DNA of 64,000 nt from Pseudomonadota bacterium (GTDB lineage Bacteria > Desulfobacterota > Desulfobacteria > Desulfobacterales > RPRI01): the NCBI GenBank assembly GCA_018817425.1, contig JAHITX010000079.1, forward strand, positions 62,001 through 126,000, given 5' to 3'. Position numbers and translations under genes: made by a program. Within the stretch, counting starts at the first letter, position 1; every line of letters starts with the position of its first letter. Of this stretch, positions 1-64,000 are shown in pieces. The notes under the pieces are model-generated. The model was not told the DNA's origin and did no database searches. It saw only the letters and a program-made list of their open reading frames with translations.

Positions 1-106
1 ATATTCTAAATATCTCTGTATCCAGGAAGATATTCAGAAAGGATTATTAAATTATTTTGAAGATTTAATAGATATCAGAATAAATTTCAACAAAAATTAT
101 AATTAA
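1..106 (+). CDS. Possible C-terminal end of an unknown protein (partial)
   Basis: The second forward frame is open from the left edge to a TAA at 104-106 and encodes about 34 residues rich in I, N, K and D. The start lies outside the window. There is no recognisable motif and the region is AT-rich, so chance openness is quite possible. From 107 to 248 I see no gene. Confidence 0.2.
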   Translation, partial: YSKYLCIQEDIQKGLLNYFEDLIDIRINFNKNYN

Positions 107-248
107 AATAAGATTTATAAGAAAGCGTATTCGGTTTGTAAATCTACAACGAATTATCTTTACAGATATCAATAATCACAAACTATCAGCTGACCAGAAA
201 ACCTTTGATAAGTCTGTAATATTTCTATCACGATAAGGGTGATTATAT

Positions 249-360
249 AAAAAGCTATAATCAAAAATCTGTTTTCCAGCAAGATTGATAACAGTTGTTA
301 AAATACTGCAATGATGGCAAGAGATTTTCAAAAGAAAATACTTCTATGGATAGGGTTCCG
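249..360. repeat. Left copy of a 112-bp direct repeat (displaced cbiR 3' end)
   Basis: This segment matches 2382-2493 in the same orientation with about 12 mismatches in 112 bases. The right-hand copy is the true 3' end of the CbiR-like gene, so this copy is a detached duplicate. Its inner edge at 360 coincides with the truncation of hsdR, whose last residues and stop codon are supplied by the repeat. Such flanking direct repeats are what integration into the 3' end of a gene leaves behind; the divergence suggests an old event. Confidence 0.8.
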
Positions 361-877
361 CCACATCTTTATCTTTGCACTCGATAACCACAAAAGGCAA
401 ACCGTTCACAAAAAGAACAATATCAGGAATGATAGCGCTGCGGCTTGCCCCCGGAGTGTCAATTCGGAACTGATTGACAGCTATAAAACTGTTTCTCTCA
501 GGATGGTGAAAATCTATCAAACGCACCAACGGGCTTTGTTCGCCGGTCAGCTCGTTTACATTGGTTGTTGTGTTTTTGGTGAGCAGTTCAAAAATGGTTT
601 TATTGGCTTCGAGCAAACCCACGCCGGGCTGGGTGGTCACTTCACGCAAAACATCATCAATCTGTTTTCCGGTAAGCCAGGAGCGGCCGTCATCGGTAAG
701 ATTGATGCGCTTGAGCGAATCGCAGAATTCTTTGGTAAGAATAGTTTCCTTGAAATGCTCACGCCTGCTTAATGCCGGGTTTTGAGGGATAAAGCCTGCG
801 CCTTGGTCGATGACTTCCCAGCCGATTTGACGTAGTTTGTCGGGAAAAGGGCGTTCGACATTGGTGTATTCGGACAT
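344..877 (-). pseudogene. hsdR: Truncated type I restriction enzyme R subunit (HsdR N-terminus)
   Basis: The 177-residue product matches only the N-terminal nuclease part of HsdR, which is normally about 1000 residues. It opens with MSEYTNVERPF and reaches the PD-(D/E)xK core, seen as PDIVLFVNGLPFVVIECK (Asp, then Glu-x-Lys). It stops about ten residues later, where homology passes into the 249-360 repeat, so the helicase motor and translocation domains are missing. Its ATG overlaps the fic stop codon (TAATG), the compact arrangement of an hsdS-fic-hsdR operon. The stump cannot restrict DNA and is best treated as a relic. Confidence 0.85.
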
Positions 878-1896
878 TATTTTTGCTCCTTGAGATAAGC
901 GATCCCCTTGGAAGTAATTCTATATTTCTGGAACCTGCTGTTAGGCTTATCAGGTATAGTCATTTCAATAAAGCCTTGGGCTACTGCCGGTTGCTGATAA
1001 GCTTCGCGGAAATGTTTTTCATCTTTAAGCCCAAGTTTTTCCTGAATTTGTTTTCGCGTCATTTCCCCATCTATTATCGACAGTATCTTTTTGACTTCGG
1101 GGGTAACTTCAGGGGCGTCTTCGGGGGTTGATAAAGATTTAACTGCATCAAGTATCATCCTCAGCATAAAGGCAATAAACACAGAAGATTCCCCATCTGC
1201 TGTACTTTTGTTCAGCGCTGCATAATATTCGGACTGATGCTCGTAGATGATATTTTCGACAGGAACATAGGAAAACAAAGGTTTCCATCTTGAAAGAATC
1301 AATGTCTGCCAGAGCCTACCCATTCTGCCGTTGCCGTCATCAAAAGGATGAATAAGCTCAAACTCATAATGGAAAACCGAGCCGGCAATTAACGGGTGCT
1401 GATCGGTTGTCTTTATCCATTCAAAAAGGTCGCCCATTAAAAACGGTACACGGTCTGGCGGCGGCGCCAGATGGATAACTGTTTTCCCGGCCATTACACC
1501 CACTCCCCCGGTTCTGAATGTTCCGGGAAAATCAAGCAAACCGGTCATCAAAATGCGGTGAGCAGACAACAAATCATCTTTTGAATATGGCATCCATTTT
1601 TCAAAAACATCATAAGCTTTTATGGCATTATGCACTTCCTGAATCTCACGGGGCGTGGCAATCACCCTTTTGCCTTCCAGTATGGCAGTGATCTGCTCTT
1701 CAGTGAGAGTATTGCCTTCTATCGCCAGCGAGCCTTGAATTGTGCGGATACGGTTGATTCTTCGCAGCCGCAGATTATTCGTCACAGCATCAACAACCGA
1801 TAGGCGACCTAATAATTCTGAAATTTCAGATATCAGCGTGACAATTGCTGAGGAAATGGTAAATGGTGGAATGTAGCCTGTTTTCTTTTTTGCCAT
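877..1896 (-). CDS. Fic family protein (putative AMP-transferase)
   Basis: A complete 339-residue Fic protein. The catalytic loop HPFDDGNGRMGRLW (HxFxxGNGRxxR) lies around residues 190-205, and the N-terminal autoinhibitory helix motif SLAIEGN matches (S/T)xxxE(G/N), so this is a self-contained class II-like Fic protein. The C-terminal part looks like a winged helix. Fic proteins usually transfer AMP from ATP to hydroxyl side chains of target proteins; the target here is unknown. It lies between an hsdS tail and an hsdR stump with TAATG overlaps on both sides, a common position for Fic genes in type I restriction loci. It is the only gene of the island that still looks intact. Confidence 0.93.
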   Translation of the reverse strand: MAKKKTGYIPPFTISSAIVTLISEISELLGRLSVVDAVTNNLRLRRINRIRTIQGSLAIEGNTLTEEQITAILEGKRVIATPREIQEVHNAIKAYDVFEKWMPYSKDDLLSAHRILMTGLLDFPGTFRTGGVGVMAGKTVIHLAPPPDRVPFLMGDLFEWIKTTDQHPLIAGSVFHYEFELIHPFDDGNGRMGRLWQTLILSRWKPLFSYVPVENIIYEHQSEYYAALNKSTADGESSVFIAFMLRMILDAVKSLSTPEDAPEVTPEVKKILSIIDGEMTRKQIQEKLGLKDEKHFREAYQQPAVAQGFIEMTIPDKPNSRFQKYRITSKGIAYLKEQK

Positions 1897-2006
1897 TACA
1901 TTGCCTCCGTTTTTACTTCTTCATACTTCACCCGGACCTTGCCCGTGAGAAGGTCGGACATCAGGGGTTTTTTGAGTTGTTGGTGTTTATAAAAAGATTT
2001 TTTCAT
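1896..2006 (-). pseudogene. hsdS: HsdS C-terminal remnant (type I specificity subunit)
   Basis: A 36-codon frame ends with TAA overlapping the fic ATG (TAATG). It reads KHQQLKKPLMSDLLTGKVRV, and LMxDLLTGKVRV is the characteristic end of type I specificity subunits. Nothing upstream of about 2006 continues the target-recognition domains, and no hsdM is present. It shows that fic and hsdR once belonged to a complete hsdS-fic-hsdR operon. The internal ATG at 2004-2006 is probably not a real start. Confidence 0.75.
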
Positions 2007-2038
2007 CCGAAATTATACTATTTAATATTTTCATTCAT

Positions 2039-2130
2039 TTAGAAATCAAAAATATAGGGATCTTCCAGGGTCTGTTTTGCAAGATCGGATTGAAGCTTTG
2101 GTAATGTTAAAATAAAATTGCTAATTTCCT
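2039..2130 (-). pseudogene. DUF1016 / YhcG-type PDDEXK nuclease remnant
   Basis: On the minus strand a frame ending at TAA (2039-2041) reads LPKLQSDLAKQTLEDPYIF followed by DF. This closely follows the LPxPQSDLAQQTLKDPYxFDFL segment I associate with DUF1016 (YhcG-like) PDDEXK nuclease proteins, which are frequent companions of restriction loci. The upstream part is replaced by dispersed repeat copy A, and the downstream catalytic domain is cut off at the stop. Only about 29 residues remain. Confidence 0.6.
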
Positions 2131-2250
2131 GTTTGGCCAAACTCAAGGCGGGCGAAAATTTCAACCATAGGAATACATTGAGTATTTCGAGGATTGAAAT
2201 ATGAGCCCAACGCAGAGATCGGCCAAAATGGGGCGTTTTGAAACTGGCTC
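2131..2250. repeat. Dispersed palindromic repeat, copy A
   Basis: The segment shares long stretches with copies at 11268-11409 (opposite orientation) and 24913-25023: AACTCAAGGCGGGCGAAAAT, GAATACATTGAGTATTTCGA and CGTTTTGAAACTGGCTC. Its left end is eroded; the right end carries the terminal motif. It interrupts the DUF1016 remnant. From 2251 to 2381 I see nothing coding. Confidence 0.8.
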
Positions 2251-2381
2251 CTTTGAGTTTACACGGTATAGGGTTTACTAATCTGCCTTTTAGATCCGGT
2301 AATTTATTATCATGATTTGCGTTAGATATCTACTATTTTCATTAAAATGTTTGAAGTCCCACTTTCTTGAAGCAATTAATG

Positions 2382-2493
2382 AAAAAGCTATAATCAGGAA
2401 TCTGTTTGTCTGAAAGATTGATAACAGTTATTAAAACACTGCAATGATGGCAGGAGATTTTCAAAAGAAAATACTTCTACAGATAGTGTTCCG
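2382..2493. repeat. Right copy of the 112-bp direct repeat (native cbiR 3' end)
   Basis: This is the partner of 249-360 and encodes the C-terminal residues and stop of the CbiR-like gene on the minus strand. Homology between the copies stops sharply at 2493/360. The roughly 2-kb defence remnant lies between the two copies. Confidence 0.8.
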
Positions 2494-3209
2494 GTAAATC
2501 CGTGCATAAGATTGATAAGAGTTTCGAGTTCTTTGTATGAGAGTTTGTCGAGTGATTGATGATCACGACCGTTTTTAACACCATGGAGATGAATAACGGC
2601 AGTAATATCAAGATATTTTTTAAATACTTTTTGTGCATCATAACCGTTTAAAATTAAATGACCGGCATCAATACAAACTGATAAATTAAAATCCGATATA
2701 ACACCGGCAATCCACTCAAAAGGATATTCAAGAGTTTCTATTGATATTGATTTACTATTTACTCCCGACTTCATTAGTTTTTTCATACTGTCATAGACGT
2801 TGTTAAGCCATATCTGATCGCATTTGGTTTTATCAAGATCATCCGGATATGAGAGATGCAAAGTATAAGTGGATGGCGACAATATTTTGGTAAGATCAAT
2901 AATATTGACAATTGTATCAACAAACCGAAGTCTTTTGGTATCATCGCTGCTTCCGGAAAAAATATCTGTCGGAAGGTGAATATTATATGTTATGCCATGT
3001 TCTTTTGAAATTTCATGCAGTGCTTTAATTTCATTTTTTGCAGGAATACTACCTGGCGGTATGCTTTCAAAAAATAGAAGTTCTATTTCATCTAAATAGG
3101 GGGCAAGCATTTTAACATTGGGTATCATATGATCAGGATATATGTAAGATGTGGTGCCGATTTTAAAAGGATATTTTTTTTTGTAAGATTCCGGAAGAGC
3201 TAAATACAT
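2394..3209 (-). CDS. cbiR: TIM-barrel phosphodiesterase, CbiR-like (cobamide remodelling)
   Basis: A 271-residue protein of the AP endonuclease 2 / sugar-phosphate isomerase-like TIM-barrel fold. It begins FKIGTTSYIYPDHMIPNV and carries barrel-end metal-site candidates in IHLP, LHLS, SIETLEYPF, CIDAGHL, IHLHGV and the C-terminal SVEVF. This pattern resembles CbiR, which cuts the nucleotide loop of cobamides so that the lower ligand can be exchanged; I infer that role from family resemblance only. The ATG is preceded by AGGAA at suitable spacing. It lies 27 bp downstream of the DHH phosphoesterase gene and is probably co-transcribed. A generic xylose isomerase-like enzyme is the alternative. 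Confidence 0.65.
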   Translation of the reverse strand: MYLALPESYKKKYPFKIGTTSYIYPDHMIPNVKMLAPYLDEIELLFFESIPPGSIPAKNEIKALHEISKEHGITYNIHLPTDIFSGSSDDTKRLRFVDTIVNIIDLTKILSPSTYTLHLSYPDDLDKTKCDQIWLNNVYDSMKKLMKSGVNSKSISIETLEYPFEWIAGVISDFNLSVCIDAGHLILNGYDAQKVFKKYLDITAVIHLHGVKNGRDHQSLDKLSYKELETLINLMHGFTGTLSVEVFSFENLLPSLQCFNNCYQSFRQTDS

Positions 3210-3236
3210 ATATTATGATTCCTGTAAATTATGCAC

Positions 3237-4130
3237 CTAGTCATTGGCTTCATTTCGTAAAAGGATAGAAATAATTTCGGCAATATATTCATCGGCTTTT
3301 TCTGAAGGAAATCTGCATGCACCTGCGCCGCTATGGCCGCCGCCGCCAAATTTTTTAAGCATTTTTCCGGCATTTACTTTGCAAGTCGTATTAAATATAT
3401 TATGTCCGACGCTTACTGCCATTTTATCTTTTTTACTATCATTATATCGTATTTTAACGCTTACGTTAGCTTCGGGAAATAGAGAATAGACAAGAAAGCG
3501 GTTTCCCTCAGGGGCATCGTCAAATGAACGCAGATCGGTTATAGCCACATGTTTTTTAAGTACAGTATTTTGAAGCAATACAGTTTTATAAGCTTTATTG
3601 TTTTCAATTACTTTTTCACACTTTTTCTTTATATCCGCATCGTTCATAACAGTATTTATATCAAAATCTTTTAACAGATGAACCAGGCTGTTCCAGTATG
3701 ATTCATCCGATAACTCACGGTTTGAGATTGTCATGGAAAGAAGGATATAAGGATAATTTTCCGGATGTAAAACCTCATCAATTGATAATTGAGCAGAATC
3801 GATTTTATCAGTTTCTCTTACAAGTTCTGTAAAATCTTTTTTGAATTTACCTTCATAATATGAAAAAACCACTCCTGCCGCAGAAGGAGCTATAGCAAAT
3901 GAACCTGAAAACGGCTTTTCAATCGTATTTGAATAATGATGATCAAACCACATGGAGCATCGATTGTCATAAGGAAGATTAGCCATTATATCCCCTTCCT
4001 TTATTTCTATCATACCATGCTGAATTTCGTGTGGCTCAACCCATTTAACAGGTTTAGTAATTCTCTCTTTTTCAAACAGAAGTACTGCGCATACTATCCC
4101 GTCAAAATCAGGCCGTGTTACAATTCTCAT
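3237..4130 (-). CDS. DHH/DHHA1 family phosphoesterase
   Basis: The N-terminal DHH domain shows RPDFDGIVCAVLL and WFDHH (manganese ligands), and the C-terminus has the DHHA1 signature KKFGGGGHSGAGACRF. These are features of exopolyphosphatase / NrnA-like enzymes that hydrolyse phosphoester or phosphoanhydride bonds; the substrate cannot be read from sequence. The frame is open 11 codons further upstream, to an ATG at 4161-4163, but the ATG at 4128-4130 has a good CGGAG ribosome-binding site six bases upstream, so I use it (297 residues). Confidence 0.85.
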   Translation of the reverse strand: MRIVTRPDFDGIVCAVLLFEKERITKPVKWVEPHEIQHGMIEIKEGDIMANLPYDNRCSMWFDHHYSNTIEKPFSGSFAIAPSAAGVVFSYYEGKFKKDFTELVRETDKIDSAQLSIDEVLHPENYPYILLSMTISNRELSDESYWNSLVHLLKDFDINTVMNDADIKKKCEKVIENNKAYKTVLLQNTVLKKHVAITDLRSFDDAPEGNRFLVYSLFPEANVSVKIRYNDSKKDKMAVSVGHNIFNTTCKVNAGKMLKKFGGGGHSGAGACRFPSEKADEYIAEIISILLRNEAND

Positions 4131-4233
4131 ATTATCTCCGGAATCAGTCAAATTAGCGTTCATAACATAAAAAAACCATTATGCTTAATGTATGATACCT
4201 ATATAAAAAGTCAACATATGACTTTAAACAAAA

Positions 4234-4265
4234 CAGCCGGCAACCTTATTACAGGCAACCGGCTG
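4234..4265 (-). terminator. Probable terminator after etfA
   Basis: A hairpin with CAGCCGG / CCGGCTG outer arms lies 27 bp beyond the etfA stop and is followed on the minus strand by TTTTGTTT. Confidence 0.65.
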
Positions 4266-4291
4266 AATGAAAATATAGATGGGGTGTTTGA

Positions 4292-5263
4292 TTATTTTGA
4301 ATCGTTAATTTTTTCAGTAAGTTCCGGAATAATATCAGCTAAATCTTCAACAATTCCAATGTCTGCGACTTGAAAGATCGGAGCGTTCGGATTCTTATTG
4401 ATGGCTACCATAAAAGGTGAGCCCTTGATTCCGCCAAGATGCTGAAAAGATCCGCTTATACCTAATGCCATGTAAACTTTGGGTTTAACGGTTTTGCCGG
4501 AAGTACCTACCTGGCGGCCCTTTTCAAGCCACTTGGCATCAATGATTGGACGTGAGCATGAAACATCGCCGCCCATGGCTTTTGCAAGATCATTAGCCAT
4601 TTCAATATTTTCTTCTTCTCCGATTCCGCGCCCGATAGAAACAAGAATTTCGGATTTTGTAATATCAACGTCTCCGACTTCGGCTTCGATAACTTCTACA
4701 AAACGCCTTTTTTGTGCCGGGATCTCGCCTGCATCTGCTGTCTTATCAACAACCGATCCGCCTTCTGCACCACCTTCAACCGGAGCAAATGAACCCGGAC
4801 GAATTGTAATAACCGCTCCGCCTGAAATATCGCAAAGCACATGTGTGCTGACCTGACCGCTGAATTCCTGACGAACGGCTTTGAGCTTTCCACCATCATT
4901 GCCTTCAAAATCAATTGCATCAGGAAGATAAGCTCCATCCAGTTTTATGGATAGGCCAGGGGATAAATCCATACCAAAATGGTCATGCGCAACCATTACG
5001 ATGTTTCCTTTGGGAATAACCTTGGCAAGTAAAGCGCGAATTACTTCCGAATTGGGATATGCGAGCGCATCATTTTCTATTTTCCAAACTTCTTTATATG
5101 AAGCTGTCAAGCTATTACATACGGAGTCTATATTACTGCCCACCACAATTGCAGTCAAAGAAGCAGAAGGATCAATCTTTTTGGCTGCCGCAACCATTTC
5201 TCCTGCCGTGTCATCAACAGCTCCGTCTTTATGTGATATATATGCAAAAATCTGAAGGGCCAT
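4292..5263 (-). CDS. etfA: Electron transfer flavoprotein alpha subunit
   Basis: A 323-residue EtfA. The C-terminal FAD domain contains VGTSGKTVKPKVYMALGISG, then the QHLGGIKGS segment and NKNPNAPIFQVADIGIVEDL, all canonical for alpha subunits. It forms the FAD/AMP-containing heterodimer with EtfB that takes electrons from acyl-CoA dehydrogenases. The ATG overlaps the etfB stop codon (TAATG) and is preceded by AAAGGAGGT, so translation is coupled. It is the last gene of the feS oxidoreductase-etfB-etfA operon. Confidence 0.97.
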   Translation of the reverse strand: MALQIFAYISHKDGAVDDTAGEMVAAAKKIDPSASLTAIVVGSNIDSVCNSLTASYKEVWKIENDALAYPNSEVIRALLAKVIPKGNIVMVAHDHFGMDLSPGLSIKLDGAYLPDAIDFEGNDGGKLKAVRQEFSGQVSTHVLCDISGGAVITIRPGSFAPVEGGAEGGSVVDKTADAGEIPAQKRRFVEVIEAEVGDVDITKSEILVSIGRGIGEEENIEMANDLAKAMGGDVSCSRPIIDAKWLEKGRQVGTSGKTVKPKVYMALGISGSFQHLGGIKGSPFMVAINKNPNAPIFQVADIGIVEDLADIIPELTEKINDSK

Positions 5264-6054
5264 TATTTTATACCTCCTTTGGATTTCAATAGTTCAATCA
5301 GTTTATCAACCTTTTCATCCATGCTTCCCTCAAGCATTTCAGCACCTTCTCCAAGAACAGGCGTGAAGTAATCAACAAGGGAAACCTTGGCTGCCGCTGA
5401 GCCTACCGAATCCTGACTTAATCCAAGGTCTGATGCACCTTTAACCGGGATTTCGACAGACGCAACTTTTCTGATTCCACGGATACCGACATAGCGGGGT
5501 TCATTAATTCCGGTCTGAATCGAAAGAACACATGGAAGATCCATTTCGCTTATCTCCTGTTGCCCACCTGCGATTTCTCTTCCTATCTTGATTTTTTTAT
5601 CGTCGGATGCTTCTATAAGGTTAACAAGAGACGCAAAGGGCAGATCAAGCATTGCGGCAAGCATACCGCCTACCTGACCGGCTCCATCGTCAGCCTGGGC
5701 TCCTGTGAGTATAAGGTCGTATTTACCTTTTTCTATTTCAGCTTTTAATATTGATGCAATGCCTTTCCCGTCAGATCCTTCAAAAGCGGCATCTGAGAGA
5801 AGTATTCCATTATCGGCGCCCATAGCCATTTCTCTTCTCAAGACTTCTTCGGAATCGGAATCGCCAACCGAAACAACCGTAACGCTTCCTCCAACATTGT
5901 CTTTAATTTGAATTGCCTCTTCAACGGCATAGTTATCCCATTCATTTACGGAATACACAAGATCGTCCCGTTCAATATCCGAACCGGAATCGTTTACGCT
6001 GATTTCATTTTCAGCGGTATCTGGAACTCTTTTAATACAAACTAAAATATCCAT
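5263..6054 (-). CDS. etfB: Electron transfer flavoprotein beta subunit
   Basis: A 263-residue EtfB starting MDILVCIKRVPDT, with the nucleotide-binding segments VVSVGDSDSEEVLRREMAMGAD and LILTGAQADDGAGQVGGMLA followed by the DLPCVLSIQTGINEPRY motif. It has a strong GGAGG ribosome-binding site. It pairs with EtfA and, with the upstream membrane Fe-S protein, should pass electrons from acyl-CoA oxidation to the quinone pool. Confidence 0.97.
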   Translation of the reverse strand: MDILVCIKRVPDTAENEISVNDSGSDIERDDLVYSVNEWDNYAVEEAIQIKDNVGGSVTVVSVGDSDSEEVLRREMAMGADNGILLSDAAFEGSDGKGIASILKAEIEKGKYDLILTGAQADDGAGQVGGMLAAMLDLPFASLVNLIEASDDKKIKIGREIAGGQQEISEMDLPCVLSIQTGINEPRYVGIRGIRKVASVEIPVKGASDLGLSQDSVGSAAAKVSLVDYFTPVLGEGAEMLEGSMDEKVDKLIELLKSKGGIK

Positions 6055-6125
6055 TTAATCCTCCATATCAGTTTATTTGAATCTATTTACAGGCCGAAAA
6101 ATGAGCCTGCTTGATTTAATTATTC

Positions 6126-8189
6126 TTAAGCTATGTGTTTTTCAATCAGTTCCACAAGATCAATTGCTTCCATTTTACCTTCCATTCCGCAAACCTTGAT
6201 CGCATCTTCCATATTTACCAGGCAGAAAGGACAGGCGGTAATAATAACATCTGCTCCTGCTTGTTTTGCCATTTCAACTCTTAATACACTCATTCTCTGT
6301 TCTTCTTCAGGTTCATAAAAAAGCATCAAACCGCCGCCGCCGCAACAAAAAGACCGGTCTCTGCACTTTTCCATATCTACTCTTTTGATTCCAGGAATAG
6401 AGTCTATAGCTTCACGTGGGTCATCATATACATCATTATGCCTTCCAAGGTAACACGGATCATGGTAAGTATATACCTTGCTTGTATCTTCGACACTCTT
6501 TAGTTTTATATCGCCCGCTTTTACGCTTTTAACTATTGTTTGGCTAATATGTTCAACAGGCACAATGCCATCGTATTCATTTTTTAAGGCGTTATAAGCA
6601 TGCGGATCGGCAGTAACTATATTTTTAACTTCAGAATTTTTTATTTCTTCAATATTGTTGGCCTTTAAATCCTGAAAAAGCATTTCTTCTCCGAAACGTC
6701 TTACTTCATTACCACTGTCTTTTTCCAAAGATCCGAGTATGCCAAAATCAATTCCGGCTGCCGTAAGTATTTTTGATGTTGCTCTGGCTATATCCTGCAT
6801 TCTGTCATCATATGATGTTATACTGTCTACAAAATAAAGTGTATCGGCGGCATCCCCCTTTTCAATCAATTTGACCTTTATACCACTTTCCTTTTCAAGA
6901 GACTTGGTCCAGTCAGCACGTTTTTTCTCCATTTTTCCCCATGGATTGCCGCGTTTTTCAAGGGCACTCAATGGTTTTTGAATAGATTGCGGAACCATGC
7001 CTTCGTCAACCATTCCACGTCTTAGATCAACAATCTTGTCGATATACTCAATCATCAGAGGACATTCCTGCTCACAGGCACCGCATGTTGTGCATGACCA
7101 TATTTCATCTTCACTGTAAATATTCCCGATAAGGGGCTCGTCAGTATTTTGCGCTTCTCCTAAAATCGGATATTTTTTAAACATATATGCACGAGCCTTT
7201 ATGGAAATAAATCTTGGGGAAAGCGGGCGTCCTACTGCATTTGCAGGACACTGATCTGAGCACCTTCCGCAATCTGCACATGAATAAAAATCAAGCATAT
7301 GTTTCCATGTGAAATCTTCAAATTTTTTCACTCCGAAAGATTCGAGTTCCTCAAGCTTATCATCGGCAACTCCCCACTTAACTGGTTTAATAGCCCCTTT
7401 TTTAAATTTCATTGAAAAAAGATTGGGAAGAGATGTCATAATATGAAAAAACCTGTTGGATGGAATCATGCAGAAAAAAAGAAAAAACGCAAGCATGTGG
7501 ATATAATAAGAGCTAAGATAAATTGATTGTAATTTTTCTATCGGAGTTTGGCTTAAAATATTTGAAGCAACCCAAACTCCCGTTCCGGGAATTAATATCT
7601 TAGCAAATTCCATTCCTTCCTGAAAATGGGCTGAGGCCAGGCTTGCTTCAAAAAACATATCTGCTGCCATTAAAACAGCAATCAAAAAGAGCATGAGCAA
7701 GGTTTCATTTGATTTATCCTCACCAAAGCGAGCCGGAACCTGGTAGCGTTTCGGCAAATAAATTCTGCGTAGCATTGCAAAAACACAAACACAAAAGACC
7801 AAAGTTGCGGAAACATCTTTGAGCATTCCATACCCTACGCCGACAATGCCCCCCAATCCAGGGGAAGCAAAGGTATCTGAGAACCCGATCAGAATAAGTA
7901 TAATCCATCTTAATGCAATTATGATAAATCCGGTCAAAAAAGTTATATGAATAACGCTTGATAAGAAATATCGCGGCATTCTATGATGAGGAACCTCAAA
8001 TGCGTTTATCAGCCGCTGCTTTACATTATCCTTACGAGAATCGAAAGCGGCTTTTTTAAGCGGAACAAGCCGCTTGTTTACTATAAACGCAAGAACTCCC
8101 AAACCGACAAGTACAATCAAAACAGAAAGAACAACCGCCGGTATACCGTGAATCGAAGCATTGGCCGGGGAAGTTAATATTGCATCCAT
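6126..8189 (-). CDS. Membrane Fe-S oxidoreductase, likely ETF:menaquinone oxidoreductase (EMO type)
   Basis: A 687-residue protein. The N-terminal third has several membrane helices (VLSVLIVLVGLGVLAFIV, the region after HHRMPRYFLSSVIHITFL, and more), resembling NarI/DsrM-type haem b subunits. Two ferredoxin-like clusters follow (CADCGRCSDQCP and CTTCGACEQECP), then an HdrD-like part with a clear CCG motif (CCGGGGLM) and CPFC. The arrangement matches the membrane ETF:menaquinone oxidoreductase of anaerobic beta-oxidisers. Being 72 bp upstream of etfB supports this electron route. The ribosome-binding site is AAGGGAG. A TetR-type palindrome lies 86 bp upstream of the start. Confidence 0.88.
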   Translation of the reverse strand: MDAILTSPANASIHGIPAVVLSVLIVLVGLGVLAFIVNKRLVPLKKAAFDSRKDNVKQRLINAFEVPHHRMPRYFLSSVIHITFLTGFIIIALRWIILILIGFSDTFASPGLGGIVGVGYGMLKDVSATLVFCVCVFAMLRRIYLPKRYQVPARFGEDKSNETLLMLFLIAVLMAADMFFEASLASAHFQEGMEFAKILIPGTGVWVASNILSQTPIEKLQSIYLSSYYIHMLAFFLFFCMIPSNRFFHIMTSLPNLFSMKFKKGAIKPVKWGVADDKLEELESFGVKKFEDFTWKHMLDFYSCADCGRCSDQCPANAVGRPLSPRFISIKARAYMFKKYPILGEAQNTDEPLIGNIYSEDEIWSCTTCGACEQECPLMIEYIDKIVDLRRGMVDEGMVPQSIQKPLSALEKRGNPWGKMEKKRADWTKSLEKESGIKVKLIEKGDAADTLYFVDSITSYDDRMQDIARATSKILTAAGIDFGILGSLEKDSGNEVRRFGEEMLFQDLKANNIEEIKNSEVKNIVTADPHAYNALKNEYDGIVPVEHISQTIVKSVKAGDIKLKSVEDTSKVYTYHDPCYLGRHNDVYDDPREAIDSIPGIKRVDMEKCRDRSFCCGGGGLMLFYEPEEEQRMSVLRVEMAKQAGADVIITACPFCLVNMEDAIKVCGMEGKMEAIDLVELIEKHIA

Positions 8190-8274
8190 ATATACTCCCT
8201 TCTATCTTATATAAATCGCCCGGTAATAGCCAATATGGCTGAAGACGGACAACACATTAACAATATTTATAAAA

Positions 8275-8294
8275 ATGAATGAACGCTCATTCAT
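8275..8294. promoter_or_regulatory. TetR-type operator upstream of the feS-etfBA operon
   Basis: ATGAATGAACGCTCATTCAT is a near-perfect palindrome with ATGAATGA / TCATTCAT arms. The same arms and spacing occur at 11124-11143 in front of the tetR gene, which makes it a strong operator candidate for that regulator. The rest of 8190-8483 holds no gene I can see. Confidence 0.8.
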
Positions 8295-8483
8295 ATAGCA
8301 AACCGGTTCAAAATCTGTCAAGAAAAAAGAAACTGCTTATATTCCTTAAAAACCCGTGCCGGATGTATTTGTGATACTTTTAATCAAACTAATAGACTCC
8401 AGTGCTTTTTGTAATTGATTAATCACTTATAAGCATCTGTTAATTAAAGCTATAGATCAATATAGCAACAACGCAACCAAACA

Positions 8484-8515
8484 AAAAAAGCGGGCCCGTC
8501 AAAAGCCCGCTTTTT
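8484..8515 (-). terminator. Rho-independent terminator after the acyl-CoA dehydrogenase gene
   Basis: On the minus strand AAAAAGCGGGC, a short loop, then GCCCGCTTTTTTT gives a GC-rich stem with a T tract. It separates the acd transcript from the downstream feS-etf operon. Confidence 0.85.
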
Positions 8516-8582
8516 ATCTTAATTGATTATTTCGTAAAAAGTACCCACACCGTTTATACGACAAAGTATAAAACCAAACTTA

Positions 8583-10430
8583 TCATCCGCCAAATGAAGC
8601 TTCAGGTATATCAACAACGGAACTGCTTAACCCGAAGATTGCATCCATCTTGCCTGATGTTACGGGAAGTAATGCATTGATAAAGAACTCGGCGCTCTTG
8701 ATCTGACCTTCATAAAAAGCTGCGTTTTTATCTTTTCCTATTTTTGCACGTCTATCCTCTCCGGTACCTGCTATTTTATCAAGTTTTGGAGCAGCGATAA
8801 CAGCTCTCCAGAGCAGCATCCATGCCATAACAACATCTCCTGTCACTTCCATGAAAGGATGTGCAAAAGCAAACGCTGAAAGCACTTTGGGAGATCTCGC
8901 ACTAGCTCCGATATGCTTGGTAACTTCCCCAAGTTTATTAAGAGATTTCTCAAGGTTCTCAGCAATGCCTTCTATACCTTGTATTCCTTTTGCACTTGCA
9001 ATGGTTTTTAAAATTTCACCTACAAGATCTTTAACGGGTTTACCTTTATTCATGCCAAGCTTACGCCCGAGAAGATCCATAGCCTGAATACCGTTTGTAC
9101 CTTCATATATCATAGTGATTCTGCAATCTCTCATATATTGCTCAACCGGATATTCCGTTACATATCCATAGCCCCCATAAATCTGAATGGCATGGCTGCA
9201 TATTTCAAAGGCTTTGTCTGTAATATAACCTTTGACTATCGGAGTAAGAAGATCGGCAAGTCCCTGATACTTTGATTTTTCTTCATCACTTTCAGTAATA
9301 CTAACCATATCAAAACAATAAGAAATAAAATAAACAAGACTTCTCATACCTTCTACATATGATTTCATAATCATAAGCTGTCTGCGAACATCAGGATGCT
9401 GAATTATAGGAACACCGGGTGCGCTTTCATCCATAGCTTTAAGCAGGTGTTTGCCCTGAATCCGCTGTTTTGCATAATCCAATGCATAGAGATAAGATGG
9501 AGACGCACAGGTAAGGCCCTGAAGACCGACTTGCAGACGCGCATCATTCATCATAAGAAACATGACTTTAATGCCTTTGTTTTCTCCTCCAAGAAGAAGC
9601 CCCCTGCATTTGCCCTTTCCCCCTAAAGCGAGCGAGCATGTTGCATTACCATGAAGCCCCATTTTTTCTTCAATCCCTGTACAAACGACATCGTTTGTTT
9701 CTCCAAGAGTTCCATCATCATTAACCCAGATTTTTGGAACCAGAAACAATGAAATACCGGCAGTTCCTGCAGGAGCTCCCTCAATTCTTGCAAGAACAGG
9801 ATGAATTATATTTTCGGTAAGATTCTGTTCCCCACCGGAAATAAATATCTTGTTGCCTGTTATTGAATATGTTCCATCTTCATTCTTTTTTGCACTGGTA
9901 GTAAGGGCTCCGACATCAGTACCTGCTTCAGCTTCAGTAAGAAGCATGGTCCCGGACCATTCACCGGAGTACATCTTTTTTAAAAACATCTTTATCTGCT
10001 GATCTGTTCCAAATTCCTCAACAAGCTTTCCTGCTCCATGGCACAGTCCGCCGTACATTGAAAACGAATGGTTGGCTGCAACAAGGTAATCAGTTGCTGC
10101 TGCTGCAACCGTATGGGGCATTCCCTGACCGCCATATTCCGGGTCGTCCGACATGGCAATCCACTCACCTTCTTTGATTAAATTATAAATTTTATGATAA
10201 CTTTCCGGAACTTTTACCATGCCGTTTTCGAACTTGCATCCTTCCTTATCTCCCAATGGACGGGTAGGAAGTATTTCTTTTATAGCCAGATTGCGTGCTT
10301 CGGACACGATCAAATCTATCGTTTTCTTATTAAACTCTGCATACTTTTCGTGTTTGCTGAGGTCTGCTATCTGAAATTGCTCATGAAGCACAAAATCCAC
10401 ATCCCTTCTGTCAGCTAATAACTGTGCCAT
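8583..10430 (-). CDS. Acyl-CoA dehydrogenase (long form with C-terminal extension)
   Basis: A 615-residue flavoprotein. It contains TMLLTEAEAGTDVGAL (FAD/substrate region), GNKIFISGGEQN, and the segment CRITMIYEGTNGIQAMDLLGR whose Glu in YEGTNG is the expected catalytic base. It is longer than the usual 380-residue family members because of a C-terminal domain of about 130 residues, as in the AcdA-like 600-residue subgroup. It should oxidise an acyl-CoA to the enoyl-CoA and reduce EtfAB; chain length is not readable. AAGGAGAG precedes the start, and tetR lies 37 bp upstream on the same strand. Confidence 0.93.
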   Translation of the reverse strand: MAQLLADRRDVDFVLHEQFQIADLSKHEKYAEFNKKTIDLIVSEARNLAIKEILPTRPLGDKEGCKFENGMVKVPESYHKIYNLIKEGEWIAMSDDPEYGGQGMPHTVAAAATDYLVAANHSFSMYGGLCHGAGKLVEEFGTDQQIKMFLKKMYSGEWSGTMLLTEAEAGTDVGALTTSAKKNEDGTYSITGNKIFISGGEQNLTENIIHPVLARIEGAPAGTAGISLFLVPKIWVNDDGTLGETNDVVCTGIEEKMGLHGNATCSLALGGKGKCRGLLLGGENKGIKVMFLMMNDARLQVGLQGLTCASPSYLYALDYAKQRIQGKHLLKAMDESAPGVPIIQHPDVRRQLMIMKSYVEGMRSLVYFISYCFDMVSITESDEEKSKYQGLADLLTPIVKGYITDKAFEICSHAIQIYGGYGYVTEYPVEQYMRDCRITMIYEGTNGIQAMDLLGRKLGMNKGKPVKDLVGEILKTIASAKGIQGIEGIAENLEKSLNKLGEVTKHIGASARSPKVLSAFAFAHPFMEVTGDVVMAWMLLWRAVIAAPKLDKIAGTGEDRRAKIGKDKNAAFYEGQIKSAEFFINALLPVTSGKMDAIFGLSSSVVDIPEASFGG

Positions 10431-10467
10431 AATTAATCTCTCCTTAGAATCAATTTATATGTTATTT

Positions 10468-11103
10468 TTATGAGACTTGCTGTTCCCTTAATTCTTCCGA
10501 ATTTACTATTCCTCTTATAAACAGATCAACAAGCGGATCAGCCATTGATGTAAGATCATATTTGCTATCTGAATGCAACCATGTATTAATTACCTCATCA
10601 ACACCGCCAAGTATATACCGTTTAACCAGACCTACATAAAGATCTTTTCTTATTACACCTTCATTTTGCCCTGTTTCAATTATTTCCGAAACAATATCAA
10701 GATACAGCTTGGACATTTCTTTTATCTGATTTTCGACCAGCCGGTTGTTCTGATGCGTTTCCGCCTGATATAAAACCGCCATATACCTGTCATTCTGAAA
10801 TTCTTCAAGTTGACACCGGATAAAGTTTTTAAGTTTATCAAAACTGTTGCCGGCCTTGCTCACTTCCTCCCGTAATTTCCCGAATACCTGCTTTGTCTTA
10901 TAAGTAAAAAACTGGACAAGGATATCGTCCTTGTTTTTAAAATACAAATATATAGTGCCATCCGCAACTCCGGCTTCCTTAGCAATCTGGGATATTGTTG
11001 ATTGATGAAATCCCCGTTCTGCAAATATTTTGACAGCAGAAACAAGTATGCGATGATATTTATCGTTTTCTTTGGCTCTGATATTTATAGTAAACCTTCT
11101 CAA
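10468..11103 (-). CDS. TetR family regulator of fatty-acid oxidation (FadR-like)
   Basis: A 211-residue TetR protein whose HTH reads TISQIAKEAGVADGTIYLYF followed by KNKDDIL. The C-terminal ligand domain is of the size seen in acyl-CoA-responsive TetR regulators. The longest frame begins at TTG (11101-11103) and no ATG or clear ribosome-binding site precedes the HTH, so the start is uncertain. It is followed directly by the acyl-CoA dehydrogenase gene. Palindromes upstream of its own start and of the etf operon suggest autoregulation and control of both units, with acyl-CoA as the probable inducer (inference). Confidence 0.9.
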   Translation of the reverse strand: MRRFTINIRAKENDKYHRILVSAVKIFAERGFHQSTISQIAKEAGVADGTIYLYFKNKDDILVQFFTYKTKQVFGKLREEVSKAGNSFDKLKNFIRCQLEEFQNDRYMAVLYQAETHQNNRLVENQIKEMSKLYLDIVSEIIETGQNEGVIRKDLYVGLVKRYILGGVDEVINTWLHSDSKYDLTSMADPLVDLFIRGIVNSEELREQQVS

Positions 11104-11123
11104 GAACGTTTTAGGATAATATT

Positions 11124-11143
11124 ATGAATGAATACTCATTCAT
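11124..11143. promoter_or_regulatory. TetR-type operator upstream of tetR-acd
   Basis: ATGAATGAATACTCATTCAT has the same arms and spacing as 8275-8294. It lies 21 bp upstream of the tetR start, a position suited to autorepression. Confidence 0.8.
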
Positions 11144-11267
11144 TAACAAATACGGTTTTCCCCTGTCAAGTTGTTTTAGAAAAACCTGTTATTTTAAATT
11201 ATTGCATTTCTCAAAATAACATTTTTGAAGCAATAAGATTATAGGGTATGCACAATAGATGATAAAT

Positions 11268-11409
11268 GAGCCAGTTTCAAAACGCCCCATTTTGGCCGAT
11301 CTCTGCGTTGGGTTCAAATTTCAATCCTCGAAATACTAAATGTATTCCTGTGGTTGAAATTTTCTCCCGCCTTGAGCTTGACCAAACTGAAACGTTTTGA
11401 AAGTGGCTC
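11268..11409. repeat. Dispersed palindromic repeat, copy B (complete)
   Basis: A 142-bp element with terminal inverted repeats: GAGCCAGTTTCAAAACG at the left and the complement of GAGCCACTTTCAAAACG at the right. The interior holds TTGAAATTT / AAATTTCAA-type inner arms. It is the best-preserved copy of the family also found at 2131, 24913, 27252 and 41020. It carries no reading frame. Confidence 0.85.
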
Positions 11410-11452
11410 AAATGATTGTTAACAAAAACGATTGATTTGCGAAGGAATTACT

Positions 11453-12214
11453 TCAGGCATAAACTTGATAATTATTTTCCCCTAATTGTTTAGCTATGTT
11501 CATGCTTTCTTCTGCTTCAGCTATAACTTTATTGATGTCTGAATCATTATCAGGATAACAGGAAATTCCTATGTTAATGCCGACATTAACAATGCCTCCT
11601 GTGCTAAGGGATATTGGCTCTGAAATGGAAGAAATGAGACGCTCGGCAACAACGGTAGAATTCGTTTTCTCATTCATATCAGTTAAAATCACTACAAATT
11701 CATTTTCGCTGAAACGAAAACAGAAATCATTAGCTCTTGTTGCGTAATTAATTTTTTCAGCACATTTTTTTAAAGCCTGATCGGCAATTTCTTGTCCCAT
11801 TCTCTCAATTAAAGATTTATATCCGTCAATGTTAATAGAAAGAAAGGCCAGTATTTTATCAAAATTTATTGCTTCATCAACTAATTGCAGGCATACTTTG
11901 TCGAGGCACTCCCTGCTTAACAATCCTGTCAATGGATCTACTTTAAATTCAAAATCTTTTTTTGGAGATAATAAAATTATGGAATAGGTCCGGCCTAGAA
12001 GGATTTTTTTTGCATAACTAATTGTATTTTCAGATTCGTATTCCGAATATTGTTCCAAAGAACCGTCGTTTTTAAGATGAGATGAAACTTCCTGATCGAT
12101 AATTGATTGATCAAAAAGGGTATTTTTGTAAATAATCGACCTATTCTTTAGCAGGCATGCCCCTTGATCTATGCTTTGTATTATTTTAATAAAGTACTCT
12201 TCGATATTTTCCAT
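11453..12214 (-). CDS. GGDEF-like domain protein, probably catalytically inactive
   Basis: A 253-residue protein with an N-terminal segment of about 90 residues without a recognised domain and a C-terminal GGDEF-type fold (DPLTGLLSRECLDKV, then FRFSENEFVVIL). The signature GG(D/E)EF is SENEF here, losing both glycines and the metal/catalytic acid, so diguanylate cyclase activity is unlikely; it may bind c-di-GMP or GTP or act as a scaffold. AAGGAA precedes the ATG. The HD-GYP protein at 14161 lies nearby. Confidence 0.85.
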   Translation of the reverse strand: MENIEEYFIKIIQSIDQGACLLKNRSIIYKNTLFDQSIIDQEVSSHLKNDGSLEQYSEYESENTISYAKKILLGRTYSIILLSPKKDFEFKVDPLTGLLSRECLDKVCLQLVDEAINFDKILAFLSINIDGYKSLIERMGQEIADQALKKCAEKINYATRANDFCFRFSENEFVVILTDMNEKTNSTVVAERLISSISEPISLSTGGIVNVGINIGISCYPDNDSDINKVIAEAEESMNIAKQLGENNYQVYA

Positions 12215-12491
12215 GCTTTCATTTCCTTGTTGAGATTACTATAAGCGAACTTTGCAGAGCATATTATCAATCGATTAGAAACTTATTGTATCTAATGGGA
12301 TCTTTTGTAATTTAAAATAATTATAATATAAAAAAATGTTAATACCTAGTCAAGGAAAAAACAAAATTGTCTTTCCCGGACTTGATTGAGTTATAAAAAG
12401 CAATAGGACCGTGGAATAATAAAGATTCCGGTGGATGGTGAAGATAGATCATTTTGCGTATAAGGAAAGCAAATCTGAAAAATTAAGAATA

Positions 12492-12520
12492 TTGACATAC
12501 CTGTATTTTATTTCTAAGAT
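12492..12520 (+). promoter_or_regulatory. Sigma-70-type promoter for the thiC transcript
   Basis: TTGACA (12492-12497) is followed after 17 bp by TAAGAT (12515-12520). Transcription would start near 12527, just before the riboswitch, which is the expected geometry. Confidence 0.75.
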
Positions 12521-12530
12521 ACAAAATAAT

Positions 12531-12608
12531 CTCGTTAGGGGAGCCATTAATGGCTGAGAATCGACTCTTAACTACCTGATCAGGGTAATGCCTGCGAAGG
12601 GAAACGAG
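12531..12608 (+). ncRNA. TPP riboswitch (thi box)
   Basis: The stretch has the conserved TPP aptamer elements in order: P1 5' strand CTCGTTAGGGGAGCC, GGCTGAGAA, then ACCTGATCAGGGTAATGCC, GCGAAGGGAA and the closing AACGAG that pairs with CTCGTT. It lies about 190 bp upstream of thiC on the same strand, between a good promoter and the gene. It should lower thiC expression when thiamine pyrophosphate is abundant. I could not identify a simple terminator or anti-RBS expression platform because a REP-like insertion occupies the leader. Confidence 0.95.
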
Positions 12609-12688
12609 TTTTTGGTTTTTATACTTCTGGAATCCACCGTTTCTCATGATTACATTTTTGGGTATCAACCCCTTTTGGCAGCCTAAGT

Positions 12689-12757
12689 GGCGGCATATAA
12701 AATGCCGCCCTACGAAAAGAAATATACCGTAGGGCGGGGTTTTAGACCCCGCCAATA
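12689..12757. repeat. REP-like double hairpin inside the thiC leader
   Basis: Two hairpins, GGCGGCAT-ATAAA-ATGCCGCC and GGCGGGGT-TTTAG-ACCCCGCC, are joined by a pairing CCTACG...CGTAGG. The motif resembles REP elements with GTAGGGCGGG cores. It lies between the riboswitch and the thiC start, so it may affect transcript folding or attenuation. Confidence 0.7.
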
Positions 12758-12795
12758 CCTTCAGTATACAAACAATAATAAAAGAAGAAACACAT

Positions 12796-14094
12796 ATGAC
12801 ACAACTTGAAGATGCTTTAAAAGGCAAAATAACCGATGCCATGAAACAGGCAGCAGAATATGAAGGAATAAGCGGTGAAGAAATTCGCGCGGGAGTTGCA
12901 AAAGGAGAAATAGTAATCCCCAAAAACATCAACCACAATTTTATGGCGCGTGGAGTTGGAAAAGGACTTAAAACCAAGATAAACGCCAATATAGGAACAT
13001 CCCCCAGCCATTTTGATCTTGATGAAGAGCTAAAAAAGCTTGATGTGGCGGTTGAGGCCGGTGCTGATGCCGTTATGGATCTATCAACCGGCGGAGATAT
13101 CTCCTTGATTTTGAGAAAAATTCTTGAGCACTCAAAAGTAATGATCGGAACCGTTCCAATTTATAAATCCGTTTCAAAAATAATTTCTGAAGGCAAAAGC
13201 AGTATTGAACTGACTGCTGATGAAATCTTTGATGAAATTGAAAATCAGGCAAAAACAGGAGTGGATTTTGTTACGGTTCATTGCGGCATCACCCGCCACA
13301 CTGTTGATGTGCTCAAAAATTCAAACAGGTTAATGGGTATAGTATCCCGGGGCGGTAGCCTTATGACCGAATGGATACTAAAAAATGAGAAAGAAAACCC
13401 GCTTTATGAATATTACGATCGTCTCCTCGATATAACCCGAAAATACGATGTCACCCTTTCTTTAGGTGATGGCCTGCGCCCCGGAACAATTTGTGATGCC
13501 GAAGACAGAGCCCAGATCTCGGAACTTGTGGTTCTTGGAGAACTCGCACAAAAAGCAAGAAACGCCGGGGTGCAGGTAATGATTGAAGGCCCAGGTCATG
13601 TACCCCTTAGCCGGATTGCTTCCGATATGAAATTACAGAAACGCCTATGCGGCAATGCCCCATACTATGTTCTGGGCCCTCTGCCTACTGATATAGCACC
13701 CGGTTATGACCATATAGTGGCTGCTATAGGAGGAGCAATTGCTGCAGCAAGCGGAGCCGATTTTTTGTGTTATGTAACACCTGCCGAACATTTAAGCCTG
13801 CCTACAATTGACGATGTACGTGAAGGAGTAATTGCCTCCAAAATTGCGGCACATATCGGAGACATAGAAAAAGGTGTAAAAGGAGCTTGGGATCGCAACA
13901 GGAAGATGTCGGAAGCCCGCAAACGGTTTGACTGGAAGACAATGTTTGAACTGGCGATAGATCCTGTTAAGGCATGCAGGATACGAAACAGCACTGAAGA
14001 CAGGGACAGGGATGTATGTACAATGTGCGGCGATATGTGCGCCTTGAAAACTTATGAACGCGCCATGACAAATTCATCTTCCGATAAAAAATGA
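12796..14094 (+). CDS. thiC: Phosphomethylpyrimidine synthase
   Basis: A 432-residue ThiC of the short anaerobe type. It contains INANIGTSPSHFD, MDLSTGGD, SRGGSLM, the zinc-site region GPGHVPL, and a C-terminal cysteine motif CTMCGDMC for the 4Fe-4S/SAM cluster. It converts aminoimidazole ribotide to HMP phosphate for thiamine synthesis by radical chemistry. A ThiC paralogue, BzaF, makes hydroxybenzimidazole for cobamides, but the TPP riboswitch upstream argues for thiamine. The ribosome-binding site is weak (AAGAAG). From 14095 to 14160 there is only a short convergent spacer. Confidence 0.95.
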   Translation: MTQLEDALKGKITDAMKQAAEYEGISGEEIRAGVAKGEIVIPKNINHNFMARGVGKGLKTKINANIGTSPSHFDLDEELKKLDVAVEAGADAVMDLSTGGDISLILRKILEHSKVMIGTVPIYKSVSKIISEGKSSIELTADEIFDEIENQAKTGVDFVTVHCGITRHTVDVLKNSNRLMGIVSRGGSLMTEWILKNEKENPLYEYYDRLLDITRKYDVTLSLGDGLRPGTICDAEDRAQISELVVLGELAQKARNAGVQVMIEGPGHVPLSRIASDMKLQKRLCGNAPYYVLGPLPTDIAPGYDHIVAAIGGAIAAASGADFLCYVTPAEHLSLPTIDDVREGVIASKIAAHIGDIEKGVKGAWDRNRKMSEARKRFDWKTMFELAIDPVKACRIRNSTEDRDRDVCTMCGDMCALKTYERAMTNSSSDKK

Positions 14095-14160
14095 CGGAAG
14101 TTTGTTTTGAGAAAACACGAAAGAATGTTTGGTTTTGCTTTTGTTCGGAAAAGACGAACA

Positions 14161-15108
14161 TTAAGTAGTATTGATAGAGCCTGTCTGTAAATTTCCAAGG
14201 CTTTTTATTAAGTTAGTATACAGCTTTTTATCGAATTTACCGATGGTTACATCTTTCATGATAATTTGACTGAGCGCATTATAGGCATCCATTGCAGTTC
14301 TGTAAGGGCGGGTATCGTTTGTCAGTGCTTCATAACAATCAATAATACCAATTATCTGAGCTGTTTGCGATATTCTTTTTTTCCCGTTGGGATATCCGCT
14401 TCCATCAATTTTTTCATGATGATCCAGGGCGCAAGCAGCTATTTCTTTGCTATTGAACTTACAAGCAATTAATATTTTATAGCCTAAAACAGTGTGACTC
14501 TTCATTTCTGCAAATTCTTCATCGGTAAGTTTTCTTGGCGCGGCCAGAATTTCATTGTTGATTTTGGTTTTGCCTACATCATGCAAGAGCCCGCATAAGC
14601 CAAGCAACTTGGCCTCACCGGAAGAAAATTTCATATGAAACGCATATTTTAAAGCAAGGGCCATAACATTTATTGAATGCATAATAGATGAATAGTCTTT
14701 AGAAGAAAGATCAATTAAGCTATTAATAACGCCTGATTCCCTGGAATAATCGCTTACAAAGACACCTACTGTATCTGATACTCCTTCAAGGCTCCCGCTT
14801 CTTGGTTCAGCAAGTGTTTCACCAACAACCGCAACAAGAGTTTCTTTAACTTTTACAGGATCAGAGGCATTGACATAGTCTGCAAGTTGTTTGTTAAATC
14901 CTTTCTGTGCTTCCTGAAGTCCGTTTAATTTATCGGTTTGCCTAATAAATAAATCTTTGGGATGCATGCCCTCTGTAATACGCATTTCACCAACTGTAAT
15001 CCCGGATGGTTTATACAAAACATACGTATCATTTTTGGTTTTGTGATAAAGTGGAATACCAATATAAAAATTTAATTGAGATTTTTTTGCCAGTATATAT
15101 TCGCTCAA
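14161..15108 (-). CDS. HD-GYP domain protein (putative c-di-GMP phosphodiesterase)
   Basis: A 315-residue protein. The C-terminal domain has HDVGK (HD metal ligands) and HHEKIDGSGYPNGKK (HHE...GSGYP), the full HD-GYP signature. The N-terminal ~110 residues resemble the short partner domain common in bacterial HD-GYP proteins. It probably hydrolyses c-di-GMP. The longest frame starts at TTG (15106-15108) without a strong ribosome-binding site. It runs convergently to thiC. Confidence 0.9.
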   Translation of the reverse strand: MSEYILAKKSQLNFYIGIPLYHKTKNDTYVLYKPSGITVGEMRITEGMHPKDLFIRQTDKLNGLQEAQKGFNKQLADYVNASDPVKVKETLVAVVGETLAEPRSGSLEGVSDTVGVFVSDYSRESGVINSLIDLSSKDYSSIMHSINVMALALKYAFHMKFSSGEAKLLGLCGLLHDVGKTKINNEILAAPRKLTDEEFAEMKSHTVLGYKILIACKFNSKEIAACALDHHEKIDGSGYPNGKKRISQTAQIIGIIDCYEALTNDTRPYRTAMDAYNALSQIIMKDVTIGKFDKKLYTNLIKSLGNLQTGSINTT

Positions 15109-15340
15109 AGTATACGCCGTTTTTATTCTATAAAATGATATTATTGTACAAAAACAAGTTGATCTGCGTTTCCATAAATAACCATATCATTAAATGATAA
15201 TAATTTATTACAGGATATCATAATTGTCTATTATTAATTCGGCAACACTATCAGATATCTTTAGAGGTAATTGTAAAACGTTTTGTCATACCCAAATGTT
15301 TTTGTAGGACATCCATGATTTCAGTCGGTTACAAACTGGA

Positions 15341-15365
15341 TTCCCGCCCAGAAACGTTGCGGGAA
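15341..15365. repeat. Short REP-like hairpin in the 15109-15403 spacer
   Basis: TTCCCGC and GCGGGAA arms enclose an 11-base loop, preceded by ACTGGA and followed by TGACAG, the common CTGGATTCCCG...CGGGAATGACAG repeat pattern. The rest of the 295-bp spacer is AT-rich without a gene. Confidence 0.6.
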
Positions 15366-15403
15366 TGACAGAATAGGAAGTTATGCAATTGGCTCTTTAG
15401 CCT

Positions 15404-16327
15404 TTATTTCGTCTTATCTGTAGAAGTTACAATCATCCCATAGGACACAAAAAACAGGGATAACAAAGATAACCATGTAAAGGATTCCGAATCCAATACT
15501 GCTGCTGAAAGGAATGCCCCACAAACCGGTATAAGAAACCTGTACACCGCAATACTTGTCAATTTGTTATGTTTAATCAGCATGTACCAAAGTGAAAAAG
15601 CTGTTGCAGTAGCTACGGACAGATATAAAAGAAGAAATACCAGTTCTGCTGAAAACTCTATCACAGAAGGTTTTTCAAACAGGCATGCAACAATAAAAAG
15701 GACAATACCGCCAAAAGTAAGCTGATATGCGGATAATACAGGAGGATAAATTCTGGGCGAGGTTTTTTTTACTATGAAAAGAGCGGATATGGAAGAAAGA
15801 GATGTTAAAATTATAAATCCTTCACCTGTCAGCCGAAAATCAAGGCCAAACTGTTTTACATTGAAGTTAACTAAAATAATGCCTATAAATCCAAGGATAA
15901 GACCTATTGTTTTTACGGAGGTTAATTTGTCGTCTTTAAGCAGAAAATGTGAAAAACCCGCTAAAAAAAGCGAGCCCGATCCTGTTATTATGGAAGCCTT
16001 CATACTTGTGGTGTTTGAAATTCCTATGTAGAAAAAAAAATATTGAATGGTAGTCTGAAGAAGTCCTAATAAAAGAAGAGTAAAATAATCCTTTCCGGCA
16101 GGCAACCTTAAGGGCTTTCCACACAAAAACAGCACCAGGAAGACTATAATTCCGGCTGTTAGAAACCGGTAAGCCGCAAAAAAAAGTTTTCCACCTGTAT
16201 TGTTCTCAATATGCAGAATTGAAAATCCAATTTTTAAAAGCGGGAAAGCGCTTCCCCAGAGCATGGCACAAACAAATGCTATGAGCATTACCGCAGGAGG
16301 CCAGGTTAAGATTTTGTTTTTATCCAT
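15404..16327 (-). CDS. EamA/DMT family transporter
   Basis: A 307-residue protein of about ten hydrophobic helices in two EamA repeats, with AMLWGSAFPLLKIGF at the first helix and GLILGFIGIILVNF at the repeat boundary. It belongs to the drug/metabolite transporter superfamily; the substrate (amino acid, nucleobase or drug) cannot be assigned. Its ATG lies 3 bp after the stop codon of the upstream HD gene, suggesting translational coupling. Confidence 0.9.
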   Translation of the reverse strand: MDKNKILTWPPAVMLIAFVCAMLWGSAFPLLKIGFSILHIENNTGGKLFFAAYRFLTAGIIVFLVLFLCGKPLRLPAGKDYFTLLLLGLLQTTIQYFFFYIGISNTTSMKASIITGSGSLFLAGFSHFLLKDDKLTSVKTIGLILGFIGIILVNFNVKQFGLDFRLTGEGFIILTSLSSISALFIVKKTSPRIYPPVLSAYQLTFGGIVLFIVACLFEKPSVIEFSAELVFLLLYLSVATATAFSLWYMLIKHNKLTSIAVYRFLIPVCGAFLSAAVLDSESFTWLSLLSLFFVSYGMIVTSTDKTK

Positions 16328-16330
16328 TAA

Positions 16331-17089
16331 TTATATAAGATATGCAAAGTCTTTCTTTATTACTGCAAAGAGTTCTTCTCCTATTGCAATGCCGATATCT
16401 ATAAACCCAGGCCCGTATTTCTTTCCGGTTTCCGAACGAAATGTCAGTTTGATTTTGTGAAGACTTTCCATTCCTTTAGGATAAAGGGCTATAAATTCAG
16501 AAAAGGGAGGATTTATATATGATATCATTTCCCAGAATGTATCAGTAAAATTATCCGGCCCCCAACGAAACTTATCAGCATCATAAAGACAATCCGATAA
16601 AAGTTTTCCTTCCGGACTTTTTGTTTCTATACCAGTTGTAAACGCTTCATGATTTTTTATTGCAATGCAAATATCATCCACTTCTTCAGGAATAAAAGGG
16701 TAGTCTTTTAAAACTTCACGGGCAAAAACTGCGCCTGCTGAAGAATGATCTTTTTCCTTTCTTTTTGTATCGTGCAACAACCCGGCACATTGAGCAATAA
16801 TGACTCTTCGATTGTAAAAACTCTCGGAATATCCGGCCATCTCGCTTTCTATAAATATCAATGCCCCGGCATCTAAAGTTACTTTAATAGCATGATTAAG
16901 GCCGTGTCCAAAATCGTTATCCAGATTTTTAGTTACAAACATAAGTAGCTGTAAAAGGAGCTGATTTGTCTCAAGATTTTTTTTTGAATATACTAAAGCA
17001 GGTGCATAATCCTTATAGAAATCAGGAAGAGGGTACCCGGAAACTATGCGTCGCGCCAAATTTCGTATTTTAGCGTAATGATTCTCCAT
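16331..17089 (-). CDS. HD domain phosphohydrolase
   Basis: A 252-residue protein with the HD metal motif (H in FGHGLNHAIKV, then LLHDTKRKEKDHSSAG) followed by conserved acidic residues (CLYDADKFRWGPDNF). It is a metal-dependent phosphohydrolase of the HD superfamily with unknown substrate. CGGAG precedes the ATG. It probably forms a two-gene operon with the DMT transporter. Confidence 0.8.
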   Translation of the reverse strand: MENHYAKIRNLARRIVSGYPLPDFYKDYAPALVYSKKNLETNQLLLQLLMFVTKNLDNDFGHGLNHAIKVTLDAGALIFIESEMAGYSESFYNRRVIIAQCAGLLHDTKRKEKDHSSAGAVFAREVLKDYPFIPEEVDDICIAIKNHEAFTTGIETKSPEGKLLSDCLYDADKFRWGPDNFTDTFWEMISYINPPFSEFIALYPKGMESLHKIKLTFRSETGKKYGPGFIDIGIAIGEELFAVIKKDFAYLI

Positions 17090-17135
17090 AAAACTCCGAA
17101 CAGGATTTTTTGCTGATCCAACTAAAACAAAAAAA

Positions 17136-17197
17136 ATCCTCCTTGGCAGGGGCGCACTAAAAGCATCGCAAAGTGGCTCCTAAATATCAAGGAGGAT
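17136..17197 (-). terminator. Long-loop terminator after the acyl-CoA synthetase gene
   Basis: ATCCTCCTTG and CAAGGAGGAT arms are separated by about 42 bases and followed on the minus strand by eight T residues. The long loop is unusual; the stem plus T tract fits a rho-independent terminator. Confidence 0.6.
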
Positions 17198-17219
17198 ATA
17201 AAAAATTAACCAAGATCAA

Positions 17220-19127
17220 TTATTTTTTTGCGTCTGCGTAACCAATCTTGACCAGAGCCTCTTTTATTTCATCTAAAATAACCGGATCATCTATAGTTGC
17301 AGGCATCTTGTATTCTTTGTTATCTGCAATCTTCTGTATGGTTCCTCTTAATATTTTACCGGAACGTGTTTTGGGAAGACGTTTTACAACAGTTGCTGTT
17401 TTAAATGATGCAACAGCCCCTATCCTTTCTCTTACCATTTTAACTATTTCTTTTAATATTTCATCATTACTGCGAGTAACGCCTGCTTTAAGAACGATAA
17501 AGCCTAAGGGGATCTGGCCTTTAAGCTGGTCTTCAACACCAAGAACCGCACATTCCGCAACATCGGGATGATCGGACAGTACTTCTTCCATGCCTCCGGT
17601 TGAAAGACGGTGACCTGCTACATTAATTACATCATCTGTTCTGGTCATTACAAAAACATATCCGTCTTCATCAATAAAACCGGCATCCGCTGTTTTATAA
17701 TATCCTGGAAATTCCTTCAGATATGCATTGATAAATCCATCATCATTATTCCATAGTGTCGGAAGCGTTCCGGGAGGAAGAGGCAGTTTGACTACAAGGG
17801 CACCTATCTCACCTGCTTTGGCTACTTCATTATTTGGATCAAGAACCGTTAAATTCCATCCCGGAGCCGGTTTAGTCGGAGAACCCTGTTTAACCGGAAA
17901 TTGATGGATGCCCATACAATTTGCTACTATAGCCCATCCGGTTTCAGTCTGCCACCAGTGATCTATTACAGGAACACCGAGGCTTTTTTCGGCCCAGTGC
18001 AGAGTATCGGGATCTAGTCTTTCTCCTGCCAGAAACAAAGCCTTAAAAGCTGAAAGATCATAATTTTTCATAAGCTCGGCATTAGGATCTTCTCTTTTAA
18101 TCGCACGAAAGGCTGTGGGGGCCGTAAACATAACTTTTACCTTGTGCTGAGATATAACGCGCCAGAAAGCGCCCGCATCAGGCGTGCCTACCGGCTTTCC
18201 TTCATAAACAATAGTTGTGCAGCCCTGTAAAAGCGGACCATAAACTATATAAGAGTGCCCTACTACCCATCCAACATCTGATGCCGCCCAGTAAACATCT
18301 CCCGGGTCAACATCATAAATTGCTTTCATGCTCCATTTTAATGCAACCATATGACCGCCGTTATCCCTTACAACACCCTTTGGAACACCTGTTGTTCCTG
18401 AAGTGTAGAGTATATATAAAGGATCTGTTGCTGCAACAGGAACACAATCGTGCGGTTTGGCTTTTGATATTTCATCATTCCAGTCAAGATCCCTTCCGGC
18501 AATTAAATCAGCAGATACCATAGGCCTCTGAACAATAATACAATGATCGGGTTTTGACAGTGCTATTTCAATAGCACTGTCAAGGAGAGGCTTATATGGG
18601 ATCACACGCTTGGTTTCTATACCGCAAGAGGCGGATACAATTATCTTCGGCTTTGCATCATTTATCCTTGTTGCAAGCTCATTAGGAGCAAACCCGCCGA
18701 ATACAACCGAGTGAACTGCACCAAGACGTGCACATGCCAGCATAGCAACAACAGCTTCCGGAATCATGGGCATATAAATCAGAACCCGGTCGCCTTTTTG
18801 AACTCCATGGGCTGCATACACACCGGCAAGTTTTGCAACCAAATCTTTTAGTTCGGAATAAGTATACTTCTTGATAGTATCGGTAACCGGGCTGTCATAA
18901 ATAATTGCATTCTGATTCCCTCTTCCATTTTCAACATGAATATCAAGCGCATTGTAGCAGGTATTTACCATTCCACCGGGAAACCATCTGTAGAAATAGG
19001 GCTTGCGTGAATCATCTAAGACTTTATCCCATTTTTTATACCAGTGACAATTTTGTGCCACTTCTCCCCAGAATCTTTCCGGATCATTTATGGATTGTTC
19101 ATAAGCTTGTTGATAAGGGTTAGTCAT
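17220..19127 (-). CDS. prpE: Propionyl-CoA / acetyl-CoA synthetase (AMP-forming)
   Basis: A 635-residue AMP-forming acyl-CoA synthetase. It shows YTSGTTGVPKGVV (P-loop), VGHSYIVYGPL, the core WWQTETGW, YYKTADAGFIDEDGYVFVMTRTDDVINVAGHRLS, and the C-terminal PKTRSGKILR whose lysine is the usual acetylation site. The sequence is closer to PrpE/ACSS3 than to Acs, so propionate is the preferred guess. The frame is open 35 codons upstream, but ATG 19125-19127 has AAGGAG seven bases before it and begins the family N-terminus. Confidence 0.9.
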   Translation of the reverse strand: MTNPYQQAYEQSINDPERFWGEVAQNCHWYKKWDKVLDDSRKPYFYRWFPGGMVNTCYNALDIHVENGRGNQNAIIYDSPVTDTIKKYTYSELKDLVAKLAGVYAAHGVQKGDRVLIYMPMIPEAVVAMLACARLGAVHSVVFGGFAPNELATRINDAKPKIIVSASCGIETKRVIPYKPLLDSAIEIALSKPDHCIIVQRPMVSADLIAGRDLDWNDEISKAKPHDCVPVAATDPLYILYTSGTTGVPKGVVRDNGGHMVALKWSMKAIYDVDPGDVYWAASDVGWVVGHSYIVYGPLLQGCTTIVYEGKPVGTPDAGAFWRVISQHKVKVMFTAPTAFRAIKREDPNAELMKNYDLSAFKALFLAGERLDPDTLHWAEKSLGVPVIDHWWQTETGWAIVANCMGIHQFPVKQGSPTKPAPGWNLTVLDPNNEVAKAGEIGALVVKLPLPPGTLPTLWNNDDGFINAYLKEFPGYYKTADAGFIDEDGYVFVMTRTDDVINVAGHRLSTGGMEEVLSDHPDVAECAVLGVEDQLKGQIPLGFIVLKAGVTRSNDEILKEIVKMVRERIGAVASFKTATVVKRLPKTRSGKILRGTIQKIADNKEYKMPATIDDPVILDEIKEALVKIGYADAKK

Positions 19128-19294
19128 CGCAGTTCTCCTTAATTTGATAGTAAAAGCAAGAAAATCATTATCAAATAAAAAATTATAGGTATAAGTGTCA
19201 AGTAAAAAAGACGAAAGGCATACAAAATACAAGTGATTTTGAAAAAAGATTTATGAAGAAGGGGCTTTTTTTCTTTGGAACCAAAAATTTATAT

Positions 19295-19987
19295 TTATCT
19301 TATAATACACTCATTAACAAAAGGTTTTGCCGCCAATTCCATCTTAAAAAACTCTTCTTCAGTCAATTCACACTCTTTGGTGTTGAAAAACTCCGGCATA
19401 AGCACATTATTGTTATGAAAATGCTGAAGTACATACCGGTTTGCACCTGAAATTAAATGAGATATTTTTTCGATAACAGATACATCAACAAACGGCCTAA
19501 CCGATGTAGTCCTGAATTCATATTTAATTTTTGAATCCATTATGATTTGAATACTGGATAATATTTTTGCATAGTCAAAACCGGACGCAGTAAAATAAGA
19601 ATACCTGGAAGGGTCCGTTTTTATATCCATTGCAATATAATCTATAAGCTCTTCATCTATCAGGCTTTTTATAACCTCAGGATTACTTCCGTTTGTATCA
19701 AGTTTAACACAGTAACCCATTGCCTTAATCTTTTTACAGATAAAATTAATATCACTGTGCAGGGTAGGCTCTCCGCCCGAAATAACAACACCGTCTAAGA
19801 AATTCTTGTGGCTTTCCAAAAAATCAAAGATTTCCGTTTCTTTTAAGCAAGCAGTTGGTTTGTTATTTGCGAGTTGCGGATTATGGCAATAAGGACAAGC
19901 AAAATTACAACCCGAAGAAAAAAGAACACAGCTTATTTTTTCAGGATAATCGATTAATGAATTTTTTTGAATGCCGCCTATTTTCAT
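19295..19987 (-). CDS. nrdG: Anaerobic ribonucleotide reductase activating protein
   Basis: A 230-residue radical SAM protein with CNFACPYCHN (CxxxCxxC) near residue 30 and VISGGEPTLH. It would install the glycyl radical on NrdD using SAM. It lies 35 bp after nrdD on the same strand, which settles the assignment over other radical SAM activases. Confidence 0.93.
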   Translation of the reverse strand: MKIGGIQKNSLIDYPEKISCVLFSSGCNFACPYCHNPQLANNKPTACLKETEIFDFLESHKNFLDGVVISGGEPTLHSDINFICKKIKAMGYCVKLDTNGSNPEVIKSLIDEELIDYIAMDIKTDPSRYSYFTASGFDYAKILSSIQIIMDSKIKYEFRTTSVRPFVDVSVIEKISHLISGANRYVLQHFHNNNVLMPEFFNTKECELTEEEFFKMELAAKPFVNECIIR

Positions 19988-20022
19988 GACAAAAATCCGT
20001 TTTTAAAATCAACTGTTTGTAA

Positions 20023-22230
20023 TTATATTGAGACCTGTGACCTGAGAATAGGTTCCTCATAGCAACTATCGAGGTCGTTATCATCAGTTTTTGATTCCAA
20101 ACTTACAAAATGCTTATCTTCTTCATCATCAGATGGCAGTACATAGATTTTTCTCATTTTATATTCAGCCTGCTTCCCGTTGTTCCATTGCTTTACCGGT
20201 CGCAAATATCCTACAACCCTTGAATAGACTTCCGTTTGGGCATCACAGGTCGGGCATTGTTCCTGTTCTCCATTCAGATACCCGTGTGAAGGACACACGC
20301 TAAATGTTGGAGTAAGGGTAAAATAGGGAAGATGAAAATTGGTTGATATTTTTCTGATAAGTCCTTTTATTATTGTAATATCTGATATAAGTTCTCCTAA
20401 AAACAGATGCAGTACTGTGCCACCGGTATATTTAGACTGAAGGCTATCCTGCAATTGTAATGTTTCATATATATCGTCCGTATAATTGACAGGTAGTTGT
20501 GTTGAATTTGTATAAAACGGTGCTGCCCCGTTTTTATAATCCTCTTCATTGGCACATATGATATCGGGCATATCATGCTTGTCTTTCATGCACAAACGAT
20601 ACGATGTACCTTCTGCCGGAGTAGCTTCAAGATTGTAAAGATCTCCTGTTTCTTCCTGTGCTTCAGAAAGCATATTGCGTATAAAATCCATAACCCTTAA
20701 AGAAAATTCCAGGCCTTTTTTACTTGCTATATCTACCCCTATAAAATTAAGGCAGGCTTCGTTCATGCCGATTATTCCGATTGTAGAAAAGTGATTTTTC
20801 CAGTAAAGACCTGTTCCGTTTTTAACATCTCTTAGATAGAATTTTGAGTAAGGATAGAGATTGTTTTCTGTAAACTTTTCCAGGATCTTTCTTTTTATAG
20901 AAAGGCTTTGTGTTCCAACATTGATTTTTTCTTTAAGATGCCCGAAAAATTCATCTTCAGTTTCAGCAATATAGCCTATTCGCGGAAGATTTATTGTAAC
21001 AACTCCTATAGAGCCGGTAAGCGGGCTTGCGCCGAACAGGCCGCCGCCTCTTTTTAATAGCTCTCTGTTGTCAAGGCGCAACCTGCAACACATAGATCTT
21101 GTGTCTTCAGGAGAAAGATCGGAATTAACAAAATTTGAAAAATAGGGTATTCCGTATTTGCCGGTCATTTTCCAAACCGTATCAAGGTTTGGATTGTTCC
21201 AGTCAAAATCGGCAGTAATACTATAAGTTGGAATCGGAAATGTGAATACCCTTCCTTTTGCATCCCCTTCCATCATTACTTCGGCAAAAGCCCTGTTTAG
21301 CATATCCATTTCAGGCTGAAAATCGGAATATGTTTCCTCGCGCTCTTTCCCTCCTACTATTACAGGATGATCTTTTAATATTGATGGAACAAAAAGGTCC
21401 AATGTAATATTGGTAAAAGGCGTCTGAAAGCCGACTCGTGTAGGAATATTTATGTTAAACACAAATTCCTGCATTGCCTGCTTTACTTCATTGTATTTAA
21501 GTCCGTCAAATCGTATAAAAGGAGCAAGAAGAGTATCGAAATTTGAAATAGCCTGGGCGCCGGCTGCTTCACCCTGAAGTGTATAGAAAAAATTGACAAC
21601 TTGCCCAAGTGCGGATCGTAAGTGGTTGGGTGGAGCACTTTCCACTTTTCCCTCCACACCCCTGAATCCTTTTACAAGAATATCTTTTAAATCCCATCCC
21701 ACACAGTAAACCGACAAAAGGCTTAGATCGTGTATATGTAGGTCGCCTTTTTTATGAGCATCTCTTATTTCAGGAGGATAAATCTTGTTAAGCCAGTATT
21801 CTGAGGTTACATCAGATGATATGTAATTATTCAGTCCCTGCAAAGAATAACACATATTGCTGTTTTCCTTGATTTTCCAATCAAGCTTTTGGATGTAATG
21901 CTCCACAAGATCAATATTGGCATTGGTTGCAATACTTCGTATCTGTGCATGCTGCTCCCTGTAAATAATATAGGCTTTTGCCGTTTTGTAGAACGTAGAA
22001 TCCAGGAGCACACGTTCAACAATATCTTGTATTTCTTCAACATCCGGAATTGGCCCGAGGCGGATTTCATGGGCAAGCGTTAGAACTCTAAGTGTAAGTT
22101 TTCTTGCATCTCTTTCTTCGAATTCACCGGTTGCTTTTCCTGATTTAACCAATGCAACCGTAATTTTAGATGAATCAAAATCAACAATTCTGTTGTCTCG
22201 TTTTCTGATTGTTTCAAACACTTGCACCAC
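20023..22230 (-). CDS. nrdD: Anaerobic ribonucleoside-triphosphate reductase
   Basis: A 735-residue class III reductase. An ATP-cone lies at residues ~1-95 (IRKRDNRIVDFDSSKI), the barrel includes CCRLRLDNRELLKRGGGLFG, the zinc site is CPSHGYL...CPTC, and the glycyl-radical loop is SRVVGYLRPVKQWNNGKQ near the C-terminus. It makes dNTPs without oxygen. The first GTG is 22228-22230, but a GTG three codons later (22219-22221) follows a GAGAGGTGG ribosome-binding site and may be the true start. Paired NrdR boxes lie about 265-310 bp upstream. Confidence 0.95.
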   Translation of the reverse strand: MVQVFETIRKRDNRIVDFDSSKITVALVKSGKATGEFEERDARKLTLRVLTLAHEIRLGPIPDVEEIQDIVERVLLDSTFYKTAKAYIIYREQHAQIRSIATNANIDLVEHYIQKLDWKIKENSNMCYSLQGLNNYISSDVTSEYWLNKIYPPEIRDAHKKGDLHIHDLSLLSVYCVGWDLKDILVKGFRGVEGKVESAPPNHLRSALGQVVNFFYTLQGEAAGAQAISNFDTLLAPFIRFDGLKYNEVKQAMQEFVFNINIPTRVGFQTPFTNITLDLFVPSILKDHPVIVGGKEREETYSDFQPEMDMLNRAFAEVMMEGDAKGRVFTFPIPTYSITADFDWNNPNLDTVWKMTGKYGIPYFSNFVNSDLSPEDTRSMCCRLRLDNRELLKRGGGLFGASPLTGSIGVVTINLPRIGYIAETEDEFFGHLKEKINVGTQSLSIKRKILEKFTENNLYPYSKFYLRDVKNGTGLYWKNHFSTIGIIGMNEACLNFIGVDIASKKGLEFSLRVMDFIRNMLSEAQEETGDLYNLEATPAEGTSYRLCMKDKHDMPDIICANEEDYKNGAAPFYTNSTQLPVNYTDDIYETLQLQDSLQSKYTGGTVLHLFLGELISDITIIKGLIRKISTNFHLPYFTLTPTFSVCPSHGYLNGEQEQCPTCDAQTEVYSRVVGYLRPVKQWNNGKQAEYKMRKIYVLPSDDEEDKHFVSLESKTDDNDLDSCYEEPILRSQVSI

Positions 22231-22494
22231 CTCTCTTAGTTTTGTCGATTTAAAGAAAATTGTTTCTGCCTACAAAAAGAGACAAAAAATACCCGCCCGC
22301 TTCCAAGAAAAAAAGAAAATACAAAATATATATATAATAGTTAAGTGAATTAATATAAAACAAAGGATAAGGTCAGTTTTTAAATAGCTTTAAAAAAAAC
22401 ATTTTTAATACAGCTTTATAGAAGTTATGATTTTTATGATAATAGGTATAAGGGTTTATCTAATTAATATTTTATTTAGATGATTTGTCTTAGT

Positions 22495-22541
22495 ACACAA
22501 TATATAGTCGCTTGTCAACTATTTTATTCAATATATGGTAT
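22495..22541. promoter_or_regulatory. Tandem NrdR boxes upstream of nrdDG
   Basis: ACACAATATATAGTCG (22495-22510) and ATTCAATATATGGTAT (22526-22541) both follow the NrdR consensus acaCwAtATaTwgtgt. The boxes are offset by exactly 31 bp, about three helical turns, as in known NrdR sites. NrdR represses ribonucleotide reductase genes when dATP is high; nrdR itself is not in the window. The rest of 22231-22751 is AT-rich with no gene. Confidence 0.8.
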
Positions 22542-22751
22542 TATTGCAATTAAAATGTAACTGTTTCAAAGAACAGTAAAAAAAGATTTCAGCATCGTTT
22601 TTTAAAAAAAAAAGCCGATTTATAAATTATTGCAATCCCATCAATTGTTACTATACTCAGATTGACAATGTGTCACACTTCTGACAAATATATTGTAATT
22701 ATAACTGGTTTTTATTGTGCTAATAATACAAACGTAACGGGATTTAAACAT

Positions 22752-23936
22752 ATGGAAAATACAACTTGTAAAGGATTTACAGCTTCCGGAGTAATCTCCG
22801 GTCTTAAAAAAAACGGACACAAAGATCTCGGCCTGATATATTCCGAAGTTCCTGCAAATGTTGCCGGAGTATTTACCAAAAATAAAGTCCAGGCTGCCCC
22901 GGTAATTCTTGACAGGCAAAGAATTAAAACCGGTCTTTGCCAGGCAATTATTGCAAACAGCGGAAGCGCCAATTGCTGCACCGGAGATAAAGGCATGGAG
23001 GATGCTTTGTCCGAAGCCGGATTTGCAGCATCCGGTCTTAATATTAACGAGGAAATGGTGCTTGTAGCCTCAACCGGTGTTATAGGAAAGCCACTTGAGC
23101 TTGATAAAATGAAAAGCGCTGTTCCAAATCTTGTAAAATCACTTTCCGCTGACGGCATAAATGATTTTGCCCAGGCAATAATGACCACAGACACTGTTCC
23201 AAAGATAGCATCAGTAAAAGGTGAAGTCGGAGGGTGCAATTTTTACATAACCGGTGTTGCAAAAGGTGCCGGGATGATTTGCCCTGATATGGCCACAATG
23301 CTATGCTTTATTATTACTGATATCAAAGCAGAATCAGATTTTCTTAAAGAAGCACTAATATCTTCTACCAACAAATCTTTTAACAGGATAACTATTGACG
23401 GCGACACAAGTACAAACGATACGGTTCTTATCATGGCAAACGGAATGTCAGGCATAGATACAGATAGCCTTCCCGGAAAAGAATATTTTCAAAAACTGCT
23501 TGATGAAGTTATGATCAAGCTTGCCAAAATGGTTGTAAAAGACGGTGAAGGTGCAACAAAACTGGTAGATATAACAGTTAACGGAGCTGCAAGTGAGAGT
23601 GATGCCAGAAAAATTGCAGGCGTTATAGCAAATTCAAACCTTGTTAAAACGGCTTTATTCGGAGAAGATGCAAATTGGGGAAGAATTCTGGCTGCAGCCG
23701 GAAGAGCCGGAGTAGAAATTAAACCTGAATCTGTGGATATTTATTTTGATAATGTGCTAATGGTAAAAAACGGCTCTGGCTGCGGAATTGATGCAGAAGC
23801 AAAAGCAACAAAGGTTTTAAAAAAGTCTGAATTTACCATAGTGCTTGATTTGAAATCGGGAAACGCAAATGCTTCGATTTTAACATGTGATTTTTCGATT
23901 GATTATGTCAAGATAAATGCCGATTACAGGTCGTGA
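22752..23936 (+). CDS. argJ: Bifunctional glutamate N-acetyltransferase / ornithine acetyltransferase
   Basis: A 394-residue ArgJ. It shows GVFTKNKVQAAPV, IANSGSANCCTG, TDTVPK, and the self-cleavage site KGAGMICPDMATML, where the chain splits before Thr to give alpha and beta subunits with Thr as nucleophile; then TIDGDTSTNDTVL and GEGATKL. It recycles the acetyl group in arginine synthesis. The frame is open 30 codons further upstream, but family homology begins at ATG 22752 (MENTTCKGF), which I take as the start. Confidence 0.94.
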   Translation: MENTTCKGFTASGVISGLKKNGHKDLGLIYSEVPANVAGVFTKNKVQAAPVILDRQRIKTGLCQAIIANSGSANCCTGDKGMEDALSEAGFAASGLNINEEMVLVASTGVIGKPLELDKMKSAVPNLVKSLSADGINDFAQAIMTTDTVPKIASVKGEVGGCNFYITGVAKGAGMICPDMATMLCFIITDIKAESDFLKEALISSTNKSFNRITIDGDTSTNDTVLIMANGMSGIDTDSLPGKEYFQKLLDEVMIKLAKMVVKDGEGATKLVDITVNGAASESDARKIAGVIANSNLVKTALFGEDANWGRILAAAGRAGVEIKPESVDIYFDNVLMVKNGSGCGIDAEAKATKVLKKSEFTIVLDLKSGNANASILTCDFSIDYVKINADYRS

Positions 23937-24017
23937 TTTTTGCCGTTCAACTCTGGAGCTGATAAAAAAACTCACGCCTTCAGGCGAATACTTCAATTCA
24001 ATATCATTGATACAAAA

Positions 24018-24156
24018 GGGTTCAGGGAGTCAAGGATTCGAGGGTTCGAGTGATGGAAAATAATTTAAAGAATCAATTGATTGGAGAAAGTTTACTGCAG
24101 AAGAATACAGGAGACAATAAACACTTGACCCCTTGGCCCCTTGAATCCTTGAACCC
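24018..24156. repeat. Inverted-repeat element between argJ and rluB
   Basis: Two 35-base arms (24018-24052 and 24122-24156) are inverted copies matching at about 27 of 35 positions, with GAATCCTTGA and GAACCC motifs. The 69-base centre is AT-rich. The structure resembles a non-autonomous inverted-repeat element; the same GAATCCTTGA phrase recurs beside the four-helix-bundle gene at 40591. Confidence 0.65.
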
Positions 24157-24195
24157 TAAGGCAATCGGCTTTAGCCGATGCCATTTGACTTTAAT

Positions 24196-24909
24196 ATGAG
24201 ACTTCAAAAATACTTATCTGCCGCAGGGTTCTGTTCGAGAAGAAAGGGTGAACAGCTTATTCTATCCGGCCTTGTGAAAGTTAACGGTGTTGCAATAACT
24301 GCGCTTGGAACAAAAATAGATCCTGAACATGATGTGGTTGAGGTAGAAGGAAACAAGATAGAATCAAAAGATGATTTAATATATATAGCTCTTAATAAAC
24401 CAAAAGGATATGTTACAACATGCAGACGGGAAAATAATAAAATTGTTTTAGATCTTGTTGATATTCCCCAGCGCATTTACCCTGTAGGCCGTCTGGATAA
24501 GGATTCAAGCGGACTTCTTCTTTTAACCAATGATGGCAGTTTGCATAATATTCTTTCGCACCCTTCTTTTGATCACGAAAAAGAGTATGAAGTTACCGTC
24601 AAATGGCCGATTACCGACAAGGCCCTTGATAAAATGAAAGAAGGGCTTTTTCTTATGGGAAGCAAAACAAGACCTGCCGAAATAAGCAGAATTTCTCCTG
24701 AGCATTTTAATATCACACTTAAAGAAGGCCGTAACAGACAAATACGCCGCATGGTAGTAAAAGTAGGAAACAAGGTTTTGAAGTTAAAAAGGATAAGAAT
24801 CTCAGATATAAAACTGGGCAATCTGAAGGAAGGCACATGGAGATATCTGAAGGACAAAGAAAAAAAAGCTTTGCTTAAAAATTATATCGCACCAAAGTCT
24901 ATAGTTTAA
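24196..24909 (+). CDS. rluB: 23S rRNA pseudouridine synthase, RluB/RsuA family
   Basis: A 237-residue enzyme with an N-terminal S4 RNA-binding domain (RLQKYLSAAGFCSRRKGEQLI) and the catalytic motif PVGRLDKDSSGLLLLTNDG containing the pseudouridylating Asp, followed by KEGRNRQIRRM. The S4 domain begins at ATG 24196; an in-frame ATG six codons earlier (24178) has no better ribosome-binding site. RluB, RluE and RsuA cannot be separated with certainty, though RluB is the usual one in this phylum. Confidence 0.88.
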   Translation: MRLQKYLSAAGFCSRRKGEQLILSGLVKVNGVAITALGTKIDPEHDVVEVEGNKIESKDDLIYIALNKPKGYVTTCRRENNKIVLDLVDIPQRIYPVGRLDKDSSGLLLLTNDGSLHNILSHPSFDHEKEYEVTVKWPITDKALDKMKEGLFLMGSKTRPAEISRISPEHFNITLKEGRNRQIRRMVVKVGNKVLKLKRIRISDIKLGNLKEGTWRYLKDKEKKALLKNYIAPKSIV

Positions 24910-24912
24910 TGT

Positions 24913-25023
24913 AACCACAGGAATACATTTAGTATTTCGAGGATAGCGCTAATGCTTCACTTCGTGCGAAATTTGAGCCCAACGCTTAAGATCGGCCAAA
25001 ATGGGGCGTTTTGAAACTGGCTC
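24913..25023. repeat. Dispersed palindromic repeat, copy C
   Basis: The copy runs from AACCACAGGAATACATTTAG to the terminal CGTTTTGAAACTGGCTC. Compared with copy B it has extra bases after TTTCGAGGAT (GCGCTAATGCTTCACTTCGT) and lacks the distal half. It lies directly after rluB. Confidence 0.8.
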
Positions 25024-25103
25024 ATATTAAATTTATTGCTATACTGGCTGCTTATCCTTATATATCAGAGATTCTTTGCTGTATAATCGGACAATTAGAT
25101 TAG

Positions 25104-25132
25104 TTGACAAAAACAAAAACAGATGGTATTTT
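25104..25132 (+). promoter_or_regulatory. Candidate promoter for the kinase / cyclase operon
   Basis: TTGACA (25104-25109), 17 bp, then TATTTT (25127-25132). It lies about 140 bp upstream of the kinase start. The -10 is imperfect. Confidence 0.4.
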
Positions 25133-25273
25133 TATTTTGTAAGTATAGTATATTGTCAACAGGATAGTTTGCAAGGTTTATACAACAGCATTGGAAATTT
25201 AAAGTATACCTTTGGCGCCATCCTTAGTTCTTTACCTTAAAAGTAATTATTAATCTAATTGCAGGTAAATACA

Positions 25274-26221
25274 ATGAATGTTAAAAGAACCATAGCCCCG
25301 CAAATAGAAAAAAACGGATTGATTTTAATCGCATTTGCAATGGTAGCAATTTACTGGGTTATTGATTCTCTGGCATCCGGCCTTTTATTCCCACGCACTC
25401 TTATCGTAACTTTTGTCATTATATATGGGATTTTTACCCAGACATTGATCAATTCCCGCAAAGCAGCTCTTGATGACAAAGAAAAAACACAACAGCAGTT
25501 AATACAGTCTGAGAGCCTTGCTGCAATCGGGCAACTTGTGGCAGGAATTGCACATGAATTAAACAATCCCCTCTCCAGTACCGCAAGCTTTATTCAAAGC
25601 GATATCGAATTGATAAATGAACAGGAAGAAAAAAGAGAAATTGATTATGAAATACTGGCTGATCTTGAATTTTCACTAAAGGAATTAAACAGGGCCGAAA
25701 CAATAGTTAAAAGCGTTTTGGGACTGTCCCGCCAGACACAAACATATGCCGAAAATGTGAATCTTAATAAAATACTTGAAGATACATTAAGAATACTTCA
25801 CAATCAGTATAGTTCTTCCGATATAACAATTGTAAAAGATTTTGAAAATAATTTGCAGGAAATTAACGGTAATTTTGCAAATCTTGGGCAGGTGTTTATC
25901 AATATAATACAAAATGCTTTACAGGCATTGCCGGACAACAAAGGATTTATATATTTAACTACAAGATATAATAACAATACAAATTGTATTGAAATAGAGT
26001 GCCGTGATACGGGAGAAGGAATCCCAAGCGAAGATATCAAAGATATATTCAAGCCATTTTATACAACAAAAGAAGTCGGTAAAGGATCAGGCTTAGGATT
26101 ATATATATCTCATGAAATTATAAAAAAACATGGGGGCCTTATCACTGTGAGCAGCAATAAAGATAAGGGCACAACCTTTTTAGTAGCGCTTCCGGCCAGA
26201 GGAGAAAAAAATGATGAATAA
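25274..26221 (+). CDS. Sensor histidine kinase
   Basis: A 315-residue kinase. Two N-terminal membrane helices (LILIAFAMVAIYWVIDSLA and TLIVTFVIIYGIF) have almost no periplasmic loop, then comes a coiled linker, a HisKA domain with AGIAHELNNPLSS (phospho-His), and HATPase boxes N (NIIQNALQAL), G1 (CRDTGEGIP) and G2 (GKGSGLGLYI). The minimal input region suggests membrane or cytoplasmic sensing. The start chosen has AGGT upstream; a TTG five codons earlier is possible. It overlaps the next gene by 11 bp and should phosphorylate it. Confidence 0.92.
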   Translation: MNVKRTIAPQIEKNGLILIAFAMVAIYWVIDSLASGLLFPRTLIVTFVIIYGIFTQTLINSRKAALDDKEKTQQQLIQSESLAAIGQLVAGIAHELNNPLSSTASFIQSDIELINEQEEKREIDYEILADLEFSLKELNRAETIVKSVLGLSRQTQTYAENVNLNKILEDTLRILHNQYSSSDITIVKDFENNLQEINGNFANLGQVFINIIQNALQALPDNKGFIYLTTRYNNNTNCIEIECRDTGEGIPSEDIKDIFKPFYTTKEVGKGSGLGLYISHEIIKKHGGLITVSSNKDKGTTFLVALPARGEKNDE

Positions 26222-27209
26222 CATTATGGTCGTTGATGATGAAGAAGGCATAAGGATCGCTTTGAAAAAAGTCCTGAAAAAGGATGGTTATGAAGTTTTT
26301 TTAGCTGAAAGCGGGGCCGAGGCTATAGATATTGTAAAAAAGCACATCAATGAAATAGAAACGGTAATCTCTGATTTTAAAATGCCCGGATTAGACGGTC
26401 TGGAAACTCTCCAGCAAATCGGCAGAATTAACCCGGAAATTATAAGAATTATTTTAACCGGATATGCAACTCTTGAGCGAGCTATTGAAAGTGTCAATTC
26501 AGATATAGACGGATTTTTAACAAAACCTTTTGACAATAATATTATCAAACTAAAAATTAAAGAATTCCATGTCAAAAAAAGATTAAAACAATTTGTTCCA
26601 TTCCAGATCCTTGAAGAGCTTCAGAAGTACGGCAACAGCTTAACTCCTAAAAATCAGAAAATATCCGTTCTTTTTACCGATATTCGTGATTTCTCCGGAA
26701 TATCTAAAAGAATAAGTACTCTTGAGTTAGCTGATCTCTTAAATCTGCATTATTTTCATCCTCTTGATAATATCATTTTCGAATTCAACGGCACACTTGA
26801 TAAACATATAGGAGACAGCATTATGGGAATATTCGGAGCGCCGATAGTTCGCGAAGATGACCCTTTCAGAGCTGTTTCCTGTGCAATTAAGATGCGGGAA
26901 AAAGTCGCTGAAATAAATCATGAAATAAAAAATAAAAATTTAAGAATACCTGTTGGATTTGGAATCAGTACCGGAGAAACTATGGTAGGAATATTTGGAT
27001 CATCCATCAGGAAAGAATATACTGCACTTGGGCAAGCAGTAAATTTTGCTGCGCATCTTGAACAGATTGCCAAAGAAGATCAAATTCTTATCTGCCATGA
27101 AACATATAAAGCCGTTAAAGATTTATTTAAGTTTGAATTGATTGAGGGGTTAATTATAAAAGGCATGGAAGGTGAAAGATCTATATATAATGTTCTCGAA
27201 GCGCTTTAA
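26211..27209 (+). CDS. Response regulator with class III adenylate/guanylate cyclase domain
   Basis: A 332-residue protein. The REC domain spans ~1-120 (VDDEEG acidic pair, phospho-Asp in ISDFKMPG, Thr in ILTGYA, Lys in LTKPF). A CHD cyclase domain follows at ~150-320: LFTDIRDFSG and HIGDSIMGIFG supply the metal Asp residues, and KHIGD supplies the adenine-contact Lys. In the transition-state motif VNxAARLE the Arg is His (VNFAAHLE), which may lower activity. It should convert the kinase signal to cAMP. It overlaps the kinase gene by 11 bp. Confidence 0.9.
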   Translation: MMNNIMVVDDEEGIRIALKKVLKKDGYEVFLAESGAEAIDIVKKHINEIETVISDFKMPGLDGLETLQQIGRINPEIIRIILTGYATLERAIESVNSDIDGFLTKPFDNNIIKLKIKEFHVKKRLKQFVPFQILEELQKYGNSLTPKNQKISVLFTDIRDFSGISKRISTLELADLLNLHYFHPLDNIIFEFNGTLDKHIGDSIMGIFGAPIVREDDPFRAVSCAIKMREKVAEINHEIKNKNLRIPVGFGISTGETMVGIFGSSIRKEYTALGQAVNFAAHLEQIAKEDQILICHETYKAVKDLFKFELIEGLIIKGMEGERSIYNVLEAL

Positions 27210-27251
27210 ATAGCGAAATACTCTTCAGTTAAAGGTACCCATACGATAACA

Positions 27252-27333
27252 CGAAATACTAAATGTATTCCTGTGGTTGAAATTTATCTCCCGCCTTGAG
27301 CTTGACCAAACTGAAACGTTTTGAAAGTGGTTC
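27252..27333. repeat. Dispersed palindromic repeat, copy D (partial)
   Basis: An 82-bp partial copy runs from CGAAATACTAAATGTATTCC through CCCGCCTTGAGCTTGACC to CGTTTTGAAAGTGGTTC. It matches the right half of copy B nearly base for base and lies in the spacer between the cyclase and the Rh transporter. Confidence 0.8.
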
Positions 27334-27366
27334 GTTAGTCTTTTTATTGATACTCATAAATTGTAA

Positions 27367-28518
27367 CTACAGCTCGAATTCTTCAATATCATCGTATGGT
27401 TTTATTCTTCTTCCAAGAATCGCAATAATTTTTCCTGCAATAAAACCTGTAACAATTGCTACAAGAATAGTAATACCAATGCCTGTTATCTGACTGCCTT
27501 TGTTTATACCATTGACAACAAAAATAGCTGCTATGCCACCAAGAAGTCCGGGCATACCGTGTAAGTTCATGACACCACAGGTATCAATGCCTTTAAGTAA
27601 GTTTTCGATTTTTTTCTGTAGTACTGCAAAACCAAATGTTGATAGGGCACCCGCTAGTATACCTACTATAAAAGCAGCTGGGAAACTGGCTAAATCACAG
27701 GTTGAACCAATAGCTACACCGCCTGCCAAAGCAGCATTGGCAATATCTGCGGCTGAGACTTTGCCCCGTATGGAAATCGAAGCAAAATAAGTGGCAATTG
27801 TAGCACCTGAAAGGGCTAATATTACATTGATTGCAGTGTGGGGCACAAGTTCAGGAGGCACAAGAGCTGCACAAAAACTTGGCCAGAATAACCAAAGGAT
27901 CATACTACCAAGCAAGGAAAACCTATCGCTTGTTGAGTCTGATTCAATAGGTAAGTCAATTTCATTTTTTGAGGTCATGGTCATTATCACCCCCAGTCCG
28001 AAGATTGCACCGAAGGCATGAATAACAATAGATCCTCCGGTATCAACAAATGTTCCTGAAGAAATCAGCCCCAAACCATTATCAAGGAGAACCCATTCAT
28101 TAAAGGCATAGCAGGGTATAAAAAGAAGACCGAGCAAAATGTACTGACTCATTTTAAGCCTGCCGAGAGGAGCTCCTGCACAAATAAGAAGGCTGGCTGC
28201 AGCAAATTCCGCAAGGATCAGACTGTCTATTTCCGAACCCGATCCACCCAGAATGCCTAAATTGTCTTTAAGTATATAAAGAGGAAGCGCAATGCTCACC
28301 AAAAGATATGTAGCTGTTACAGCAGAACGTCCATATTTTTTTACGAACACCATTAGAAAACCAAAACCTGCTAATAGCATTGCCATTATATGGATTGCAC
28401 GATTGTATTTTTGCACATCTACAACATGTTCTAACTCTGCGGCATAACCAATACCTGCAAAAAAGAAAATGATTACTAATGTTAATAATAATTTTAGAAA
28501 CGTGTGAGTCTTGTTCAT
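27367..28518 (-). CDS. Rh-type ammonium transporter
   Basis: A 383-residue membrane protein with an N-terminal signal-like helix (LLLTLVIIFFFAGIGYA) and about eleven further helices. FVDTGGSIVIHAFGAIFGLGV and CGVMNLHGMPGLLGG carry the twin channel histidines and follow the Rh50/Rhesus version of the family more than classical AmtB. It would conduct NH3/NH4+ (or possibly CO2). No glnK/PII gene accompanies it. The nearest nitrogen genes are the nif cluster about 12 kb away. Bacterial Rh proteins are uncommon, so the subclass should be tested by phylogeny. Confidence 0.85.
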   Translation of the reverse strand: MNKTHTFLKLLLTLVIIFFFAGIGYAAELEHVVDVQKYNRAIHIMAMLLAGFGFLMVFVKKYGRSAVTATYLLVSIALPLYILKDNLGILGGSGSEIDSLILAEFAAASLLICAGAPLGRLKMSQYILLGLLFIPCYAFNEWVLLDNGLGLISSGTFVDTGGSIVIHAFGAIFGLGVIMTMTSKNEIDLPIESDSTSDRFSLLGSMILWLFWPSFCAALVPPELVPHTAINVILALSGATIATYFASISIRGKVSAADIANAALAGGVAIGSTCDLASFPAAFIVGILAGALSTFGFAVLQKKIENLLKGIDTCGVMNLHGMPGLLGGIAAIFVVNGINKGSQITGIGITILVAIVTGFIAGKIIAILGRRIKPYDDIEEFEL

Positions 28519-28897
28519 GATAATAATTTACTCCATAATTCAATAGATAATTTTAATTTTGACACAAACAAACGATATTGGTTTTTTATGCAAAGAACTT
28601 ATTCCAAAAAATGGATTGCTGCGGCTATATCACAAACCCGGTAATTAGCAAAGAACTGAATGTAACAGGCAGTTTCCTTTCTGTTTTTGCTTAGCAAGAA
28701 GGCAAGCAACATAGCAAAAGGCAAAGGATATTAATAAAAACAGAGTGCATGAAAAATTTAAATGCGGTTACCTTGGGATTCTTACCCTTAATTGCCGAAA
28801 TCGATTTATTGTGCTAAGAAAGTATATTATTTGTTTTCAGGTATTGTCGGCCAACATTTTCTAACCTCATAAAAATAATTTAGTTAAGTAATCGTCT

Positions 28898-29656
28898 ATG
28901 ATTGAACTTTTAAATGTATCAAAAACATTTGACAGTGGCCTCACTTATGCGGTCAGGGAACTGACACTTCAGGTTGATGAGGGCGAAACTCTTGTTCTTT
29001 TAGGTTCTTCAGGTTGCGGCAAAACCACAACTCTTAAAATGATAAATCGTTTGATCGAATCATCTTCCGGGATAATTAAGGTAAACGGTCAGGATATCAA
29101 CGGCATAAACCCTGTAAGTCTGCGTCGCAGCATAGGATATGTATTTCAGGGTGTCGGGCTTTTTCCTCATATGACAATAGAGCAAAATATTGAACTTGTA
29201 CCCCGCTTTCTTGGCTGGTCTGCCGAAAAAAGACAAAATCGGACAATTGAACTTCTTACACTTGTAGGTTTACCAGCAAAAGAATATGCACAAAGGTTTC
29301 CTGAAGAACTTAGCGGAGGACAACAACAAAGGGTGGGTGTTGCCCGCGCTTTAGCTGCAAATCCTGATTATCTGCTAATGGACGAACCCTTTGGTGCGCT
29401 TGATGCTATTACCCGTGAATCACTTCAACAAGAGTTGATGAATTTAAAAAATCATCTTAAAAAAACGATTGTTTTTGTTACACACGATATCTTTGAAGCA
29501 TTATTGCTTGGAGACCGTATAGCGGTTCTTCACAAAGGACATCTGGAACAGATCGGCGCAAAGAAAGAAATACTTGGGTCTCCTGCAACCCAATTTGTTC
29601 ATGATCTATTCGCAAAGCCTGCCAGACAGCTTGCCGATATAAAGGATTTATCATGA
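28898..29656 (+). CDS. opuBA: Osmolyte ABC transporter ATP-binding protein (OpuBA/ProV-like)
   Basis: A 252-residue ATPase with Walker A GSSGCGKTT, signature LSGGQQQRVGVARAL, Walker B YLLMDEPFGALDA and the switch His in VTHD. FQGVGLFPHMTIEQNI is typical of the quaternary-amine (glycine betaine/choline) importers. It lacks C-terminal CBS domains. The downstream permease-binding protein fusion overlaps it by four bases. The divergent spacer 28519-28897 shows no gene or clear element. Confidence 0.92.
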   Translation: MIELLNVSKTFDSGLTYAVRELTLQVDEGETLVLLGSSGCGKTTTLKMINRLIESSSGIIKVNGQDINGINPVSLRRSIGYVFQGVGLFPHMTIEQNIELVPRFLGWSAEKRQNRTIELLTLVGLPAKEYAQRFPEELSGGQQQRVGVARALAANPDYLLMDEPFGALDAITRESLQQELMNLKNHLKKTIVFVTHDIFEALLLGDRIAVLHKGHLEQIGAKKEILGSPATQFVHDLFAKPARQLADIKDLS

Positions 29657-31254
29657 CAGAACTTGGGCTTATATACTCTTATCTGTCCGGCAGAATGCCT
29701 GAGCTGTTGTTGCGCACCGGTGAACACCTTATGCTTACTGGCTTGTCTACTTTTTTTGCTATCTTAATAGGTGTGCCTTTAGGAACATATATTTTCCGAT
29801 ATGGATTTCTTCGTACTCCTGTAATGGGCATTATAGGTATACTTCAAACAATACCAAGTCTTGCCATGCTTGTATTTCTTCTTGCAATCTTAAATAAAAT
29901 AGGAGCTGCGCCCGCACTTATTGCTTTAACAGTTTATGCCCTTTTGCCGATTGTAAGAAATACGCTTACAGGGCTCGATGGTGTACCACCAAACCTGATA
30001 GAAGCTGCAAAAGGTATTGGTATGACTGCATACCAGGAGTTAAAACTGGTTCGTTTTCCACTTGCAGTTCCTGTTATTGTAGCCGGGATCAGAACTTCTG
30101 CGGTTGTTGGTGTAGGCATTGCCACTCTTTCAGCTTTTATCGGTGCTGGAGGTCTTGGCCAGTTTATCAATCGCGGCCTTGCACTTTCCGATACAAAGCT
30201 GATTCTTCTTGGTGCTGTTCCTGCTGCTATCCTGGCGCTGATTGTGGATTTTTCAATTGGAGGTTTGGAATGGGCATTAAAGCCTGAAAGAAAAAGAGAT
30301 AAAAAATGGTCATTCAAGGCAATTATCAGGCCGGTAGTCTTTGCAATTCCTTTTGTAATAGTTCTTGCAGGCGTTTTGCCCACATTCATATCTTCTTTTT
30401 CGGCCATATATAATGAATCGTCACATCCGGGTGCAGATAAAATAATTCGTATCGGAACAAAAAATTATACCGAACAGATTATCTTAGGCGAAATAATGAC
30501 GCAGCTTATCGAAGCAAAAACGGATATTACTGTGGATCGCCGGTTTAACCTGGGCGGCTCCATGATTTGTCATGGAGCGCTTGTAAACGGAGGAATAGAT
30601 CTTTATGCCGAATACACGGGAACGGCATTAACTGCAGTACTCAATGCCCCGGTAATATCAAATCCCGATGATGCATTAAAATTTGTATCTGAAAAGTATA
30701 TGAAGCAGTTTGATCTGATATGGCTTAAACCTTTCGGCTTTAACAATACATATGCTATTACCGTCCGATCGGATGATGCAAAGAAAAACGGTTGGCAAAA
30801 GATATCGGATCTTGCAGGAGTTGCGCATAATCTTGATGCAGGCTTTACATCCGAGTTTGCAGAAAGACCGGACGGGTATCCGGGAATAAAAAAAACCTAT
30901 AATCTATCATTTAAAATCATACGTGATCTTGATCCGTCTTTAATGTATGAGGCCATACATAACAAGAAAGTTGATGTAATTTGCGCATTTACCACAGACG
31001 GTCGAATCGAAGCGTATAAACTTAAACCGTTACAGGATGATAAAATCTTCTTTCCTCCATACAATGCTGTCCCTGTAGTAAGAATGGAAACATTAAAAAA
31101 ATATCCCGAACTTAAAGAGACTCTTTTACTTTTATATAACAAGATTGATGACACTACCATGCAGCGGCTTAATTATGCGGCAGACGGGAAAGGACAAAGC
31201 CCGTCTAAGGTGGCAAATGATTTTTTAAAATCGGCAGGATTATTGAATAACTAA
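29653..31254 (+). CDS. Osmolyte ABC permease fused to substrate-binding domain (OpuBB-OpuBC-like)
   Basis: A 533-residue fusion. Residues ~1-215 are a permease with the EAA-type loop (EAAKGIGMTAYQELKLVRFPLAVPVIVAGIR); one further helix at ~228-250 anchors a substrate-binding domain (~265-533) starting RIGTKNYTEQIILGEIMTQL, the OpuAC/ProX-like fold. The binding domain would lie outside the membrane. Glycine betaine, choline or carnitine is the expected substrate. ATGA overlap with the ATPase gene shows a two-gene operon. Confidence 0.92.
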   Translation: MTELGLIYSYLSGRMPELLLRTGEHLMLTGLSTFFAILIGVPLGTYIFRYGFLRTPVMGIIGILQTIPSLAMLVFLLAILNKIGAAPALIALTVYALLPIVRNTLTGLDGVPPNLIEAAKGIGMTAYQELKLVRFPLAVPVIVAGIRTSAVVGVGIATLSAFIGAGGLGQFINRGLALSDTKLILLGAVPAAILALIVDFSIGGLEWALKPERKRDKKWSFKAIIRPVVFAIPFVIVLAGVLPTFISSFSAIYNESSHPGADKIIRIGTKNYTEQIILGEIMTQLIEAKTDITVDRRFNLGGSMICHGALVNGGIDLYAEYTGTALTAVLNAPVISNPDDALKFVSEKYMKQFDLIWLKPFGFNNTYAITVRSDDAKKNGWQKISDLAGVAHNLDAGFTSEFAERPDGYPGIKKTYNLSFKIIRDLDPSLMYEAIHNKKVDVICAFTTDGRIEAYKLKPLQDDKIFFPPYNAVPVVRMETLKKYPELKETLLLLYNKIDDTTMQRLNYAADGKGQSPSKVANDFLKSAGLLNN

Positions 31255-31259
31255 ACTGT

Positions 31260-31300
31260 TTATTGCAAAGGCAGTGAAAGAATCACTGCCTTTGCAATAA
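31260..31300. terminator. Perfect 18-bp hairpin between convergent genes
   Basis: Arms TTATTGCAAAGGCAGTGA (31260-31277) and its exact complement (31283-31300) enclose AAGAA. The hairpin lies 6 bp after the OpuB fusion stop and 33 bp beyond the convergent CoA-transferase gene, so it probably terminates in both directions, although the T tract is short. Confidence 0.7.
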
Positions 31301-31332
31301 CTATGACACTGCCCGCATTGTTTACTGCCTTA

Positions 31333-32130
31333 TTAAGCAGCGCGTTTTACAAAAATTCCGAGTGGATCGACTTCCTCACGGATCATCCGTACTTCTTCCG
31401 CTGTAGGTGCAGCAAACTGGTCGACATTATCGGCTACCAGCAGTTCAAAACCGGTTGCTGCCTGAATGCTTTCCACTGTTTCGCCGGGAAATATACTGAT
31501 AAGACGCATTCTTTTGCTTTTTTCTTCGAAATCGAAGATACCTTTGGTGGTGATGAGACGGTACGGACCTTTGCCCTGCATACCTGCTTTATATCGTGCA
31601 TTGGGACTGCCATCAAGATAGCCGGGGCTGGTCATGTACGACAGCTTCTCATTGAACTTTTTTTTGTCATGGGGAACGATGAGGATGGTTCTCTCGCAGG
31701 AAGCGGCCATGTCACTGGCACCGCCGCTGCCCGGAAGCCGTACTTTAGGTTTCAGGTATCCTTCAGGGTAATCACCCATCATGGTGGAGTTAAGGTTGCC
31801 GTACATATCAACTTCAGCGCCGCCGATAAAGCCGAAATCGGCAAAACCGCGCTGGGTCAACTCAAAGGCGCTGTTTAAGCCTTTAAGGTAAGATGCTCCG
31901 GTGAAGGTTTTTGAGTCGCCAACAGAAGTGGGCAGACCGTGCTTAAGGGGAGGCCCAACGGCTCCGGCCTCGAATACCGGGATCAGGCCAGGTGCATGTG
32001 TGTGGATTGCCAGCAGAGTAGCGACCATTGGCAGGCCGGTCCCGACAAATACTATTTTATTATTTTCCAGAATTTTTGCTCCCGCCACAACAATAATTTC
32101 CTGGGCGGTGTAATCTGTTGAAACTGTCAT
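31333..32130 (-). CDS. CoA-transferase beta subunit (glutaconate CoA-transferase family)
   Basis: A 265-residue class I CoA-transferase subunit. It contains VGTGLPMVATLLA, LIPVFEAGAVGP (expected active-site Glu), and GFIGGAEVDMYGNLN. It works with the alpha subunit encoded 63 bp upstream to move CoA between an acyl-CoA and a free acid; the substrate is not identifiable (glutaconate, 3-oxoacid and aromatic acid enzymes all share this fold). AAGGAG precedes the ATG. Codon use looks more GC-rich than the flanks. Confidence 0.9.
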   Translation of the reverse strand: MTVSTDYTAQEIIVVAGAKILENNKIVFVGTGLPMVATLLAIHTHAPGLIPVFEAGAVGPPLKHGLPTSVGDSKTFTGASYLKGLNSAFELTQRGFADFGFIGGAEVDMYGNLNSTMMGDYPEGYLKPKVRLPGSGGASDMAASCERTILIVPHDKKKFNEKLSYMTSPGYLDGSPNARYKAGMQGKGPYRLITTKGIFDFEEKSKRMRLISIFPGETVESIQAATGFELLVADNVDQFAAPTAEEVRMIREEVDPLGIFVKRAA

Positions 32131-32193
32131 GATAACTCCTTATTTATTAATTCCGTAAGGTTTGGATGCAATAGAAATAACCGTATCCGGTAA

Positions 32194-33210
32194 TCAGGCC
32201 AATCGCTCGCAGTTGTAGGACTCTGCTGCCTGATCGGCAAACAGCTTTTTGGTCTGGAATTTATCAATGTAATCCTCAAAGCTTTCAACACCAAAGATAA
32301 ACTCATCATACCAGGCTTTCAATGCGTCAGATGATCCGCCCTTGCATATAGGAGCTATGAGACCGAGAAATTCAAGGATGTGGTCGCTATTAAAATAATA
32401 ATGACGTCGACATGCTCCCGGATAAGCGCCGAAAGGCACCTTGACAACCGCGTCAATGGCCGGAAAAGGAATCATGATATCCTTGGGGTTGGTGACAAGC
32501 AGCTCATGAGATACAAGCTGTTCGCAGGTGACAATGGTATGAGCTGAAGCCATGGCGATTTCCGCACAAGTGGCGTCTGTTCCACGGATAATGCAGTTGC
32601 CATACATGTCGGCTGCCTGTACATGGATGAGAGCTACATTAGGATTGCTGGCCGGAAGCAAAGCAATAGGACGTCCGGTAAAGGGACAGTCAATGACCTT
32701 GGTACGACTGGTGTTGCGGATGTCACCACCCAGCGGTCCGCGGGTCGGAATAAAAGGTAAACCCATGGCTCCGGCCTTGAACCGGGCCGACATATTGTAA
32801 TTGCTCCAGTCTTCAAACTCTATCATGCCACGCTCTGCGAGATAACGCCAGGCCTGGGAAAGGCCAAAGCCCTCATGGCCCCAGTACGCCAGTTCGATCC
32901 GTTTGATGGAACAATGGTCGGGCCTTACCATCATTGCGCCGGCAAGAAGCTCAGGAGCCATGCCTGCCGAATGGAAAGAAAGTATAAGATCTTTGAAACC
33001 CTGACGAATAATTTCGTGAACAATAGCAATGGGCTGACGGACATTAACAAAACCGCCGATACCGACATTGTCTCCAGCCTTAACGAATTCGGACACCGCC
33101 TCTTTCAGCGTCATCCGTTTGTCTCTCATAGACTTGTCTTTATTGACAAGAGCTTCCCTTGCCTCATCAGGTGATAAACCTGTCCAGAACATTTTAGCGT
33201 TTTTTTCCAA
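32194..33210 (-). CDS. CoA-transferase alpha subunit (glutaconate CoA-transferase family)
   Basis: A 338-residue alpha subunit with GDNVGIGGFVNVRQPIAIVHEIIRQG near the N-terminus, FIPTRGPLGGD, ALIHVQAADMYGNC and VKVPFGAYPGAC. It pairs with the downstream beta subunit. The start is TTG 33208-33210, with AGAGG eight bases upstream; an ATG six codons in lacks such a site. The spacer 33211-33530 contains nothing I recognise. Confidence 0.9.
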   Translation of the reverse strand: MEKNAKMFWTGLSPDEAREALVNKDKSMRDKRMTLKEAVSEFVKAGDNVGIGGFVNVRQPIAIVHEIIRQGFKDLILSFHSAGMAPELLAGAMMVRPDHCSIKRIELAYWGHEGFGLSQAWRYLAERGMIEFEDWSNYNMSARFKAGAMGLPFIPTRGPLGGDIRNTSRTKVIDCPFTGRPIALLPASNPNVALIHVQAADMYGNCIIRGTDATCAEIAMASAHTIVTCEQLVSHELLVTNPKDIMIPFPAIDAVVKVPFGAYPGACRRHYYFNSDHILEFLGLIAPICKGGSSDALKAWYDEFIFGVESFEDYIDKFQTKKLFADQAAESYNCERLA

Positions 33211-33530
33211 TTTGATACCTCTTTTTATCTATCGCGCTACGCTAAGCGTCCGCGTAATCATATGTTTTTTATTATCCGGTAACCATGTTTTCCATAGGCG
33301 TGCTATATTAATCAAACAAAATAAAAATTGAAAGCAAAAACCATACAATATTGTATTTAATGCATAATCGTTTTAAGGAGCGTTAACAACCAATTTAAAA
33401 TACTTATAATATTTTACAGAAAGCCCTCATCACCTATCACCGCATTACAGGGCAAAGATCTTTAAAATAATCCATGACTGGAAAAATTCCCGACACTTTT
33501 TCCGGTACAAAGAGATTAAAGGTTTACTCC

Positions 33531-34778
33531 CTAAGTTGTCTTTTCTTTATCTTTTAATGTGAAGGTTAAAAGAACTCCGCAAATAAGCATGACACCGGCA
33601 ATAGCCAAAGATGATGTATAAGCGCCGCTATAGGCATGAAGCATTTGGGATACCCTTCCCAATACAAATCCGCCTACACCCCATGCGCTGAATACGATCC
33701 CGTAATTGGTACCAAAGTTCTTCAGTCCCCAATGATCCTTTGTTAGCGAGGGGAAAAGAGAAAGATTGGTTCCATAATTGAAACCGATAAAAGTGGCCAG
33801 AACAACTAACAACAAAGGCTTTGCACTGCTGGAACCTACAATGGGAATGGCGATAAACATAAGTACGGCTTGGAAAGTCAACATGATTGTCAGGGTGGCG
33901 CGTCGGCCAATTTTGTCGGATAAGATCCCTGCGATAATTCTTCCTCCTGCGTTGCCGATAGCCATTATGGCCACCGCCAGGAAAGCCAGTTCCCCCATGC
34001 TTTGTTTAGCCATACCGGCAACACTGCCAATTACCATGAGTCCGGCACCAGATCCAATAAAAAATATAAACCAAAGCCTGTAAAAGGTGCCGGTTTTGAG
34101 CATTTCGCTTGCGGTCGAATCTTTTACTGCATTTTCCGGGTGAGCACCGCCTTTGGTATCGATGACCATCGGTTTATATCCTGCGGGTGGGTTGATCAGC
34201 ATCATAGAAAAAAAACACACAACGATTAAAAATGCGATTCCAAAAAACAGCATGGCCTCCTGCAATCCCCAAATGCCAAGCAGATATTGTGAAAGGGGTG
34301 CAATATAGACAGATGCCAAACCAAATCCTGAGACAACGAGTCCTGCAATCAATCCGGTTTTAGAAGGAGGAAACCATTTCAGCGCCGGCGGTGTGGCGGC
34401 TGAATAACCAAAGCCAATGCCGGTGCCTGCCAAAATCCCAAAGCCGATGATCCATACTGCATAACTCGTGGTTGTTGAAATCCAAATAAAGCCAATGCCC
34501 ACCAGGACGCCACCTATGAAAGCCGTAATTCTGGGGCCAAATCTGTCCTGGCATTTTCCGGCCAAAATCATGGCAAAGGAAAAGACAAGGCAGCAGATTG
34601 CATAGGGATCGTTTAAAGAGGCAAGATCCCAGTTAAAGGCGCCTTCCCCGCCTGCTTTAATAGATTTTTCTATGCTACCCTTAAAGATACTCCATGTATA
34701 TAAAATGCCAAGGGCAAGGTTGATGCAAGTTCCGCTAAACGTGACAATCCACCCCCTGTTTTTGATTTGTTGAAACAT
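33531..34778 (-). CDS. OFA family MFS transporter (oxalate/formate antiporter-like)
   Basis: A 415-residue protein with twelve predicted helices. GIGFGYSAATPPALKWFPPSKTGLIAGLV is the family hallmark, and ILSDKIGRRATL is the MFS loop motif. OFA transporters exchange small carboxylates. It is oriented with the CoA-transferase genes 320 bp downstream, so it may bring in the acid they activate (inference). AGGAT precedes the ATG. Confidence 0.88.
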   Translation of the reverse strand: MFQQIKNRGWIVTFSGTCINLALGILYTWSIFKGSIEKSIKAGGEGAFNWDLASLNDPYAICCLVFSFAMILAGKCQDRFGPRITAFIGGVLVGIGFIWISTTTSYAVWIIGFGILAGTGIGFGYSAATPPALKWFPPSKTGLIAGLVVSGFGLASVYIAPLSQYLLGIWGLQEAMLFFGIAFLIVVCFFSMMLINPPAGYKPMVIDTKGGAHPENAVKDSTASEMLKTGTFYRLWFIFFIGSGAGLMVIGSVAGMAKQSMGELAFLAVAIMAIGNAGGRIIAGILSDKIGRRATLTIMLTFQAVLMFIAIPIVGSSSAKPLLLVVLATFIGFNYGTNLSLFPSLTKDHWGLKNFGTNYGIVFSAWGVGGFVLGRVSQMLHAYSGAYTSSLAIAGVMLICGVLLTFTLKDKEKTT

Positions 34779-35298
34779 ATGTTTATCCTTTTGCTCTTCG
34801 AGCAGTGTTTAACTGCCATCGTATTAAACGGGGCATTCCAAATGATAAAATCAAGGTTCCAAGGAAATACCCCATTTTATTATGTCCTGGATCTGTTATA
34901 TAGGCTATTGCTTAAACTGACCCGTTAGCCGTTGGGTTCCAGCTGTTAGCAAAATGACAACAAGAGGTCAACCAGAAACAAATCTTTATACGCCGCTTAT
35001 ATTTCACGCCCGTAGGACGTGGTATATGGTTTTAATGTTTGCTTTGACTCGTATTATAGAATTTTCAACAGGCATTGGTCATTTCAAATATTTTTTGGAT
35101 TATCAAAAAAACAATGTTATAAGTCAATTGCTTGCATCCTGCCGGCTTTCTGTTTATAATAAATCTGCTATAAAATATGAGTTGCATATCATCAGGTAAA
35201 AAGTAAAAACATGATTCTCAAATAATCATTTTCGGAGGCCACAACTTTTACAAGCTATTTCAACCAATATAGTAATTAGAAAACAAGGGGAATCAGAC
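34779..35298. other. 520-bp spacer without a supported gene
   Basis: Apart from small hairpins (for example CCCGTAGGACGTGG near 35010) I see no conserved element. A frame at 34954-35199 could encode 81 residues but lacks a ribosome-binding site and family features. The last bases hold AAGGGGA, the ribosome-binding site of the next gene. Confidence 0.5.
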
Positions 35299-37329
35299 AT
35301 GAAAACTCCTTATAAAATCAACACTCGTTTGTTTTTATCAATTGCTTTTCTGGTTTTTTGTTCTGCTGTTGCATTGATTGCCATTACAAACTGGCAAATG
35401 AAAAAATATGCTGTTAATAGTGCCAAAGAAGAAGCAATGATAACACTTAACCGGAACCTTTCAATCCACACTTACTTTTCACACCAACTGAAACCGGTCC
35501 TTTTTAAAAAACTTGGTCCAATGAAAATGACGGATTATTTTGATCCGATCTGGATGTCATCAACATATGCAGTCCGTGAAATAGATAAATATTTCAAATC
35601 AATAACCGATAGAAAATATTACTACAAAGAATGTGCTATTAATGCAAGAAGCCCTGAAAATGAAGCAGATGCATTTGAAAAATCTTTCATAAAAATACTC
35701 AATAATAATCCGGACATCAAGGAATCAAAGACAATACGGGAATTTGAGAATAAAAGATTTCTGGTTGTACTTAAGCGTGGCGAGGTAATGGAAGAAAGCT
35801 GCTTGAGATGCCACAGCAATCCGGATACAGCGCCAATCGATATGGTGAAACAATACGGGGCTTCCAGAAGTTTTAATCGTTCTGTTGATGAAGTCGTTTC
35901 CGCCATCTCCATTCGAATACCTGTTGAAGATGTATTTGCCCAGATCAACAAACTTTCATTTCATCTTTCAGCAATATTGCTCTTAATATTGGCAGCTCTT
36001 TTCGGCTCAATAACCTATCTGACCAAAAGTTTCATATTTGCACCCCTTAATTATATAAGGGAAAAATCTGTTAAAATAGTCAGCAACCCCGAACATTTGG
36101 GAGAGCATATTGAATATCCGGAAGGTCAAGAGTTTTTTGATCTTGTTAGTTCATTTAACGAAATGTCTTCGAAATTACGCAAGGATCGCGATCATCTGGA
36201 GAACCTTGTAGAACAACGAACCAAAGATTTAAAACAGCTTAATGAACAACTTGAACAAAAGATTAAAGAAGCGGAAGAAGAAATCAATAAACGCAAACTG
36301 GCGGAAGAGGCTCTGCAAAGCTCTAAGGATAAATATCAGAGACTGGTAGAAGAGTTAAGCAGCCAATTTATGATTTATAGTTTTACGCTGGACGGAACTT
36401 TGATGTATGCGAGTCCCGGAATAAAATCGATATTCGGAATTTCTCCTGAAAAAGCTATTGGAAAAAATGTTTTTGACAATATAATTAACTGGAATCCGGA
36501 AGAGTATGAGCTTGGCAGGAAGAAGTTTGCTGATTTGCTTTCCGGACAGGAAGTTAAGGGTATTGAATTGTCTTTTCTTCATCCTGATGGCACACAACGC
36601 ACAATATTGGATACTCCTCATATAATCAGGGACAGTAATGGTGCGATTCAATTCATAGAAGGTATTTCCGAAGATATCACAGAGCGAAAGCAAGTTGAAA
36701 AAGCATTAAAAGATAGTGAAAAGCGCTACCGCACATTGATAGAAAAGATGACAGTTGGATTTGCTTTGCATGAAATAATATATGATGAAGACGGTAAGCC
36801 ATACAACTGTAGATTTCTGGAAGCCAATAAAGCTTTTGAAAAGATCACAGGAATTGAGGCTAATAAACTTATAGGTAATACAGTGCTTGAAGCACTCCCT
36901 CAAACAGAATCATACTGGTTTGATACTTACGGAAAAGTTGCCCTTACCGGGGAACCTGTTCATTTTGAAACTTATGTTAAAGAAATCGACAGCTATTATG
37001 ATGTGGTGGCATACAGTCCTCAAGAGGGACAATTTGCAACATTAATGTCAAATATAACAAAAAAGAAAAAAATGGAAAACGATCGTAAAAAACTAATCAA
37101 TGAACTCCAGGAAGCTCTTGAAAACATCAAAACTCTTAATGGGCTTTTGCCGATCTGTGCCCAATGCAAAAAAATACGTGATGATAAAGGTTATTGGAAC
37201 CAGATAGAAACTTATATTGAGAATCATTCTGATGCATTGTTCAGCCATGGCCTTTGTCCGGACTGTATGGACAAACTCTATGGCAAAGAACCCTGGTATA
37301 AAAAAATGAAAGAAGATGAAAATGAGTAG
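35299..37329 (+). CDS. Membrane haem-binding PAS sensor protein (DUF3365-HAMP-PAS-PAS)
   Basis: A 676-residue sensor. One N-terminal helix (~11-30) precedes a periplasmic DUF3365-like domain with a c-type haem site ESCLRCHSN (Cys168, Cys171, His172), a second helix (~218-240), a HAMP-like linker, a coiled coil (~295-345), and two PAS domains ending in QFIEGISEDITERKQVEKAL and MSNITKKKKMEN. The C-terminus is the zinc-ribbon-like module ICAQCKKIRDDKGYW...CPDC seen in many deltaproteobacterial sensors. No kinase, GGDEF or other output domain follows, so signalling must go through a partner. AAGGGGA precedes the ATG. Confidence 0.85.
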   Translation: MKTPYKINTRLFLSIAFLVFCSAVALIAITNWQMKKYAVNSAKEEAMITLNRNLSIHTYFSHQLKPVLFKKLGPMKMTDYFDPIWMSSTYAVREIDKYFKSITDRKYYYKECAINARSPENEADAFEKSFIKILNNNPDIKESKTIREFENKRFLVVLKRGEVMEESCLRCHSNPDTAPIDMVKQYGASRSFNRSVDEVVSAISIRIPVEDVFAQINKLSFHLSAILLLILAALFGSITYLTKSFIFAPLNYIREKSVKIVSNPEHLGEHIEYPEGQEFFDLVSSFNEMSSKLRKDRDHLENLVEQRTKDLKQLNEQLEQKIKEAEEEINKRKLAEEALQSSKDKYQRLVEELSSQFMIYSFTLDGTLMYASPGIKSIFGISPEKAIGKNVFDNIINWNPEEYELGRKKFADLLSGQEVKGIELSFLHPDGTQRTILDTPHIIRDSNGAIQFIEGISEDITERKQVEKALKDSEKRYRTLIEKMTVGFALHEIIYDEDGKPYNCRFLEANKAFEKITGIEANKLIGNTVLEALPQTESYWFDTYGKVALTGEPVHFETYVKEIDSYYDVVAYSPQEGQFATLMSNITKKKKMENDRKKLINELQEALENIKTLNGLLPICAQCKKIRDDKGYWNQIETYIENHSDALFSHGLCPDCMDKLYGKEPWYKKMKEDENE

Positions 37330-37350
37330 AAATTTTCCGGACAAAATACA

Positions 37351-37389
37351 TCGCTCCCGGTGCATCTATTCGTGATTTTATTGGCATGT
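37351..37389 (-). pseudogene. Fragment of a RAYT (Y1 transposase) N-terminus
   Basis: On the minus strand the segment reads MPIKSRIDAPGAMYF, matching the conserved RAYT start MPRKARxDAPGALHH. Only these dozen codons remain. The remaining spacer to 37460 has no other feature. Confidence 0.55.
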
Positions 37390-37460
37390 ACTTCGATTAA
37401 CATATCAACGAATCATGCTTAATAGTTTAATGTCCCCTATACTACCCAAGGAAAAACCCT

Positions 37461-39026
37461 TTATCCACCTTTGGACATGAGAAAGAACGGGGCATGGTTC
37501 GATGTGAACACGGGAGGATCTCTGCGCAAGATTGCCTGGATCACGGGATTTCTTCTGAACTCGCGATCCAGAAACTTTCTGACATCCTTTCTTTCCCAAC
37601 CTCCGGGATGCCTGAATTGACTGTAGAGGGTCAGATCACCTGAATAAAAATCCTTAGTATCCATGCCTGCCGCATCCGGACCATAGGCGGGCATATTGAA
37701 TATTGCAAGGTTAAGATAGCCGATATATTCTTGATGTTTTAAAACATAATCGAGGGTGCTTTTTGCCTCTCTGTACGTTTCGGACGGTGTCCCGAAGAGC
37801 AGATATATATAGGTGCCTATACCGGCATCTCTGAGATTTTTCAATGCTATGGATGCCTCTTTCAGATTAATGCCCTTATCAAGTGCGTCGAGAACACCCT
37901 GGTCCCCCGATTCAAGGCCTATCTTAAGCATAACGCACCCGGAACGTTTCAGGCTTCTGCAAAAGTCAGGGTCTGTAAGCTGACGGGTTATGCGTACAAA
38001 TCCGTACCAGGGGATACCGAAGGGTTTGTCGGCTATTGCTTTAAGGAGCGCCGGACTCATCGCATTATCGAGAAAATGTATAAGGCAGAGTTTTTTGCCG
38101 TCGATGAGCTTTTCAATGTCAGATATCGATTCATTCACCGGAAGGGGAGAATAGGAACCGCCCTCAGCCTTTTCCGGACAGAATGTGCATCTACTCCAGT
38201 AGCAGCCGTTTGACGCGCTGTAAGGGAGAACAAAGCCCGGAGACAGGTAAGAATTTTCATGAAATGGACTGTAATCCGGTGATGCATGAGCATCTAAAGG
38301 AGACAATTTGAGAATGTCAAGGAGGGGCTTTTCGCCCGGCCCTGCCACCATATCATCAACAAGACCATCAAATGGATTGTTCCAGCCGGGGTTGCTAAGC
38401 CATGATGTTACAAGGCCTCCGCCAAGAACCAGTCTTGCGTCCGGGCAGAGCTTTCTTATGATACCGATCATGGAAAATGCCGGTATGGCCTGACTTAGAT
38501 AGTTCAATGAGATTCCAACAAGAAAAGGCTCTTCATCTTCGAAGATATTCGACAGTCGCTCCATAAAATAAAAGTAAAAGGGACTCGTTTCCGGTTGCTC
38601 CGATGCCCGTATGAGATCGAAACTTCTAAGAGGTGAGAGGGCAATATCCTGATAATTTGCAAGACCCAGATGGACGCCATGAGAGAGTGCAACCTGGTAG
38701 AGAATGCGATCTATATCGTTTACTGCCCGCGTGTAGCGGTCTATATCTTTGTAGAGATCAGTATGAAGAAACGCGGAAATATTAAAATCCAGATGTCGTG
38801 ATGCCCGCCTGGTCCAAGTGTCGTTGGCCTTGACGGGACTTTGCAGAAGATTCATCAGGCCTTCGAGATTGGCATCCAATACCCGGCAACGAACATTATG
38901 CTTTTCCAGCATCCCCAAAAGCTTCGCAATCCCTGCAGGTGGTTCGCAAGGTCTTACGACAGGAGGATTGATCAAAAGCACAGATATTTGGGGACGCCCT
39001 TTAGTTTTATAGTTTTTATTATTCAA
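37461..39026 (-). CDS. B12-binding domain radical SAM protein
   Basis: A 521-residue protein. It begins with a cobalamin-binding-like Rossmann region (VLLINPPVVRPCEPPAGIAKL), continues through VLGGGLVTSW, and has the radical SAM core with CYWSRCTFC followed by LIHFLDNAMS and KIGLESGDQGVLDALDKGI. Such proteins methylate or rearrange unactivated carbons; the substrate is unknown and no pathway genes flank it. The longest frame starts at TTG 39024-39026, but its first codons derive from the end of an inserted RAYT element, so the native start was probably displaced; GTG at codon 16 is an alternative. Confidence 0.85.
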   Translation of the reverse strand: MNNKNYKTKGRPQISVLLINPPVVRPCEPPAGIAKLLGMLEKHNVRCRVLDANLEGLMNLLQSPVKANDTWTRRASRHLDFNISAFLHTDLYKDIDRYTRAVNDIDRILYQVALSHGVHLGLANYQDIALSPLRSFDLIRASEQPETSPFYFYFMERLSNIFEDEEPFLVGISLNYLSQAIPAFSMIGIIRKLCPDARLVLGGGLVTSWLSNPGWNNPFDGLVDDMVAGPGEKPLLDILKLSPLDAHASPDYSPFHENSYLSPGFVLPYSASNGCYWSRCTFCPEKAEGGSYSPLPVNESISDIEKLIDGKKLCLIHFLDNAMSPALLKAIADKPFGIPWYGFVRITRQLTDPDFCRSLKRSGCVMLKIGLESGDQGVLDALDKGINLKEASIALKNLRDAGIGTYIYLLFGTPSETYREAKSTLDYVLKHQEYIGYLNLAIFNMPAYGPDAAGMDTKDFYSGDLTLYSQFRHPGGWERKDVRKFLDREFRRNPVIQAILRRDPPVFTSNHAPFFLMSKGG

Positions 39027-39594
39027 TGATACAATAACCAGTCTTATTAATTATTTTCTTTTCATCTGCTCATTTGATTCAGCAAGTACTGTCTCAACAA
39101 AATCTCCATTGCCAAGTATGCGTTCATCTGATTTCCCGAATAACTTTGCCTTACGCATGGCTTTTACTGCTTCACAGCCTTAGCTGCTTCTTATCAATCC
39201 TCCCCCGATCAAATCGGGACGCTTGCCTTCCGCTAAATGCCTTTTTCAACAAATGCCTTATAACGCCTGCAGGCTGGCCCTGCTTTGTTTCCGAAAAGTT
39301 CTAAAACATCAGTTATATCCTGCCATTGCCGGGAAATCTTACCCATGATGTTGCTGTGGTCTGAATAAGGATCATGCGAAACAACGGCTTTTGGTTTCGG
39401 CTATAAGCTTTCCAAACCGGTTTAGAAAATCATCACGATCGGAATCAATCCTGAATATTTTGGCCCGCTCGATTCCCCGTACAATGATATGATGAAGGGC
39501 TCCCGGTGCATCTACTCTTGCTTTTCTTGGCATGCCATCTATTTAATACAAATAATTAAGGTTGTCAACTATAAATGTAAAGGGCGTCCCCAAA
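38987..39594 (-). mobile_element. RAYT element remnant bounded by inverted repeats
   Basis: TTTGGGGACGCCCTTTA at 38987-39003 and its exact inverted copy at 39578-39594 flank a decayed RAYT gene, giving a 608-bp unit. REP-associated tyrosine transposases are typically bordered by such short palindromic sequences. The left border reaches the first codons of the B12/radical-SAM gene. Confidence 0.7.
39051..39533 (-). pseudogene. REP-associated tyrosine transposase (RAYT), internally deleted
   Basis: The minus strand starts MPRKARVDAPGALHHIIVRG and continues IERAKIFRIDSDRDDFLNRF to ETKSRCFA, then stops. A second part resumes at DPYSDHSNIMG, VLELFGNKAG, AFVEKGI and ends SDERILGNGDFVETVLAES then KRK and stop. 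The middle section with the catalytic HFH motif and Tyr is absent, and frameshifts are present, so it cannot be active. Confidence 0.8.
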
Positions 39595-39621
39595 CTGACA
39601 CACAAACTGACCTCTTTACAG

Positions 39622-40098
39622 TTAGATTATAGCTATCTGCTGGATTTGTTTATGCAGGCTAATGAGATTGGTTTTATTCCAACCGATATGATTGTAAAAC
39701 TTTATAGCGGAAATATTGTCTTTATCGGCAAGAAGCGAAAGCCTGACCGCATTACGTTTTTTTGCCCATTGTGTGATGTCTTCAAGCAATCTTTCTCCAA
39801 CTCTCCTGCCCTGACAGTCCTGACTTACAACCATGTCTTCGACAACAACGGATATACCACCTTCCGCTGTAGATATCAGGGTTTGAGCTGTCACCATCCC
39901 AACGACTTCTCCATCTATATCAGCTACTTTGACGCAACGGTGTTTACCGCAACCATCAAGCATCATCTCAAGACCGCGGCTCTGGCGTTTAATATCAAAT
40001 TTAAAATCTTTTTCGATTGAAAACAAAAGTTCTAAAAGCTCCAAAAGCTTATTGATATCTTCCTGCTTTGCATCACGAATAATAAGGGATGATAACAA
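39622..40098 (-). CDS. GNAT family N-acetyltransferase
   Basis: A 158-residue protein with the GNAT core: VVEDMVVSQDCQGRRVGERLLED (acetyl-CoA pyrophosphate loop Q/RxxGxG/A) and SLLADKDNISAIKFYNHIGW. The acceptor is unknown. The start is TTG 40096-40098, with GGAGG five bases upstream. It lies downstream of the nif genes on the same strand but separated by the four-helix-bundle cassette. Confidence 0.85.
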   Translation of the reverse strand: MLSSLIIRDAKQEDINKLLELLELLFSIEKDFKFDIKRQSRGLEMMLDGCGKHRCVKVADIDGEVVGMVTAQTLISTAEGGISVVVEDMVVSQDCQGRRVGERLLEDITQWAKKRNAVRLSLLADKDNISAIKFYNHIGWNKTNLISLHKQIQQIAII

Positions 40099-40220
40099 TT
40101 AATCCTCCATATAACGAGACACTTTGCATAACGCCACCTTTGGATCGATTACTGCGTAATGCTTTTTTCTTCTTTCAATTAATAAGGAGAAAGGGGGCTT
40201 TAATTCGAGTGCTCATAGAT

Positions 40221-40583
40221 TTACTGTTTATTTTCTAAAGTTTTTATCATGAATCTTAACATTATTTCAAGCTCAGAAATATTACCATGAAGTACTGATA
40301 ACTGCTCCTTGTTAATATAACCAAGATCCCCAGACAGTATTATTTGCATTTCCAATTCATATGTTGAGCGATAAGCAACATATAATAATTTTATATATTC
40401 CAGGGTTGTTTTTTTTCGGTATCCTCTGGCAATATATTTCGGAATGGATACGGCGGCCTTTTTCATTTGAGTTGCTAAGATAAACCCTTCATGTTCGGGG
40501 AATGTGTCTGTTGCCCTATCGATATCCTGAGATAATTGATAAGAATTTTGCCAAACTATTAATTCTTTATAATTTCTTGGCAT
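40221..40583 (-). CDS. Four-helix bundle protein (S23/IVP family)
   Basis: A 120-residue protein with the family pattern ELIVWQNSYQL, FPEHEGFILATQMKKAAVSIPKYIARGYRK and YKxxxL...YELEMQI. These small proteins occur in 23S rRNA intervening sequences and as stand-alone cassettes; function is not established. A 14-bp perfect hairpin lies just upstream (40604-40641). The gene looks like an insertion between the nif operon and the GNAT gene. Confidence 0.88.
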   Translation of the reverse strand: MPRNYKELIVWQNSYQLSQDIDRATDTFPEHEGFILATQMKKAAVSIPKYIARGYRKKTTLEYIKLLYVAYRSTYELEMQIILSGDLGYINKEQLSVLHGNISELEIMLRFMIKTLENKQ

Positions 40584-40603
40584 TTAGCTCAAATCCTTGA
40601 ATC

Positions 40604-40641
40604 CTCGTATGGATCACAAAATCTTTGGTGATCCATACGAG
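40604..40641. repeat. Perfect 14-bp inverted repeat upstream of the four-helix-bundle gene
   Basis: CTCGTATGGATCAC (40604-40617) and its exact complement (40628-40641) enclose a 10-base loop. It could be a terminator for the nif operon, though without a strong T tract, or part of the cassette boundary. Confidence 0.75.
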
Positions 40642-40672
40642 TTAAGCCAATAACACAAAGAGGAGGAAATTG

Positions 40673-40993
40673 TTATTGGTGGGGGATTTCTTTAATTTCT
40701 CCATCGAAGATAACAGGTTCGATTCCCTGTTTCCTCAATTTTGCTGCGGGTACTTCTCCAATTCTTGTCATATAGATCTTGTTGCAGTCAGCTATTACAG
40801 ATGAAATAAGATTAAATTTATCCGGATCAAATTCATGTTTCGGATCATTTACTGAAAGAGTTTCCGTATTCCTTTCTTCAATAAATTCCATATTGTCTTT
40901 TAAATCATATATTAAGAAACGTTTGGCTTTTCCAAAATGCTCATCCACACAAATTGCGTTGGTTGAAACAACTGCAATACGAGTTTTGTCCAT
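40673..40993 (-). CDS. NifX/NifB-C-terminal-like FeMo-cofactor protein
   Basis: A 106-residue protein of the dinitrogenase iron-molybdenum cofactor family: RIAVVSTNAICVDEHFGKAKRFLIYD and IYMTRIGEVPAAKLRKQGIEPV. It likely binds NifB-co or a FeMo-co precursor. It resembles the C-terminal domain of the neighbouring NifB. GGAGG lies eight bases before the ATG. The frame is open for 46 more codons upstream, but these lie in dispersed repeat copy E and are not family sequence. Confidence 0.88.
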   Translation of the reverse strand: MDKTRIAVVSTNAICVDEHFGKAKRFLIYDLKDNMEFIEERNTETLSVNDPKHEFDPDKFNLISSVIADCNKIYMTRIGEVPAAKLRKQGIEPVIFDGEIKEIPHQ

Positions 40994-41019
40994 TATATTT
41001 TCCTCCAAATAAGTCTTTA

Positions 41020-41160
41020 GAGCCGGTTTCAAAACGTTTAGTTTGGTCATGCTTAAGACGGGCGAAAATTTTAACCGCAAGAGAAGATGGGGGATATCAA
41101 GGGTTAAAATTTTCGCCCAATACAGCGACAATCCAAAACGGGACGTTTTGAAATTGGCTT
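41020..41160. repeat. Dispersed palindromic repeat, copy E, inside the nif operon
   Basis: A 141-bp element from GAGCCGGTTTCAAAACG to CGTTTTGAAATTGGCTT, with inner arms GGGCGAAAATTTTAACC and GGGTTAAAATTTTCGCCC forming a long hairpin. The ends match the other copies, the centre differs. It fills the spacer between nifB and the nifX-like gene. Confidence 0.85.
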
Positions 41161-41170
41161 ACCATATTAT

Positions 41171-42445
41171 TTATCCGCACCCCAACCCCGTCCCACCACA
41201 ACCGGAAGGGTTGAATTTACGGCTTTTAAACCTGCCAAGATCACTGCCTTCAAAAACAGCCTCCAGCCCTTCGTCGACGAAGCCCTCCATTTCAACAGGC
41301 AGTATTCCGGCAACTTCAAGAATCTGTTTTGGCCGGTCTCCAAGAGCACTGGTAAGGATGGCGCGACAGTCTTTTATAGTATCCTTCAATTGATTCCACC
41401 TGTCGTCTCCTCCTCCCGGTTTCGGCGCATACCTGATATCCACAAGCTTATACCCATCAATACCTTTCCCATAAATCATAAAACGATCTGCTTCTCCCAG
41501 GTGCATATTGACAAGAGTCCCTTCCATCGAAGCCACTGCTACATAAGGTTTATTTTTATTATCCTTTTCTTTAATTGCGCTGCATTCGGAAAGGCACCCC
41601 TGAAACTCAGTAATACGATCTTCGCCCAAAAGCCCAACAGCATCAGCACGGCAGCGGGTACAATGCTTCATCTGTGAAACGTATTTCCCGGCATCGTCTC
41701 TGATCCTTGATACAATTTCGTTATTCGGCTCTTCCATTTTTTCAAATTCAGAACCAGGGCTTGGAAACATGGCAATAGCATTCATGATATCGACTTTTAA
41801 ATGCCCCATTTCCTTTGCGATTTCTATAATGTGATCATCATTTATGCCCGGAACAATTATTGAGTTAATCTTAACCGTTATATTTTTTTCCTTTAACTTT
41901 TTAATTGACTCAAGCTGGCGTTCAATAAGCTTTGCTGCCGCATTTTCTTTTCTATACAGCACTTTTCCATCCCTTGCCCAGGAATATATCTTACCACCTA
42001 TAGCCGGATCGAGGGCGTTAACCGTAATAGTAATATGGGTCAGGTTGAGCCCGCTAAGTTCTTCTATATAAGGCAAAAGGCCCATTCCATTAGTTGCAAG
42101 ACAGAGGATAATATCAGGAAACTTTTTGTTAATGAGTCTTAAGGTTTCCATTGTTTCCTCCGGATTGGCAAAAGGATCACCCGGTCCGGCAATACCGGCT
42201 ACTGTTATACGTGGTTCTTTTATAAGAACCTTTTCAAGATAATCGACAGCCTGTTTTGGTGAAAGAACAGCACTGGTAACTCCGGGCCTGCTTTCGTTCA
42301 GACAATCATATTTCCGGTTGCAGTAGTTACATTTGATATTACATTTTGGTGCCACGGGAAGGTGTACCCGTCCGAATTTATTTTTTACATCTTTATTAAA
42401 ACAGGGGTGTGCGTCCAGGTTCATTAGCTGCTCCTTTATCGTCAA
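41171..42445 (-). CDS. nifB: Nitrogenase cofactor biosynthesis protein NifB
   Basis: A 424-residue NifB. The radical SAM motif CNIKCNYC is at Cys35/39/42, followed by CLNESRPGVTS and AGPGDPFA. The C-terminal ~115 residues form a NifX-like domain (VAVASMEGTLVNMHLGEADRF). It builds the 8Fe-9S-C NifB-co from two 4Fe-4S clusters. Its start is 5 bp after the nifN stop. The tail ends GCGGTGLGCG. Confidence 0.97.
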   Translation of the reverse strand: MTIKEQLMNLDAHPCFNKDVKNKFGRVHLPVAPKCNIKCNYCNRKYDCLNESRPGVTSAVLSPKQAVDYLEKVLIKEPRITVAGIAGPGDPFANPEETMETLRLINKKFPDIILCLATNGMGLLPYIEELSGLNLTHITITVNALDPAIGGKIYSWARDGKVLYRKENAAAKLIERQLESIKKLKEKNITVKINSIIVPGINDDHIIEIAKEMGHLKVDIMNAIAMFPSPGSEFEKMEEPNNEIVSRIRDDAGKYVSQMKHCTRCRADAVGLLGEDRITEFQGCLSECSAIKEKDNKNKPYVAVASMEGTLVNMHLGEADRFMIYGKGIDGYKLVDIRYAPKPGGGDDRWNQLKDTIKDCRAILTSALGDRPKQILEVAGILPVEMEGFVDEGLEAVFEGSDLGRFKSRKFNPSGCGGTGLGCG

Positions 42446-42449
42446 TTAC

Positions 42450-43808
42450 TTACATATAAGAGTATCCAACAGGTGAATCATTCTGCTTCTTTTCGATTAC
42501 TAAATTTACAAGGTTATCAAGCAGGGCCTGCGCCCCGCGATAGCCCAGGTGAAGAACACGCTGTCCGCCTATACGATCATGGATCGGAAAACCTACCCTC
42601 ATCAAAGGAATCCCATACTTTTTTGCCAGAGCGTAACCCTTGCTGTGTCCGATAAGAAGATCAGGTTTTAATGTTGCTACATCTTCTCCGATGTCATAAA
42701 AATCAACGCCCTCTTTTACAAGCGGCGCATCGATAATCCCTTTAGTTACCGCAGTAATCTCTTTTTCCATTTTTCTGCTCTTTCCACCTGATGCACAAAG
42801 AACCGGCTGAATTCCTATTTCTGCCAAAAACGAAGTAAGACCAACAACCAGATCTTCTTCTCCATAAACAACAGCCTTGCATCCGAAAATATATTTATGA
42901 GCATCCACATATGAATCTATAAGTCTGCCACGTTCCAGTACATGCTTTTCGGGTGTTTTGCATCCTGATATGTCTTCTATAACCGAGAAAAATTCATCAC
43001 TCTCCCTAAGCCCAACCGGCATCCCAAGAGAATAGTTTTTAACACCAAAACGGGTATTTAAGAGTTTTCCTGCGGTGGTATTTCCAAAAATTGTACGCCC
43101 GAATTCAATAGTTGCACGGGCCTTTCCCATGCTTTTTATTTTAGACAGTGGAGTTCCACCTTCAGAAATCTTCTGATAATCAAGAAGAGCCGTACCATCT
43201 AAAGATTCCGAAATATCAGGCAGTATTACTCCTTTGATATTAAAATCAGAAAAAACCTCTTTTAGATAACGTATGTCGGCTGGTGAAATAAACCCCGGCA
43301 GCAGGTTAACGGATTCATCTTTGCCTTCTTTAGTTGCAATCTGATCAACAAGCGCCTTAACGGCATCATGAAAACCTTCCATATGCGTACCGCCATAGCT
43401 TGGTGTGGAAACATTCACCAGAAGCGGAGAGTCACCGGATTCAAAAATAGATTTTTCTTCTTCACGAAAATTTTTAATAATGGAAGGAACATCATCGCCG
43501 ATTGTTTCAGTTAAGCAGGTCGTGGCGATACCGATCATCTTTGCCCCATACTTTGTGGTTACATTTTTGATCCCCTGCTTTAAATTCGGGCCTCCACCGA
43601 ATATAGCATTTTTTTCTCCCAGCGAAGAAGACGCTATATCCATTGGTTCCCTGAAATGACTTATAATATAGCGGCGCATATATGTTGCGCATCCCTGTGA
43701 TCCGTGCAGAAACGGCACAGCCCCTTCAACACCCTTAAAAGCAAGGCATGCCCCGATAGGTTTGCATAGTTTACATGCGTTTGTTGTTGACGTATAGTTA
43801 TCAGACAT
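42450..43808 (-). CDS. nifN: Nitrogenase FeMo-co scaffold NifN
   Basis: A 452-residue member of the NifK/NifN family. It has CKPIGACLAFKGVEGAVPFLHGSQGC near the N-terminus, TTCLTETIGDD and STPSYGGTHMEGF. Position after nifE and pairing with it mark it as NifN, not NifK. It forms the NifE2N2 scaffold on which NifB-co is matured. It overlaps nifE by 8 bp. Confidence 0.95.
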   Translation of the reverse strand: MSDNYTSTTNACKLCKPIGACLAFKGVEGAVPFLHGSQGCATYMRRYIISHFREPMDIASSSLGEKNAIFGGGPNLKQGIKNVTTKYGAKMIGIATTCLTETIGDDVPSIIKNFREEEKSIFESGDSPLLVNVSTPSYGGTHMEGFHDAVKALVDQIATKEGKDESVNLLPGFISPADIRYLKEVFSDFNIKGVILPDISESLDGTALLDYQKISEGGTPLSKIKSMGKARATIEFGRTIFGNTTAGKLLNTRFGVKNYSLGMPVGLRESDEFFSVIEDISGCKTPEKHVLERGRLIDSYVDAHKYIFGCKAVVYGEEDLVVGLTSFLAEIGIQPVLCASGGKSRKMEKEITAVTKGIIDAPLVKEGVDFYDIGEDVATLKPDLLIGHSKGYALAKKYGIPLMRVGFPIHDRIGGQRVLHLGYRGAQALLDNLVNLVIEKKQNDSPVGYSYM

Positions 43809-45180
43809 TTTTCACATCTCCTGTAGTATTGCGGGGGACAAAACGCCATACCGGGCTCATAACAGTGTTATAAACTTCTTTGGCAAAATTGAGCATGCCT
43901 TCAAATCCTTCCAACCCGATTTTTCTCTCGTGATTATGATCGCAAAATCCCACACCAAGCTTGAATGCAACCGGGCGTTCTTTTACTCCTCCTATAAAAA
44001 TATCCACTCCCTTTTCCTTGACAAACTGTGAAAGCTCCAGCGGATTGGAATCATCAACTATTATTGTGCCCGGATCAGTAATCTCTTCAAGTTCTTCGTA
44101 GTCTTCTTTGGTGCCGGTCTGAGACCCTACCATTACTACTTTCATTCCAAGATGTCTTAATGCCTTAACCAGAGAAAAAGCCTTGAATGCCCCGCCGACA
44201 TATATGGCTGCTTTTTTTCCTTCAAGCGCTTTTTTATATTTTTTTAATTCAGGGTAAAGAACCGCAAGTTCGTCTTTAACCAGTTCCCTGGTTTTTTCTA
44301 TCATTTGGCTATCACCAAAATAATTTGCGACATCATAAAGAGCCTGGGCCATATCTTCCACACCGAAATATGAAACTCTTATAGAAGGAATACCGTAGGT
44401 TTCTTCCATCATATTTGCCAGATCCATGGTAGACCCGGAACACTGAACAACATTTAATTTTGCACCATGGGCTCTTTTTATATCTTCAACCCGCCCGTCC
44501 CCGGTGATATTGGCGACAACCTCAACACCCATACGTTTGAAATAATCTCTGATTAACCATATTTCGCCGGCAAGATTAAAGTCACCAAGGATATTAAGGC
44601 TGTATGGAGATATATCATTAGTTTCGCCTGTTCCCACCAGCCTGAAAAGGGCCCTGCACGCAGCGTTATAGCCTTCACGTTTATTACCCTTGAAGCCTTC
44701 CGACTGAACCGGAATAACCGGAATTCCCTTTTCTGCACTGACCTTGCGGCAGACTGCTTCCAGATCATCACCAATAATTCCGACTATACAGGTTGAATAG
44801 ACAAATGCCGCCTTAGGTCCATGAAGATCGATAAGATCATTTAATGCTCTATAAAGTTTTTTTTCTCCGCCGAAAATAACATCTTTTTCCTGCAGGTCGG
44901 TACTAAAACTAAGCCGGTGGAGTTCGGGACCTGATGATAGCGCCCCCCTGATATCCCAGGTATAGACTGCGCAGCCTATAGGGCCATGTACCAGATGCAG
45001 AGCATCTGCAATCGGATACAATACCACTCTGGAGCCGCAAAAAACACACGCTCTCTGGCTTATCGCTCCGGCCAGGCTGTCGCGGTTACAATCGATATTA
45101 AATGGTGATTCACCTTTGCGGTGGATCTGATTTTCTCTTTCTTCAAAAATTACAGCTGTCGATGTTTCCATTTTATTCAC
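43801..45180 (-). CDS. nifE: Nitrogenase FeMo-co scaffold NifE
   Basis: A 459-residue protein with SQRACVFCGSRVVLYPIADALHLVHGPIGC (NifE-type N-terminal cysteines), STCIVGIIGDDLEAVC and VQCSGSTMDLANMMEETYGIP. The spacing of cysteines and absence of the NifD homocitrate/FeMo-co His region distinguish it from NifD. Partner of NifN. Confidence 0.95.
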   Translation of the reverse strand: MNKMETSTAVIFEERENQIHRKGESPFNIDCNRDSLAGAISQRACVFCGSRVVLYPIADALHLVHGPIGCAVYTWDIRGALSSGPELHRLSFSTDLQEKDVIFGGEKKLYRALNDLIDLHGPKAAFVYSTCIVGIIGDDLEAVCRKVSAEKGIPVIPVQSEGFKGNKREGYNAACRALFRLVGTGETNDISPYSLNILGDFNLAGEIWLIRDYFKRMGVEVVANITGDGRVEDIKRAHGAKLNVVQCSGSTMDLANMMEETYGIPSIRVSYFGVEDMAQALYDVANYFGDSQMIEKTRELVKDELAVLYPELKKYKKALEGKKAAIYVGGAFKAFSLVKALRHLGMKVVMVGSQTGTKEDYEELEEITDPGTIIVDDSNPLELSQFVKEKGVDIFIGGVKERPVAFKLGVGFCDHNHERKIGLEGFEGMLNFAKEVYNTVMSPVWRFVPRNTTGDVKNV

Positions 45181-45200
45181 CTCATGACATCATAATACCA

Positions 45201-45503
45201 TTATGTAATCAGGTATTTTTCCGCTGCTACTCCCTCTTCAAGGGCATCCAGTATTTCATCAACTTCAGCTTCCCCGTTAATATTCCCGTACCATATTCCT
45301 TGAGGATATATGACCATGGCCGGACCATCGTCACATCGGTTCAGACAACCCGAACTGGATACCATTGCATTTAAACCCCGGTCCACCAATTCCTCCTGCA
45401 AATAGGGAATAAGATTGGGGGACTCTTTACGCAGGCATTTGCCTTTCGCTTCAATACCTCTAAAACTGCAACACACAAATATATGATAATCAGGTTTATC
45501 CAT
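45201..45503 (-). CDS. Thioredoxin-like [2Fe-2S] ferredoxin
   Basis: A 100-residue ferredoxin of the thioredoxin fold, with Cys in FVCCSFRGIEAKGKC and SSSGCLNRCDDGPAM giving the four cluster ligands. This family often occurs in nif clusters of anaerobes. It may donate electrons or serve cofactor assembly. It lies between nifK and nifE. Confidence 0.92.
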   Translation of the reverse strand: MDKPDYHIFVCCSFRGIEAKGKCLRKESPNLIPYLQEELVDRGLNAMVSSSGCLNRCDDGPAMVIYPQGIWYGNINGEAEVDEILDALEEGVAAEKYLIT

Positions 45504-45541
45504 TTTAATAACTCCCTTATTTAGACTTTCAAATTCAGATC

Positions 45542-46921
45542 TTACATTACAAGTTCAAAATCGATATCGGTAGCATCTCTATCTTTTCTATCCAAAAGCG
45601 CGTTTAATATTTTTTCCAGCAGCCGTATACCTCCTTTGTAACCCACTGTAGGAAAGTAACTATGCCCTATCCGATCCATGATTGGAAAACCATGCCTTAT
45701 AAAAGGTATGTCTTCATCCCGTGCAATATATTTTACATAAGTGTTTCCAATGAGCAGATCTACCGGCTCATTTTTAATCCACTGGTGAAAGAGATACATA
45801 TCTCCGGGCACTTTGATTTTTACTTCACCCGGAACTTCTGCTGTTATCTCCCTTAACTCCTTTTCAAACTTCTTTCCTGCCGGACTGCCTGTAACCATGT
45901 AAACAGGATGCATATCAATGGATACCAGAAATTTTGCCAGCGCCATAATCTGGTCCGGGTCTCCCACAAGGCCAACCCTCTTGCCGTAAAAATACTGGTG
46001 CATATCAGCTATAATATCTAACATCTGACCTCTTTCAAAGTTAATGGAATCCGGTACATTGACATTAGCCATGCATCTGAGGTGATCTATGAATGTATCC
46101 GTTGCATGCAAGCCGATCGGCAAATCAAGTATTTCGCATCTGACCTTGCATTTCACATCAAGCGCTTTTGCCGCCGCTCCTGAGGCATGTGGCCCCAGTG
46201 CTATGGTTCCTATGCTGCTTCCCGCCATTTTAAGCTCTTCAATTGTAACTCCCCCTTCAGGAAACATCTTATACTTTCCTGTCATTGGGCCGTTTAACAC
46301 CTTTGATGTATCGGGAAACATTATTGTCTTTATCCCCATTTCGGCTGCAAGTCTTTTCATCTCTTCCATATCCGAGGGTTCCACAAATCCGGGTATAATA
46401 TTAACAATTTTATTTTTTGATCCTGTGTATTCGGCAAAATAATCTACCATTGCACGGGTCATATTCGAAAATCCTGTAACATGCGATCCCACATAACTCG
46501 GGGTGTTTGTGTGAATAACATATTTTCCCTCAGGAATTTTCCCATCGGATCTTGCTTTATTAATTATCTGGGGCAAGTCGTCTCCGATAGTTTCTGAAAG
46601 ACATGTCGTATGAACGGCAATCACAGCAGGATTATAAACCGTAAAAATGTTGTCAATGGACTGGAGCAGGTTTGCCTGACCACCGAAAACAGAGGCTCCC
46701 TCTGTAAATGCGCTGGTCGCGGCTATAACCGGTTCCTTGTAATGACGCGTAAGCGTACTGCGGTGATAAGCATAGCATCCCTGAGAACCATGACTGTGTG
46801 GTAAACATCCGTGAATCCCGAGTGAAGCATACATGGCTCCTATAGGCTGACATGTCTTTGCCGGATTCACTGACAACGCCTTTCGTTCTTTTATTTCATC
46901 AGTTGTATGTCTTAGAAGCAT
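45542..46921 (-). CDS. nifK: Nitrogenase molybdenum-iron protein beta chain
   Basis: A 459-residue NifK with AKTCQPIGAMYASLGIHGC and HGSQGCYAYHR (P-cluster cysteines) and TTCLSETIGDDLP. It is shorter at the N-terminus than the Azotobacter protein, as in clostridial and other anaerobe nitrogenases. The 292-bp gap to nifD is much wider than usual and contains an inverted-repeat element (47012-47201). Confidence 0.97.
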   Translation of the reverse strand: MLLRHTTDEIKERKALSVNPAKTCQPIGAMYASLGIHGCLPHSHGSQGCYAYHRSTLTRHYKEPVIAATSAFTEGASVFGGQANLLQSIDNIFTVYNPAVIAVHTTCLSETIGDDLPQIINKARSDGKIPEGKYVIHTNTPSYVGSHVTGFSNMTRAMVDYFAEYTGSKNKIVNIIPGFVEPSDMEEMKRLAAEMGIKTIMFPDTSKVLNGPMTGKYKMFPEGGVTIEELKMAGSSIGTIALGPHASGAAAKALDVKCKVRCEILDLPIGLHATDTFIDHLRCMANVNVPDSINFERGQMLDIIADMHQYFYGKRVGLVGDPDQIMALAKFLVSIDMHPVYMVTGSPAGKKFEKELREITAEVPGEVKIKVPGDMYLFHQWIKNEPVDLLIGNTYVKYIARDEDIPFIRHGFPIMDRIGHSYFPTVGYKGGIRLLEKILNALLDRKDRDATDIDFELVM

Positions 46922-47011
46922 ATCTTATGTCCTCATATTATATTTAATTTTCAGGCTGATGGTTTCGATAATCAAAACAAGCAATTAATCAGATAACTAC
47001 TCAGGTTGTTA

Positions 47012-47201
47012 GGTTCACAGTTCACGGTTGGTTGCTTTGAGCCCTTCATACGCAAACCCCGGCTTCTTTGTCATACGGTACGCTTTTTGAGTCAATGTAC
47101 ATGCCGGTTGCCAAGCCTCAACATCTTCAAAACGTCCGATTTTGATCGCACTTAAATCTTAAACCGTGAACCATGGAACCGTGAACCATAAAACTGTGAA
47201 C
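47012..47201. repeat. Inverted-repeat element inserted between nifD and nifK
   Basis: GGTTCACAGTT at 47012-47022 is matched by its exact inverted copy AACTGTGAACC at 47191-47201, and internal CACGGTT / AACCGTG arms are repeated next to them. The 190-bp unit has no coding capacity and looks like a non-autonomous mobile repeat. The end of it contains TCAAAACGTCCGATTTTGAT, faintly like the other dispersed repeat. Confidence 0.7.
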
Positions 47202-47213
47202 CCGAATGTTTAC

Positions 47214-48878
47214 TTAATCGGATGCATAAGCCGCAGCCAGTTCCGGGTGAGACTGCCATGGAGCTTTCAGATATCTCCATATTTTGCTGTTGACCATACG
47301 GTCAATTTCTCTGTAAAAGTTTATAGCACCACTAAATCCGGCGTATGGTCCACCGTAGTCATAACTGTGGAGCTGTTTCATTGGAATTCCGTTTTTCTGT
47401 ACCGTATACTTCTCCTTAATGCCGGCACAATAGATGTCCGGTTTGAAAGACTCTATAAGCAGGTCGGATTCGCGCTGACTTATGTCGTCTATAATCATAG
47501 CGCCACTATCCATATCCGGCATCATGCCATCGTAGTCAGACAGTTTCAGCCCGGACTCCTCAAGCTTTGCAATCTCGGATTCATTTTTTCTCGGATTAAA
47601 TTTTTCAGGGTCAGGCTTGACATCAAGTTCTTCGATGTTTCTGCTGTCGGCATCAACTTTAATGTCGGGAAGCACTCTCCTGCCTTCATAGTCATCTCTA
47701 TGAGCAAATTCATAGCCTGCCGAGAGTGTTTTCATGCCAAGTTCGGCAAAGAGTTCCTGGTAGTGATGAGCCCTTGAGCCTCCTACAAACAGCATCGCCT
47801 TTTTCCCTTCAGTTCGGGGTCTGAATTCTTCTATTGCCTTTTTTACCGCTGGCATTTCTTCGGCAATAACTTCTTCAACCTTTGCAATCAGTTCTTCATC
47901 GCCAAAATACTGAGCAATTTTTCTTAATGATTTTGCCGTGGCATTTGCTCCGATAAAGTTAATCTTGATCCAGGGCAGGCCGTATTTTGTTTCCATCATT
48001 TCAGCGACATAATTGATGGATCTGTGACACATTATAAGATTCAGATCAGCAACATGAGCATTGGCGAATTTATCAATACTGGAATTACCGCTGAAAGTTG
48101 AAATTAAGGTAATTCCACATTTGTCAAAGATCCGCTCTATTTCAAATGCGTCTCCACCGATATTATATTCTCCCAGCAGATTAATTTTATATTTGCCGTC
48201 CCGCTCAGTATCATCAGTACCAACCACATGGGTAAAGATACCGTTATTTGCAATGTGATGGCCTGCTGACTGACTCACTCCCTTGTAACCTTCACAACTG
48301 AAACCAAAGACATTAATTCCAAGTTTTTCCTTCATTTCACGGCAAACAGTATGAATATCGTCTCCTATTAAACCCACCGGGCAGGTAGAGAAAACCGCTA
48401 TAGCCTTCGGATGGAAATTGTCATATGCTTCCTGTATGGCCAGGGCGAGTTTTTTTTCTCCTCCGAATATGATCTGTTCATCCTGCATGTCGGTAGAAAA
48501 GCAGTAAGTCATAAAATTATGATTATCCGGTGTGGTGCTCGGATCAGTCTGGTTCCTTCGTGTCAACCAGCTATAGAATCCGCATCCAATCGGGCCGTGG
48601 GTAATGTTTATAATATCTCTTGTTGGCCCCAAAACCACACCCTTGCAACCGGCATAACAGCATCCCCGCTGACCGATTAATCCCGGAACCGTCCGAACGT
48701 TTGGGCTGATATCCGCCACTTTACCGTCGCTATCAAACTTATTGATTATGATCTGCTTTGCTCTTTTTCTGGCAACTTTGGGTGGATACTGTAGTAATAT
48801 TTCTTCTTTGATTTCTTCAGGAGTATATCCATCAATCTCAAATTTTATATTTTCTTCAGGTAACGCCATTTTAAGCAT
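47214..48878 (-). CDS. nifD: Nitrogenase molybdenum-iron protein alpha chain
   Basis: A 554-residue NifD. RGCCYAGCKGVVLGPTRDIINITHGPIGC contains P-cluster ligands; GVSQSAGHHIAN carries the Gln near homocitrate; LIMCHRSINY has the FeMo-co Cys and QLHSYDYGGPYAG the FeMo-co His. These indicate a molybdenum enzyme, not Vnf/Anf. It is about 60 residues longer than the Azotobacter protein, with an insertion near residues 395-455 as in clostridial-type NifD. Confidence 0.97.
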   Translation of the reverse strand: MLKMALPEENIKFEIDGYTPEEIKEEILLQYPPKVARKRAKQIIINKFDSDGKVADISPNVRTVPGLIGQRGCCYAGCKGVVLGPTRDIINITHGPIGCGFYSWLTRRNQTDPSTTPDNHNFMTYCFSTDMQDEQIIFGGEKKLALAIQEAYDNFHPKAIAVFSTCPVGLIGDDIHTVCREMKEKLGINVFGFSCEGYKGVSQSAGHHIANNGIFTHVVGTDDTERDGKYKINLLGEYNIGGDAFEIERIFDKCGITLISTFSGNSSIDKFANAHVADLNLIMCHRSINYVAEMMETKYGLPWIKINFIGANATAKSLRKIAQYFGDEELIAKVEEVIAEEMPAVKKAIEEFRPRTEGKKAMLFVGGSRAHHYQELFAELGMKTLSAGYEFAHRDDYEGRRVLPDIKVDADSRNIEELDVKPDPEKFNPRKNESEIAKLEESGLKLSDYDGMMPDMDSGAMIIDDISQRESDLLIESFKPDIYCAGIKEKYTVQKNGIPMKQLHSYDYGGPYAGFSGAINFYREIDRMVNSKIWRYLKAPWQSHPELAAAYASD

Positions 48879-48923
48879 CTCCTCTTTTACAATACTTGTT
48901 GGTTCTTCAATTCACATGTCATC

Positions 48924-49304
48924 TCAAATATCATCTAAAACATCATCACCGCTTTCACCTGTTCTTACGCGCACCGCATCAAGGCATGGCATTACACAAA
49001 TAATTCCGTCTCCCTGTTTTCCTGTTTTGTTGACTTTCATTATCGTTTTTACGGTTTTTTTCACAAGTTTATTAGGAACAGTGATAATTAAGATACGTTT
49101 TGGTATAAGCCTGTTGCTCTGCCCTAAAAGTGAAACGGCCTCTTCATAACCTTTTTCTGCTCCTTTGAGCAGTTGAAGATCTATCAAACCTTTACCCCGT
49201 CCAAGGACGCTTCCCGCAGTTATTGAGGAAATACCCGCTTCGGAAAGGGTGATTTTTGTCTGGTTCATCATGTTCATTCGGATAATAGCCAATATTTCCT
49301 TCAT
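48924..49304 (-). CDS. nifI2: Nitrogenase-specific PII protein NifI2
   Basis: A 126-residue PII-family protein (KEILAIIRMNMMNQTKITL, then GSVLGRGKGLIDLQ). It sits between nifI1 and nifD, the diagnostic position. With NifI1 it forms a complex that binds NifDK and shuts off nitrogen fixation when ammonium is available, sensing 2-oxoglutarate. Its start overlaps the nifI1 stop (ATGA). Confidence 0.95.
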   Translation of the reverse strand: MKEILAIIRMNMMNQTKITLSEAGISSITAGSVLGRGKGLIDLQLLKGAEKGYEEAVSLLGQSNRLIPKRILIITVPNKLVKKTVKTIMKVNKTGKQGDGIICVMPCLDAVRVRTGESGDDVLDDI

Positions 49305-49657
49305 ATTTTCACCTCTTCAATATTACCTCCGGCATCCTCTTTTATGCCTGAACTGATGGTATAAACTTCCTCTACAGGCACAATAAATATCTTTCCATCA
49401 CCATAAGCGCCCTTATCTCCGCTACGTGCCGCTTTTAATATTGTTTTAATGGCAAACTCCTTGTCCTTTTCCTTTATAAGGGTAAGCAGCATTTCTTTAG
49501 GGATCTCATCATAGGTAATTTCTCCGATTTTAATTCCCCGCTGCTTCCCGCGGCCGACAACCGAAATCTTTGTGACACCCGGAAAGCCTGCTTCCATCAA
49601 TGCAGCTAGTACAGCGTCAACTTTTTCCGGCCTTACAATAGATCTGATCATAATCAT
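49301..49657 (-). CDS. nifI1: Nitrogenase-specific PII protein NifI1
   Basis: A 118-residue PII protein beginning MIMIRSIVRPEKVDAVLAALMEAGFPGVTK and with VVGRGKQRGIKIGE before the T-loop and GDGKIFIVPVEEVYTISSG. The T-loop lacks the uridylylated Tyr motif of GlnB, as expected for NifI. It lies 18 bp after nifH. Confidence 0.95.
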   Translation of the reverse strand: MIMIRSIVRPEKVDAVLAALMEAGFPGVTKISVVGRGKQRGIKIGEITYDEIPKEMLLTLIKEKDKEFAIKTILKAARSGDKGAYGDGKIFIVPVEEVYTISSGIKEDAGGNIEEVKI

Positions 49658-49675
49658 GATTATTTCCTTTCTTAT

Positions 49676-50539
<864 letters not shown>

Positions 50540-50554
50540 TTAATTCTACTTATT

Positions 50555-50569
50555 ACAATAGTTATGCCA
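50555..50569 (-). promoter_or_regulatory. Weak sigma-54-like site upstream of nifH
   Basis: On the minus strand TGGCAT, five bases, TTGT fits the -24/-12 spacing, but the conserved C at -12 is T. No clear TGT-N10-ACA NifA site was found. The call is tentative. Confidence 0.3.
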
Positions 50570-50800
50570 CAAGAAATTAAATCCGATTAAATGCTTTTAA
50601 ATGCTATATATTATTATATAATATTGGTTCATTACTGATAAATACAGGTTTTATGAGGGCATTTATATGATACAAAATTGTATTATATATGCCTTGCTAC
50701 TACATTTATGTAATTATAATATTGTATAAAACTTTTTATCTACTTTAATGTAAGGGTGGAAGAAAATCAGGGAGAAGACCAAAGAAGAATAAATAAAGTA

Positions 50801-50832
50801 TCAAAATAATGACACTGGTGTCATTATTTTGA
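50801..50832. promoter_or_regulatory. Perfect 32-bp palindrome in the nifH upstream region
   Basis: TCAAAATAATGACAC (50801-50815) and its exact complement (50818-50832) flank a two-base TG centre. It lies about 300 bp upstream of nifH and could be an operator or a hairpin terminator for transcripts coming from the CHAT gene. Otherwise 50501-50908 is very AT-rich and empty. Confidence 0.65.
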
Positions 50833-50908
50833 GCTTGATGCAAATGGAATGAAATCTGTAAAGTATATATTAATGAAAAACAAAATAATTATCTAACTAT
50901 AACTATCT

Positions 50909-51154
50909 TTATTTATTGCTTTTATAATTACCTACAATTAAAATTAAATAAAAAGTGCGGATTGGCAAGTTATTTGCTTTATATTTAAATGAAGCTCGTA
51001 ATTCTCTTCTTTTCTCCTTAGCGGTCAGTTGGATTAATTCTGGCTGGCCGCTCTCCTTTATAGATCTGGAATAAGATATGAAGTTTTTTATTGTCGGATG
51101 TTTTATCTTCAAGTGTGAAAAATCGGCTGGTATTGTTATTTTATATATTTCCAT
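50909..51154 (-). CDS. Possible small protein of unknown function
   Basis: An 81-residue frame starting MEIYKITIPADFSHLKIKH, rich in Lys and Glu, with LTAKEKRRELRASF in the middle. Codon choice in the first 60 codons looks plausible, but the ribosome-binding site is poor and I recognise no family. It follows the CHAT gene by 54 bp on the same strand. It may be spurious or a decayed fragment. Confidence 0.3.
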   Translation of the reverse strand: MEIYKITIPADFSHLKIKHPTIKNFISYSRSIKESGQPELIQLTAKEKRRELRASFKYKANNLPIRTFYLILIVGNYKSNK

Positions 51155-51208
51155 AGAGCCAGTTAGGTAAAATTATAGACTAAACTGTCATGTCTCTATT
51201 ACTACCCT

Positions 51209-54200
51209 TTATTCTATCGTTTCCAATAAGAGCTTCTTCTGTATTTCAGAGCAAAATGGTTTCAGTGTGTTAACGATTTTATCCCGCTGATCCGGCAATC
51301 TCCGGAGCAGAGTGGTTGGCAGTCCAATGGCGGCCGGATCATCTACATCTTTTAACAGAATGGATAATCCCTTCAAAACAAGGTCAAGTTCCGCCAACAG
51401 CAATTCGTCTGAACCGGCTAAAATAATCGCTGCGGCTTCGTCCAGCAACACGGTTTGAAGTTCATCCGGAACCGGATGTGACAGATCTTCATGTAAAACA
51501 ATTCGTCCGTTTTGTTCATTGCAATCTTGTAGTATATCCTTAATATCTTCTGCCACCCTCTTGACCAATGCCTTAAATCCGGCAAGCCTGGGTCTTAAGT
51601 CCTTAATCTGTTCAGACGGCATGTTTTCCGGCATCTCAAGCGCAGTTGGGTTTTCAAGCTCCAGACCGGGCCTGCCCATCGTGACAGCTAATTGAGTAAG
51701 AATCCCTTGTGTGGAAATTAATAATGCCATGCGCTGAGCCAGATGAACAAACACCACCTTAGAAACAGAGGAAATGCCGTATAAAAGCCCATAAGTCCAG
51801 TCTTTAAGCATTTCTGGCGTTACTTTCGCTTTTTGGTTTTTATGCTCTGAATCAGGCTCGGGCTCATGTTTAAGACCGCCTTTCAACTTTGCAATCACTG
51901 CCTGCGCACCCTGTAATGTGGGATGCGAAGCATCAAATACCTGTTTCAACAAAAATTCAGCTTCTATGGCCATGTCCAGGGCTTTTTGGGCGTTACGGTC
52001 GGATTCCAGCTGCGCATACAAATACAGGACATTGCCGGTATGAAAAGGATGCCCCATAATTCTTGCAATGGATAAAGATTGATCCATTTCCCTGCAAGCC
52101 TGATCAATTTGCCCCATCTTTGCCAATGTCATTGACAGGTTTGTCCGGGTGGGAAGTGAGCTGGGATGTTCGTCACTCCCGTAAATCTCCTTTTTGATAT
52201 TAAGTGATTTGTTATAAGCTTCAACAGCCTCTTCATTCCGACCCAGGTGAACAAGAGTGTTGGCAAGACCTGCAAGCGATGAGGCATATTCAGGATGTGT
52301 TACTGTTCCGTAAACCTGCCTTGTGATAACTAATGATTTATTAAAAGCCTCAACAGCTTCTTCATGTCGGGCCAGGTGAACAAGAGCGACTGCAAGACCA
52401 TAAAGCGATGAGGTGTATTCAGGGTGTACTTCAGTTTTGTATATCTGCTTTTTGATAACTAGTGATTTATTATAAGCCTCAAAGGCTTCTTCATATCGGC
52501 TCATATGATCAAGAGCATTGGCAAGACCATGAAGCGATGAGGCGTATTCAGGGTGTACTTCTGTTCCGTAAACCTGTTTTGTCATAACTAGTGATTTATT
52601 ATAAGTCTCAACAGCCTCTTCGTATCGACCCAGGTTATAAAGAGCGCCTGCAAGACCGTTAAGTAATGATACGTATTCAGGTCGTACTTCTGTCTCATAA
52701 ACCTGCTTTGTGATAACCAGTGATTTATTATAAGCCTCAACGGCTTCTTTGTATCGGCCCAGACGATCAAGAGCGCCGGCAAGACCATGAAGTGATACAG
52801 CGTATTCAGGTCGTGTTTCTGTTTCATAAACCTGCTTTGTGATAACCAGTGATTTATTATAAGCCTCAACGGCTTCTTTGTATCGGCCCAGACGATCAAG
52901 AACATCGGCAAGACCGTGAAGCGAGGCAGCGTATGAAGAGTGTGTTTCTGTTCCATAAACCTGCTTAGTGATAACTAGTGATTTATTATAAGCTTCGGCG
53001 GACTCTTCATATTGGCCCAAATTATAAAGTGCGTTGGCAAGACCGTGAAGCCCCTGAACCTCGGCAATTCCTGCTGTTTCACGTTTACGGGCGGATTCAA
53101 TTATTTCCTGATAATCGGCGGCGGCAAGCTCATATCGGCCAAGAGCATTATGAAGATTGCCTCTTATTGAAAGAAGACTTTCTGCTAAATCACTTACAGG
53201 GGAAAGGGCAATAACCGAATCCAGCACTTTCCCGGATTCTGCATAACGAGATGTAGTATAGTAATGACTTACCAGATCGGCAGCCGTGGGAGCTGCCACA
53301 TCGGCCTTTCCGGCCTTTACCAGATGATAAACTGCTTCTTCTGCAAAAACCAAACGTTTTTCAGTTTTAAAGGCTTCTTTGTACCAAAGTCCGATGCATA
53401 AATGGTCTTTAGGCAGTGCAAAACCGCAAAGCTTTTCTGCAAAGCAGCTCACACTATCCTGCATTCCGTAAAATTTGCCGGAATATTTTGAGATCAGACC
53501 CAAGCTTTCAAGCCTTTGAGTTTGGTTTCCGAAAGTTTTTACCGCATCCATAGGAGCGGGACACCTTAATGTGGTTAAGATCCGCAACTGATCTCTGGCT
53601 GTATCATCGAGCCTTTTCCAGATATGCGATAACATAAGGTCTTCGTTGGCCGATTTTTCATCTGTCTGGGGCAAGGCATCTTTAATCGCAGCTTGCCATC
53701 TTGCATCTGAAATATCATCTTCGGATGTAAGGGGATCAAAAATTTCTTTAAACAGGCCTTCAAGATAGATCATTGTTCGTGCATGGCCGTTTAGCCATTT
53801 GATGATTTTCTTTTTATGTGCATGTGGAATTTGCCGCAGGTATGGAAACCAACGCATCATACGCTCGATTTCTGATGGGCGCAGCAAGCCTACCTGAAAA
53901 TTATCTTTTCTTTCAAGCTCTTTTAATAAATAGCGGGTTGTGGCTATCAGCGTGAGCGGGCCGCCATAAACAGCACCTGAGACTGCGATTTGCCACCATT
54001 TTTCAATTTCGGAAGATGCCCAGGCTCCAAGATCGCTGTTTTCGGAATCTGTTTTTATCTGAAGCGATTCGGCATTGTCCAGATATATAAGCCAGGGTTC
54101 TTTAATAGCTGTAATCATTTCGCCAAGCAATATTTTAGGGTCTTGATTTTGTTTATGCGTTTCCAGTATGTTTACCAGGATATCGGGAAATGCATCCTGT

Positions 54201-55663
54201 AGCTGGTCTGTCATTTGCTCCCAAAGATCCTGAACGGGATTTGCGGCTTTATTCGCACGGGCAGCATCAAGTACTACTATTTTATCATGTTCTATACCAA
54301 GTTTTGGAATCAGTTTGACTGCAAGAGAGGTTTTCCCGATACCACCAAGGCCATAAAGCACAAAAACGCGCTGTCCCTTGATGTGGCTTTGTCTGAGCGT
54401 TGCCAGATCCTTGCGCCTGCCGATAAATCCGTCTATGCCGGAATGCATCATATCCAGAGAATAAACTGGCGATTCGCTTCGATGCAGCTCTTGTTCCAGT
54501 ACATAAATATTATCGGCGGCGGCTTTCCCCTTGCTTATGGGAGTGTCGTTACCACGCAGGTAAAGCACCAGTTGTGCCCAGCCCAGTGGGTAGCGATAAC
54601 AATGATCTTTTTCTCCCAACACCCCGGCCATAAAAAGACGGGCGCTACGCATAGATTCGGTAAGCCGCTTGCCTGCTGCCAAGCCACCATAGAAAGCAAC
54701 TTCAGCTTGGGTTGACAATTGATCTCCTGCCGGACCCATATAGGCCACAACAGCCGGACATCCCTCCTTTTGCAGGGTGGTTGCGAAGGTGGACATGCCG
54801 GATGCTCCGTAAGAAGACGCCAAATAAAAAACCTGGGGCAAACCATGCTGTCCGTCAACTGCAAAGGCCCGCATCTCCTTTAAAAGATCTGAAATAGGGA
54901 TCTCGACGTTTTCACCGGTTTCATTTTCAAACAATAGCTTACCAGGGCTGCCGTGTCCGGTAAAATGAACCACGGTAGGGTTGATGCTCTGTATAGCACG
55001 AACCAAATCCCTTACAGTACCCAAATCGGAAAAAACAACGGCGTCTTTTGCGGCTTGCTGCATGGAAAGAACAAGGCGGTAAGCTTCTTCTTCATACATT
55101 AACGAACTTTGCCCCTCGTCATCCTCCGGGGCGGCGATATGCACCAGCACTCTGAAAGGCTTAGTCTGTGGCTTAAGACCAGGCGCATTAGCTACGCTGA
55201 CTTCACGAACCACATCAAGGCGAGCTTCTTTTACCGGAAAGCGGCCGTCTATATAAAGAAGTTCCCATGGCAAAGCCAGAACACGGTCTGCCCAATCGCC
55301 GTCAACAACGATGCGAAGCAATGGTATCTTGGTGCTATTCATAATCTCTGTAAGGGTTAGTCGCCCCATATCATCGAGTACTTCGGCCAAACCGGTTCCG
55401 ATCAAAATAGCCTGTTCGTAAATAGCCGACTCCAAAGCGTTTTCTTTAGCACCCATTGCTCCCTTGGGATCACAGGGCAAGGGCAGGTGGGTCATTTTTT
55501 CCAATTGCGCAAGCTTTTGTATAAATTCATCATCTGTAAACGCAAAAGCTGTTTGTGAAACTTCACGACCGCCTAAAGTGACCGACAGGTTTTCGGGAAC
55601 CGTCTTATCTTTTGAATGAATATTAAGAATCAACTCATCAGGCAGTGTATTAAGCTCGGTCAT
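51209..55663 (-). CDS. CHAT domain STAND NTPase with TPR array (NLR-like, putative defence protein)
   Basis: A 1484-residue protein. Residues ~85-380 form a CHAT caspase-like domain: VVHFTGHGSPGK holds the catalytic His (His237), but the cysteine position in LASSYGAS is Ser284. Residues ~415-730 are a STAND/NB-ARC-type NTPase (VLYGLGGIGKTSLAVKL P-loop, WLIYLDNAE Walker B, IATTRYLL sensor). Residues ~885-1185 are seven TPR units of 43 residues, followed by a 300-residue C-terminal region. The plan matches bacterial NLR-like immune proteins: sensor repeats, an oligomerising NTPase and a proteolytic effector. It stands alone beside a tRNA integration hotspot. Confidence 0.88.
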   Translation of the reverse strand: MTELNTLPDELILNIHSKDKTVPENLSVTLGGREVSQTAFAFTDDEFIQKLAQLEKMTHLPLPCDPKGAMGAKENALESAIYEQAILIGTGLAEVLDDMGRLTLTEIMNSTKIPLLRIVVDGDWADRVLALPWELLYIDGRFPVKEARLDVVREVSVANAPGLKPQTKPFRVLVHIAAPEDDEGQSSLMYEEEAYRLVLSMQQAAKDAVVFSDLGTVRDLVRAIQSINPTVVHFTGHGSPGKLLFENETGENVEIPISDLLKEMRAFAVDGQHGLPQVFYLASSYGASGMSTFATTLQKEGCPAVVAYMGPAGDQLSTQAEVAFYGGLAAGKRLTESMRSARLFMAGVLGEKDHCYRYPLGWAQLVLYLRGNDTPISKGKAAADNIYVLEQELHRSESPVYSLDMMHSGIDGFIGRRKDLATLRQSHIKGQRVFVLYGLGGIGKTSLAVKLIPKLGIEHDKIVVLDAARANKAANPVQDLWEQMTDQLQDAFPDILVNILETHKQNQDPKILLGEMITAIKEPWLIYLDNAESLQIKTDSENSDLGAWASSEIEKWWQIAVSGAVYGGPLTLIATTRYLLKELERKDNFQVGLLRPSEIERMMRWFPYLRQIPHAHKKKIIKWLNGHARTMIYLEGLFKEIFDPLTSEDDISDARWQAAIKDALPQTDEKSANEDLMLSHIWKRLDDTARDQLRILTTLRCPAPMDAVKTFGNQTQRLESLGLISKYSGKFYGMQDSVSCFAEKLCGFALPKDHLCIGLWYKEAFKTEKRLVFAEEAVYHLVKAGKADVAAPTAADLVSHYYTTSRYAESGKVLDSVIALSPVSDLAESLLSIRGNLHNALGRYELAAADYQEIIESARKRETAGIAEVQGLHGLANALYNLGQYEESAEAYNKSLVITKQVYGTETHSSYAASLHGLADVLDRLGRYKEAVEAYNKSLVITKQVYETETRPEYAVSLHGLAGALDRLGRYKEAVEAYNKSLVITKQVYETEVRPEYVSLLNGLAGALYNLGRYEEAVETYNKSLVMTKQVYGTEVHPEYASSLHGLANALDHMSRYEEAFEAYNKSLVIKKQIYKTEVHPEYTSSLYGLAVALVHLARHEEAVEAFNKSLVITRQVYGTVTHPEYASSLAGLANTLVHLGRNEEAVEAYNKSLNIKKEIYGSDEHPSSLPTRTNLSMTLAKMGQIDQACREMDQSLSIARIMGHPFHTGNVLYLYAQLESDRNAQKALDMAIEAEFLLKQVFDASHPTLQGAQAVIAKLKGGLKHEPEPDSEHKNQKAKVTPEMLKDWTYGLLYGISSVSKVVFVHLAQRMALLISTQGILTQLAVTMGRPGLELENPTALEMPENMPSEQIKDLRPRLAGFKALVKRVAEDIKDILQDCNEQNGRIVLHEDLSHPVPDELQTVLLDEAAAIILAGSDELLLAELDLVLKGLSILLKDVDDPAAIGLPTTLLRRLPDQRDKIVNTLKPFCSEIQKKLLLETIE
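52109..53011 (-). repeat. Seven tandem 129-bp units encoding TPRs
   Basis: Seven in-phase 129-bp repeats, shown by TGATTT marker positions at 52205, 52334, 52463, 52592, 52721, 52850 and 52979. The units encode EAVEAYNKSLVITKQVY-type 43-residue TPRs. The second and third (translated order) are almost identical in DNA, which points to recent expansion or gene conversion. Confidence 0.9.
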
Positions 55664-55773
55664 TTATATTTCCTTTGTAATAAATAAATTTTGTAATTTT
55701 CCAGAGTACCGGTATCGTTAATACAGAGTATGTAAGTTCAAGTAAACAATCTTTTAATATTTTAAAAGAGAAA

Positions 55774-55875
55774 ATGGTCAAATTAGAACATACATATTTT
55801 GATCGTTACAATATAGGCAATGATGAGGATTTGAAAAGGGCTGCACAATTACAAGAGACTTATTTGCAAACATAA
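55774..55875 (+). pseudogene. C-terminal remnant of a tyrosine integrase
   Basis: A 33-codon frame contains TYFDRYNIGNDEDLKRAA and ends ETYLQT. The VFDRYNIxNxxDLKxAA pattern is the C-terminal end of phage/island integrases, with the catalytic Tyr in RYN. Nothing upstream of it continues the domain. It lies 115 bp from the tRNA-Arg fragment and differs from the intact integrase, so an earlier element used the same site. Confidence 0.7.
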
Positions 55876-55953
55876 CTAAAGGAGATGAATGTTGTTCAAA
55901 TTTAGATTTGAGTCACAACATTTTCACAACACACCTGAAAATCTTGCCAAAAA

Positions 55954-55979
55954 GATGTTAGCTTAAATGCGCTAACATC
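55954..55979. terminator. Hairpin between the integrase remnant and the tRNA fragment
   Basis: GATGTTAGC (55954-55962) and GCTAACATC (55971-55979) form a 9-bp stem. It may have terminated the lost integrase or the tRNA transcript. The remainder of 55664-55989 carries no other feature. Confidence 0.5.
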
Positions 55980-55989
55980 ATGTATTTAT

Positions 55990-56040
55990 TGGTACCCCCG
56001 GCAGGAATCGGACCTGCGGCCAATGGATTAGGAATCCATT
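55990..56040 (-). tRNA. 3' half of tRNA-Arg(CCU), attachment site
   Basis: Read on the minus strand: anticodon stem-loop ATGGA-TTCCTAA-TCCAT (anticodon CCT), variable loop TGGCC, T arm GCAGG-TCCGATT-CCTGC, acceptor CGGGGGTA and encoded CCA. The D arm and 5' acceptor strand are absent; the sequence to the right is AT-rich element DNA. This is the expected attachment-site fragment left by integration into the 3' end of a tRNA gene. Confidence 0.88.
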
Positions 56041-56220
56041 TTTTCTATAAATTTACACTACATCACTAAAAATAATTTGACATCATTCTACATATAAAAT
56101 ATAGATGTTACAAGTCTTCACGGTAGTATTTATTTTCACTGCAAATCATGGGTTTTAATCGGTTAGGGTAGCTATAGGGTATCAAGGAGCGGCAAACGGA
56201 TTGCCAAAAAGTTTTAAAAA

Positions 56221-57390
56221 GTGAGCCGAAAAATGAAAAGACGACTTACAAAATATCAGGGAGTATATGAGCGGGAATCTGAGGAAAGTATTTTCAAAGG
56301 AAAGCCGGATATCTGTTTTGATATTACCTACAAATCGGATGGGAAAAAAGTTTGGGAGAAAGTTGGCTGGTTAAGTGAAGGATATTCGGCAAAACTTGCT
56401 TCAGATATCAGGGCTGAAAGGATTCGCTCTATCCGGCACGGTAAAGAATTACCCAAACAAAAAGCCAAGGTTCCATCTATGCGTGATGTATGGGCTAAAT
56501 ATATATCCTGGGCGGAAACCAATAAAGCAAGATCCGGCCGGGATGATATAAGTCGATACACAAATCATTTGAAAGATCGTTTTGAAAATAAACGGTTAAA
56601 CGAAATTTCCTCTTTTGATTTAGAGCGCTTAAAATCAGATCTTACTAAGGATGGACTTTCACCTGCAACAGTTAAGCATTGCCTGATTTTAATAAGACAG
56701 ATTTATAATAAAGCCAAGATATGGGGCATCTATAAAGGAGAAAACCCTATTCAAGGCGTAAAAATGCCCTCTCTGCAAAATCAGAGAACACGTTTTTTAA
56801 CTCATGAAGAAGCAAACCTGCTATTAAGTTTTTTAAAGGAAAAATCATTAACCAATCTTTATGATATAAGCTTGCTGGCCCTTCATACAGGCATGCGTGC
56901 GGGAGAAATATTTAATATTAAAGCTTTTGATCTTAATTTTTCCGAAGAAGTCATACGTATATCCGATCCCAAAAATAAACGAACCCGCTTTGCCTATATG
57001 ACGCGGGCTGTAAAAGATGTTTTGCAAAAGAGAATTCCATCTACTCCGGAAGGTTTTGTTTTTCCGGATTGCAACGGTAATAAAGCAAAAGCAGTATCTC
57101 AAGCTTTCATGCGGATTGTAAACAAACTTGGCTTTAATGAAGGTATCTCAGATCCAAGGGAAAAGGTAAGTTTCCATTCCCTTCGGCATACATTTGCATC
57201 ATGGCTTTGCATGCAGGGAGAGCCGTTGACAACAGTAAAAGAGCTTCTTGGACACCAGACTATGGCCTTGACGGAAAGGTACAGCCATTTATTGCCGGAT
57301 CATAAGCGTAGGGCAACCGTAATTCTTGAAAATAATTTTGAAAGAACCAATCACAAAAATAGTTTAGAAAAACTTAAAAGGGCAGAATAA
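56221..57390 (+). CDS. int: Tyrosine site-specific integrase
   Basis: A 389-residue tyrosine recombinase. An N-terminal arm-binding-type region (~1-70) precedes a SAM-like core-binding domain and the catalytic domain with Arg in HTGMRAGEI, HxxR in FHSLRHTFASW, and the nucleophile region GHQTMALTERYSHL. It would integrate and excise the element at the neighbouring tRNA-Arg site. The frame starts at GTG 56221; ATG 56233 is an equal alternative, as neither has a clear ribosome-binding site. Its stop directly abuts the next start. Confidence 0.95.
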   Translation: MSRKMKRRLTKYQGVYERESEESIFKGKPDICFDITYKSDGKKVWEKVGWLSEGYSAKLASDIRAERIRSIRHGKELPKQKAKVPSMRDVWAKYISWAETNKARSGRDDISRYTNHLKDRFENKRLNEISSFDLERLKSDLTKDGLSPATVKHCLILIRQIYNKAKIWGIYKGENPIQGVKMPSLQNQRTRFLTHEEANLLLSFLKEKSLTNLYDISLLALHTGMRAGEIFNIKAFDLNFSEEVIRISDPKNKRTRFAYMTRAVKDVLQKRIPSTPEGFVFPDCNGNKAKAVSQAFMRIVNKLGFNEGISDPREKVSFHSLRHTFASWLCMQGEPLTTVKELLGHQTMALTERYSHLLPDHKRRATVILENNFERTNHKNSLEKLKRAE

Positions 57391-58908
57391 ATGCAACTCT
57401 CAACCGAAGATATTCAAGAGTTGGTTAAAAAGCGCGTTCAGGAAGAAAACAAAATAATAGCGCAACAGAATAAAGCTAAAATAATAAAATTATATAATAA
57501 TAGAAAAAGAACTTCTTTGAACAAAAAAGAGCAAGAAATTGATTCAAAATGTTTACTCGATATTTTATTGAAAGATAGGATTGGAAAAAACATTATTTAT
57601 CCGGTATTTCAAAGAAGTAGACGGATATATAATGATATGGAGCGATATACAGAAGTTACCTATGAAGATGAACACTTTGAAAAAATAAAAGATGTAACAA
57701 ATAAAGCCTTTTACTCTAATTGGTGTCCATTTGTAGGAGATCTTACACCATTAGCTGATGGTATTAGCAAACTGAATTATGAATATAATTTATTCGATGC
57801 ATACAGACTTTTATTAAAAATCCGTTATTCGTTGTTTAAAATAACTTCAGCAGATTTAGCCCGTCAATTAAAATTATTTTATCGGCCGCACCTCTTTGGA
57901 ATAAGCAATGAGAATGATAATTCAGCTTATATTATAAGAACAAAAAATGATTGTGTAAATTATATGTCATATGATTGTTTTCCAAGCTCAAAATATATTG
58001 AGGATATTAGTGGATTATCGAAAAAACTTCTTGATATATATAGAAAACTTTATGTGCAGTTCAATTTTTTTATAAATAGAGGAAGAGGTAAAAAATTTAT
58101 AATAAGTGTAGCCAATGATTTCTTTGAATTGCCTGATTTTGATTTTAACGCATCAATCCAAACTTTAAAGGATTGTTATACAAAAAACCATGCGGATTTA
58201 CTTCCTGATGATAAAATGATTTTTGCGTTGAGTATCGAATGGATTAATAAAGACATGACCAAAATAAAAAGGAAAATTACTTTTGAAGAGATTACTCTCA
58301 TATTGTCTTTGGTTTTTATTGTGTATGTTTTACGTGGAGTATTTTTAAGCAAAGAGGCATATGATGTAAAACGAAACGAACTTTATTTGATGACAAAAAA
58401 ATATGTCAAAGGCTTTGTGAAAATACAAGATTATTTTGATAAATTCGATTATATAAAGAAAAAACCAATAGAGGTCTTAAAAGATAAAGAACAAGAATCT
58501 AAAAACAGAAGTAATGCAAAAAAAATAGATCATGAAAAGAAGAGATTTGCTGTAGTAGCTGCTGATGCTGAACTTTTGAGGATTGGGGAAAAAATAATTA
58601 GTGATAGAAAAGCCTTGAAAAAACATTTAACAGATTTAAGTAAAAAGAATAATGATAATTCTGCCTTATCTATTTCAAAAGAAGATACAATAATATTAAA
58701 TCGCAAAAAAGGATGGAGAAACGCTCTTGCAGGAGAAATTTTATCATATATTAGAAGTAAAAAAACTCTTTCTGAAGAATATAAGAATCTGATGAAAAAT
58801 CATAATGAAAACCTGCCAAAAAAATCCGCAAAAATAGACCCATACAAAATTTTAGATAAACCTCAAAAACTCCTTAAATTAATAAGCAATAATTTTCAAA
58901 AGATTTAG
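57391..58908 (+). CDS. Unknown 505-residue protein, element cargo
   Basis: The ATG follows the integrase TAA without a gap, so the two are co-transcribed. The product is Lys/Asn/Ile-rich, with an N-terminal coiled region, a hydrophobic stretch EITLILSLVFIVYVLRGVFL near residue 300, and a basic C-terminal coiled region. Base composition is clearly more AT-rich than the integrase. I recognise no domain. Position beside int suggests cargo; a defence or regulatory role is only a guess. Confidence 0.75.
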   Translation: MQLSTEDIQELVKKRVQEENKIIAQQNKAKIIKLYNNRKRTSLNKKEQEIDSKCLLDILLKDRIGKNIIYPVFQRSRRIYNDMERYTEVTYEDEHFEKIKDVTNKAFYSNWCPFVGDLTPLADGISKLNYEYNLFDAYRLLLKIRYSLFKITSADLARQLKLFYRPHLFGISNENDNSAYIIRTKNDCVNYMSYDCFPSSKYIEDISGLSKKLLDIYRKLYVQFNFFINRGRGKKFIISVANDFFELPDFDFNASIQTLKDCYTKNHADLLPDDKMIFALSIEWINKDMTKIKRKITFEEITLILSLVFIVYVLRGVFLSKEAYDVKRNELYLMTKKYVKGFVKIQDYFDKFDYIKKKPIEVLKDKEQESKNRSNAKKIDHEKKRFAVVAADAELLRIGEKIISDRKALKKHLTDLSKKNNDNSALSISKEDTIILNRKKGWRNALAGEILSYIRSKKTLSEEYKNLMKNHNENLPKKSAKIDPYKILDKPQKLLKLISNNFQKI

Positions 58909-58932
58909 GACTCTACAATGTAGAATCCTAAA
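58904..58932 (+). terminator. Hairpin at the end of the int-cargo unit
   Basis: TTTAGGACTCTAC and GTAGAATCCTAAA arms (12 of 13 paired) enclose AAT and overlap the stop codon of the cargo gene. An AT-rich stretch follows. Confidence 0.55.
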
Positions 58933-59034
58933 CATATTGATTTTATTCAATTTTTTCTTGCATGCCATCGTTATCATAAGGTATTTTATTACCTACTTGA
59001 ACATTAAATAGTATTTAAAAGTAGGAGGTAAAAC

Positions 59035-59295
59035 ATGTCAGAAAAAATCGACTTTGATTTTGATAAATTATTAAAAAATTGGCCTTCCCTTCTTGTGCCC
59101 CGGAATAAGCTTTCTGAATTTTCTGGCGGCATTTTAAATCCGAAAACTGTTAAAACTTTAGACTCTTCCGGCCGTGGTATTCCCGGCCGCTTTCGTTGTG
59201 GCCGCCTTATTGTCTATCCTTCAAAAAACGTTGTCAAGTTTTTAAAAGATAGATCTTCTGCAGTTATAAATCATGAGGTGCACAATGTTAAATAA
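59035..59295 (+). CDS. Small DNA-binding protein (excisionase/AlpA-like)
   Basis: An 86-residue protein with VPRNKLSEFSGGILNPKTVKTLDSSGRG followed by GRFRCGRLIVYPSKNVVKFL, the helix-turn-helix plus wing pattern of phage excisionase / AlpA-like proteins. GTAGGAGGT is an excellent ribosome-binding site. It may direct excision or regulate the element. Its 3' end overlaps the next gene by 11 bp. Confidence 0.65.
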   Translation: MSEKIDFDFDKLLKNWPSLLVPRNKLSEFSGGILNPKTVKTLDSSGRGIPGRFRCGRLIVYPSKNVVKFLKDRSSAVINHEVHNVK

Positions 59296-59500
59296 ACATA
59301 TAAATAATACTAAAAAAATTGCTCTTACTCCTAAAAATATATGTGAAATGTATGGGTGTAATTTGGGCACATTAGCAAATCTTAGAGCTGCAAAAAAAGG
59401 ACCCCGATACTATAAGGTCGGAAGTAAAATTTACTACAAAAAGAAAGATTTTGAAGCGTGGTTTTTTTCGGAGCCAGTATTAACATCTGATTGCTGTTAA
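59285..59500 (+). CDS. Small helix-turn-helix protein (MerR/excisionase-like)
   Basis: A 71-residue protein. LTPKNICEMYGCNLGTLANLR is a HTH_17-type helix-turn-helix, and YYKVGSKIYYKKKDFEAWF is the typical wing and tail. GAGGTG lies four bases before ATG 59285; an ATG four codons earlier overlaps that site and is less likely. It probably acts with the preceding small protein. Confidence 0.75.
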   Translation: MLNKHINNTKKIALTPKNICEMYGCNLGTLANLRAAKKGPRYYKVGSKIYYKKKDFEAWFFSEPVLTSDCC

Positions 59501-59528
59501 TTAATTTATTTTAAAAAGGAGGAGTCAC

Positions 59529-59885
59529 ATGGATGAGCAAACTGAAACAAGTTTTGAAGATCTAAAAGAAAAACTCAAGGATTTACCAGGTGAAGAAATT
59601 ATGGAAATTTTTTGTCGTAGTGACGAAACAAACTTTCATAATGAATTGATTAAGCAAATTAAAAATATACTTTCTCCTATGGTACATTTGTTTTCAATTT
59701 TATCTGCTGTATGTCTTAGTATCGATCCCGACATTTCCGCTAAAAACAAAGCAATTCAAAATATTTTAACTGAAGAAATCAACAGTTTCCCAAACGAAAA
59801 GATTTATGAATTGCAAAAGATTATTGCGGCGCGTGTCATTTTGCTGAATACCCGTACAAGTGAACTGTACAAAAACAAAAGATAA
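59529..59885 (+). CDS. Unknown 118-residue phage-type protein
   Basis: AAGGAGGAG precedes the ATG, so translation is likely. The product is mostly helical, acidic at the N-terminus (ETSFEDLKEKLKDLPGEEI), with a hydrophobic central helix around VHLFSILSAVCLSI. No family was recognised. It lies just ahead of tail genes, a usual place for small tail or chaperone proteins. Confidence 0.7.
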   Translation: MDEQTETSFEDLKEKLKDLPGEEIMEIFCRSDETNFHNELIKQIKNILSPMVHLFSILSAVCLSIDPDISAKNKAIQNILTEEINSFPNEKIYELQKIIAARVILLNTRTSELYKNKR

Positions 59886-59916
59886 AAGAAGTTTAAACAG
59901 GTTCAGGATATAGTTT

Positions 59917-60555
59917 ATGGATGCAATAAGAATTAATCCGAAAGATCTTGAAGAAGTAAGAAAAACATTAAGATTTTTACGCGGTGAAGAAACGACAAAG
60001 GCATTAATGAGAAGTCTAAACAAGACTGTGATTGGTGTTAAAACCGATGCATCTGTTGAGATCCGGAAAAGCGTAGCTGCAAAAAAAACGGTAGTTGATA
60101 AAACATTCAAGACACCAAAAGCAAGCATAAATTCATTGAAGGCGTCGTTTATATGTACCGGTAGGCCTTTGCCTCTTATCAATTATAATGTCAAGCAAAC
60201 AAATACTGGTGTTTTGGTTCAGGTTAAAAAAAATCGGCCACTTAAGATTATACCTAAGGCTTTTATTGCAACTGTTCGGACTGCAAAGCAAAAGGAGCTT
60301 GGTTATGCGGGCCATAAAGGTGTTTTCTGGAGAAAATGGCATGAGAAAAAAACTCTGAGTAAAAAAGGTAGGTTTTTTGCGGCGGGCACACTTCCGGCAA
60401 AATATAGACTTCCAATCGAGCAACTGTTCGGCCCTCGTATCTCTGATATTATAAGTAATAAACCTATTATTGATAAAATACAGAAAAAAGCCTGTGAACG
60501 GCTTATCAAAAATACAGAGCGGGAAGTTGATTTCCTGCTTAGCAAGGCAAAATAA
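59917..60555 (+). CDS. Phage minor tail protein, gpZ-like
   Basis: A 212-residue basic protein. The pattern RSLNKTVIGVKTDASVEIRKS, FAAGTLPAKYRLPIEQLFGPRIS and the charged C-terminus resembles prophage minor tail protein Z (gpZ), which works at the tail-head end of lambdoid tails. Located 44 bp upstream of the tape measure gene. Confidence 0.75.
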   Translation: MDAIRINPKDLEEVRKTLRFLRGEETTKALMRSLNKTVIGVKTDASVEIRKSVAAKKTVVDKTFKTPKASINSLKASFICTGRPLPLINYNVKQTNTGVLVQVKKNRPLKIIPKAFIATVRTAKQKELGYAGHKGVFWRKWHEKKTLSKKGRFFAAGTLPAKYRLPIEQLFGPRISDIISNKPIIDKIQKKACERLIKNTEREVDFLLSKAK

Positions 60556-60599
60556 AAAAAAATAAGAATCCTTATGATAGATAAAAACGGAGGTATCAA

Positions 60600-63137
60600 A
60601 TGGCTGATTTGGCAAAGACTGTAGAAATTGTTTTTGGAGGGAAAAATGATTTGTCCAGGACGATCAGGAGTGTAGAAAAAGATATAAATAGTATTGCCGA
60701 TCCGCTTGCAGGCGCTGCAGAAAAAGTTCTTGCACTTGATGCAGCTCTGATGGCTATGGCGGTCGGCGGCATGGCCTATGCCATAAAAACCGCCGGTGAA
60801 TTTTCCGGGCAATTCAGCGAGATCACAACTCTTTTGTCTGATACCGGCGCACCGGTGGAAACATTCAGAAAAGACATTCTTGATTACTCCACGGATTCTG
60901 TAAAAAGCATAGATCAAATAAATGCTGCTATTTATAGCGCTATATCCGCAGGCGTTGATTATAAGGATTCGGTTGCTTTTGTAAATGAGGCGGAAAAGCT
61001 TTCCGTTGCGGGCCGGGCGGATCTCGGTGCAACTACGGTTGCGTTGATAAGTACACTTAATGCCTATGGCGAATCAACAGATCAGGCCGGTAAATATTCA
61101 GACATAATGTTCAACACGGTTAAGGTCGGACAAACTACCATAGAAGAGCTTGCATCTTCTTTGTCAAAAGTAACCGGTATTGCCGCAAATACCGGCGTTC
61201 CGTTTGAAACGCTTTCGGCGGCGGTTGCTGCACTTACCGTAGCCGGTGCGCCCACATCTGAAGCTATTACAGGCATCAAAGCAGCTCTCACTAATATAAT
61301 TAAACCTTCAAAAGATGCTTCCGATATGGCGGATGCGCTTGGAATACAATTTAATGCTACTGCTCTTAAAACCAGAGGTTTTGAGGGTGTGCTTAAAGAT
61401 GTTTATACGGCAACCGGTGGCAATACTGAAAAAATGGGCAAACTGTTCGGTTCTACAGAAGCACTGAATGCGGTTTTTGTTTTGGCTGCTGACAAGTCCG
61501 GCAAATTTAAAGATGCTCTTGAAAGCATGGGGGATGCAGCCGGTTCAACTCAGATTGCTTATGACAAGGTTGCAAATGAATTTGAAAATGTAAACCAGCG
61601 GCTTGCAAATAATTTTGAAGTAACACTTATTACAATCGGCCAAAAACTATTGCCGGAATATGGTGAAATTGCAAATTCACTTTCCAGTGTTTTCAAAGGA
61701 ATTAAGGTTGGTATTGATGCCGGCGCTTTCGATCAGCTTTTTGATTATTTGGGTAAGACCGGTAAATCAATTTCTGAGTGGCTTAACGAAGTTGCTAAAG
61801 CATTTCCTGAAGCACTAGGGCGAATAGATATTTCAGGGCTTATTAGTTCTTTGCAAAGCGTCGGAGACGCTATAGCAGAATTGTTTCAGACCGACAAGGA
61901 CGCACCGGAAGCATTGGCAGAAACTATACAATTTGTAGTGGATTCATTAAAGTCATTGACTGATGTCACTAAAGGAATCGGAGAGGTATTTGCTCCATTA
62001 GTCAATTTTGCCAAGGAGGCAGTGGAAGGATTCAACTCTTTGGATGGAAAAACAAAAGAGTTGATTGGGAACGTACTTGGGCTGTCTTTAGCTTTCAAGG
62101 CATTCGGTCCAGTTTCATTGATTATGCTTGGCCTTGGTTCCGACACCGAGACTGCAACTAAAATTATCCGGGTTAGTTTTGCAGCTGTTGAAAACGGTAT
62201 AAACGCGCTTAAGGTTGGAGTTTTGGCGCTTGCATTAGCAACCGCAAACGCAATGCTTGGTATGGGAAAGTTTCTTGATAGCCTTCCATTTTATGACAAT
62301 GTTGAGGGCATCGACAGGGCAACAGAGCGTGTCAAAATCTTAGGTAAAGCATTAAATGAAGCGGAAGATGATCTTGAACAATCAAGCCGAAAGGTAATTG
62401 ATGCTTTTAACGGAGTTGACACAAGCGCAAAAGAATTTAAAAAGACTATAGAAAGTACTCCCAAGGCTATAAATGTTACCGCAGGAATAAAAGTGGAGGA
62501 TACAGGGAAAGACTCACAAGAAGTAATTGATTTGATCCTGCATCCTAACGATTACCGGAAAGATCCTTTAATTCAATCCATCGTTATCCAACCTGATGAA
62601 AAAAAACTTGCTGATACTGTTAAGACGGTTGAAGAAGCATTACCTGAAGAAAAGAAAATGTTAATCACACCTGAAATCGAAATAGCAAAGATCAAAGCTC
62701 AGACGGATATAATCCAGGAAGCAATCAGTTGGAAAGCAAAGATTGATATTGCTGAAATTGAAGCCGGCACTGAAAAAATTAAGGCGGCTTTTGATTCTAT
62801 AAATAAAACAATTGAAAGTACCGGCTCGCTTGAATCCGACCTGTTTAAATCATTGCTTGGTGATGATGTGCAGGGCAGTAAGAAATGGGCAATTGAAGAA
62901 GCTATAAAAAAAGAACAGGCTTCCCGTGAAAAAGCATTAGAGCTTCAAGAAGATTTTACCAGGGCACAAATAGAATTAATGCAACAACAAGCCTCTTCAT
63001 TAGCCAGGGGTGATGCTATGATAACTATCAATGGTGAAGGCCTTCAGCCACACCTTGAAGCATTTATGTTCGAAATTCTTTCGGCAATACAGATCAGGGC
63101 AAATGCCGAAGGACAGAATTTTCTTTTGGGGTTATAA
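60600..63137 (+). CDS. Phage tail tape measure protein
   Basis: An 845-residue TP901-type tape measure protein. The conserved core (~60-330) contains DLGATTVALISTLNAYG, KVGQTTIEELASSLSKVTGIAANTGVPFETLSAAVAAL and GSTEALNAVFVLA. The middle holds hydrophobic helices (GLSLAFKAFGPVSLIMLGL, GVLALALATANAMLGM) and the C-terminus is coiled coil. It sets tail length in siphophages; at 845 residues a tail of roughly 120-130 nm would be predicted by the usual 1.5 angstrom per residue rule. GGAGG precedes the ATG. Confidence 0.92.
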   Translation: MADLAKTVEIVFGGKNDLSRTIRSVEKDINSIADPLAGAAEKVLALDAALMAMAVGGMAYAIKTAGEFSGQFSEITTLLSDTGAPVETFRKDILDYSTDSVKSIDQINAAIYSAISAGVDYKDSVAFVNEAEKLSVAGRADLGATTVALISTLNAYGESTDQAGKYSDIMFNTVKVGQTTIEELASSLSKVTGIAANTGVPFETLSAAVAALTVAGAPTSEAITGIKAALTNIIKPSKDASDMADALGIQFNATALKTRGFEGVLKDVYTATGGNTEKMGKLFGSTEALNAVFVLAADKSGKFKDALESMGDAAGSTQIAYDKVANEFENVNQRLANNFEVTLITIGQKLLPEYGEIANSLSSVFKGIKVGIDAGAFDQLFDYLGKTGKSISEWLNEVAKAFPEALGRIDISGLISSLQSVGDAIAELFQTDKDAPEALAETIQFVVDSLKSLTDVTKGIGEVFAPLVNFAKEAVEGFNSLDGKTKELIGNVLGLSLAFKAFGPVSLIMLGLGSDTETATKIIRVSFAAVENGINALKVGVLALALATANAMLGMGKFLDSLPFYDNVEGIDRATERVKILGKALNEAEDDLEQSSRKVIDAFNGVDTSAKEFKKTIESTPKAINVTAGIKVEDTGKDSQEVIDLILHPNDYRKDPLIQSIVIQPDEKKLADTVKTVEEALPEEKKMLITPEIEIAKIKAQTDIIQEAISWKAKIDIAEIEAGTEKIKAAFDSINKTIESTGSLESDLFKSLLGDDVQGSKKWAIEEAIKKEQASREKALELQEDFTRAQIELMQQQASSLARGDAMITINGEGLQPHLEAFMFEILSAIQIRANAEGQNFLLGL

Positions 63138-63411
63138 GGCCAGGGATATATTTATCTATTATCAAAAATCTTCCAGCTTTTCCCCGGAACCCCTTATGTT
63201 TTCTTTCCGGCCAAATGTCCAATTACTTCCAGGATTGGCTGTTATGATATATGAAGCGGGTCCTTTGCCGGGACTGATTGTATACGGGTCGCAGAGGCTC
63301 AAAAACCGTGTCCATATAATTTTTCAATCCTAAACCGGAAAAAAGGAATTTTGACTTCATTTTGATGATAACTACTAAACACTTATACTTGAAATTAGGA
63401 GTTAGTAATAC
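63138..63411. other. Spacer between tape measure and primase genes
   Basis: A frame overlapping the tape-measure 3' end reads on to 63333 (FRPNVQLLPGLAVMIYEAGPLPGLIVYGS), but it has no start or ribosome-binding site of its own. It may be the trace of a small tail gene. The last part holds the TAGGAG ribosome-binding site of the primase. Confidence 0.35.
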
Positions 63412-64000
63412 TTGAATTCAGACATTAAAAAAGAGCCGGAAGAAAATTCTTCTTTATCAGATAGTGCAGAGATCCGGAAGCTGGTTGAAGATCGTAAATT
63501 GGATGAAGCAAAGTCTTTAGAGGGAAAACAAGACTCAAAATCTAATATACAGGTAATTGATACAAAATTTGTTATAGATTGCTTGTATAAAAACGAGGTT
63601 GGTGATGGGGTGCTTTTTTCGGAGCTTCATAAAGATAAGTATGTATTTGATAAAAATGATAAAACTTGGTTCATTTTTAACGGACACCATTGGGAAATTG
63701 ATATTTTAAATTGTTCCAGGCGAGACGTAGAAAATGTTTGTCAAAGGTATTTAGACGAAGCCTTTTCTCTCGGTTATAAATTAAAAAATCCGGGTGCGGA
63801 TAAGGATGAACAAAAAGAAATATTAAATACCCAATCCAAAATATATAAGCGCGTATTTAAGCTAAGATCCGAAAACGGGCGTCACAGATGCCTTGAATGT
63901 GCGCACACAAACCAACAAAATTCGCTTGCAGTAGCAGGAAATGAAGTTTTCGATTTAGATCCTTATTTACTTGGGGTTTCAAATGGTGTGGTTGATCTTA
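63412..64000 (+). CDS. Phage/plasmid primase, P4/D5 family (partial)
   Basis: The frame runs from TTG 63412 (AGGAG ten bases upstream) off the window, 196 codons. After an acidic N-terminal region it shows YVFDKNDKTWFIFNGHHWE, and later RHRCLECAHTNQ and FDLDPYLLGVSNGVVDL, the D5_N signature of P4-type primase/helicases. The C-terminal SF3 helicase domain must lie beyond 64000. Such proteins replicate satellites, phages and plasmids. Confidence 0.85.
   Translation, partial: MNSDIKKEPEENSSLSDSAEIRKLVEDRKLDEAKSLEGKQDSKSNIQVIDTKFVIDCLYKNEVGDGVLFSELHKDKYVFDKNDKTWFIFNGHHWEIDILNCSRRDVENVCQRYLDEAFSLGYKLKNPGADKDEQKEILNTQSKIYKRVFKLRSENGRHRCLECAHTNQQNSLAVAGNEVFDLDPYLLGVSNGVVDL

Follow-up and report, generated by a model that had tools for sequence, protein, structure and literature searches.

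Two exact palindromes in a 64,000-nucleotide stretch of a Desulfobacterales genome (the window) are very probably operators through which a Bacillus-type FadR, encoded at 10468-11088 on the minus strand, would exert acyl-CoA-relieved repression on fadR-acd and fadF-etfBA. Computation established the sites, their conservation, and their overlap with predicted promoters; it also assigned the regulator to its family, showed that regulator and site co-occur, and found the same arrangement in two Bacillus-group records. Regulation of this type is already known as the Bacillus FadR regulon, and the apparent non-canonical start of fadR is the novel part of the finding.

Palindromes and promoters of the two gene units

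The palindrome ATGAATGA-N4-TCATTCAT was detected by exact scan at two sites only, as the preliminary description had stated for the window: (i) O1, in front of fadR-acd (11124-11143, no strand; ATGAATGAATACTCATTCAT), with exact counterparts in relatives; and (ii) O2, in front of fadF-etfBA (8275-8294, no strand; ATGAATGAACGCTCATTCAT), also with counterparts in relatives. O1 is positioned 20 bp upstream of the TTG (11103) given by the ORF finder as the tetR start, and O2 85 bp upstream of the ATG (8189) of the FeS oxidoreductase gene. When up to three mismatches were allowed, one extra match was found in the window (28081, three mismatches); since at least three such matches arose in 8 of 100 shuffles, only the exact pair was considered meaningful here. 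The genome scan with the 20-bp motif proposed in the preliminary description likewise revealed a distribution that was not random. In 5,123,197 bases (5.12 Mb, 147 contigs) the 20-mer was found twice exactly, never with one mismatch and three times with two, compared with an expected 0.005-0.009 exact copies (0.0045-0.0085 by window-trained Markov models of order 0-3), which places the probability of two or more exact copies at about 1e-5 to 4e-5. The 18-bp core gave two exact sites, none with one mismatch and 26 with two. These 26 were rejected as further operators: 20 were inside ORFs of 80 aa or longer and the other 6 between ORFs, and no beta-oxidation-like neighbors were recognized by eye from position and N-terminal letters. 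At up to three mismatches the genome held 324 core sites compared with 139 for the reversed control, a count that was left unused because the reversed control differs in dinucleotide make-up.

An origin of the palindromes by chance or as part of a repeat element is refuted. A repeat present in at least 40 copies is located nearby, at about 11267-11410, but both operators are outside it and their flanks are unlike each other except for TTGACA. Besides the low expected count, a search of 59 genomes identified 84 exact sites spread over 37 of them and none for the reversed control, and the sites were found to be conserved over many genera.

Both sites overlap promoter elements read from the minus strand. 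For fadR, the −35 hexamer TTGACA (11164-11169) is followed by a −10-like TAATGA/TTAATG (11140-11146) overlapping O1; for fadF, TTGACA (8316-8321) is followed by a −10-like TATATG (8292-8297) overlapping O2. Both hexamers are kept in relatives: with at most one mismatch, TTGACA was present in all 32 relatives whose fadF site is exact and 15-28 nt before the core at 75 of 77 fadR sites, and it was perfect at this distance in 66 of the 77 compared with 2 of 212 control positions. A simple promoter scan listed neither the fadR nor the fadF promoter. Each site coincides in part with the −10 region and with the likely start of transcription, so that FadR bound there would block the promoter.

All genes of the two units are on the minus strand. 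Behind fadR, acd (8583-10430; PF12806, PF00441, PF02770, and PF02771) encodes a 615-aa acyl-CoA dehydrogenase related to PDB 6ijc (E 4.5e-134), 8pns (1.6e-126), and FadE5 (6kse, 7.7e-97), a protein which by its size class we liken to FadE5/DmdC. A terminator-like hairpin with a 13-pair stem and a T run is found 3′ of acd (8485-8515, minus strand), in a scan that returned five terminator-like sites compared with 2.7 expected. The second unit begins with fadF (6126-8189), whose product, a membrane FeS oxidoreductase with CCG and 4Fe-4S domains and similarity to EtfD, belongs with the EtfD/FadF group and is a predicted ETF:quinone oxidoreductase; it matches PDB 9ojn (Iron-sulfur-binding reductase; E 2.7e-88), which we take to be mycobacterial EtfD. 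This gene is followed by etfB (5263-6054; PF01012, 144.2 bits), etfA (4292-5263; PF00766 and PF01012), and, as a possible operon tail, a gene for a 308-aa protein (3237-4163) with a weak DHHA1-like match (PF02272, 21.1 bits, cut-off 25.9) that is also present behind etfA in four relatives (L053, L131, L194, and L230).

The regulator and its site in relatives

The regulator combines a TetR N-terminal domain (PF00440, 61.3 bits, cut-off 24) with a YsiA-like C-terminal domain (PF08359, 94.6-95.6 bits, cut-off 21), the arrangement of FadR/YsiA proteins. Its best PDB match was 1vi0 (E 1.6e-42), and 3whb, titled Fatty acid metabolism regulator protein, was matched at E 8.2e-42; both are presumably B. 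subtilis FadR. Identity to B. subtilis FadR was 39% overall, with 26 of 36 residues (72%) in the DNA-binding segment and 42 of 138 in the rest. The score against the Bacillus FadR equivalog of NCBIfam (NF053878) was 192.5 bits, under the 200-bit cut-off, and the regulator is therefore not filed as that equivalog. Judged by its domains and PDB matches, the protein is a Bacillus-type FadR (YsiA) homologue, in agreement with its earlier description as a TetR regulator.

In 77 of 80 named relatives the exact core precedes fadR, and one further locus has it with one mismatch; the 80 loci represent the nearest of 383 relatives rather than a random sample. The next gene was acd in 76 of the 80, on which ground the reading of tetR as a passenger unrelated to its neighbors was rejected. 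The presence of a separate fadF site varied with gene arrangement: where fadF was more than 700 bp from acd, or acd was not found, fadF had its own site in 32 of 32 loci (30 exact and 2 with one mismatch), whereas only 3 of 15 loci with fadF within 700 bp behind acd had one. Among the 59 genomes, the exact site was detected in 36 of 43 with a fadR orthologue but in only 1 of the 16 others (Fisher P 6e-8, with kinship ignored). The orthologue list was drawn by hand (best E ≤ 1.7e-34) and includes a partial gene in G045 and an interrupted one in G009. In the seven orthologue-bearing genomes that had no exact site, G009, G025, G047, and G055 had a site with one or two mismatches near fadR, G052 and G043 had three-mismatch candidates only (about 290 bp off in G043), and in G034 no site was recognized near fadR. 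Across the phylum, exact sites were present in 8 of the 13 genomes whose match reached E ≤ 1e-40 and in 19 of the 86 others, such that the link between regulator and site is looser than among close relatives.

It is very unlikely that the sites serve as operators for another TetR protein, a paralogue from this genome responding to branched-chain or aromatic acyl-CoA, with the adjacent tetR there by coincidence. TetR operators can resemble one another, and the genome encodes further TetR proteins (6 matches to FadR in all at E ≤ 0.001, and 3 to PF08359). The strong YsiA-like domain is however confined to the present regulator (the other two PF08359 matches scored 30.7 and 21.6 bits), its site occupies an autoregulatory position in 77 of the 80 loci, and 15 of the 16 genomes without an orthologue have no exact site, though all 59 contain some match to the window FadR at E ≤ 0.001.

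The site was also found away from fadR in relatives. Beta-oxidation genes follow 28 of 30 such distant sites, in most cases fadN-fadA (22 FadN-like, 5 FadF, and 1 long-chain acyl-CoA ligase); behind the remaining two (L183 and L191) no beta-oxidation gene was recognized. The expectation that the motif would be found near other beta-oxidation genes was thus realized in the relatives but not in the genome of the window itself, where fadN has no operator. A degenerate site at this fadN (contig C138) was sought and rejected, as no site with fewer than four mismatches occurred in the surrounding 5,415 bases. In G000, G006, and G009 the −35 and −10 elements of the fadN promoter are kept and the palindrome is missing; the other 4 of the 7 genus members in which most of fadN was matched have the operator, as does a partial fadN at a contig end in G002 (L166). 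Nonetheless, the proposal that tetR, the acyl-CoA dehydrogenase, EtfAB, and the membrane FeS oxidoreductase form one regulon is supported, with the same genes behind the motif in relatives and the motif tracking fadR.

That FadR senses short-chain, branched, or aromatic rather than long-chain acyl-CoA, and that the regulon serves another acid, is an improbable though not negligible alternative. The C-terminal part of the regulator is the less conserved portion, and acd resembles FadE5 and related enzymes more than it does Bacillus FadE (119.9 bits compared with a 600-bit cut-off). In the relatives, however, FadN-thiolase genes belong to the regulon, as does a long-chain acyl-CoA ligase gene in one case, and in L194 the regulon cluster encodes a Bacillus-type FadE above the cut-off (805.1 bits, cut-off 600).

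The proposed switch and the start codon of fadR

From the above we infer binding, repression, an acyl-CoA ligand, and quinone as the acceptor. A FadR dimer would occupy each TGAATGA-N4-TCATTCA site and block its own promoter (fadR-acd) as well as that of fadF-etfB-etfA. When long-chain acyl-CoA builds up, it would bind FadR and release it from the DNA, by which the acyl-CoA dehydrogenase, EtfAB, and the membrane FeS protein would be induced; the latter would pass electrons from ETF to the quinone pool. Such an arrangement would place the entry of beta-oxidation electrons into the Desulfobacterales quinone pool under one control switch.

A second, translational layer of control on fadR is likely from the sequence around its start, in which an AUC or AUU start in most relatives examined (AUA here) would keep the repressor at a low level. 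In the window, a Shine-Dalgarno sequence (AGAAGG, 11095-11100, minus strand) is followed 6 nt on by ATA (11086-11088, minus strand), where most relatives have ATC or ATT. The TTG at 11101-11103 is open in frame, has no Shine-Dalgarno sequence before it, and is replaced by CAA in L053, the nearest relative; the ATA was taken as the probable start on these grounds, and the TTG start assigned to tetR by the ORF finder is probably wrong. When the start was called by rule (6-mer most similar to AGGAGG, with the codon 4-8 nt behind), a Shine-Dalgarno sequence followed by AUC, AUU, or AUA was found in 71 of 81 fadR genes. Moreover, in 24 of the 81 loci the Shine-Dalgarno sequence was at the proper distance and there was no in-frame AUG, GUG, or UUG able to start an intact protein. 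Nine of the ten exceptions were outside the rule and one (L116) had TTG; all ten have an in-frame ATG, GTG, or TTG. Three loci (L054, L058, and L060) are ambiguous, as GTG directly precedes ATC, and outside the 81 the AUH labels on the tree for L256 and L253 are doubtful, with an in-frame ATG nearby in each. The control genes, chosen for an ATG start in the window copy (acd, fadF, etfB, and etfA), all had ATG. Overall, FadR in the order of the window (Desulfobacterales, going by record titles) is probably translated for the most part from a conserved AUC or AUU (AUA here) that follows a strong Shine-Dalgarno sequence. This would give a two-layer switch in which autorepression at the promoter is joined by start-codon-limited, IF3-sensitive translation that keeps FadR scarce and may couple the switch to the growth state. 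If the AUC/AUU start is true, fadR would be a repressor gene in which a non-canonical start is widespread, and gene callers expecting ATG, GTG, or TTG would misplace it.

Comparison with known systems

The exact core was found upstream of fadR, beside etfBA, in one B. subtilis and one Paenibacillus record, so that TGAATGA-N4-TCATTCA stands at the promoter of the regulator itself in the window, in the relatives noted above, and in these two records. The operator of Bacillus-type FadR thus appears to be retained almost letter for letter between phyla. We presume that this sequence corresponds to the published B. subtilis FadR operator consensus; a literature search on TGAATGA and FadR retrieved nothing on the operator in titles and the beginnings of abstracts.

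In B. subtilis, lcfA-fadR-fadB-etfB-etfA and fadF-acdA-rpoE are among the operons of the FadR regulon, and C14-C20 acyl-CoA inhibits FadR (PMC4525379, in the part available). The present system is similar in its TetR repressor with a YsiA-like domain, in the core upstream of fadR, and in having etfBA, fadF, and, in relatives, fadN-fadA and an acyl-CoA ligase gene before or behind the sites. It differs in that (i) the full five-operon set of B. subtilis is absent, with exact sites in this genome at fadR-acd and fadF-etfBA only, compared with additional ones at fadN-fadA and the ligase gene in relatives; (ii) the dehydrogenase is not of the Bacillus FadE type; (iii) fadF and etfBA are in one gene run; and (iv) the B. 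subtilis fadR frame, as read from the record, begins at TTG, whereas most relatives here have AUC, AUU, or AUA.

Other Proteobacteria use FadP, PsrA, or a GntR-type FadR as transcription factors of fatty-acid degradation; FadP is also TetR-type, but these regulators belong to other lineages, and the FadR of Enterobacteriales is another protein family (PMC5343134, in the part available, which contains no mention of a Bacillus-type FadR in deltaproteobacteria). The accessible text of PMC13083937 describes EtfD as connecting ETF to menaquinone and names FadF as the homologue in Bacillus; the likeness of the window FeS protein, which matches 9ojn, to this ETF:menaquinone oxidoreductase is drawn from sequence, and the two differ in length (687 aa compared with 1042 aa for 9ojn). 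The non-canonical start has a parallel in ccpN and infC. In the portion available of PMC13009471, ccpN is a metabolic repressor gene with a strong Shine-Dalgarno sequence; its start codon is non-canonical and conserved (AUA in S. aureus) and yields about 10-30% of AUG expression. Like ccpN, fadR would be a metabolic repressor gene with such a start, though the repressor, the phylum, and the codons (mostly AUC/AUU in fadR) are different.

Two probable operators and a FadR-type regulator

The window scan located two exact copies of the 20-mer ATGAATGA-N4-TCATTCAT, at 8275-8294 and 11124-11143, confirming the preliminary description that this palindrome precedes both operons and occurs nowhere else in the window. 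No further exact or one-mismatch copy was found across the organism's own genome (5,123,197 bases), for which Markov models predict 0.0045-0.0085 copies by chance. The genes behind both operators lie on the minus strand: (i) site 8275-8294 is followed by the gene for a 687-aa FeS/CCG protein (fadF) and then etfB and etfA; and (ii) site 11124-11143 is followed by the TetR gene (fadR) and then a 615-aa acyl-CoA dehydrogenase gene (acd). A terminator-like hairpin of 13 pairs (8515-8485) lies between the two transcription units.

The TetR protein carries a YsiA-like C-terminal domain (PF08359, 94.6 bits, cut-off 21). Its closest solved structures were 1vi0 and 3whb (entry name Fatty acid metabolism regulator protein), which we take to be B. 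subtilis FadR, plus two similar TetR/AcrR chains, 5gp9 and 5gpa, presumably B. halodurans FadR. Identity to the 1vi0 chain was 75/192 residues overall, with 26/36 in the DNA-binding segment and 42/138 in the remainder. The protein is named FadR-type, not a Bacillus FadR equivalog, because it scored 192.5 bits against the NCBI Bacillus FadR model, under the cut-off of 200. The regulator family, together with gene neighbourhoods in relatives, supports the earlier proposal that tetR, acd, EtfAB and the FeS oxidoreductase form one regulon.

A simple promoter scan of the window listed neither the fadR nor the fadF promoter. Reading of the sequence predicted TTGACA elements on the minus strand at 11169-11164 (fadR-acd) and 8321-8316 (fadF), and from these positions we infer that the -10 element would overlie the first operator bases and that transcription would start inside the operator. 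In relatives, a perfect TTGACA was present 15-28 nt before the operator core at 66/77 fadR sites (versus 2/212 shifted controls) and at 21/32 fadF sites (versus 0/96). FadR on its operator would block RNA polymerase and, judging by the regulator family, acyl-CoA would release it. Electrons from the acyl-CoA dehydrogenase would then pass through EtfAB and the FeS protein to menaquinone, such that the targets make sense functionally as one electron path. The FeS protein matches 9ojn (E 2.7e-88); mycobacterial EtfD is reported to transfer electrons to menaquinone, with FadF named as its Bacillus homologue (PMC13083937), and a similar role has been proposed for a Syntrophomonas FeS oxidoreductase (PMC5101538).

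Several neighbouring features were also recorded. A palindromic repeat, about 143 bp long (~11267-11410), lies between fadR and a GGDEF gene and has at least 40 genome copies, including this one, at 96-100% identity (40 of 294 candidates scored), several of them at contig ends. A TPP riboswitch (12527-12619, 66.8 bits) lies upstream of an ORF at 12796-14094, presumably thiC, and at 344-1896 a Fic-domain protein adjoins an HSDR_N-domain protein.

Operator conservation and regulon content in relatives

One protein search of the genome collection provided the relatives, of which the best 80 of 383 were used; their titles were mostly Desulfobacterales, Desulfobacteraceae or Deltaproteobacteria. 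In 77 of the 80, the exact core, TGAATGA-N4-TCATTCA, lay no more than 420 bp upstream of fadR, while locus L105 had one mismatch, L068 had the exact core about 570 bp upstream, and L110 had no core with up to one mismatch upstream of fadR. The 14 fixed core letters are invariant by selection; because the unselected flanks of the 77 sites are also conserved (A before the core in 69, T after it in 74), the true operator likely extends over the 20-mer originally described. At 13/80 loci (L072-L074, L078, L080, L081, L085, L090, L095, L103, L115, L117, and L126), fadR is preceded by a pair of operators, of which the second carries no more than one mismatch; the two are spaced 84-86 bp apart in seven loci and 161-180 bp in six.

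A position for the fadF start was assigned at 47 loci. When fadF was more than 700 bp from acd, or acd was not found, a site preceded fadF in 32/32 loci (30 exact, two one-mismatch), compared with 3/15 where fadF lay within 700 bp behind acd. Such a distribution would be expected if every separate transcription unit required an operator of its own. The window fadF is in the close class (394 bp from acd), yet it has both a site and the intervening hairpin.

Across 59 genomes, own genome counted, the exact core was present in 84 copies in 37 genomes, and a reversed-pattern control in none. Based on an orthologue list picked by hand from protein matches, the exact site was detected in 36/43 genomes with a fadR orthologue versus 1/16 without (Fisher P 6e-8). 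The lone genome with sites and no orthologue, G026, is 85% complete and has three sites, ahead of FadN, FadF, and ligase genes; its fadR may therefore be absent merely from the assembly. Seven genomes had the orthologue and no exact site. Near fadR, one-mismatch sites were found in G009, G047, and G055 and a two-mismatch site in G025; G052 and G043 had three-mismatch candidates (about 290 bp away in G043), and no operator was recognised near fadR in G034. The G009 locus (L230) has a one-mismatch operator, no fadN operator, and a fadR interrupted by a frame change, which could be decay or an assembly error. At phylum scale the link was looser, with the exact site in 8/13 genomes whose protein match reached E ≤ 1e-40 versus 19/86 lacking such a match. 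Of the five fadR matches there without an exact site, those of G062, G075, G113, and G148 had a one-mismatch site just upstream of fadR, and G094 had no site with up to one mismatch upstream.

Thirty stretches around exact sites away from the fadR locus were taken among the matches listed. The gene behind the site was FadN-like (3-hydroxyacyl-CoA dehydrogenase plus enoyl-CoA hydratase domain) in 22, 16 of which have a thiolase as the following gene; it was fadF in five and a long-chain acyl-CoA ligase in one. In L183 the site preceded a 905-aa frame without a Pfam match, and in L191 it separated the ends of two convergent frames, one of which encodes a RACo-type protein. Because 22 of 30 distant sites precede FadN-like genes, fadNA seem to be regulon members in the relatives. 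The organism's own fadN (C138, 78% identical to the query) has a -35/-10 region in its promoter and no palindrome. Among seven genus members matched over most of fadN, the palindrome was absent from G000, G006, and G009 and present in the other four, and the partial fadN of G002 (L166) also has it. Within the lineage of the window, the regulon has apparently contracted. The expectation that the motif would recur near other beta-oxidation genes was borne out in relatives, mostly at FadN-like genes, and not in the organism's own genome.

An apparent non-canonical start codon in fadR

In many fadR orthologues, none of ATG, GTG, and TTG occurs at the expected beginning of the protein. When 81 genes (the 80 relatives plus the window) were aligned on the Shine-Dalgarno sequence and the codon 4-8 nt downstream was scored, AUC, AUU, or AUA (AUH) followed this strong Shine-Dalgarno in 71 (AUC 46, AUU 23, and AUA 2, including the window gene), and TTG in one, with nine outside the alignment rule. 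Only 2/81 had a canonical codon with a Shine-Dalgarno (at least 5/6 letters, 4-11 nt before), and 24/81 had no canonical codon from the upstream in-frame stop to residue 15. Similarly, 24/71 AUH genes lacked any in the stretch from the stop to the AUH and for at least 13 codons downstream, the point at which the DNA-binding domain begins in the window FadR. A codon pattern, with the third position most variable, emerges within a few codons after the AUH; no such pattern was visible upstream, the Shine-Dalgarno being the one conserved element there. Neighbouring genes at the same loci all start with ATG (acd 76/76, fadF 44/44, etfB 31/31, and etfA 20/20). On a 100-protein fadR tree, which is rough, with long branches meeting and bootstrap unsettled, the start trait required 7 changes compared with 23 under shuffled labels; an in-frame ATG, GTG, or TTG precedes residue 15 in each of the 11 rows that lie outside the order.

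The assignment is ambiguous for L054, L058, and L060 among the 71, in which GTG immediately precedes the ATC. In the window an in-frame, open TTG occurs at 11103; since no Shine-Dalgarno precedes it and the nearest relative has CAA there, a start at ATA 11088 appears more likely. Separately, the organism's own infC (L257) apparently starts at ATA after GGAGG, with an in-frame GTG open before it.

The best-ranked literature matches on non-canonical starts included nothing on fadR or Desulfobacterales. A fixed non-canonical start is reported for 6/2265 conserved genes in Listeria (PMC13068326). A parallel to the AUH start of fadR is the S. aureus repressor gene ccpN, described as starting with AUA behind a strong Shine-Dalgarno; its non-canonical start, reported to be conserved in B. 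subtilis, cuts expression, depending on medium, to about 10-30% of the AUG level (PMC13009471). With its apparent start codon, the window's regulon is a variant that merits testing.

Comparison with Bacillus-type FadR regulons

The fatty acid degradation regulators named in a 2016 Proteobacteria regulon survey are FadR (GntR), FadP, and PsrA (PMC5343134), and the best-ranked titles and abstract openings of a literature search, covering few subscription journals, described no Bacillus-type FadR regulon in Desulfobacterota. According to a review, B. subtilis FadR represses five operons, including lcfA-fadR-fadB-etfB-etfA and fadF-acdA-rpoE, and is inhibited by C14-C20 acyl-CoA (PMC4525379). In one B. 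subtilis record, submitted as a plasmid, the exact core TGAATGAATAGTCATTCA starts 49 bp before the fadR match, with etfBA following, and in a Paenibacillus record the exact core lies between divergent FeS-fadN-fadA-acd and fadR-etfB-etfA units. As with the window's system, both records place an exact operator core near fadR with etfBA. These records and the review therefore identify the window's system as a known kind of regulon in a different phylum, its content being lineage-specific.
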